From IMG/VR virus record IMGVR_UViG_3300048121_000708, positions 1-30,096 of that record: a stretch of DNA of 30,096 nucleotides. One strand, written 5' to 3'. Position numbers and translations under genes: made by a program. The notes under the pieces were generated by a model. It saw only the letters and a list, made by a program, of their open reading frames with translations. It did not search any database and had not been told where the DNA came from. Numbering within the stretch: position 1 is the stretch's first letter; every line of letters begins with the position of its first letter. Origin of the DNA: a virus. Below, piece after piece: positions 1 through 30,096 of this stretch.

Positions 1-72
1 TTCAGTTCTTCTATTAGATTCTTTGATTGAGTTAGATACTTCGTTCCAACATTGGTTATTAGTTTTATACAT
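1..72 (-). CDS. N-terminal fragment of a leftward gene, cut by window edge
   Basis: Reading the minus strand from an ATG at 72-70 gives 24 uninterrupted codons (MYKTNNQCWNEVSNSIKESN, then RRTE) that run off the left edge. Its upstream flank on that strand is A/T-rich with a CAAA tetranucleotide run (101-117), much like the A-rich leaders of the rightward genes here. Position and orientation suggest a divergent gene facing away from the structural block, as in phages with two opposed transcription units. The fragment is too short to assign a family. Chance openness over 24 codons is quite possible, so the call rests on start position, leader and layout. Confidence 0.45.
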   Translation of the reverse strand, partial: MYKTNNQCWNEVSNSIKESNRRTE

Positions 73-237
73 GTTATTATTATTTAAAGATTATTATTAT
101 TTGTTTGTTTGTTTGTTACTTACATTATTATTATCCAATGTACTTCGTATTTAGTTTGTAATAAAAAAGCATAAATGCTAGAGAAATATACAGTAAAAAA
201 TCCCGATATATATGAAAAATGGTTGTAAAAAGTCGGC

Positions 238-309
238 GGGGGTGGTCTAAAGGTTGCGTTTTTCCTCTCCGATGGTGTTCCCGCAGGAGAAATATAACAC
301 CATACCCCC
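238..309. ncRNA. Potential structured RNA element in the divergent leader
   Basis: GGGGGT (238-243) can pair with ACCCCC (304-309), directly stacked on an 8-bp perfect hairpin ATGGTGTT (272-279)/AACACCAT (296-303). A competing pairing is TCTCC (266-270) with GGAGA (286-290), which would disrupt the 8-bp stem. By hand count 43 of the 80 bases at 231-310 are G or C, well above the very AT-rich flanks. Either strand could carry the structure. If transcription starts at the dyad element to its right and runs leftward, it would sit in the 5' leader of the leftward gene. It could be a regulatory leader, a small RNA or a packaging/replication signal. I do not recognise a known RNA family. Confidence 0.35.
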
Positions 310-335
310 AAATATGTAACGTTTTTTAAAAAGTA

Positions 336-378
336 TGACACTAGCCTGTTAATATATACTAGTAAGGGGCTTATGTCA
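336..378. promoter_or_regulatory. 43-bp dyad element, copy 1
   Basis: The arms are TGACACTAGCC (336-346) and GGCTTATGTCA (368-378), inverted relative to each other at 9 of 11 positions, around a 21-bp AT-rich spacer containing ACTAGT. A near-copy in the opposite orientation lies at 23297-23338; against its reverse complement the arms each match 10/11 and the spacer shares ACTAGTAAGG. Repetition at two transcription-unit boundaries suggests an operator, a promoter for a phage or phage-modified RNA polymerase, or a protein-binding site. In the matching orientation copy 1 would point leftward and copy 2 rightward, if the element is directional at all. Confidence 0.55.
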
Positions 379-422
379 CAGTATTGGTAAATAAACGGTG
401 ATATGTGTAAGTATATATAGAT

Positions 423-671
423 ATGGAAACACAACGATTTATGGGTTCCGGGCAATTAGTCGATAGACTTACGGCTCAGGTTAGAGACAGAGGCTTTGCT
501 ATAGCGTTATTGAAGAAACGTGGCGATATGACAGCTGATGGTAAGCTAACAGCTAAAGGAGAATCTAGAAATCGCATGACAGCAGAGGAAAGAGCATTGG
601 ATAGAGCCGGTGAAACCTCAAGTTCTGCTACATATAACCCAGAAACTAACAGAGTTACAAAAAATAAATAA
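423..671 (+). CDS. Small conserved phage protein, probable virion component
   Basis: An 82-residue soluble, basic protein and the first gene of the rightward block. It contains GSGQLVDRLTAQV near residues 8-20, then ALLKKRGDM, LTAKGESRNRMTAEERALDRAGE and a low-complexity tail ending in KNK. The pattern 'LVxRLxAQ...LLKKRGxM...lTxxGxxRNxMTAEERAxDRA' is one I recall from small proteins in marine phage genomes, usually near structural genes; that recollection was not checked. There is no signal peptide or membrane segment. The helical, charged sequence fits a small head or nucleoid-associated protein. The A/T-rich leader TATATAGATATGG has no Shine-Dalgarno site. Function is unknown. Confidence 0.75.
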   Translation: METQRFMGSGQLVDRLTAQVRDRGFAIALLKKRGDMTADGKLTAKGESRNRMTAEERALDRAGETSSSATYNPETNRVTKNK

Positions 672-674
672 AAA

Positions 675-1733
675 ATGGCAATAGCACAACAATATCCATT
701 AGGCACACCTAAGCTAAATGATCTATTATTGGGTACATCGGTACCTAATGCTGATGAAGAGAACGAATTTGTTACTAGAAACTTTAGCGTAAGTGATGTA
801 ATAAACCTTATAGAATTTGTACCTATACCAGGCACTGGCACTGTTAGAAGTGTAGGGCTTTCTATTGGAGGAAATTCTGTGTCTATAAGCAATTCTCCTG
901 TAACATCTATTGGCACTTTAGGCGTGTCGTGGATTGGTAACAGTTCTCAGTACGTAAACGGCGAAGGTAACCTTGTTACATTTCCAGATATTCCATTTAC
1001 AAGTCTTACTACTACAGGTACTGGCGCTGCTACTTTAGCGGCAGGCGTATTAAACATACCTACTCCACAGATACCAGACGCTATAACACTTACTACTACA
1101 GGCACATCAGGTCCTGCTACTTTAGTTGATAGCGTATTAAATATACCTGATTATACACAACCACCAGGAGGAGTTACCTCTATAATAGCTGGCACAAACG
1201 TTACAATATCACCTTTATCAGGCTTAGGAGATGTTACTATAAATGCTACAGGCACTGGCGGTGGAACAGTAACTAGCGTAGGCGCTTCAGACGGAGTGTT
1301 TGTTTCTAGTACTTCCGCAGACATTACAACCTCTGGTGATTTAACATACGACTTAAGTGCTACGGGTACTTCAGATAATACTACGTTTCTCAGAGGTGAC
1401 AACACATGGGCAGCACCAGTTTTTGACGGTTTACCTTACCTATCCTATGTAGCTTCACTGGATATTAGCGTAGGTGCACAAGGTAATCCAAACACATATA
1501 TAGTTACAGAGCTATACAACACTACTAATAAAACTTTTTCTTTTGCCGCTGGGCAATCAAATAGTGTAACTGAAGTAACACCAAATACAGCTTTTACAGA
1601 CTTTGATAAAGTTGCGTTTTTTGTTAACGGTCCAGATCCCGCATATAACGCTGACTACTCTGGCGTAGTAGCATTTCAACACTCTTCTTCTAATATAAGT
1701 AGTCTTTATTTAGAAATAAGAATATATCCTTAA
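675..1733 (+). CDS. Tail fibre-like protein with YPLGTPK N-terminal module
   Basis: A 352-residue protein rich in Thr, Ser, Gly and Val, typical of beta-structured phage fibres. Residues ~6-45 form a module (YPLGTPKLNDLLLGTS...VTRNFSVSDVINL) that recurs in the next fibre (1743-2648) and more weakly in the one at 3355-4206, so it is probably the virion-docking domain. The middle has two versions of an LTTTGT..ATL...VLNIP repeat (about residues 112-165), then GVTSI/GTVTSV segments. A 'TTFLRGDNTWAAP' motif near residue 240, common in fibres, precedes a C-terminal domain ending in IYP that could contact the receptor. The gene starts three bases after the previous stop. Assembly as a trimer is expected from the family but not shown here. 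Confidence 0.75.
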   Translation: MAIAQQYPLGTPKLNDLLLGTSVPNADEENEFVTRNFSVSDVINLIEFVPIPGTGTVRSVGLSIGGNSVSISNSPVTSIGTLGVSWIGNSSQYVNGEGNLVTFPDIPFTSLTTTGTGAATLAAGVLNIPTPQIPDAITLTTTGTSGPATLVDSVLNIPDYTQPPGGVTSIIAGTNVTISPLSGLGDVTINATGTGGGTVTSVGASDGVFVSSTSADITTSGDLTYDLSATGTSDNTTFLRGDNTWAAPVFDGLPYLSYVASLDISVGAQGNPNTYIVTELYNTTNKTFSFAAGQSNSVTEVTPNTAFTDFDKVAFFVNGPDPAYNADYSGVVAFQHSSSNISSLYLEIRIYP

Positions 1734-1742
1734 AAATATAAT

Positions 1743-2648
1743 ATGGCTAAAATAAACATATACCCATTAGGCACACCTAAGTCTAGTGACTTACTAGTTG
1801 GTACATCGACACCAGATCCTAACACAAATAAATTACCTAAAACTAAGAATTTTAAAGTTAGTAATATAACTTCTTTGGTAGCGGCTGAAATACCACAAGG
1901 TCCAATAGGTCCAGCAGGTGCGGATGGAGCTGACGGTGCAGATGGCGCAAACGGTATTAACGGAACTAACGGAACTAACGGAGCGGATGGACAAGACGGA
2001 GCACCTGGTGCTAATGGAGCAGATGGTGCTAACGGACAAGATGGAGCTCAAGGCCCTGCCGGTGCAGATGGAACCTCGATAAATATATTAGGTACAAAAC
2101 CTACAGTATCTGATTTACCTGCGACAGGTAATACAGTGGGAGATTTGTGGGTTATAGACCAAGCAGGTGTTAACAACGATGCTGGTGATGGCTATGTTTG
2201 GACTGCTGAAGGTACTTGGTTGAACATCGGACTCTTAAGAGGACCTCAAGGAATACAAGGTACCGCAGGTACTAATGGAACAAATGGTACGAACGGTACA
2301 GATGGTGCTCCTGGAGCAACTGGTCCTGCCGGTGCAGACGGTGTGGACGGTGTGGACGGTACAAACGGTACTAATGGAGCTCCTGGAGATACAGGTCCAC
2401 AAGGGCCCCAAGGAATTCAAGGACCAACGGGTGAACCTGGAGGTGTAACCTCAGTTACCGCAGGCACTAACATAGCGGTAAGCCCAACCGTAGGTGAAGT
2501 TGTTGTTTCTGCACCAGATTCAGTTGAAAATTCCGCTGACATTTGGACATCCGTGCCTAAGATAACACAGATTGTAACGTTGACACAGGCTCAGTATGAC
2601 GCTGGGTTTGGCTCTAACCAGAACTGGCTAACTGTAATAGTGGGGTAA
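1743..2648 (+). CDS. Collagen-like tail fibre protein
   Basis: A 301-residue protein. Residues 6-45 repeat the YPLGTPK..DLLVGTS...TKNFKVS docking module of the preceding gene. Two long blocks of Gly-X-Y triplets follow (about 52-110 and 169-236), with GADGADGANG and GTNGTNGTDG runs and collagen-like GPQGPQGIQGP stretches. Between them is a small domain (roughly 113-167) containing 'GNTVGDLWVIDQAG', a motif frequent in phage collagen-like proteins. The C-terminal part has GGVTSVTAGTNIAVSP and a short tail ending in LTVIVG. Gly-X-Y repeats make trimeric rods in other phage fibres, and this is the expected role here. The stop codon TAA overlaps the ATG of the next gene, implying translational coupling. 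Confidence 0.85.
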   Translation: MAKINIYPLGTPKSSDLLVGTSTPDPNTNKLPKTKNFKVSNITSLVAAEIPQGPIGPAGADGADGADGANGINGTNGTNGADGQDGAPGANGADGANGQDGAQGPAGADGTSINILGTKPTVSDLPATGNTVGDLWVIDQAGVNNDAGDGYVWTAEGTWLNIGLLRGPQGIQGTAGTNGTNGTNGTDGAPGATGPAGADGVDGVDGTNGTNGAPGDTGPQGPQGIQGPTGEPGGVTSVTAGTNIAVSPTVGEVVVSAPDSVENSADIWTSVPKITQIVTLTQAQYDAGFGSNQNWLTVIVG

Positions 2649-3343
2649 TGGGGGATTTTAAAATAAACGGAATTACACCAGATGTAGGTAAAATAAAGGT
2701 GGGTAATGCTGATGTACAGAAAATATACAATGGATCTGAACTTGTTTGGCCTCCTGTAGGTCCTGGGGAAGTAGAAATATGTAACTATATATGGACGCAG
2801 GAAAACTCTATAGAAACAGAACTAGCCGCTGGTGGAAACATAGCTATTGTTAGTGATTTTGCTAGTTTTAAACTTTTAAACGACGCTAGTCAACCTTGTG
2901 CGATGTATTACAATTTTGACTCTAACAACAGTAGCTACGGTCTATTATACAACTCATTCGCTAAAAACGCCATAAAAATACCAGAAGGTTTTAGAATACC
3001 TACAGCAAGTGATTGGGGTGATATTTTGTTATTTTGCAACCCAACATTAGACACTTACAAAGCAAACTGGTTAGGTGCAAACCCAGGTGAATGGGCTCCA
3101 AACCCAGCTAACACAACAACATTAGGTGATTCAGGATTAGATATATATGGCTATGGTTATGGTTTCTATGACGCTACTAGTATTACTTGGAAACCTATTG
3201 GAGAATCTGAGGGACACTGGCAAAGTGTTACAGATGTAGGAACAGGAATATCTTGGAATCCATCAATAAACCCTTCATTTTTAACAAGCATTAGCACAGG
3301 TAGTAATACTGTTAGCTATTTAAGATTTGTTAAAGACGCATAA
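2648..3343 (+). CDS. Tail-associated protein with C-type-lectin-like (Fib_succ-type) domain
   Basis: A 231-residue protein coupled to the collagen-like gene by a TAATG overlap. The first ~35 residues (FKINGITPDVGKIKVGNADVQ, then KIYNGSELVWPP) match a short module seen at the start of many phage fibre and tail proteins. The remainder contains 'IPEGFRIPTASDWGDIL' (about residues 115-131) and ends in 'NTVSYLRFVKDA'. This GxRxPTxxDW...LRcV pattern is typical of the Fibrobacter-succinogenes major paralogous domain and related C-type-lectin-like folds. In phages such folds serve as receptor-binding tips, so I infer a binding tip paired with the collagen rod upstream. No reverse transcriptase or template repeat is visible, so a diversity-generating role is not claimed. 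Confidence 0.65.
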   Translation: MGDFKINGITPDVGKIKVGNADVQKIYNGSELVWPPVGPGEVEICNYIWTQENSIETELAAGGNIAIVSDFASFKLLNDASQPCAMYYNFDSNNSSYGLLYNSFAKNAIKIPEGFRIPTASDWGDILLFCNPTLDTYKANWLGANPGEWAPNPANTTTLGDSGLDIYGYGYGFYDATSITWKPIGESEGHWQSVTDVGTGISWNPSINPSFLTSISTGSNTVSYLRFVKDA

Positions 3344-3354
3344 AATAAAAATAT

Positions 3355-4206
3355 ATGGCTAGAATTAGCGCATACCCTAAAAATTTACCTGTACAACCAG
3401 AAGATTACTGGATCGGAACAAGAGCTAAAAACTTAGTTACTAGAAATTTTACTGCTGAAGCCGTAGGTGAATATATAAATATAACTGGAACTATATCCAT
3501 ATCAGCTTGTATGCTATATAAGTTTGAGATATCAGGCGCAGGTGAAGGTGACATAACAGGTGTACCAAACCTTACGCAGTTCTCAGATATAACATCGTTA
3601 AATATAAATGTTGTTGATATTAGCGGTCAAAGCACTGTAGGTTTTTTAGAATACATAGTAGGCACTGAAATACTTATAAGCGAGCAAAATGAAATAAGCA
3701 CGTTTGGTCATTATAATATAGAATCTTACACTCAAATAGGTACGACTACGTTTTACACTTTAAACTTAACATTTATAGGTGGTAGCGGTTATATTGAAAA
3801 AAAGAAAATATATAATACATGTTCATTTGTTTTATCAAGTGAAGACAATGATACAAAATATGAGCTAGACTCTATACAAAATGGACCTAACTCAGACATA
3901 AGACTTATAGGTAGCGATTTAACAACTGACATCGTAACTTTAGAGGCTGGCTCTAATGTAACGCTAACAAATTCTGGAAATAGTATACGAGTAGATGTAG
4001 TAGACATGGGTGATAAAAACTATGTACACAATCAACCCGTAGCTAGCGCAACTTGGACAGTACAACACAACTTAGATAAATTCCCTTCATGCACGATGGT
4101 TTTGTCAACAGGGCAACAAGGCTATGGAGATGTAACTTTTATAGACGAAAACAACTTAACAATAACATTTGCCGGCGCAGAGACTGGTAAAGCATATATC
4201 AATTAA
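3355..4206 (+). CDS. Tail fibre protein with conserved C-terminal tip domain
   Basis: A 283-residue fibre-like protein. Its N-terminus (MARISAYPKNLPVQPEDYWIGT...NLVTRNFTAEAVGEYI) is a divergent version of the docking module of the genes at 675 and 1743. Residues ~45-165 contain TQFSDITSLNINV and a 'GHYNIESYTQIG..FYTLNLTFIGGSGYI' beta-rich segment. The last ~60 residues, HNQPVASATWTVQHNLDKFP to FAGAETGKAYIN, resemble a C-terminal fibre domain that recurs in many phage tail fibres ('W.i.HNL.K.P......D....gdv.yiD.n.ltI.F..a.sGkAyLN'). It is likely a receptor-binding fibre. The start follows an AAAAATAT leader, and only two bases separate it from the next gene. Confidence 0.75.
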   Translation: MARISAYPKNLPVQPEDYWIGTRAKNLVTRNFTAEAVGEYINITGTISISACMLYKFEISGAGEGDITGVPNLTQFSDITSLNINVVDISGQSTVGFLEYIVGTEILISEQNEISTFGHYNIESYTQIGTTTFYTLNLTFIGGSGYIEKKKIYNTCSFVLSSEDNDTKYELDSIQNGPNSDIRLIGSDLTTDIVTLEAGSNVTLTNSGNSIRVDVVDMGDKNYVHNQPVASATWTVQHNLDKFPSCTMVLSTGQQGYGDVTFIDENNLTITFAGAETGKAYIN

Positions 4207-4208
4207 CT

Positions 4209-5621
4209 ATGGCAATACCTTTTTTAAATAATATTAATCTTAGCGACAACGAGCTTCAAAATGCTAAGCTGCATGTAACATCAACAGCCCCTACTGCTGC
4301 AGCAGCTCAAATATACTTTGATAGCACGCCTTCAGATTTAACAGCTAAATACTATTCTAACAATACAGACTTGTGGGTAAGTTTAAAAGAATACTCTTTT
4401 CCAACAGGAACTTACGTTACGGGAACAGTAACAGGTACAACGCCTAAGCCTATTATAACTTTTGACTTAAATGCATTAGACGGCACAGCGGTTGCAGGCG
4501 AAAGATATTTAACTAAGTCTAACACTTGGGCTGAAGTATCTGGAATAACTGGTACTACTTATGATCTAGAAGGTGTTGGATCTACAAATGGAACAGCTGG
4601 TGTAAGACTAACTGGTTCAGATGCTACAACCGAAGATGTATTAATTATAGGCGCTGGAACAACGACGGTCACTAGAAGTGGCGATACTTTAACAGTAACA
4701 TCCAATGATCAATTTACAGGTACAGTTACTAGTGTAACTGAAGGTCCTGGTATTACAGTAACTCCATCAGCCACTTCACCTACAGTAGCTGTGGATTACT
4801 TAGGCTCTGACAACTATTTACTAGAAGCTGGAGCTGCTACAGTCGCAAGCTCTGAAGATATAATAAACTTTAGTGACGATACCGATAGTAATGTAAAGAA
4901 AACTACTTTAGGCACTATACCTGTAAACTCTTTAACGCTAGTGAAGAATTATATCGACAACTCAGTATCAGGAGGTGTTTATTACCAAGGTGGTTATGAT
5001 CCTACAACTGATTTAACTTCACCTGGTAACTACGGTCTTCAAACGCCACCAAACCCCAACATTATAGAGATTGGTTGGATGTATACTGTTACAGCTGATG
5101 GAACTTTCTTTGGTGAACAAGTTAGAGTAGGTGATGTACTTATTGCTGAAATAGACGCGCCTACATCTTTATCTGACTGGACAACAGTTCAAAACAATAT
5201 AGACTTAGCAACTAGCTCTGTAGTTGGGCTTGGTAATGTAGTCCCTGGATCTAGTAATACTATAACCGCGCCGTACACTAGCGGAACTGCTACTTTAGAT
5301 GTTGTTGATTCAACGCCTTCACAGAAAGGTGCTGTTATTGTTGATGCTGGTACTGGTATAAGTGTTTCATACACTTCAGGTACAGCCACAGTTACAAATA
5401 CACAAACTAACTCAGCAAACACTTATGCTGTAACAATAAGCGATACAACTACTATAACACATGGTTTATCAACTAAAGATGTCATTATTCAGCTGTACGA
5501 TATTGTAACTGATGAAACGGTTTACGCCGATGTAGAGCGTGCATCTACAAACACCGCAACAATTACATTTTCAGATACACCAACTAATGACGTTAGAGTA
5601 TTAGTACAAAAAATAGGGTAA
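4209..5621 (+). CDS. Large tail fibre protein
   Basis: A 470-residue Thr/Ser/Val/Gly-rich protein. It begins with MAIPFLNNINLSDNELQNAK and an 'APTAAAAQIYFDST' segment, a common start for fibres encoded beside S74 fibres. The central part has repeated beta segments (GTVTSVTEGPGITVTP, 'RYLTKSNTWAEVSG'). A domain at about residues 250-340 (VYYQGGYDP...GWMYTVTADGTFFGEQVRVGD) resembles a conserved fibre module. The C-terminus (VTISDTTTITHGLSTKDVII, LYDIVTDETVY to NDVRVLVQKIG) matches a fibre tip domain I recall from marine and Bacteroidetes phages. It probably forms a trimeric adhesin. It lacks the YPLGTPK module, so it may attach elsewhere or through a partner. Confidence 0.75.
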   Translation: MAIPFLNNINLSDNELQNAKLHVTSTAPTAAAAQIYFDSTPSDLTAKYYSNNTDLWVSLKEYSFPTGTYVTGTVTGTTPKPIITFDLNALDGTAVAGERYLTKSNTWAEVSGITGTTYDLEGVGSTNGTAGVRLTGSDATTEDVLIIGAGTTTVTRSGDTLTVTSNDQFTGTVTSVTEGPGITVTPSATSPTVAVDYLGSDNYLLEAGAATVASSEDIINFSDDTDSNVKKTTLGTIPVNSLTLVKNYIDNSVSGGVYYQGGYDPTTDLTSPGNYGLQTPPNPNIIEIGWMYTVTADGTFFGEQVRVGDVLIAEIDAPTSLSDWTTVQNNIDLATSSVVGLGNVVPGSSNTITAPYTSGTATLDVVDSTPSQKGAVIVDAGTGISVSYTSGTATVTNTQTNSANTYAVTISDTTTITHGLSTKDVIIQLYDIVTDETVYADVERASTNTATITFSDTPTNDVRVLVQKIG

Positions 5622-5640
5622 TAACAATAAAATTTAATAT

Positions 5641-8541
5641 ATGAAGTTTAAAAATTATATTGAGACTGAGTCTGGTATAAAGGACACAAGTGCCTCTCCG
5701 GGCACCGCTGGTCAATTACTGTCTTCTACAGTTGCCGGCACGTCTTGGATAGATCAAAATACGATTTCTTCTGGAACATCAGAAACTATAGATATACAAG
5801 TAAAAAACATAGCTTCAGCAGACGGTGGTATTGATTTAGTAAAAGGAGATCCAGTTTACATATACGGAAGCGTAGGCGCTTCACCTAGACTTTATATTGA
5901 TTTAGCAGATGCTGATTCTACAGCAACTAACAATTTAGGCGACAGTAAAATGCCATGTGTTGCTTTATTAGACCAAGACTTATCTCCAAACGGAGAAGGA
6001 ACAGCAACTGTTGTTGGTAAGTTAAGAAACTTAATTACAAATCCAATAGATGGAAATGTTCCAAACGAAAATGACACGGTTTACGTAAAATCAGGAGGTG
6101 GACTTACTTTGACAAAACCAGCTGGCTCTACAAACCTCATACAAAACGTAGGTCAAGTAGGTAGGGTAAGTACTTCAGCTGATGGTAACATTGTTGTAGC
6201 TGCTTTGCTTAGAACTAATGATGTACCTAACTTACCTGAAGGAAGGTTATTTGTAGGTACAAGTGCGAATACTTCGCTAGTTTCAGATGTTGTGTATGTA
6301 GACGACACAAACGATAGAGTAGGTATTGGAACAACTAATCCTAATGCTAAATTAGAAGTTGTAGGAACTACTGGTGTTATTATAGATTCGGGTTCTAGCA
6401 ACGCTGCGAAGCTAACTTTAATAGGAGACGGCTCATCTTATGGAGGAGGTGGAACAATAGACATTATAGGTGGGGCTGTCGACTATATGTCTTACAATTT
6501 AAACTTAAAACGCTCGCCAAACACGCTTGAGGCCTTTAACCGTTATTGGCAAGGGAATGTTAAGTGGGAATGGGATGGAAATATAGGTGGAACTGTGGCT
6601 CAGCCATACACATCTTACGAATTTAAAACTCAAGGTTCCTCTCAAATGGTTATCTGGAATAATAACGTTGGGATTGGAACGACTAGTCCTGGTGAGAAGC
6701 TAACTGTAGCTGGGAATATTTCAGTAACATCGCCAAACTCTTTTTTAGTTAAAAACGGGGATAGTAATCATGGGTTAAAATATGGCTATAACACTTTTGC
6801 ATCAAATCCAACAGACGGGCCAATTTTATATGGATACGATGCTGGAGGATTAGGTACAAAACGTAGTTCTGAAAATATAGCATTGTATTGGAATTATTTA
6901 GGAAACGTGGGGATTGGAACGACTAGTCCATCTTCTCAACTATCAAGTTCAAGAGTTTTAGATATATCAAGCACTGGTAATAGTGAAGTTATATTAGATC
7001 ACACTGATGCTGGTGCGACCTCTGATTTAGGTTTGTATTCTTGGAATAGAAATAACGATCATTTAGCTCATGTAAAAGCATCTTGTGACGGCGCAACAGA
7101 TTCAGCATTTATATCGTTCCACGCTCAAGCAACTGGAGGTAGTTTTTCAGGCCCTGGCTCAAATGAAAAAATGAGGATTAAAAGTAATGGCAACGTTGGT
7201 ATTAACACGACTGACCCAAAGACAAAACTCCACGTGGCTAGTGCAAATGGGAGCGACACTCCTACAGCAGGAACTGCGACTGGAGGACTGTTTGTTTCTA
7301 ACACAAATAAAACCTACGGCATCAATATGGGTGTTTCAGGTGGCGGATGGAGTTTTATTCAAGGTCAAAGAGCAGATGGGAATACCACATTATACAACCT
7401 AAACCTTCAACCGCTTGGCGGCAACGTAGGTATTGGAACGACTAGCCCTTCAGAGCTATTGCATTTACGCTCAACTGGTCCAGCTAGACTACTTATAGAA
7501 GCTGATAGCGATAATGTTACCGAAACTGATAATGCCCAAATAATACTAAAGCAAGATGGAGGAGCAGTTGTAGGCAGATTAGGTTATAGAACAAATACAA
7601 ACGATTTAGAGTTGTTAAATGAATATAGTTCTAATATATATTTAGGAACATCAAACTCTATAAGAGCAACATTGCACGCTAATGGCAATTTCGGTATTGG
7701 TAACTCTACTCCTCAAGCTAAACTTCACGTATCAAACGGTCTTTTAAGAACTTGGTCACCTTCCTCTGGAACATCAGCTATATTTGAAAGCACGGTCAGC
7801 AATAGGAATTTTGTTACTTTAACAGCAGCTAATGAAGCTGAGCTTTGGTTTGGTAACGCTTCAACTCAAACTTTAGGTAGGATTAGATACGAGATGGCTG
7901 GTAACAACATGGAGTTTTGGACCAACGCAACTCAAAAAATGGTTATAAATAGCTCTGGCAGCGTTGGAATTGGAACGACTAGTCCTAATAGCAAATTACA
8001 CGTATCTGGTACAGTTAGTCATTCAACCCCATTGGCGAATTTTGATGGTAGTGTAGGTCCTAATGTTTATGGCGCTGTAAGTGTAAGAGTTGATAATATT
8101 AACTATGGAACCGCCATGAAATTCTATCGATCTTTAAGTGCTGATAACAACGCTATAGGTTTTCAGAATGGCGCTTCTACAGTAGGAAGTATAACTATAG
8201 GCACATCAAGCACCGCTTATAATACAACTTCTGATTACAGATTAAAAGAAAACTTAACTGCAATAACAGACGGTATTGATAGGTTAAAACAGCTTAAACC
8301 AAGAAGATTTAACTTTATAGGCAATGCAGATGTTGTAGACGGTTTTATAGCACACGAAGCTAAAGAAGTTATACCAGAGTCTGTTACTGGCGAAAAAGAC
8401 GAGGTATTACCAAACGGATATCCAGTTTATCAAGGAATAGATCAGTCAAAAATTGTGCCTTTGTTAACAGCAGCGCTACAAGAGGCTGTGTCAAAAATAG
8501 AACAATTAGAAACAAGAATACAAAAATTAGAAAATAAATAA
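5641..8541 (+). CDS. Tail fibre with S74 intramolecular chaperone (self-cleaving) domain
   Basis: A 966-residue adhesin. After a fibre N-terminus (GIKDTSASPGTAGQLLSSTV) comes a domain at about 60-190 (IASADGGIDLVKGDPVYIYG...). Then follow at least seven copies of a 'VGIGTTxPxxxL' repeat spread from about residue 228 to 790. The C-terminal ~104 residues are an S74 peptidase/intramolecular chaperone domain starting TSDYRLKENL, with S864 and K869 at the expected catalytic spacing (S..RLK). It ends in a predicted coiled coil (VSKIEQLETRIQKLENK). In characterised S74 proteins this domain drives trimer folding and is then released by cleavage before the Ser. All key motifs are intact. It is the longest fibre and probably a main receptor-binding protein. 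Confidence 0.88.
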   Translation: MKFKNYIETESGIKDTSASPGTAGQLLSSTVAGTSWIDQNTISSGTSETIDIQVKNIASADGGIDLVKGDPVYIYGSVGASPRLYIDLADADSTATNNLGDSKMPCVALLDQDLSPNGEGTATVVGKLRNLITNPIDGNVPNENDTVYVKSGGGLTLTKPAGSTNLIQNVGQVGRVSTSADGNIVVAALLRTNDVPNLPEGRLFVGTSANTSLVSDVVYVDDTNDRVGIGTTNPNAKLEVVGTTGVIIDSGSSNAAKLTLIGDGSSYGGGGTIDIIGGAVDYMSYNLNLKRSPNTLEAFNRYWQGNVKWEWDGNIGGTVAQPYTSYEFKTQGSSQMVIWNNNVGIGTTSPGEKLTVAGNISVTSPNSFLVKNGDSNHGLKYGYNTFASNPTDGPILYGYDAGGLGTKRSSENIALYWNYLGNVGIGTTSPSSQLSSSRVLDISSTGNSEVILDHTDAGATSDLGLYSWNRNNDHLAHVKASCDGATDSAFISFHAQATGGSFSGPGSNEKMRIKSNGNVGINTTDPKTKLHVASANGSDTPTAGTATGGLFVSNTNKTYGINMGVSGGGWSFIQGQRADGNTTLYNLNLQPLGGNVGIGTTSPSELLHLRSTGPARLLIEADSDNVTETDNAQIILKQDGGAVVGRLGYRTNTNDLELLNEYSSNIYLGTSNSIRATLHANGNFGIGNSTPQAKLHVSNGLLRTWSPSSGTSAIFESTVSNRNFVTLTAANEAELWFGNASTQTLGRIRYEMAGNNMEFWTNATQKMVINSSGSVGIGTTSPNSKLHVSGTVSHSTPLANFDGSVGPNVYGAVSVRVDNINYGTAMKFYRSLSADNNAIGFQNGASTVGSITIGTSSTAYNTTSDYRLKENLTAITDGIDRLKQLKPRRFNFIGNADVVDGFIAHEAKEVIPESVTGEKDEVLPNGYPVYQGIDQSKIVPLLTAALQEAVSKIEQLETRIQKLENK
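6673..7985 (+). repeat. Interspersed DNA repeat inside the S74 fibre gene
   Basis: The 17-mer ATTGGAACGACTAGTCC occurs at 6673-6689, 6913-6929 and 7969-7985. A one-base variant (AGCCC ending) lies at 7432-7448, and a weaker copy near 6325-6341. Each encodes the IGTTSP core of the GIGTTSP repeat. Identity at the DNA level, beyond what the protein motif requires, could permit recombination that adds or removes repeat units or swaps fibre segments. Confidence 0.8.
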
Positions 8542-8543
8542 AC

Positions 8544-8885
8544 ATGATAACTTACGATTGGAATTGCAAAACAGTAGATGTACGCCCTCAAGAAGAAGGG
8601 CAAACAGATGTAGTGTATAATGTACACTGGATAGTAACAGGAACTTCAGATGAATTAAACTCTGATGGAAACCCTTTTGCTTCAAGCGCTATAGGTACCC
8701 AGGTTGTGCCTTTAAGCGAAGGTAGTGCTTTTATACCGTTTGAAGACTTAACTAACGAAATAGTAGTTGGGTGGACAAAAGAAGCTTTAGGAGAAGAAAC
8801 CGTGGCGAGTATAGAAACCGGTATTGCTAATCAAATAGAAGCTTTAATAAACCCTACGTCTGTAACAATGACAATAGGGGAGTAA
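8544..8885 (+). CDS. Small conserved phage protein beside the tail fibre genes
   Basis: A 113-residue soluble acidic protein that starts two bases after the S74 fibre stop. It contains 'YDWNCKTVDVRPQEEGQTDVVYNVHWIVTGTSDE' at the N-terminus and 'IPFEDLTNEIVVGWTKEALGEETVASIETGIANQIEALINP' further on. The layout (W.....V.p...g..DVV..VhW...g, then LT...v..Wv...lG...v..iE..l..qI....nP) resembles a family of small proteins often encoded next to phage fibres, which I recall under DUF7936; this is not verified. The role is unknown: possibly a fibre-assembly factor or minor tail protein. A 75-bp gap follows, containing a small 6-bp hairpin at 8915-8930 with no T-run. Confidence 0.7.
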   Translation: MITYDWNCKTVDVRPQEEGQTDVVYNVHWIVTGTSDELNSDGNPFASSAIGTQVVPLSEGSAFIPFEDLTNEIVVGWTKEALGEETVASIETGIANQIEALINPTSVTMTIGE

Positions 8886-8960
8886 ATATCAAGTAAAACG
8901 AGTAATAATAGCCATATGCTACAAAGCATAAAACCAAAGTAAATTTTAAAACCAAAACCA

Positions 8961-9251
8961 ATGACACTATTTTACCAGACTGAATCGTGGAGTAGTCACC
9001 CACAACCCGGCAAAAGCCAAGTTAAACTATGGAAACACATAGCTAACAAAGAAAACTGGAGAATCGTCCAGCTTATCAACGGATTTTACCAAACAGAGTA
9101 CCAAGACATCAAAGATCCAGAAACATGGCATGATGTAACCAGGCGTGAAACAATGGAAGGAGCTGAAACAGCTATCGACCAAACAGTAGCGCATTACTTA
9201 AAGAAAGTTGAATTTATCGACGGACCTAAAGTAGTAAAGACCTTTAAATAA
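8961..9251 (+). CDS. Conserved hypothetical protein upstream of groEL
   Basis: A 96-residue protein with many aromatic and charged residues: HPQPGKSQVKLWKHIANKEN, then WRIVQLINGFYQTEYQD, 'WHDVTRRETMEGAETAIDQTVAHYLKKVEF'. The motif series 'GKSQVxLWxHixxKENWRIvxLxNGxYQTEy...vTRReTxExAExAID..i.HY' is highly patterned, implying a conserved family. I recall similar proteins in marine phage genomes but know no function. There is no signal peptide or membrane segment. It is 32 bases upstream of groEL across an AATTAAATTAAATTAAAT leader and could be cotranscribed with the chaperonin. A role in DNA or protein binding cannot be decided from sequence alone. Confidence 0.75.
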   Translation: MTLFYQTESWSSHPQPGKSQVKLWKHIANKENWRIVQLINGFYQTEYQDIKDPETWHDVTRRETMEGAETAIDQTVAHYLKKVEFIDGPKVVKTFK

Positions 9252-9283
9252 ACCACACTCAATTAAATTAAATTAAATCAAAT

Positions 9284-10837
9284 ATGGACGCAATTGTCAA
9301 AAACCTTAACTTCGGCGAAGAAGCCAGAGTTAATGTATTTAAAGGAATAGAAAAGCTCACAAAAGCTGTTAGCTCCACTTTAGGAGCTAGCGGCAAATGT
9401 GTGATGCTAGAAGATCATACTGGAAAACCAATTATCACAAAAGATGGTGTTACAGTAGCAGATTCAATAATCTTGCGAGATCCTGTGGAAAACATGGGTG
9501 CTACGCTTTTAAAAGAAGCAGCAAGAAAAACAGTGAGAGAAGCAGGTGATGGCACAACCACAGCCACAGTTTTAGCTCACGCTATATTAACTGAAGCTTA
9601 TAAAGTTTCAGATAAAACAAACTCAAGAGAATTAAAAGAAGGTATTAACAAAGCTGTAGAAAAAGTAATTACTTACTTAGAATCTGCATCAGTACCTGTA
9701 GAAGGTAGTATGATCGATCAAATCGCTACTATATCTACAAATAACGATCCAAAGCTAGGTAAGATTATAGCCGACGCTTTTAGAGCTGTAGATAATACAG
9801 GGATTGTAATGATGGAAACCTCAGCAGAAGGTAAAACAGAAGTCGAAGTTATAGATGGTGTTCAATATGACAAAGGTCTTACGAACTCGCATTTTATAAC
9901 AAACAAGCAAAACAAGTCAGCTGAACTTGAAAACGCATTAGTATTACTAATTGAATCACCTATTGATACAATTAGGCAAATTCAATCAGTGCTAGAGCAT
10001 GTAATAAAAAACAACAAACCTTTGCTTATTATAGGCGATTTAGAACAAGGTGTTTTATCTGCTTTAGCTATGAATAAAAACAAAGGTAATATTAAAGTTA
10101 ATGTAATTAACGCACCAACTTATGGTATTAGCAAAAAAGAAGTTTTAGATGATTTAGCTTTATTAACTGGAGCTACTATTATAAATGAAGACCTAGGCGA
10201 CGATATGGATTTAATCCAAGTAGAGCATTTAGGTAGTTGTTTAAAAAGTGTTACAACACACGAAGAGACTATTCTTCAATTTGGAGAATCTTCACAGGAA
10301 GTTTTAAATATTATAGATGAGATTAAGGAAGAGTTATTAAAAGACAACCCGCCTCACAAAGTAATTAAACTTGAAAAAAGATTAGCAATGCTTGCCGCTA
10401 AAATAGCAATTGTAAAAGTAGGTGCTAACTCTGATATTGAATTAAAAGAAAAAACAGATAGAGTCGAAGATGCTATCTGCGCTACAAAAGCTGCTATTAA
10501 AGAAGGTATCGTTCCTGGAGGTGGTATAGCGCTGTTAAATGCTGCAAAAAGTATAGTACCAAAGTCAGACGGTGAAAAGCTGCTGTTAGAAGCAATTAGA
10601 GCACCTTTTAAGACAATACTAGAAAATGCTGGTATAACAGATGTAGAACTGCCAAAAGCTAAAGGAAGAGGTTTAAATGTGGTTACAGGAAAAATGGTAA
10701 ATATGATTAACTCAGGTATTATTGATCCTCTACTAGTTACCAAGAGCGCTCTTCAAAACGCAGCTTCAGTAGCGACAACTATATTATCAACTGATTGTGT
10801 AATCAATAATTTAAGAATTGATGAAAGCGATAGGTAG
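9284..10837 (+). CDS. groEL: Phage-encoded group I chaperonin GroEL
   Basis: A 517-residue group I chaperonin that would form ATP-driven double-ring cages for protein folding. All domains are present in order. The equatorial start has KNLNFGEEAR and ITKDGVTVAD (D54 equivalent to E. coli D52). The nucleotide loop GDGTTTATVLA (88-98) has D89 equivalent to D87. The apical domain is about 188-370. The equatorial return has VEDAICATKAAIKEGIVPGG (396 equivalent to catalytic D398) and GGGIALLNA. It is about 30 residues shorter than E. coli GroEL because the Gly-Gly-Met tail is missing; it ends LSTDCVINNLRIDESDR. Some apical groove positions are changed (see findings). The ATPase residues look intact, so it is probably active. 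The 3' end overlaps groES by 17 bases. Capsid or fibre proteins are the likely clients. Confidence 0.95.
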   Translation: MDAIVKNLNFGEEARVNVFKGIEKLTKAVSSTLGASGKCVMLEDHTGKPIITKDGVTVADSIILRDPVENMGATLLKEAARKTVREAGDGTTTATVLAHAILTEAYKVSDKTNSRELKEGINKAVEKVITYLESASVPVEGSMIDQIATISTNNDPKLGKIIADAFRAVDNTGIVMMETSAEGKTEVEVIDGVQYDKGLTNSHFITNKQNKSAELENALVLLIESPIDTIRQIQSVLEHVIKNNKPLLIIGDLEQGVLSALAMNKNKGNIKVNVINAPTYGISKKEVLDDLALLTGATIINEDLGDDMDLIQVEHLGSCLKSVTTHEETILQFGESSQEVLNIIDEIKEELLKDNPPHKVIKLEKRLAMLAAKIAIVKVGANSDIELKEKTDRVEDAICATKAAIKEGIVPGGGIALLNAAKSIVPKSDGEKLLLEAIRAPFKTILENAGITDVELPKAKGRGLNVVTGKMVNMINSGIIDPLLVTKSALQNAASVATTILSTDCVINNLRIDESDR

Positions 10838-11081
10838 AAATTTAATAATAGAAAAAATAAAAGAAGGAACCACCGAGACAAAAGGTGGTTTACTTCTTGC
10901 GGAAAAACAACGCGAAGATATACGTTACAATGAAGCTAATGTATTGTCGGTTGGTGAACAAGTTGAAGGATTAAAAGAAGGTGATAAAATCTTTTTTGAT
11001 CGACACGCTGGTCATAAAATAGAAATAGACAAAAAAACATATCACGTTATTAAAGCGCAAGACGTAGTTGTTGTTTTATGA
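10821..11081 (+). CDS. groES: Phage GroES-type co-chaperonin (short form)
   Basis: An 86-residue co-chaperonin lid subunit. I choose ATG 10821 over the in-frame TTG at 10818, because the family starts M(x)(A/I)(I/L)..RVI..., here MKAIGRNLIIEKIKEG. The mobile loop is TTETKGGLLLAEKQRE (about 17-32), with GLLL replacing the E. coli GIVL contact motif. VLSVGEQVEGLKEGDKIFFD and the closing strand KAQDVVVVL follow. Compared with the 97-residue E. coli GroES it lacks most of the roof hairpin. It overlaps the 3' end of groEL and its own stop overlaps the next ATG (ATGA), so the genes should be translationally coupled. Order groEL-groES is the reverse of the usual bacterial operon. Confidence 0.9.
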   Translation: MKAIGRNLIIEKIKEGTTETKGGLLLAEKQREDIRYNEANVLSVGEQVEGLKEGDKIFFDRHAGHKIEIDKKTYHVIKAQDVVVVL

Positions 11082-11524
11082 AAAGGCTAGACGCAGATGA
11101 CATAAAGAACATGAATCTGTTTAAACATTATCGTATAATACGTAAATGGGCTTGCAGAAACAACGACCTTAACGATGCTGATTTAGAGTTATTGATATAT
11201 CTAGATTGCATGGATATGTTTACAAAAAAAGATTTCGAAGCCGGTAGTTATTCCTATAGTTGGGATAACCGCCGCTGGAATCGTTTGTTGAAAGAAGGTT
11301 GGATAGTTGTTTGGAGAAAAAGAAATAGAACAACTCAAAAGTATCATATATACAAAACTTCGTTTAAGTGTAAGCATTTAATCAAGCATATGTATAGAAT
11401 TATACTAGGTCAAGATGATCTACCAACTAGCAATCACAGAAACAGTATAATGAAGGGTAAGACTTACACTGATAAAGTTCTTATAACTTCTATAAAAAAC
11501 GTAAATAAAGATAAAGAAAGATAA
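11078..11524 (+). CDS. Winged-helix-like conserved phage protein
   Basis: A 148-residue basic protein whose ATG overlaps the groES stop. Residues ~14-95 (LFKHYRIIRKWACRNNDLND, ADLELLIYLDCMDMFTKKDF to WNRLLKEGWIVVWRKRNRTT) look like a winged helix-turn-helix: a helical 'DLELLIYL' segment, a second helix, then 'RLLKEGWI..WRKRN...KYHIYKTS' as wing strands. The later part (CKHLIKHMYRIILGQDDLPT) carries a conserved-looking 'MYRIILGQ...P.S.RN' pattern. It could be a transcriptional regulator or a virion-assembly protein with a DNA-binding fold. I recall similar proteins in structural modules of marine Bacteroidetes phages, which leaves a regulatory role uncertain. Confidence 0.7.
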   Translation: MKRLDADDIKNMNLFKHYRIIRKWACRNNDLNDADLELLIYLDCMDMFTKKDFEAGSYSYSWDNRRWNRLLKEGWIVVWRKRNRTTQKYHIYKTSFKCKHLIKHMYRIILGQDDLPTSNHRNSIMKGKTYTDKVLITSIKNVNKDKER

Positions 11525-11526
11525 TT

Positions 11527-12171
11527 ATGGCAAAATGCTCAAAATGTAGCTCACCAGTTTGTAAATGCGGACCATTGCACTACTCACCTTTAAATCAATT
11601 TGGTTCACTAGCTTCAGCAGCTTCCGGTCTTGCTAACCAACAGGGTCAGCAACAGCAATCAATAGGCACCACAGGAGGTGCTTTGTCAAACGCAGCGGCT
11701 AGCGTAATGAACACTGGTCAAACTCCAAGCGCTACTAGTACAACTAGCGGAGCTTTATCTAACGCAACCACTACTCAAGGGAGCGGAGATATAGAAAGTA
11801 GAATAACGGCGCTAGAGCAAAACGCCCCTTCAAACACGTTAGGTAATGCTAAGCCAGTTTTTAACAATCAAGCACAACAAGCTGCTCAAGGCATCTACGG
11901 AAGCGTTAATCAAAGACAAAGCGCTTTGTGTCAAAGAACTAGCACGCCAGATAATGATGAGCCAACCACTTATGACGATAGATTAAACTTTAAAGGAGAG
12001 ACCCAGAGTCAGATAATAAATAAAGCAGATAAATCAAATAGTGTTGAACGAAGCGAGTTTGTTAGAGATTCTATTAAAGGAGCAAATAAAAGAATAGATA
12101 AGGCTATAGATAATCTTAAAAATCCAAAAATGAAAATGACACAAACTTTTGGTAAAATTAAAAAAATATAA
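11527..12171 (+). CDS. Gln/Ser/Ala-rich protein with N-terminal Cys cluster
   Basis: A 214-residue protein. It opens with MAKCSKCSSPVCKCGPLHYS, four cysteines (4, 7, 12, 14) spaced like a small metal knuckle, followed by PLNQFG. Residues ~30-115 are low-complexity Ala/Gln/Ser/Thr/Gly and probably disordered, with GGALSNAAA and SGALSNATT near-repeats and an 'IESRITALEQNAP' helical segment. The C-terminal ~55 residues are charged and helical (RLNFKGETQSQIINKADKSN ... GANKRIDKAIDNLKNPKMKM). No catalytic motif is seen. It shares the SPLN and FKGET short motifs with its neighbours, which suggests a common class of virion-associated proteins. I do not recognise a family. Confidence 0.7.
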   Translation: MAKCSKCSSPVCKCGPLHYSPLNQFGSLASAASGLANQQGQQQQSIGTTGGALSNAAASVMNTGQTPSATSTTSGALSNATTTQGSGDIESRITALEQNAPSNTLGNAKPVFNNQAQQAAQGIYGSVNQRQSALCQRTSTPDNDEPTTYDDRLNFKGETQSQIINKADKSNSVERSEFVRDSIKGANKRIDKAIDNLKNPKMKMTQTFGKIKKI

Positions 12172-12175
12172 AACT

Positions 12176-12373
12176 ATGAAAAACATTAAGCAACTAAAAG
12201 TAGATTTAGCTGGCCAAGTGGGTGAGAACGCTATTTGGGACGGACCATTAAGTAAAGAAGGTTTTCCAATGGGAAAAGGATCTAGCTCAGGTAAAGACGG
12301 ATTAGAAGTATCTAAGTACCCTTGCGATTATAAAGCAGGACCAATTACACAACGCGCAAAAACATACAAATAA
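12176..12373 (+). CDS. Small hypothetical protein
   Basis: A 65-residue basic protein: MKNIKQLKVDLAGQVGENAI, WDGPLSKEGFPMGKGSSSGK, then LEVSKYPCDYKAGPITQRAKTYK. I start it at ATG 12176 and not at the in-frame TTG 12149, which would overlap the previous gene by 23 bases with a Lys-rich extension. The ATG lies four bases after the upstream stop. Its stop overlaps the ATG of the following gene (TAATG), so coupling is likely. It has no membrane segment or known motif. Its place among small virion-like proteins suggests a structural or morphogenetic role, but function is unknown. Confidence 0.65.
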   Translation: MKNIKQLKVDLAGQVGENAIWDGPLSKEGFPMGKGSSSGKDGLEVSKYPCDYKAGPITQRAKTYK

Positions 12374-12873
12374 TGAGCTCACCATTTCAACAAAAATTTT
12401 CAGTAAAAAACCCTTTTGGTAAAAATAAACAAAAAAATCCAAAACTAAACTCTGTAGACACTGAAAGCAGTTTACCAGAAGCTCAGTTCGCAGGAGACGA
12501 CATAGAGTCTTACGACCCTAAAGGAGCGGTTGTTGCTGAAAGACTTAAAGAAAACTACCCTGAATCTGTAGATATTAAAAAAAAAACAAAAGCAAAAAGT
12601 GATTCGCCACTAAACGCTTACGTTTCAACAGCTGGTCATTTTCAGAGAATGCAAGATAAAATAGCTGCAGCTTTCACGCCAACTAAAGGCGCTAAAACAA
12701 AAGCTGAGAAAGAAGCTGATTTTAAAGGTGAAACTGAAAAAGTAACAAAAAAGCTTAAAAAAACAACTGACAAAGGATTTAAAGACTACAGTGCTAAAGC
12801 AGATTTTAATTCTAAGTCTGGAAGTGTTTTTGATAAAGACGAAAACAACTATTTTAATAAATATGGACAATAA
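12373..12873 (+). CDS. Lys-rich disordered protein, probable virion-associated
   Basis: A 166-residue, strongly Lys-rich protein. The start is MSSPFQQKFSVKNPFGKNKQ; an acidic patch (AQFAGDDIESYDPKGA) follows. Then comes KAKSDSPLNAYVSTAGHFQR, continuing MQDKIAAAFTPTKG (about 73-108), and a highly basic C-terminal half with EADFKGETEKVTKKLKKTTD. The segment around SPLN looks like the only ordered, helical region. The FKGET motif and the SPL motif are shared with the gene at 11527. Its composition suggests an internal or DNA-contacting virion protein. No enzyme motif is visible. The end overlaps the next small gene by 11 bases. Confidence 0.7.
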   Translation: MSSPFQQKFSVKNPFGKNKQKNPKLNSVDTESSLPEAQFAGDDIESYDPKGAVVAERLKENYPESVDIKKKTKAKSDSPLNAYVSTAGHFQRMQDKIAAAFTPTKGAKTKAEKEADFKGETEKVTKKLKKTTDKGFKDYSAKADFNSKSGSVFDKDENNYFNKYGQ

Positions 12874-13027
12874 CCCATCAAAAGGTTTAGGTGATACTGT
12901 TGAAAAAATAACCACAGCAACAGGCGTTAAACAGCTAGTTAAATTAGCTTCTGAAAAAATAGGAAAACCCTGTGGTTGTAATAAAAGAAAAGAAATACTA
13001 AATAAAGTATTTACTTATAAAAAATAA
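12863..13027 (+). CDS. Small conserved phage protein with CGC-x2-RK motif
   Basis: A 54-residue protein starting at ATG 12863 (MDNNPSKGLGDTVEKITTAT, GVKQLVKLASEKIGKPCGCN, KRKEILNKVFTYKK). A longer frame beginning at a TTG at 12791 is rejected because its extra 24 residues are an out-of-frame read of the upstream gene. The pattern 'GLGDTVEKiTkaTGvkxlVk...CGCxxRKexLNKvF' is one I recall from many small proteins in marine and Bacteroidetes phages. Function is not known. The paired cysteines may bind metal. It overlaps the previous gene by 11 bases and precedes the zincin by two bases. Confidence 0.75.
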   Translation: MDNNPSKGLGDTVEKITTATGVKQLVKLASEKIGKPCGCNKRKEILNKVFTYKK

Positions 13028-13029
13028 AT

Positions 13030-13338
13030 ATGGCTTTTAAACTAAATAATCCACCTTTCCACATGGACAACACTCCAATATATCAAGTAGATATGGAAGA
13101 TGGTGTTATGGGAAAAGCTAACAATAATGGTTCTATAACCATAAATAAAGATTTACATCCAGATCAAGTAGAAGATGTAGTTGCTCACGAAAAAATTCAT
13201 TTAGAACAAATGGAAAGAGGTGATTTAGATTACGACGATGATTACGTATACTGGAAAGGTAAAAAATATTCACGAGCACAAATGCAAGAAGGTGCTAAAA
13301 ACCTGCCTTGGGAAGCCGAGGCTTATAGAAGATCATAA
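13030..13338 (+). CDS. Small HExxH zincin-like protein
   Basis: A 102-residue protein with the metallopeptidase signature in VVAHEKIHLEQ: H53 and H57 as zinc ligands, E54 as catalytic base. A conserved-looking C-terminal PWEAEAY (93-99) follows, where E95 or E97 could be the third ligand. Before the motif is SITINKDLHPDQVEDV, a strand and helix as in minimal zincins. After it, DLDYDDDYVYWKGKKYSR resembles the insert seen in small phage metallopeptidases. There is no signal peptide. Possible roles are virion-protein processing or an internal peptidase delivered to the host; neither is shown. Its stop overlaps the next ATG. Enzyme activity is inferred from the motif alone. Confidence 0.75.
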   Translation: MAFKLNNPPFHMDNTPIYQVDMEDGVMGKANNNGSITINKDLHPDQVEDVVAHEKIHLEQMERGDLDYDDDYVYWKGKKYSRAQMQEGAKNLPWEAEAYRRS

Positions 13339-13547
13339 TGAAGACATCTAAGACAGGTTATTTAAAAAACAGTCCTGATGTTAATAAACCTCAAAATATC
13401 ATACAAGGAGGCGATATAACAATGAAAGGAGTTGAGTTTAAAGTGCTAGGTACTGATGACCGAGGATATACAAAAATAATGTACCCAGGATATGACTATA
13501 AATTCCCTGGCGCGAAATACGTAACAGAAACACCAATTAAAAAATAA
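13338..13547 (+). CDS. Small hypothetical protein
   Basis: A 69-residue basic protein (MKTSKTGYLKNSPDVNKPQN, then a region containing GGDITMKGVEFKVLGTDDRG and YPGYDYKFPGAKYVTETPIKK). The NSPDVNKP...I.GGDITMKGV...V.G.D..G....M.PG.DY.FPGA.YV.E.P spacing looks like a small conserved beta-rich phage protein; I have seen similar short sequences beside comparable zincins, from memory only. It begins at an ATG overlapping the zincin stop (TAATG), implying coupling. There is no membrane segment or catalytic motif. Function is unknown, and a minor virion component is the most likely guess. Confidence 0.7.
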   Translation: MKTSKTGYLKNSPDVNKPQNIIQGGDITMKGVEFKVLGTDDRGYTKIMYPGYDYKFPGAKYVTETPIKK

Positions 13548-13549
13548 AT

Positions 13550-14263
13550 ATGAGACCATTCACAAGTAAACACTCAATAGCAGCTGGATCACCATTGCAC
13601 GTAGGAGGATCTAAAAAAAATCCTACTTTAGAAAACACTCTTAAGCCTGGTGAAAAAAAAGAAGGTAGACCTAGCTTTGAAACATCTACAACTGGAGATA
13701 TTAAAAAAGGGCGTACTACAACATTTAAAACAACTCAGCCCGTCGTAAGAACTGAAGAAGGTGATAGAGCTTACGCGGCTAAGTCTCAAAAAGAAAAAGA
13801 CATTCAAGACGCTAAGTTTAAAAGAAACATGACTAGTACTAGAAGCATTTCTTCAAGTGGAATAAAGCCGATTACGACAGCTGGCCCTTCTGCAGATATT
13901 AAAATAAACAAAGCCAAATTAGAGGAGAGGTTAGATCCAGTTGAAAAATTCAAGTACACTTCAGAAAAAGGTACTTCTTACGGAGGGCAATCTGCTCACG
14001 GTAGCACTGGGTATGTTTTTGATGCGGATCAAGCAGGAGATATTTTAAACACTAATAGATACGTAAAGCTAGAAGGTGTTAGAAAAAGTGGTAAAAAATT
14101 TGACGTATTACAAAAAGGTAAATCAAGAGGATTAGCCCCTGGAACAACTGTAAAAGAGGACTTAGCAAAAGAAAGAAAGCAGGTGGCTGCGGATAGATCT
14201 GCTAAAGCAAAGGCTGATATATTAGCAAGAAGAGCTGAAAAGAAAAAAGCTAAAAACTCGTGA
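13550..14263 (+). CDS. Lys/Arg-rich disordered protein with N-terminal SPLH motif
   Basis: A 237-residue, very basic and mostly hydrophilic protein. The start, MRPFTSKHSIAAGSPLHVGG, carries an SPL motif like those of neighbouring genes. A disordered Lys/Thr/Arg segment follows. Then comes a possibly ordered section at about 135-190 (KFKYTSEKGTSYGGQSAHGS, TGYVFDADQAGDILNTNRYVKL) and a long charged helical tail (KEDLAKERKQVAADRSAKAK). No catalytic motif or membrane segment is visible. The stop TGA overlaps the GTG start of the holin gene. It may be an internal virion or ejected protein. I do not recognise a family. Confidence 0.65.
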   Translation: MRPFTSKHSIAAGSPLHVGGSKKNPTLENTLKPGEKKEGRPSFETSTTGDIKKGRTTTFKTTQPVVRTEEGDRAYAAKSQKEKDIQDAKFKRNMTSTRSISSSGIKPITTAGPSADIKINKAKLEERLDPVEKFKYTSEKGTSYGGQSAHGSTGYVFDADQAGDILNTNRYVKLEGVRKSGKKFDVLQKGKSRGLAPGTTVKEDLAKERKQVAADRSAKAKADILARRAEKKKAKNS

Positions 14264-14655
14264 AAAAAATAATTCAATGGCTATCAGGTGGCGTTATCAA
14301 AGAAATTGGTAACGTTATCGACAAGCTTACTACAACTGAAGAGGAAAGGTTAGAGGTAAAGAAACAAATACAGCAGATATTAGAAGACGCAGATAATAAA
14401 GCTCAAGAAGAGGTTAGTAAGCGTTGGGAAGCGGATATGAAGTCTGATAGTTTTTTAAGTAAAAACATTAGACCAATGATCTTAATATATCTAACTGTAA
14501 TCTTTACGTCTTTAGCTTTTTTTGACGGTAATATAGGTGAGTTTGGATTAGCTAAAGAATATATACCAATATTTCAAACATTACTAGTAACTGTCTACGG
14601 AGCTTATTTTGTAGGTAGAACTTGGGAAAAAGCAAAGAGTATAAGTAATAATTAA
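14260..14655 (+). CDS. 3TM-type holin-like membrane protein
   Basis: A 131-residue protein starting at GTG 14260, overlapping the upstream stop. An N-terminal amphipathic stretch (IIQWLSGGVIKEIGNVIDKL) is followed by an acidic helix at ~26-60. Then come 'SDSFLSKNIRPMILIYLTVI', a first membrane segment (~72-89), and a second (~102-119, IPIFQTLLVTVYGAYFVG), ending 'GRTWEKAKSISNN'. The signature 'D...S.NIRP....yl...........f.............llg.y...RT.EK' matches the 'holin of 3TMs, for gene-transfer release' family (GTA-type holins). The inferred role is a timed hole in the inner membrane for lysis. No obvious endolysin lies in the window. Confidence 0.8.
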   Translation: MKKIIQWLSGGVIKEIGNVIDKLTTTEEERLEVKKQIQQILEDADNKAQEEVSKRWEADMKSDSFLSKNIRPMILIYLTVIFTSLAFFDGNIGEFGLAKEYIPIFQTLLVTVYGAYFVGRTWEKAKSISNN

Positions 14656-14681
14656 TAAGTAAAACAATTAAATTAAATAAA

Positions 14682-14933
14682 ATGAGTAAAAAAATCACAG
14701 AAGAGCAATTGAAGCAAATTAACGAAAGCCAAAACAAGTTAATGAGCTTAGTTAACGAGGTTGGTGTTTTAGAATCACAAAAACACGGGTTGTTACATCA
14801 AGTAGCTGATGCAAACAAGGTTTTAGAAGAGTTTAAGGCTGAACTAGAGAAAGAGTACGGTCCAGTTAATATAAACTTAAAAACTGGAGAATACGAAGCC
14901 ATTGAAGAAGACGCTAAACTAGAAAAAGCGTAA
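14682..14933 (+). CDS. Coiled-coil small phage protein
   Basis: An 83-residue acidic, mostly helical protein. Residues ~5-60 form a long heptad-rich coiled coil (EEQLKQINESQNKLMSLVNE ... SQKHGLLHQVADANKVLEEF). A short strand motif follows: EKEYGPVNINLKTGEYEAIE. The 'L...vG.LE.QKH.LLHQ......l.EF...LE.eYG.V.INl..G.Y' pattern is frequent in marine phages, from memory, in structural or packaging modules. Function is not established. The leader contains CAATTAAATTAAAT (14665-14678), the same sequence found upstream of groEL. It is two bases from the next gene. Confidence 0.75.
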   Translation: MSKKITEEQLKQINESQNKLMSLVNEVGVLESQKHGLLHQVADANKVLEEFKAELEKEYGPVNINLKTGEYEAIEEDAKLEKA

Positions 14934-14934
14934 T

Positions 14935-15162
14935 ATGTCTTCAATTGTAAGAAAAATAAGTATTGGTTCTGACTACAAAAACGATGCGATGCATTACTCT
15001 GTAGGTCAACAAGTTTATGGAGGTCACGAGATCTCACATATACTTCTTGATGAGTCTGATAACTCTTACAATATTCACATTAAGAAAAACAACGAGATAA
15101 TGCCATGGAAGAAGTTTAATTCTCACATGGCAATATCCGTTGAATATGATTTAGAGTATTGA
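14935..15162 (+). CDS. Small conserved hypothetical protein
   Basis: A 75-residue protein (MSSIVRKISIGSDYKNDAMH, YSVGQQVYGGHEISHILLDE, then SYNIHIKKNNEIMPWKKFNS, ending ISVEYDLEY). The sequence is beta-rich with a patterned 'IVR.I..G.DYK.dAMHY.VGQ.V.gg..I..I..d...YNI.I.k..E...WK.FN..M..S.EY' layout that I recall from short marine phage proteins next to terminase genes. Its TGA stop overlaps the TTG start of the following GroES-like gene. No known catalytic residues are present. The tight coupling and constant company of the packaging block suggest a morphogenesis role, but this is inference. Confidence 0.75.
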   Translation: MSSIVRKISIGSDYKNDAMHYSVGQQVYGGHEISHILLDESDNSYNIHIKKNNEIMPWKKFNSHMAISVEYDLEY

Positions 15163-15785
15163 AAGCTTTATACGACTTTATAGTAGAGCCATTAGGTGAA
15201 AAATACAGTAATAAAATAACAATAGCCGGTAAGGAGTTAGTTGTAAATACAAAAATTGAAGATTTTAAATTTGTTAATAGACTAGCTAAAGTAGTAGAAA
15301 CACCTCAGGCTTTTAATACTGATATTGAGGTTGGTGATATAATTGTTATACACCAAAACGTGTTTAGAGTATTCTATGACATGAAAGGAAGAAAAAAGAA
15401 AAGTAGATCTTGGTTTAGAGATGAATGGCATTTTTGTGCTATAGATCAAATTTACTTATATAATAAAGGTGATAAATGGAGGTCTTTCGGAGACAGATGT
15501 TTTGTTTCACCTATAAAAAATACAGAGTCTTTAACGCTAGATAAAGAAAGAAGCCTTGTTGGTATATTAAAATATGACAATAGCTCCTTAAATGCGCTAG
15601 GAATTAACTCAGGAGACTTAGTTGGCTATACGCCTAACGGAGAATGGGAGTTTTTAATTGACGGAAAAAGACTATACTGTATGAAATCTAATGATATCGT
15701 AATTAAATATGAATACCAAGGAAACGAAGTTGAACATAATCCAAGCTGGGCAGAGAGCAGTAGAGGAGTTGATCAAAGTAGCTAA
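15159..15785 (+). CDS. Two-domain GroES-like protein, possible second co-chaperonin
   Basis: A 208-residue protein beginning at TTG 15159. No ATG occurs before residue 73, and the family-like sequence starts at once (KALYDFIVEPLGEKYSNKIT). Two beta-barrel-like units can be seen. The first is DFIVEPL...NKITIAGKELVVNTKIED, then KVVETPQAFNTDIEVGDIIV, IHQNVFRVFYD (about 5-72). The second is SLVGILKYDNSSLNALGINSGDLVGYTP...FLIDGKRLYCMKSNDIVIKY (about 128-190). Each has the GroES-type 'G.V....GD.V.......' strand pattern. Similar proteins in marine phages are, as I recall, annotated GroES or co-chaperonin. It may cap GroEL or be a structural barrel protein. The C-terminal 25 codons overlap the next gene by 77 bases. 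Confidence 0.65.
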   Translation: MKALYDFIVEPLGEKYSNKITIAGKELVVNTKIEDFKFVNRLAKVVETPQAFNTDIEVGDIIVIHQNVFRVFYDMKGRKKKSRSWFRDEWHFCAIDQIYLYNKGDKWRSFGDRCFVSPIKNTESLTLDKERSLVGILKYDNSSLNALGINSGDLVGYTPNGEWEFLIDGKRLYCMKSNDIVIKYEYQGNEVEHNPSWAESSRGVDQSS

Positions 15786-15984
15786 AGAAGCTATTGTTGA
15801 TTCAGATGACGATATATCGGCTGACAGATTAAAAAACGCTGCAGCTACAAAAAAGTTAGCTATATTTGATGCTTTTGAAATATTAAATAGAATAGAAGCT
15901 GAAGAAAATATGTTAAATGAAAAACCAGTGGAAGTTAAAGAAGAAAAATCTTTTAAAGGCTTTGCAGAAGGGAGATCTAAGTAA
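15709..15984 (+). CDS. terS: Probable small terminase subunit
   Basis: A 91-residue helical protein immediately upstream of terL and coupled to it by a TAATG overlap. It reads MNTKETKLNIIQAGQRAVEE, LIKVAKEAIVDSDDDISADR, LKNAAATKKLAIFDAFEILN, then RIEAEENM and an acidic/basic tail. The 'AGQRAVEELI.VAKE.I........d.LKNAAATKKLAI.DAF.IL.RI..EE' layout is typical of short proteins placed before terL in marine phages and is consistent with DNA-recognition and oligomerisation helices of a small terminase. The start overlaps the upstream gene by 77 bases, yet the conserved-looking residues begin inside that overlap, so I keep this start. The call rests on position and pattern; no DNA-binding motif is proven. 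Confidence 0.65.
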   Translation: MNTKETKLNIIQAGQRAVEELIKVAKEAIVDSDDDISADRLKNAAATKKLAIFDAFEILNRIEAEENMLNEKPVEVKEEKSFKGFAEGRSK

Positions 15985-18194
15985 TGTACGAGCAAACTTT
16001 ATATAAAATACTTAAAGACCATATTAAGCCTAAAGTTTTAAAAAGAACTAATAGGTATAAAAAATGGGAGTACGGTTATAACGAGGAACACGACATGGTT
16101 GTTATAAGTAAAACCGGTGAAATAGGTGAAATTTATGAAATACAAGATTTAAAAATAGCTTTACCAAAAGCTGAAAATGTACATACATTTGAAGATGACA
16201 AATGGAGTTATACTAAGTACCCAAAGGAGCTTAGTAAAATAAAATCAGTATTTGACTGGGAAGAATATCCTTTGGAATTTAAAGAAAAATGGTATGATTA
16301 CATTGATGAAGAATTTAATAGAAGAGGACAAGGTTTTTGGTTTTATAATAAAGGGTTGGCTACTTACATTACTGGCACTAACTATATGTACTTGCAGTGG
16401 AGCAAGATTGACGTTGGGCAACCAGACTTTAGGGAATCAAACAGATTATTCTATATATTCTGGGAAGCTTGTAAAGCAGATAGACGATGCTACGGTATGT
16501 GCTATCTCAAAAACAGACGATCGGGTTTTTCGTTTATGGCTTCAGGAGAAACCGTTAACCAAGCAACGATATCTTCAGATGCTAGATTTGGTATACTCTC
16601 CAAGTCTGGACCAGATGCAAAGAAGATGTTTACAGACAAAGTTGTACCAATATCGGTCAACTACCCGTTCTTTTTCAAACCGATACAAGACGGTATGGAC
16701 AGGCCGAAAACAGAGCTCGCTTATAGAGTTCCCGCGTCAAAGTTTACGAGACGTAAGCTCGACTCAAACGAGAAGTTACAAGAGATCACGGGTCTCGACA
16801 CAACAATCGACTGGAAGAACACGGGCGACAACTCGTACGATGGTGAGAAATTAAAACTACTAGTACACGATGAAAGTGGAAAGTGGGAGAGACCAACTAA
16901 TATATTAAATAACTGGAGGGTTACAAGAACCTGTTTAAGATTAGGTTCAAGAATTATAGGTAAGTGTATGATGGGATCAACATCAAATGCTTTAGACAAA
17001 GGAGGAGATAACTTTAAAAAACTTTACAATGATTCAGACGTTACACAAAGAAACGCCAATGGACAGACTCGCTCAGGACTCTATTCTTTGTTCATACCTA
17101 TGGAATGGAACTACGAAGGCTACATTGATTCTTATGGCTTTCCTGTATTCAACACACCAGAAAAAGAAGTAGTAGGTCCTTTTGGCGATACAATTACTCA
17201 AGGTGTTATAGAGTATTGGGACAATGAAGTTGAAGGTCTTAAAAATGATCAAGACGGCTTAAATGAATTCTACAGACAGTTTCCGCGTACAACTAAACAC
17301 GCATTTAGGGATGAGTCTAAAGAATCTCTATTTAACTTGTCAAAAATATATGAGCAGATAGATTTTAATGAAGATCTTAAAAACTCAATAAATGTTACTC
17401 AAGGAAGTTTTCAATGGGAAAACGGAGTTAAAGATACAAAAGTTATATTTGTACCAAATAAAAGTGGTAGATTCAGAGTTTCCTGGGTTCCACCTTTAAA
17501 TCTCCAAAATCGTGTAATAATAAAGGGTGGACTGAAATATCCAGGTAATGAACACTGTGGAGCTTTTGGTTGTGATAGTTATGATATATCAGGTACGGTT
17601 GATAAAAGAGGATCAAATGGATCTTTACATGGCTTAACTAAATTCAGTATGGAGGATGTGCCCCCAAACCATTTCTTTTTAGAATATATAGCTAGACCAC
17701 AAACTGCTGAGATATTTTTTGAAGATGTTTTAATGGCATTAGTTTTTTACGGTATGCCAATATTAGCGGAAAATAACAAGCCTAGATTATTGTATCATTT
17801 AAAAAGAAGAGGTTATAGAAAGTTCTCTATAAATAGACCAGACAGAAAATACAATAAACTATCGGTAACTGAAAGAGAGCTTGGTGGAATACCAAATTCA
17901 AGTGAAGATATCAAGCAAGCTCACGCTGCTGCTATAGAATCTTATATAGAAGATTTTGTAGGATTAAAAGAAACTGGCTATGGAGATATGTACTTTCAAA
18001 GAACGCTAGAAGACTGGGCTAAATTTAATATAAACAACAGAACAAAGCACGATGCTTCTATTAGTTCTGGATTAGCTTTAATGGCGTGTAATAAACATAG
18101 ATACGCTCCATCAGCTCCAGTTAAAAGAGAAGCTGTAAATTTAGGAATTAAAAAATATGACAACAAAGGTGTCACATCAAAAATAATAAGTTAA
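15984..18194 (+). CDS. terL: Large terminase subunit (packaging ATPase-nuclease)
   Basis: A 736-residue DNA-packaging motor. The ATPase half has a deviant Walker A-like KNRRSGFS (176-183) after a hydrophobic CYL strand. Its Walker B is KLLVHDE (291-297), with D296 and E297 as the Mg-binding and catalytic acids, and the coupling motif is near MMGSTSN (329-335). The linker has the terminase-typical 'FYRQFPRTTKHAFRDES' (429-445). The nuclease half shows AFGCDSYD with D531, EYIARPQTAEIFFEDVL (567-583) and a late acid in NNRTKHDASISSGLAL (D690). The length and the NRRSGFS motif resemble crAss-like and related marine podovirus terminases. It docks at the portal encoded directly downstream. Codons 233-286 have an unusual GC-rich composition (see findings). 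Confidence 0.93.
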   Translation: MYEQTLYKILKDHIKPKVLKRTNRYKKWEYGYNEEHDMVVISKTGEIGEIYEIQDLKIALPKAENVHTFEDDKWSYTKYPKELSKIKSVFDWEEYPLEFKEKWYDYIDEEFNRRGQGFWFYNKGLATYITGTNYMYLQWSKIDVGQPDFRESNRLFYIFWEACKADRRCYGMCYLKNRRSGFSFMASGETVNQATISSDARFGILSKSGPDAKKMFTDKVVPISVNYPFFFKPIQDGMDRPKTELAYRVPASKFTRRKLDSNEKLQEITGLDTTIDWKNTGDNSYDGEKLKLLVHDESGKWERPTNILNNWRVTRTCLRLGSRIIGKCMMGSTSNALDKGGDNFKKLYNDSDVTQRNANGQTRSGLYSLFIPMEWNYEGYIDSYGFPVFNTPEKEVVGPFGDTITQGVIEYWDNEVEGLKNDQDGLNEFYRQFPRTTKHAFRDESKESLFNLSKIYEQIDFNEDLKNSINVTQGSFQWENGVKDTKVIFVPNKSGRFRVSWVPPLNLQNRVIIKGGLKYPGNEHCGAFGCDSYDISGTVDKRGSNGSLHGLTKFSMEDVPPNHFFLEYIARPQTAEIFFEDVLMALVFYGMPILAENNKPRLLYHLKRRGYRKFSINRPDRKYNKLSVTERELGGIPNSSEDIKQAHAAAIESYIEDFVGLKETGYGDMYFQRTLEDWAKFNINNRTKHDASISSGLALMACNKHRYAPSAPVKREAVNLGIKKYDNKGVTSKIIS
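16681..16840 (+). other. GC-rich mosaic patch inside terL
   Basis: By hand count 80 of 160 bases here are G or C, against roughly one third in the surrounding gene. Many codons end in C or G (GTC, AAC, TAC, CCG, TTC, CTC, GCG, GAC, ATC). The patch encodes residues ~233-286, between Walker A and Walker B. The reading frame is intact and the protein remains terminase-like. The boundaries are approximate; elevated C-ending codons begin around 16660. Confidence 0.6.
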
Positions 18195-20582
18195 ATGGGT
18201 ATATACACTAACACCAATAGCGCTTTTCCAAGCCAAGTAGTAAGCGACGCTGAAAAAGCTAGCTGGGAATACGGAACTCAAGTTGCTCAAGCAATAGAGT
18301 ACGAGTGGTTTGACCAAGGGCGAACTGGAGGTAATAGATATCTAACTAATTGGAATAATTTTCATTCGTTAAGATTGTACGCTAGAGGTGAACAGCCTGT
18401 GCAAAAATATAAAGATGAATTATCCATTAATGGTGATTTGTCTTATCTTAATTTAGACTGGAAGCCAGTACCTATTTTATCTAAGTTTGTAGACATCGTA
18501 GTTAACGGTATATCGCAAAAGTCTTATGACATAAAAGCTTACTCTCAAGATCCTAGCTCAGTTAAAAGAAGAACTGAATATGCTAGCAAGCTTCAAGAAG
18601 ATATGGTTGCTAAAGAGTATTTAGACAACTTAAAACAAACTTTAGGAATTGATTTACATCAATCACCAAGTGGAGTTACGGTTCCAGAATCTAAAGAAGA
18701 GTTAGAGTTGCATATGCAGCTAAGTTACAAGCAGTCAATTGAGATAGCAGAAGAAGAAGCTATATCAACTGTGTTTGCTCAAAATAAATACGACCTTGTA
18801 AGACGTAGGTTAAATATGGATCTTACGACGATTGGTATTGCGGCTGGTAAAACTAATTTTAATACAGCTGAAGGAATTACTGTTGACTACGTAGATCCAG
18901 CTTATATGGTTTACTCATATACAGAAGATCCAAATTTTGAGGACATATATTATGTAGGTGAAGTAAAATCTATAACAATACCAGAGCTTAAAAAAGAGTT
19001 TCCTGGTATATCACAAGAGGAATTAGAAAAAATACAAAAAACACCTGGAAATAGACAGTATATAACTGGTTGGGGTGATTATGATGAAAACACTGTGCAG
19101 GTTATGTACTTTGAGTACAAGACTTACCACAATCAAGTGTTTAAGATAAAACAAACAGATTCAGGACTATTAAAGGCTTTGGAAAAACCAGATACGTTTG
19201 ATCCGCCTGAAAATGATAACTTTGAAAGAGTATCTAGATCAATAGAGGTTTTATATACTGGTGCTAAAGTTTTAGGAACTAATACCATATTAGACTGGGG
19301 CTTAGCAGAGAACATGTCTAGACCAATGGCAGATACGACCAAGGTTGAAATGAATTACACGATATGTGCTCCTAGAATGTATAAGGGACGCATAGAGTCT
19401 GTTGTAAGTAAATGTATTGGATTTGCAGATATGATTCAACTAACGCATCTTAAACTGCAACAGGTAATGTCTAGAATGGTACCAGACGGTGTTTATTTAG
19501 ACATGGACGGATTAGCTGAAGTTGATCTTGGTAATGGAACTAATTATAATCCTGCAGAGGCTTTAAACATGTATTTCCAAACTGGTTCTATAGTAGGTAG
19601 ATCAATGACGCAGGATGGTGATATGAATGCTGGTAAAGTGCCTATTCAAGAACTTAACAGCTCAAGCGGACTTGGTAAAATACAAGCACTTATACAAACG
19701 TATCAATATTATTTACAAATGATACGCGATGTAACAGGATTAAATGAAGCTAGAGACGGTAGTACTCAAGATAAAAATTCATTAGTAGGTCTTCAAAAAA
19801 TGGCCGCTAACGCGTCAAACGTCGCAACTAGACATATCAAGCAAGCTAGTTTATATCTTACATTAAAACTAGCAGAGAATGTTTCTCTTAAAATAGCTGA
19901 CGCTTTACATTTTCCACTAACAGCTGAATCGCTTAAAAACTCTATATCAACTTTTAATGTTGAAACGTTACAGCAAGTTGTTGATTTAAACTTATATGAC
20001 TTTGGTATATTCTTAGAGCTAGAGCCAGATGATGAAGAGCAAGCTAAATTAGAGGAAAATATACAGGTTGCACTAGGTCAAGGAGGTATTGACTTAGAAG
20101 ACGCTATTGATTTAAGACAAATTAAAAATCTTAAACTAGCTAATCAAATGCTTAAAGTAAAACGTAAGCAGAAAGCAGCTCAAGATCAAGCTAACCAACA
20201 AGCTAATATACAAGCACAAGCTGATGCTCAAGCTGAAACTGCAGAAAAAACAGCGATGGCTGAGGTTCAAAAGCAAGAAGCTATATCAGGTTCTAAGGTT
20301 CAATATGAGCAAGCTAAAGCTCAAATGGAAATAAACAAAATGCAGATAGCGGCTGATTTAGAAAAAATAAAAATGCAACAAAAGTTTGAATACGATATGC
20401 AATTAAAGCAATTAGAGGTTCAAGCAATGCAGCAAAAAGAAGCAGCTATAGAAGATAGAAAAGATAAACGTAGCAAAATGGAAGCTACACAACAAAGTGA
20501 AATGATAAGTCAACGTCAGAACGACAGCTTACCTAAAGACTTTGAAAACGAACCCGATATGGGTATGCAAGCTTTCATGTAG
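18195..20582 (+). CDS. Portal protein
   Basis: A 795-residue protein directly after terL. It would form the dodecameric ring through which DNA enters and leaves the capsid and to which the terminase and tail dock. The N-terminal third has NWNNFHSLRLYARGEQPVQK and 'LDWKPVPILSKFVDIVVNGIS' (about 90-110), a hallmark of long crAss-like portals. The middle has 'VDYVDPAYMVYSYTEDPNFEDIYYVGEV' and a clip/stem region including 'GRIESVVSKCIGFADMIQLTHLKLQQVMSRMVPDG' (about 396-430). 'MIRDVTGLNEARDG' near 513-526 is typical of portals. The last ~150 residues are a Gln/Ala/Lys-rich coiled coil (AQDQANQQANIQAQADAQAE) like a barrel extension. Position between terL and scaffold/capsid supports the call. Confidence 0.9.
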   Translation: MGIYTNTNSAFPSQVVSDAEKASWEYGTQVAQAIEYEWFDQGRTGGNRYLTNWNNFHSLRLYARGEQPVQKYKDELSINGDLSYLNLDWKPVPILSKFVDIVVNGISQKSYDIKAYSQDPSSVKRRTEYASKLQEDMVAKEYLDNLKQTLGIDLHQSPSGVTVPESKEELELHMQLSYKQSIEIAEEEAISTVFAQNKYDLVRRRLNMDLTTIGIAAGKTNFNTAEGITVDYVDPAYMVYSYTEDPNFEDIYYVGEVKSITIPELKKEFPGISQEELEKIQKTPGNRQYITGWGDYDENTVQVMYFEYKTYHNQVFKIKQTDSGLLKALEKPDTFDPPENDNFERVSRSIEVLYTGAKVLGTNTILDWGLAENMSRPMADTTKVEMNYTICAPRMYKGRIESVVSKCIGFADMIQLTHLKLQQVMSRMVPDGVYLDMDGLAEVDLGNGTNYNPAEALNMYFQTGSIVGRSMTQDGDMNAGKVPIQELNSSSGLGKIQALIQTYQYYLQMIRDVTGLNEARDGSTQDKNSLVGLQKMAANASNVATRHIKQASLYLTLKLAENVSLKIADALHFPLTAESLKNSISTFNVETLQQVVDLNLYDFGIFLELEPDDEEQAKLEENIQVALGQGGIDLEDAIDLRQIKNLKLANQMLKVKRKQKAAQDQANQQANIQAQADAQAETAEKTAMAEVQKQEAISGSKVQYEQAKAQMEINKMQIAADLEKIKMQQKFEYDMQLKQLEVQAMQQKEAAIEDRKDKRSKMEATQQSEMISQRQNDSLPKDFENEPDMGMQAFM

Positions 20583-20590
20583 AAAGTAAC

Positions 20591-20611
20591 AACTATTTAA
20601 TTATATTATAT
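20591..20611 (+). repeat. 21-nt AT-rich gene leader, copy 1
   Basis: These 21 bases (AACTATTTAATT..., A/T except one C) lie one base before the ATG at 20613. They are identical to 23347-23367, which lies one base before the ATG at 23369. Equal spacing to both starts suggests a functional translation leader or an RNA processing/start site for abundant virion proteins. Confidence 0.6.
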
Positions 20612-20612
20612 T

Positions 20613-21797
20613 ATGTCAGAAGTAAAAACAAATGAACCTGTTAAGCAGGAAGGTGAGTTTAAACTTAAAAAGAAAACTCCAAAAAAACTAACTAAAACAA
20701 GTGACGAGCCTGTTAAAGTTAACATTAAAGAACCTTTAGTTGAACTAGAGCCAGAGGTTAAAAAAGTAGTAATACCTAAAGAAAAAGAAGATGCCATTCA
20801 AATCGGAGAAACAAAGGAAGTATCTGTGGAAGAACCATCCGGAGATAGCATTAAGGTGGGAGAACAAGTACAAGAGCCCGTCGAAGATGTTAAAGAGTTT
20901 ACACCAATCAAAGAAGTTGAAGTAGTCAAGGTAGAAGCTGAGGTTAAAGAAGCGTTAAGAGATGAAAAAGTACTAGGCAAGCAATTACCTGAAAACATCG
21001 AAAAGCTAGTTAGCTTTATGGAGGAGACTGGTGGAACTATTGAAGACTATACAAGACTTAATGCTGATTACTCTAACGTTGATGACAAGACATTATTAAA
21101 AGAGTATTACAAAAAGAATAAACCTTATTTAGATAATTCAGATGTTGAGCTTCTATTAGAAGACTTTGATTATGATGAAGATCTAGACGAGGACAAAGAT
21201 ATACGCAAAAAGAAACTTGCGTTCAAAGAAGAAGTTGCAAAAGCTAAAGGCTTTTTAGAGGAAACAAAGGTTAAGTATTACGATGAAATCAAGTTGAGAT
21301 CAAACGTAAACCCTGATACTCAGAAAGCTACAGACTTTTTCAACCGATACAATAAGCAACAGGAAGTAGCTGAGCAACAACATAAGCAGTTCCAAGAAAG
21401 TACTAAACAGCTTTTTAACGATGATTTCGAAGGTTTCGATATTAAAGTCGGTGACAAGAACTATAAGTACAATATTCAGAACCGTGATAAAGTTGCAGAG
21501 AGCCAATCAAATATTAACAACCTTGTCGGGAAGTTCCTAGACTCTGATGGTAATGTTAGTGACACGAAAGGTTATCACAAAGCTATGTATGCTGCTGACA
21601 ACGTAGATAAAATAGCCTCTCATTTTTATGAGCAAGGAAAAGCTGATGCTGTAAAAGAAGTTATGAACAAATCAAAAAACTTAAGTGATACCAAAGCTAG
21701 GTCCACTCAAGGTGATGTGTTTGTTAACGGTTTTAAGGTTAAGTCTATTTCAGGCGCTGATTCTACAAAACTAAAAATAAAAACAAGAAAATTTTAA
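20613..21797 (+). CDS. Scaffold-like or head-interior protein
   Basis: A 394-residue, highly charged protein between portal and major capsid protein, the usual place for a scaffold. Residues 1-125 are low-complexity Lys/Glu/Val/Pro, probably disordered (EFKLKKKTPKKLTKTSDEPV, then repeated VKVE-type segments). Residues ~128-185 are helical and acidic (ENIEKLVSFMEETGGTIEDY ... KPYLDNSDVELLLEDFDYDE). A coiled region follows to ~285, then a C-terminal part ending FVNGFKVKSISGADSTKLKI plus KTRKF, which may bind capsid subunits. No protease gene or clear cleavage signal is visible. Alternatively it is a head-packaged cargo protein. Family identity is not certain; the position and composition support scaffold best. 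Confidence 0.65.
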   Translation: MSEVKTNEPVKQEGEFKLKKKTPKKLTKTSDEPVKVNIKEPLVELEPEVKKVVIPKEKEDAIQIGETKEVSVEEPSGDSIKVGEQVQEPVEDVKEFTPIKEVEVVKVEAEVKEALRDEKVLGKQLPENIEKLVSFMEETGGTIEDYTRLNADYSNVDDKTLLKEYYKKNKPYLDNSDVELLLEDFDYDEDLDEDKDIRKKKLAFKEEVAKAKGFLEETKVKYYDEIKLRSNVNPDTQKATDFFNRYNKQQEVAEQQHKQFQESTKQLFNDDFEGFDIKVGDKNYKYNIQNRDKVAESQSNINNLVGKFLDSDGNVSDTKGYHKAMYAADNVDKIASHFYEQGKADAVKEVMNKSKNLSDTKARSTQGDVFVNGFKVKSISGADSTKLKIKTRKF

Positions 21798-21813
21798 CTA
21801 AAAAACACAAATT

Positions 21814-23250
21814 ATGGCGAGTACTTTAACTCCAACATTTGGTAGTATTATCCCGAGTCAAAAGCAGGAATTGCTAAACTCTAACTACCTACAATTTAAC
21901 AGTGACGCTGCTGGCGACACTAACACATTTGCACAACAATACTTACCTGAGATCTACGAACAAGAAGTAGAGCGTTACGGAAACAGAACTTTATCTGGGT
22001 TCTTACGTATGGTTGGTGCTGAAATGCCAATGACTTCTGACCAAGTTATTTGGTCTGAGCAAAACAGATTACACATCTCTTACGATAGCGTAGGAGTAGA
22101 CGCTACTGGATTAGAATTAACAATTCCTGTAAGTGCAACTGTAAAAAATGTTATATCTCCAAGATCTACTATCGTTGTATTAGATTCAACTACTGGATTA
22201 GAAGCTAAATGTTTAGTAACAGACTCTGACACTTCAACAGGTGTTTTAGCTGTACAACCTTACACTATCGCTAATCTTATAGGTTTTACAGATGGTGCTT
22301 TGAAAATATTTGTATACGGTTCTGAATACCAAAAAGGTGGATCTATTTCAGCTGGTGCAGTAGGTGCTAATGCAGGTACTCAATACGTAAGTGTTGATCC
22401 TCAGTTTACACAATACTCTAATTCACCAATTATCCTCAAAAGCCAATACGTAGTATCTGGATCTGATATGGCACAGATTGGATGGGTTGAAGTTGCAACT
22501 GAAGACGGAACATCTGGATACTTATGGTATTTAAAAGCTGAATCTGAAACTCGTTTACGTTTTGAAGATTACTTAGAAACATCTATGATTGAAGGTGAAA
22601 AAGTTGGAGCTGCTTCTGCCATCACTACTGGAAAAGGAACTGAAGGTTTGTTCGCTGCTGTAAGCGCGCGTGGAAACGTAAACGTTGGCTTTACGGCAAC
22701 TGATGGATTAGCTGATTTTGATGCTATCTTGAAAAATTTAGATACTCAAGGAGCAATTGAAGAAAACATGTTGTTCTTACAGAGACAAACATCTCTTGAT
22801 TTTGACGATATGTTAGCTAAGCTTTCTTTAGGTTCTGCCGGTGGTACTGGTTATGGTTTATTTGAAAATTCAGAAGAAATGGCTTTAAACCTAGGATTTA
22901 GCGGATTCCGTAGAGGATCTTACGATTTCTATAAGACTGACTGGAAATACTTAAACGATGCATCTACTCGTGGTGGAGCAGGTGGTAGTAACTCTGTTGA
23001 GGGTGTATTAATTCCTGCTGGAACTTCTACAGTTTACGATCAGATCTTAGGAACTAACATCCGTCGACCATTCTTACACGTACGATACAGAGCTTCACAA
23101 GCTGATGATCGTCGTATGAAGTCTTGGTTAACTGGTTCTGCTGGAGGAGCTTATACATCAACTTTAGATGCTATGGAAGTAAACTTCCTATCTGAAAGAT
23201 GTTTAGTAACTCAAGCTGCTAACAACTTCGTTCTTTTCAAAGGAGCATAG
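21814..23250 (+). CDS. Major capsid protein
   Basis: A 478-residue protein, the likely shell subunit, presumed HK97-fold. It starts MASTLTPTFGSIIPSQKQEL and has an N-terminal arm. 'LPEIYEQEVERYGNRTLSGFLRMVGAEMPMTSDQVIW' is at about 49-85 and a beta-rich insertion at ~100-170. 'ARGNVNVGFTATDGLADFDAILKNLDTQG' lies near 288-316, and an ending with 'EVNFLSERCLVTQAANNFVLFKGA' is typical of capsid proteins in crAss-like and marine Bacteroidetes phages. Codon usage is richer in C-ending codons (TTC, TAC, AAC, CGT) than in neighbours, consistent with high expression. It lies after the scaffold-like gene and before a strong terminator, as expected for an abundant product. Confidence 0.88.
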   Translation: MASTLTPTFGSIIPSQKQELLNSNYLQFNSDAAGDTNTFAQQYLPEIYEQEVERYGNRTLSGFLRMVGAEMPMTSDQVIWSEQNRLHISYDSVGVDATGLELTIPVSATVKNVISPRSTIVVLDSTTGLEAKCLVTDSDTSTGVLAVQPYTIANLIGFTDGALKIFVYGSEYQKGGSISAGAVGANAGTQYVSVDPQFTQYSNSPIILKSQYVVSGSDMAQIGWVEVATEDGTSGYLWYLKAESETRLRFEDYLETSMIEGEKVGAASAITTGKGTEGLFAAVSARGNVNVGFTATDGLADFDAILKNLDTQGAIEENMLFLQRQTSLDFDDMLAKLSLGSAGGTGYGLFENSEEMALNLGFSGFRRGSYDFYKTDWKYLNDASTRGGAGGSNSVEGVLIPAGTSTVYDQILGTNIRRPFLHVRYRASQADDRRMKSWLTGSAGGAYTSTLDAMEVNFLSERCLVTQAANNFVLFKGA

Positions 23251-23268
23251 TAATTTATCAATAATAAT

Positions 23269-23293
23269 CCCTGCCTTCGGGCGGGGGTTTTTT
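23269..23293 (+). terminator. Rho-independent terminator after the capsid gene
   Basis: The stem CCCTGCC (23269-23275) pairs with GGCGGGG (23280-23286), seven pairs with one T-G wobble, closing a TTCG tetraloop. A G and a run of six T residues follow (23288-23293). This is the clearest intrinsic terminator in the window, 19 bases after the capsid stop. It should limit readthrough from the capsid transcript into the downstream head-tail genes. Confidence 0.93.
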
Positions 23294-23296
23294 ATA

Positions 23297-23338
23297 TGAC
23301 ATTAGCCCCTTACTAGTTATATACTATGGCTATTGTCA
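23297..23338. promoter_or_regulatory. 42-bp dyad element, copy 2
   Basis: The arms are TGACATTAGCC (23297-23307) and GGCTATTGTCA (23328-23338), inverted at 10 of 11 positions, around a 20-bp spacer with ACTAGTTATATACTA. It starts just after the capsid terminator and ends about 30 bases before the next gene, an ideal place for a promoter or operator that restarts transcription. It matches the element at 336-378 in reverse orientation. It is not a terminator itself, since no T-run follows on either strand. Confidence 0.6.
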
Positions 23339-23346
23339 CAATTTTA

Positions 23347-23367
23347 AACTATTTAATTATATTATAT
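23347..23367 (+). repeat. 21-nt AT-rich gene leader, copy 2
   Basis: Identical over 21 bases to 20591-20611 and again one base before the ATG (23369). Here it directly follows the dyad element, so it would be the 5' end of any transcript started there. The shared sequence may set efficient translation in a host that does not depend on Shine-Dalgarno pairing. Confidence 0.6.
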
Positions 23368-23368
23368 C

Positions 23369-24196
23369 ATGGCTAAAAAAGCTACAAAAGCAGAAGAAAC
23401 AATTGAGGTTGCACCTCAAGAGGTAGCAGTTGAAACTGCACCAGTTCAAAAAACCACAAAACCAACGTGGGAAATCAAAGATAGAATATACTATCTTAAA
23501 GGTAATAAATCTCCTTTAACTTTAACAATACCTAGTAAGCATACACGTAAGCATGCTTTATTATACTTTGACCCTAAGTTAGGCACACAAAGGGAAATTA
23601 GATATGCAACTAACCAGAGTTCTCCACTTGTTGATGAACAAAAAGGGGAATGCACTATGGGTCATATAACTTTTAAAGATGGGGATTTAAAAGTTCCAAA
23701 AGAACAACAAAACTTACAAAAACTACTTTCACTTTACCACCCTTTAAAAGGTAAAATGTATGAAGAGTTTAGCGCTGTTGAAGAAGCAGAAGATCAATTA
23801 GATATTTTAGACCTTCAAATTGATGCTTTAAACGCAGCTAGATCAATGGACGTAGATCAAGCAGAAGCAATATTAAGAGTTGAACTAGGGTCTAAAGTTA
23901 ACTCAATGAGTTCTAAAGAGCTTAGAAGAGATTTGCTTTTATTCGCTAGACAAAACCCTGTATTATTTATAAACCTAGCTAACGATGAAAATGTTATGCT
24001 ACGTAACTTTGCTATCAGAGCTTCTGAAGCAGGCATAATTAAATTATCTCAAGATCAAAGAACTTTTACATGGGGATCAAACGGTAGAAAATTAATGAAC
24101 GTTCCATTTGATGAAAATCCTTATTCTGCATTTGCGGCTTTCTTAAAAACTGACGAAGGTGTAGAAATCTATAAGTCTATAGATAAAAAACTATAA
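23369..24196 (+). CDS. Conserved structural protein downstream of the capsid gene
   Basis: A 275-residue protein, first gene after the capsid terminator. A disordered N-terminus (KKATKAEETIEVAPQEVAVE) precedes a beta-rich domain, 'WEIKDRIYYLKGNKSPLTLTIPSKHTRKHALLYFDPKLGTQREIRYATNQ' (about 33-85). A helical half follows with 'QNLQKLLSLYHPLKGKMYEEF', 'EDQLDILDLQIDALNAARSM' and 'MSSKELRRDLLLFARQNPVLFINLANDENVMLRNFAIRASEAGI'. I recall similar proteins following the capsid gene in marine Bacteroidetes phages, where they are called structural. It could be a head decoration or head-completion factor. No enzyme motif is evident. A strong hairpin follows the gene. Confidence 0.75.
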   Translation: MAKKATKAEETIEVAPQEVAVETAPVQKTTKPTWEIKDRIYYLKGNKSPLTLTIPSKHTRKHALLYFDPKLGTQREIRYATNQSSPLVDEQKGECTMGHITFKDGDLKVPKEQQNLQKLLSLYHPLKGKMYEEFSAVEEAEDQLDILDLQIDALNAARSMDVDQAEAILRVELGSKVNSMSSKELRRDLLLFARQNPVLFINLANDENVMLRNFAIRASEAGIIKLSQDQRTFTWGSNGRKLMNVPFDENPYSAFAAFLKTDEGVEIYKSIDKKL

Positions 24197-24209
24197 AAAC
24201 AAGTAATAC

Positions 24210-24250
24210 TATAGTAGCTAGGTCACTTTAAACGTGGCCTAACTACTATA
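24210..24250. other. Long perfect-like hairpin between structural genes
   Basis: TATAGTAGCTAGGTCAC (24210-24226) pairs with GTGGCCTAACTACTATA (24234-24250) around a TTTAAAC loop: 17 positions with one mismatch and one G-T wobble. No T-run follows on either strand, so it is not a standard intrinsic terminator. It lies 13 bases after one stop and 18 bases before the next ATG. It could be an RNA-processing site, an mRNA-stabilising 3' structure or a protein-binding site. Confidence 0.7.
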
Positions 24251-24268
24251 ATTAATAAAAAATAAAAA

Positions 24269-25015
24269 ATGGCAGTAAGCGTAGACAAAGTATATAAAAC
24301 AGTCTTGTTCATATTAAACAAAGAACAAAGAGGTTATGTAACACCTGCTGAGTTTAATAGTATTGCAGAGCAGGTTCAGTTTCAAATATTTGAATCTTAC
24401 TTTCCAGACGGTAATCAACAATTTAGAAAAAACCAAACAAACGCTCAAAATGGCACTGAGTTTTTTGATATGTTTAAAGATATATCATATAAATTACATC
24501 CTTTTGAAAAAGAAGTATCTTTTACATACGACGCTGCTGAGGATGGGTTTACACAAACAACACCTGTAGCTGATGTATTATATAAAATAGGTGAGGTTAT
24601 ATCGAACTACACTAGCGTAAATCCTAGTTTAGCTTCTATAACACAACTAGTTAGTAAGTCAGATTTTAATAAGATTTCAAGATCAAAACTTACAGCTCCA
24701 GATAATAAAAATCCTTTATTCTTCACTACAAACACGGTGGGTAGCTTATTATTAAAAGTAGCTCCAACTCCAAACACTATAACAGTAAACGCATTAGTAA
24801 CTCCCACACCTCCTAACTGGAGTTTTACTACTGGAGGTTTAGGTCAATATATTTACAATCCAAATTTATCTATTGACTTTCAATTAGACGGTGCTGAGCA
24901 GACTCTACTAATACTAGAAATATTAAAGTATTTTGGAATAGTGATAAACGATCCAACAATAATTCAAGCGGCTTCACAGGAGGCTCAACAAATGGAAATT
25001 AACGAAAAAAGCTAA
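24269..25015 (+). CDS. Ring/collar-like head-tail adaptor protein
   Basis: A 248-residue protein. The N-terminus 'VYKTVLFILNKEQRGYVTPAEFNSIAEQVQFQIFESYF' (about 7-44) is a pattern I recall at the start of ring or collar proteins of crAss-like and related marine podoviruses. The middle includes a beta-rich domain with 'FEKEVSFTYDAAEDGFTQTTPVADVLYKIGEV' and 'SLLLKVAPTPNTITVNALVTPTPPNWSF'. The C-terminus returns to helix, 'QLDGAEQTLLILEILKYFGIVINDPTIIQAASQEAQQM'. The helix-barrel-helix layout fits an adaptor that stacks under the portal. It is followed within three bases by the next structural gene. The assignment is from resemblance and position; no structure was compared. Confidence 0.65.
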   Translation: MAVSVDKVYKTVLFILNKEQRGYVTPAEFNSIAEQVQFQIFESYFPDGNQQFRKNQTNAQNGTEFFDMFKDISYKLHPFEKEVSFTYDAAEDGFTQTTPVADVLYKIGEVISNYTSVNPSLASITQLVSKSDFNKISRSKLTAPDNKNPLFFTTNTVGSLLLKVAPTPNTITVNALVTPTPPNWSFTTGGLGQYIYNPNLSIDFQLDGAEQTLLILEILKYFGIVINDPTIIQAASQEAQQMEINEKS

Positions 25016-25018
25016 TAA

Positions 25019-26245
25019 ATGAGTTTAATAACTGAAACAAATCAACAATATTATCAAGGAGCTCAAGGCTTTAGAGGTGATAATACTACATTAGCTTTTA
25101 AAACTACATTTGATACAGATTTAGTTTTAGGAAGTTTTGATCCTGATAACATCAATTATTCTCTAAATAATTTTAAATTATATACTAGCTCTTCTGGATT
25201 ACCAGGTGATTACGAAGAGTATATTACAGAGTTTTCTGTTGTAGATAACGCTATAGTATTTCCTGCAGGTTCTGAACCAGCACTTGGTTTATACATAGTT
25301 GTTCAGTTAAAAAAACTAGACGGAGGACTTTATGGTAATGACGAAACCGCTAAAGCTTACGGTCAAATCGTTGAAGACAACTACGGTAGCTATTCTTATA
25401 TATCGTTAAACGACGCTATAGACAACTTCATGGTTGGTTACGTAGGTGATGGCAAGTTAATACAAACCGCTAAAAAATCAGATGTTTTGTTTTTTGCTAA
25501 AAGAGGTTTACAGGAGTTTAGTTACGACACTTTGAAAAGCGTAAAGACTTCAGAACTAACTATACCTCAAAGTTTAACTTTACCACTACCACAAGACTAC
25601 GTTAATTATGTTAGGACTTCTTGGACAGACAGAAGCGGTGTTAAGCATATAATATACCCAACAAACAATTTAACAAATAGTCCTTACTATACTAACATAC
25701 AAGACTCTAAAGGTATACCAACTCAGGATAACTTTGGAGAAAATGTAGAAGGCACTTCTCTTATACAAGAAAGATGGCATAGTAATAATAATCAAGAACT
25801 TAATGATTACCTAGCAGAAAGCCCAGATACTTTAGGGTTTAACTTTAGAGGCAATGGAGATTTTATATATTCGAACAATAGAAGACAGTATGGTTTAGAC
25901 CCTCAATACGCTCAAACAAATGGTTATTTCAACTTAAACGAAAGAGAAGGTAAAATGTCTTTTTCTAGTGGATTAGTTGGTGAGCTTATATTGCTAGAAT
26001 ATATCTCTGACGGCTTAGCATACGATACAGATACTAAGATACCAAAATTAGCAGAAGATGCGTTATATGCACACATATTACATGCTATAATATCCACACG
26101 TGCTAATCAACCAGAATATGTAGTTCAAAGATTGAAAAAAGAAAAATCTGCTAAATTAAGAAATGCAAAAATAAGATTATCTAATATAAAGACTAGTGAA
26201 ATCACTCAAGTGATGAGAGGTAAGTCTAAATGGATTAAACACTAA
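25019..26245 (+). CDS. Tail ring/hub-like structural protein
   Basis: A 408-residue protein. It starts with a beta-rich domain (about 1-115), then 'SYISLNDAIDNFMVGYVGDGKLIQTAKKSDVLFFAKRGLQEFSYDTLKSVKTSELTIPQSLTLPLPQDYVNYVRTSW' (about 128-205), a strongly patterned stretch common to structural proteins upstream of the large tail protein in marine podoviruses, from memory. Later 'LLEYISDGLAYDTDTKIPKLAEDALYAHILHAIISTRANQPEYVVQRLKKEKSAKLRNAKIRLSNIK' (about 322-390) is helical and basic, as in gp4-like or ring adaptor proteins. The likely position is between collar and tail. The next gene starts six bases after the stop. Confidence 0.65.
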   Translation: MSLITETNQQYYQGAQGFRGDNTTLAFKTTFDTDLVLGSFDPDNINYSLNNFKLYTSSSGLPGDYEEYITEFSVVDNAIVFPAGSEPALGLYIVVQLKKLDGGLYGNDETAKAYGQIVEDNYGSYSYISLNDAIDNFMVGYVGDGKLIQTAKKSDVLFFAKRGLQEFSYDTLKSVKTSELTIPQSLTLPLPQDYVNYVRTSWTDRSGVKHIIYPTNNLTNSPYYTNIQDSKGIPTQDNFGENVEGTSLIQERWHSNNNQELNDYLAESPDTLGFNFRGNGDFIYSNNRRQYGLDPQYAQTNGYFNLNEREGKMSFSSGLVGELILLEYISDGLAYDTDTKIPKLAEDALYAHILHAIISTRANQPEYVVQRLKKEKSAKLRNAKIRLSNIKTSEITQVMRGKSKWIKH

Positions 26246-26251
26246 AATTAA

Positions 26252-29200
26252 ATGGCACAAGCAAGAAACACTTTTGTAAGAAGTAAGTTAAATAAAGACT
26301 TAGATGCTAGGTTGCTTCCTCAGGGAGAGTATAGAGACGCTTTTAACGTTCAAGTTAGTAAGTCTGAAGGATCTAGCGTTGGTTCTTTAGAAAATGTTCT
26401 TGGAAATTACAAGGTTTTAGATTTAAACGAGTTAACAGGCGTATCAAATTTATCTTGTATAGGTGAAATTAAAGACGAATCTAGTGGTTTCGTTTATTTG
26501 TTTTTAACAAATAATGAATTAACTTCATATAATGTTAACGCTGATAACTTTATAGTTAGATATAACACTTTAGGAGAAGGATTGTCTTTTGCTAATATAC
26601 TTGTGCAAGGATCTTTTTTAAATTTTTCTACTAAGTTTAACATTTACGGGATTAATATTCTAGAAGGCTTGCTCTTCTGGACAGACAACCATAATCAACC
26701 TAGAGTTATTAACACTGCTCTAGCTGAATCATCAATACTTCATTACGTTAACGAAGATCAAATATCTGTAGCTAAATACAATCCTTATAAGTCTATAGAA
26801 TTATATGATATTTTGTCTGACGAGCCAGAGACTACAATGCATGATGTTACTTCTAAGTTCTATCCTAATGGAGGTTCAGGTTCTGTTTCTGGAACATACA
26901 ACGGTACTGATGAGATCGTGTTAACAAACGTTGTAGGTAACTTAGTAGATTCACTATCAACAACACCTTATAATACTGGCGCGGTTTTTAGCTATGTCGA
27001 TCCTACTGGAAACATTGTAAATACAACTCAAAAAATCGATAGATTCACTTACGCAGATTCCACGACAAATCCTTCTGTAACAGAACCTACTTGGACAATT
27101 GAACTAGATGGACCTACAAACGTAACACTTACAGATGGTCAAGAAGTTATTTTTAATGCCAATAAATACTATGATTCAACATTTGCGGGTGATCCTGATT
27201 ATTTAGAAAGTTTATTTCCTAGGCTTTCTTACAGATTTAGATTTGAGGACAACGAGCATTCTCTAATAGCTCCATTTACACAAATAGCTTTTATACCAAA
27301 ACAAGATGGTTATTTTTTATATACACCAAATTATTTAACAGATCAAAACACAAATTACAACGGCTTACAAGAGGTTAACGATCAAGACTCGACTTACGCT
27401 AGTACTATAGTTAGCTTTGTTGAAAATAAAGTTAATAAAATAAAATTAAAAATACCGTTACCATCTTCAGCAGACACTCTTAGAAACAACTTTAAAGTAA
27501 AGGAATTAGATATATTATTCAAAGAGTCAGACGGTTTAGCTGTTAAGCTTATTGACACTATTTCAATAGAAGAAATTGAAACTAAAGCGGGTAGCGATAC
27601 TTTTTTTGAGTATAACTATTTATCTAAAAAACCCTACAAAACATTACCATCTGGAGATCTAACTAGGGTTTATGATAAAATACCAGTTAGAGCTTTTTCT
27701 CAAGAAATAATTAGTAATAGAATTGTTTATGGAAACTTCCAAGATAAACATACTCCACTTAAAAGTATAAACTATAGTGTAACTGTTAGTCCAAAAGAAG
27801 ACTTTAACGTTGATGACAGCGCGGTTGGACCTGATCAAGATTACGTTTCCAAGGTAGAATACCCAAACCATACAATTAAACAGAACAGAAACTACCAAGT
27901 TGGTATAGTTTTACAGGATAAGTTTGGAAGAAGCTCTAGTGTAATACTATCTAATAGCACTGAAAAACTGTTAAATGCAGCTACAGGTTTAGCTTTTGGA
28001 GGAGACACTATTTACTCTCCTTATGTAGGTGAATCAACGCCACCTCAAGATTGGCCAGGTAATTCTTTGAAAGTCTTATTTAATGAGCCAATACTTCCAA
28101 CAGCTCCTGTGCCTAGTGGTGATTTACAAGGTTGGCCTGGTATATACAATGGAGATTCTACTAGCGCTGATTATAATCCACTAGGATGGTACTCTTATAA
28201 GATAGTTGTAAAACAAACAGAACAAGAATACTACAACGTTTATGCGCCAGGTATAATGGCTGCTTATCCTCAGAGACAAGGTCTAGAGTTGTCAAAAACT
28301 TCTCATATGGTTTTAATAGGTGATAATATAAACAAAGTGCCTAGAGATTTAAACTCGGTAGGTCCGGATCAAAAACAGTTTAGAAGTTCTGTTCAGCTAT
28401 ATGGAAGAGTTGAAAACAACGACTTAGGTGTTGATTGGCAAAACATAGCTTATCCTACTAATTTAGGAGACACTAATGATCAATATTATACAGGAAGAGA
28501 TTCTAACACGGTTTCAACTATTTCAACAGTTAACGACATGTTCGAATATGACCCAACATCTCCACCTAGACCTAATTATATACCACAGTTTTATCAATAC
28601 GAATCAAACCCTTTAATAGCTAGAATAAACACACCTAAACAAATAGGTCAAATTTCTACAACAAACTATTCTCCTGCAAGCGCAGAATCAAAACTCGACC
28701 AGACCACTACTCAAGGAAATCCAAACTTACAACTTCAAAACGTAGATGGAACTATATTAGTTAATTCAGTAATAAGTTCTCCAAAACTAGTTGAAGGTTT
28801 GTTAGTCGCAGATGTTGATGTTTTAAACGCACCATCTATAAAAATTAAAAACACTCAAGGTGTAGAGGTGTACGTAACTTTAGAAGCCGGTGACGTAATA
28901 ACATTTAAACCAGGTTTATGGACTGGCAGCGTAACTGACGATTCAGAAGGCTTACAAACGCCTGGTATACAATATCTAGCTGTTTACGAAACAGAACCTG
29001 TTGAAAGTTTATTAGATATATACTGGGAAACTTCAACCTCTGGTTTAATTTCTGACTTAAACAGTTTAATACTAAGTGAGACTGGTGGTGGAGCAGGTTT
29101 ATCACCAATAAACTCAACAGACTGGGATGAGGCTTTTTCTGTAGGAGATAAAATACTGTCAAGCGATTTTACTGTTCAAGATAACTTTGGAACAGCTATA

Positions 29201-30096
29201 GATCCTAGCTTTTTAACGATAAATCTTGTTAGTGTTTTTAATCAAGCTCAAGAACCAGTAAATGTACAATTGACACCTTTAGGACCTTACTTTACATTGA
29301 TAGATGAAAGTGATGATCCTAGTATAGCGCCAGGTTATTATAACATAGTAATAACTCAGAAATACTTCGATGATGTATTCTTTTTTAGACAATCACCAGA
29401 GTTAAGTAGGTTTTTTAACTTCAACCTTACAGCTATTGTGAACGACCCTTCTAACGAAGACGGTCCTCAGCAGTCAGCCTTTACTTTTGAAGCATATCCA
29501 AAAAACGTTTTACCTTTGTTTGACGCAACCCAACAACAGCCTGAACAAAATGACACAGTGTACAAAAACAATTTAGATGAAGTCTTTGCTACTTACTATA
29601 TATTAAATGGAGCTTTAAATAACGACTTAAGATGGCAAGATTTAGACTTAAGTGTTGTTTCTATTTTTGACCTACTGTCTAGCAATCCTACGCAAGATTT
29701 ACTGGAAGATTCTAGCCAGCAAAATGACTTTTTCACATTTAGAAACTACTTAGAAGTTCAACAGAATGGAGATAAATCTTTAAGATGTGATTTAGAGTCA
29801 GGTGTTGGAACAGGTAACGTAATACCTTCTAACTATCAAGTTGAGATGTTAGCTAGTGACGCTGGTAATAGCGACGTAGCTAGAACTTTGTTTGTAGAAA
29901 TGGTATTTACACCTACTGGAATAACAAATGAAGTTAAGCTTTTTGGCTGTTATAATACATCTAATGTTAGTTATGAAAAATATGTCGCTATTACAGTTGA
30001 AAACTGGAACGGTGGAGGTAACGGTGTTTATATGTATAAAGAAACAGAGTGGGACGCTACAAATGGATTGTTACAGGAAAGCAATGGCACTGTTTT
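26252..30096 (+). CDS. Very large tail (muzzle-like) structural protein, truncated by window edge
   Basis: An open frame of 1281 codons from ATG 26252 with no stop before the right edge. The N-terminus, 'NTFVRSKLNKDLDARLLPQGEYRDAFNVQVSKSEGSSVGSLENVLGN' (about 6-52), is a hallmark of the large tail proteins of crAss-like and marine Bacteroidetes podoviruses. Residues ~65-155 alternate short strands (CIGEIKDESSGFVYLFLTNN ... ILEGLLFWTDNHNQPRVI), suggesting a beta-propeller-like region. Further on are beta-rich domains with fibronectin-like spacing and no catalytic motif that I can see. In crAss-like phages a protein of this size near the ring genes forms the tail muzzle, and that is the best guess. 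The C-terminus is not in the window. Confidence 0.8.
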   Translation, partial: MAQARNTFVRSKLNKDLDARLLPQGEYRDAFNVQVSKSEGSSVGSLENVLGNYKVLDLNELTGVSNLSCIGEIKDESSGFVYLFLTNNELTSYNVNADNFIVRYNTLGEGLSFANILVQGSFLNFSTKFNIYGINILEGLLFWTDNHNQPRVINTALAESSILHYVNEDQISVAKYNPYKSIELYDILSDEPETTMHDVTSKFYPNGGSGSVSGTYNGTDEIVLTNVVGNLVDSLSTTPYNTGAVFSYVDPTGNIVNTTQKIDRFTYADSTTNPSVTEPTWTIELDGPTNVTLTDGQEVIFNANKYYDSTFAGDPDYLESLFPRLSYRFRFEDNEHSLIAPFTQIAFIPKQDGYFLYTPNYLTDQNTNYNGLQEVNDQDSTYASTIVSFVENKVNKIKLKIPLPSSADTLRNNFKVKELDILFKESDGLAVKLIDTISIEEIETKAGSDTFFEYNYLSKKPYKTLPSGDLTRVYDKIPVRAFSQEIISNRIVYGNFQDKHTPLKSINYSVTVSPKEDFNVDDSAVGPDQDYVSKVEYPNHTIKQNRNYQVGIVLQDKFGRSSSVILSNSTEKLLNAATGLAFGGDTIYSPYVGESTPPQDWPGNSLKVLFNEPILPTAPVPSGDLQGWPGIYNGDSTSADYNPLGWYSYKIVVKQTEQEYYNVYAPGIMAAYPQRQGLELSKTSHMVLIGDNINKVPRDLNSVGPDQKQFRSSVQLYGRVENNDLGVDWQNIAYPTNLGDTNDQYYTGRDSNTVSTISTVNDMFEYDPTSPPRPNYIPQFYQYESNPLIARINTPKQIGQISTTNYSPASAESKLDQTTTQGNPNLQLQNVDGTILVNSVISSPKLVEGLLVADVDVLNAPSIKIKNTQGVEVYVTLEAGDVITFKPGLWTGSVTDDSEGLQTPGIQYLAVYETEPVESLLDIYWETSTSGLISDLNSLILSETGGGAGLSPINSTDWDEAFSVGDKILSSDFTVQDNFGTAIDPSFLTINLVSVFNQAQEPVNVQLTPLGPYFTLIDESDDPSIAPGYYNIVITQKYFDDVFFFRQSPELSRFFNFNLTAIVNDPSNEDGPQQSAFTFEAYPKNVLPLFDATQQQPEQNDTVYKNNLDEVFATYYILNGALNNDLRWQDLDLSVVSIFDLLSSNPTQDLLEDSSQQNDFFTFRNYLEVQQNGDKSLRCDLESGVGTGNVIPSNYQVEMLASDAGNSDVARTLFVEMVFTPTGITNEVKLFGCYNTSNVSYEKYVAITVENWNGGGNGVYMYKETEWDATNGLLQESNGTV

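Follow-up and report, generated by a model that had tools for sequence, protein, structure and literature searches.

A conserved palindromic element, putatively an operator, recurs at several control points in uncultured marine phages related to flavobacterial podoviruses

Operators of the lambda-repressor type are present as a few palindromes per genome, one of which is located at the regulator's own gene. In phage phi29, the p4 protein binds as a dimer to imperfect inverted repeats with unequal halves, CTTTTT-15 bp-AAAATG, at promoters A2c, A2b, and A3, and switches transcription from early to late (PMC3100819). The experimentally mapped late promoters of phage 7-11, GTAAtg-(16)-aCTA, are read by a phage sigma factor, and the late promoter of phiEco32 is given as tAATGTAtA (PMC8948821). 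Bacteroidetes hosts have an unusual primary-sigma promoter, with the consensus TTTG/TANNTTTG (PMC6847099). Here we describe an inverted-repeat element (dyad) of a marine phage clade, for which phi29 p4 appears to be the closest working parallel, by analogy and with no homology claimed. Our literature searches found neither a regulatory circuit described for this clade nor any mapped transcript ends or binding results from it, and a search with the letters of the motif returned only unrelated papers.

The window, meaning the whole stretch of DNA analysed, was an IMG/VR virus record of 30,096 bp. It is probably a fragment, so copies of the dyad were counted in its relatives instead of in the rest of its own genome. 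The features relevant to the dyad are listed below, with classes A and C denoting two of the three settings in which the element was found.

1..72, minus strand: 5' end (MYKTNNQCWNEVSNSIKESNRRTE...) of a small leftward ORF, cut by the window edge; read by eye, with an N-terminus homologous in G003 (5936-6088)
336..378, minus strand: dyad copy 1 (class C, divergent region), 43 bp, TGACACTAGCC-N21-GGCTTATGTCA
387..417, plus strand: putative promoter of the structural block, bipartite GTAAA-N14-TGTAAGTATATA, predicted; the same motif has a fixed 19-bp start-to-start spacing in relatives
423..671, plus strand: 82-aa ORF that opens the rightward structural/fibre block, with the gene order of G024
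21814..23250, plus strand: capsid-like virion protein (phrog_13704)
about 23269..23293, plus strand: intrinsic-terminator-like hairpin and T-run 3' of the capsid gene; relatives have terminators in the equivalent position
23297..23338, plus strand: dyad copy 2 (class A), 42 bp, TGACATTAGCC-N20-GGCTATTGTCA
23369..24196, plus strand: 275-aa structural-block gene (phrog_34748, no known function) 3' of copy 2

The preliminary description had claimed two near-identical 43-bp dyads at 336-378 and 23297-23338, and both were there, far above chance. With copy 2 reverse-complemented, the arms were identical at 10 of 11 positions on each side and ACTAGTAAGG within the spacer was common to both; taking this sequence as the guide, the two copies were mutually inverted. 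The length of 43 bp held for copy 1, whereas copy 2 was 42 bp. The surroundings were as described, with copy 1 flanked in the divergent region by the leftward ORF (start 72) and the rightward block (start 423), and copy 2 after the capsid terminator and before a new gene. The strong half of copy 1, TGACATAAGCCCCTTACTA, formed its right side and adjoined the putative structural promoter; that of copy 2 formed its left side, and the next gene began 31 bp beyond the dyad. The exact pattern occurred at only these two places in the window (copy 2 was read on both strands) and had no match in 100 shuffles of it. The element profile scored 60.3 and 47.5 against a best score of 3.8 in 30 shuffled windows, a comparison that is not independent because these elements and their relatives had been used to train the profile. 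Elsewhere in the window, at 9284-11081, the phage encodes a GroEL-like chaperonin (phrog_5725, E 1e-134), after which comes an 87-aa ORF that was GroES-like by eye, and collagen-like Gly-X-Y repeats were seen at 1894-2440, in a probable tail-fibre gene. A leader, AACTATTTAATTATATTATATTATG, at 20591-20615 and 23347-23371 preceded two structural genes; it was conserved in relatives whether or not the dyad was present, and is perhaps a translation-initiation leader.

A search of relatives for the pattern revealed at least 119 further matching stretches in viral contigs, in conserved settings; many of these contigs are related, and the counts are not independent events. The motif was a phage-specific palindrome, GTGACAWTAGCCTGTTACTATA..TAGTAACAGGCTAATGTCAC, of 41-45 bp, mostly 42 or 43. 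Its carriers formed a large clade of uncultured marine phages related to flavobacterial podoviruses (Elemovirus, Callevirus). Among named phages, the capsid-like protein of the window was closest to those of Maribacter phage Panino and the uncultured podovirus MW202828 (49% each), with values of 42% against Flavobacterium Elemovirus and 36% against Cellulophaga Callevirus. Related genomes of about 60 kb contained 1-3 copies by the looser pattern and 1-4 by the profile, a prevalence that is biased upward because the element or the capsid had served to find the genomes. A few contigs had two copies identical in sequence, which look like one site at both contig ends. Consensus BLAST against named phages gave chance matches only, and six named relatives had neither the dyad nor a clear 207-aa gene (see below). 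The site was nearly absent from bacterial and archaeal genomes (257 Gb), in which 27 stretches matched. About 8 of the 27 had an AT-rich spacer, all on metagenome-assembled genome contigs, and 3 of these also carried the 207-aa gene; the remaining matches were GC-rich hairpins or chance. A host operator is disfavoured by this near-absence. The earlier suggestion of a shared operator was well supported by the sequence comparison, since many more copies were found in relatives at recurring control points.

The half-site derived from 122 distinct copies was (G)TGACA-WT-AGCC-TNTTACTA, about 18-19 bp in length. TGACA and GC were invariant in the 122 copies, partly because the search pattern demanded them. 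The two halves were unequal: the strong half contained TTACT, the weak half contained TTAAG, TAAT, and similar sequences, and some weak halves had TAGG for TAGC. With its core conserved, the element recurred at several control points of one genome, in three settings. Class A, to which copy 2 of the window belongs, was located between the capsid terminator and the 275-aa gene, at a median of 30 bp before the gene. It was sporadic (7 of about 75 relatives listed), the terminator and gene leader being directly joined elsewhere, and the site is optional; no promoter motif was recognised in this class. A mobile element as the source of class A was set aside, though the presence/absence pattern fits. 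Class B overlapped the start codon of a ~207-aa helix-turn-helix (HTH) protein, or lay no more than about 30 bp from it, in 51 of 51 distinct upstream regions. It was found in all 19 fetched genomes or contig parts bearing the 207-aa gene, including G018, G042, G005, and both parts of G021, all found initially by way of another dyad copy. The G021 contig (129.5 kb; L228, L233) contained a pair of 207-aa genes with dyads, separated by about 62 kb, and represents either two joined related genomes or a duplicated block.

Class C, to which copy 1 belongs, was found where the leftward early block and the rightward structural block diverge, and preceded small genes encoding 76 aa. This 76-aa family (SKRFVVRKSLIGKNQ...YKSYTSSTS) was seen at L092, L152, L161, L175, L209, and L214, and the gene, dyad, and a leader of about 270 nt were sometimes arranged in tandem as a repeated unit. 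The early-side leaders of class C (L110 9527-9650, L328 4788-4900) were non-coding with conserved blocks, GTTAGATATATAGGGGTATAGTGTT-CCCCC ... TTACAAAAACG ... CGGGYCCCCC, for which RNAalifold gave no consensus structure and Rfam no match; a hammerhead match at L110 was sub-threshold (18.7 bits against a cut-off of 52) and was disregarded. The strong half was distal to the gene in 21 of 23 class A and 54 of 58 class C copies (in class C, on the structural side) and proximal to it in 50 of 53 class B copies; two class A copies had reversed polarity. The leftward reading of copy 1 and rightward reading of copy 2 proposed earlier fit this polarity of strong and weak halves, but the polarity sets no single direction of transcription, as class B copies face the opposite way with respect to the gene downstream of them.

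The 207-aa protein had only sub-threshold HTH matches in Pfam. No homologue of the family was found in named phages by tblastn, and a profile search with it yielded a single weak, partial hit (5e-4), to an Elemovirus. The AlphaFold model, built from 46 sequences, had a mean pLDDT of 87.5 and a pTM of 0.65, with a helical C-terminus. Residues 148-205 or so of the model resembled the HTH domains of DtxR/IdeR/TetR (Z up to 6.2 over 54 residues, rmsd 2.5); in the fold search no match spanned the whole fold, the similarity being at the level of the HTH only. Overlaps with mariner transposase DNA-binding domains (rmsd about 9-10 Å) were distrusted. A second HTH may be formed by three modelled helices at 56-110 and would match a half-site of 18-19 bp in two blocks. 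The gene order was ligase, 207-aa, sigma, ERF, DUF3799, and helicase-primase. The sigma gene matched SigA chains (1.5e-05) and Pfam sigma-70 regions 2 and 4 (E ~1e-3, below the curated cut-offs), so that its product is described here as a sigma-70-like factor of the phage. The window ended short of this module, and so did the contig G024, which shares the two dyad settings of the window.

We propose, with moderate confidence, that the dyads would be the operator for a dimeric regulator encoded by the phage, with the ~207-aa HTH protein as the most likely candidate, acting at the structural promoter and at its own gene. The sequences themselves show the element, its positions and conservation, the promoter motif, and the co-occurrence of dyad and 207-aa gene; the binder, the sign of regulation, and the reading of the promoter by the phage sigma factor are parts of the proposal. 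Because the dyad adjoins both the predicted promoter of the virion genes and the start of the 207-aa gene, it is probably the switch by which this protein times phage gene expression. Points against this proposal are that the 76-aa genes also accompany class C sites, that the 207-aa gene is located outside the window, that the polarity of class B is reversed, that no promoter motif was recognised in class A, that G048 has the structural promoter motif and no recognisable dyad, and that recruitment through the element biases prevalence. Alternatively, the operator could be bound by some other protein of the phage (the small 76-aa proteins, for instance) or by a host factor. We consider this unlikely, though not negligible: the 76-aa genes recur with class C sites, some in tandem with them, and the 207-aa protein is a putative binder, but the near-absence of the site from bacterial genomes is unlike that of a host operator, nothing in Pfam or PHROG matches the 76-aa family, and the most constant location of the dyad is the 207-aa start codon.

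On the strong-half (structural) side of class C, a second motif of the clade, GTAAA-N14-TGTAAKTATATA, was conserved. In 25 clade records (1.43 Mb) there were 27 copies, whereas shuffled sequence gave 2.6 on average; in 25 of the 27 copies, GTAA and TGT began exactly 19 bp apart. In the window, 8 bp separate the dyad from the motif, whose first base is thus 9 bp from the dyad's last, and the ATG follows at 423. A box match was present in 48 flanks, and in 28 of these the motif started 5-8 bp, and the -10-like box 24-27 bp, past the dyad. Helical phasing of the dyad-promoter distance was rejected, as 24-27 bp dominated and the longer spacings (34-57) were too few and too related for a 10.5-bp period. 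Being located upstream of structural genes and differing from the TTTG/TANNTTTG consensus of the host, the motif has the characters of a late promoter, its activity being predicted. It recurred at a second location, between the sigma-like and ERF genes, where the dyad was missing, and four named relatives had no copy of it. G048 contained the structural promoter motif and no recognisable dyad, so the dyad is not universal at the structural promoter. A different promoter-like module, TTACAAACTAAATACGA-N~10-GGATAATATAAATGTAA, also unlike the host consensus, was found before many small leftward early genes of the clade (about 119-160 of the window, minus strand, and the class C surroundings in L199 and L207).

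The suggestion that the dyad itself is a phage-specific promoter was not borne out, because the promoter-like motif is a separate sequence (387-417), oriented rightward, towards the structural genes, and not leftward as had been proposed for copy 1. Were the dyad a promoter running from its strong to its weak half, leftward in copy 1 and rightward in copy 2, this would agree with the consistent polarity within each class, with the TATA-like runs in the AT-rich spacer, and with the position of copy 2 after a terminator. This reading is nevertheless improbable, since both ends are conserved palindromically, class B copies would be directed against the 207-aa gene, two copies of class A have the opposite polarity, a distinct promoter-like motif of fixed spacing is situated outside the dyad, and host primary promoters have another form (PMC6847099). 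Similarly, a low probability is given to a replication origin, in which the 207-aa protein would be an initiator binding its own gene and the divergent intergenic region. The location of its gene among those for ligase, ERF recombinase, and helicase-primase and the multiple sites per genome are in keeping with such a role, but the fixed adjacency to the promoter motif, the optional copy between structural genes, and the lack of an iteron array at the sites are not.

Complementarity of the arms at variable positions did not exceed the expectation from independent columns and was far below it at positions 6 (0.03 against 0.37), 13 (0.10 against 0.24), and 17 (0.04 against 0.34), and compensatory base-pair changes between the arms were not detected. 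The uncompensated arms speak for an asymmetric DNA site of the dimer type, a DNA-protein site conserved as DNA, and against a hairpin in RNA or a cruciform. A hairpin in the transcript, serving as a terminator, processing site, or translational switch, would explain the dyad symmetry, the T runs that often follow class C copies, and the AUG inside class B copies, but is highly implausible given this low complementarity, the uncompensated TAGG halves, the lack of an Rfam match, and the displacement of some class B dyads from the AUG.

If the dyad is the operator of the 207-aa protein, this protein would bind the dyads as a dimer. At class B, the bound protein would limit its own expression, which would be probable autorepression. 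At class C, it would sit just upstream of GTAAA-N14-TGTAAKTATATA and most likely activate the structural genes via a holoenzyme with the phage sigma factor, which we infer to recognise this motif. If transcription starts 6-8 bp past the -10-like box, the centre of the dyad would be about 65 bp upstream of the start, a typical place for activators that touch RNA polymerase. Copy 2, of class A, would be an optional extra site that may tune transcription past the capsid terminator. Tentatively, the clade may contain an undescribed regulatory module of abundant uncultured flavophages, with a new HTH family (possibly two HTH units per 18-19-bp half-site), a phage sigma factor, and its own promoter class, in which one operator is reused at the regulator gene and at the structural promoter and is gained or lost after the capsid terminator. 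The operator, candidate regulator, candidate phage sigma factor, and promoter motif are concrete enough for testing in vitro, and the motifs could serve as promoter markers in many uncultured marine phage genomes.

Compared with the known systems, the dyads resemble lambda-type operators in being few palindromes per genome, one of them at the candidate regulator gene, but the sites of the clade are mostly single with long half-sites, and, in contrast to lambda, no lysogeny genes were recognised in the annotated clade regions. The clade shares with 7-11 and phiEco32 a phage sigma-like gene and a non-host promoter class upstream of structural genes, and with 7-11 the GTAA upstream box. It differs from both in host phylum and downstream box, recognition by the sigma factor being presumptive here, and in the palindromic operator adjoining its promoter, none being described for theirs in the available part of PMC8948821. 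Like the p4 sites of phi29, the dyads are imperfect inverted repeats with unequal halves, with a putative phage-encoded regulator; they are located in the early/late divergent control region, where a role in the late switch is presumed, and just upstream of a putative late promoter (in 28 of 48 flanks). Unlike the p4 sites, they have half-sites of about 18-19 bp and one is also located at the start codon of the candidate regulator itself, and whereas phi29 uses the host sigma factor, the clade has a phage sigma-like gene adjacent to that of the regulator.
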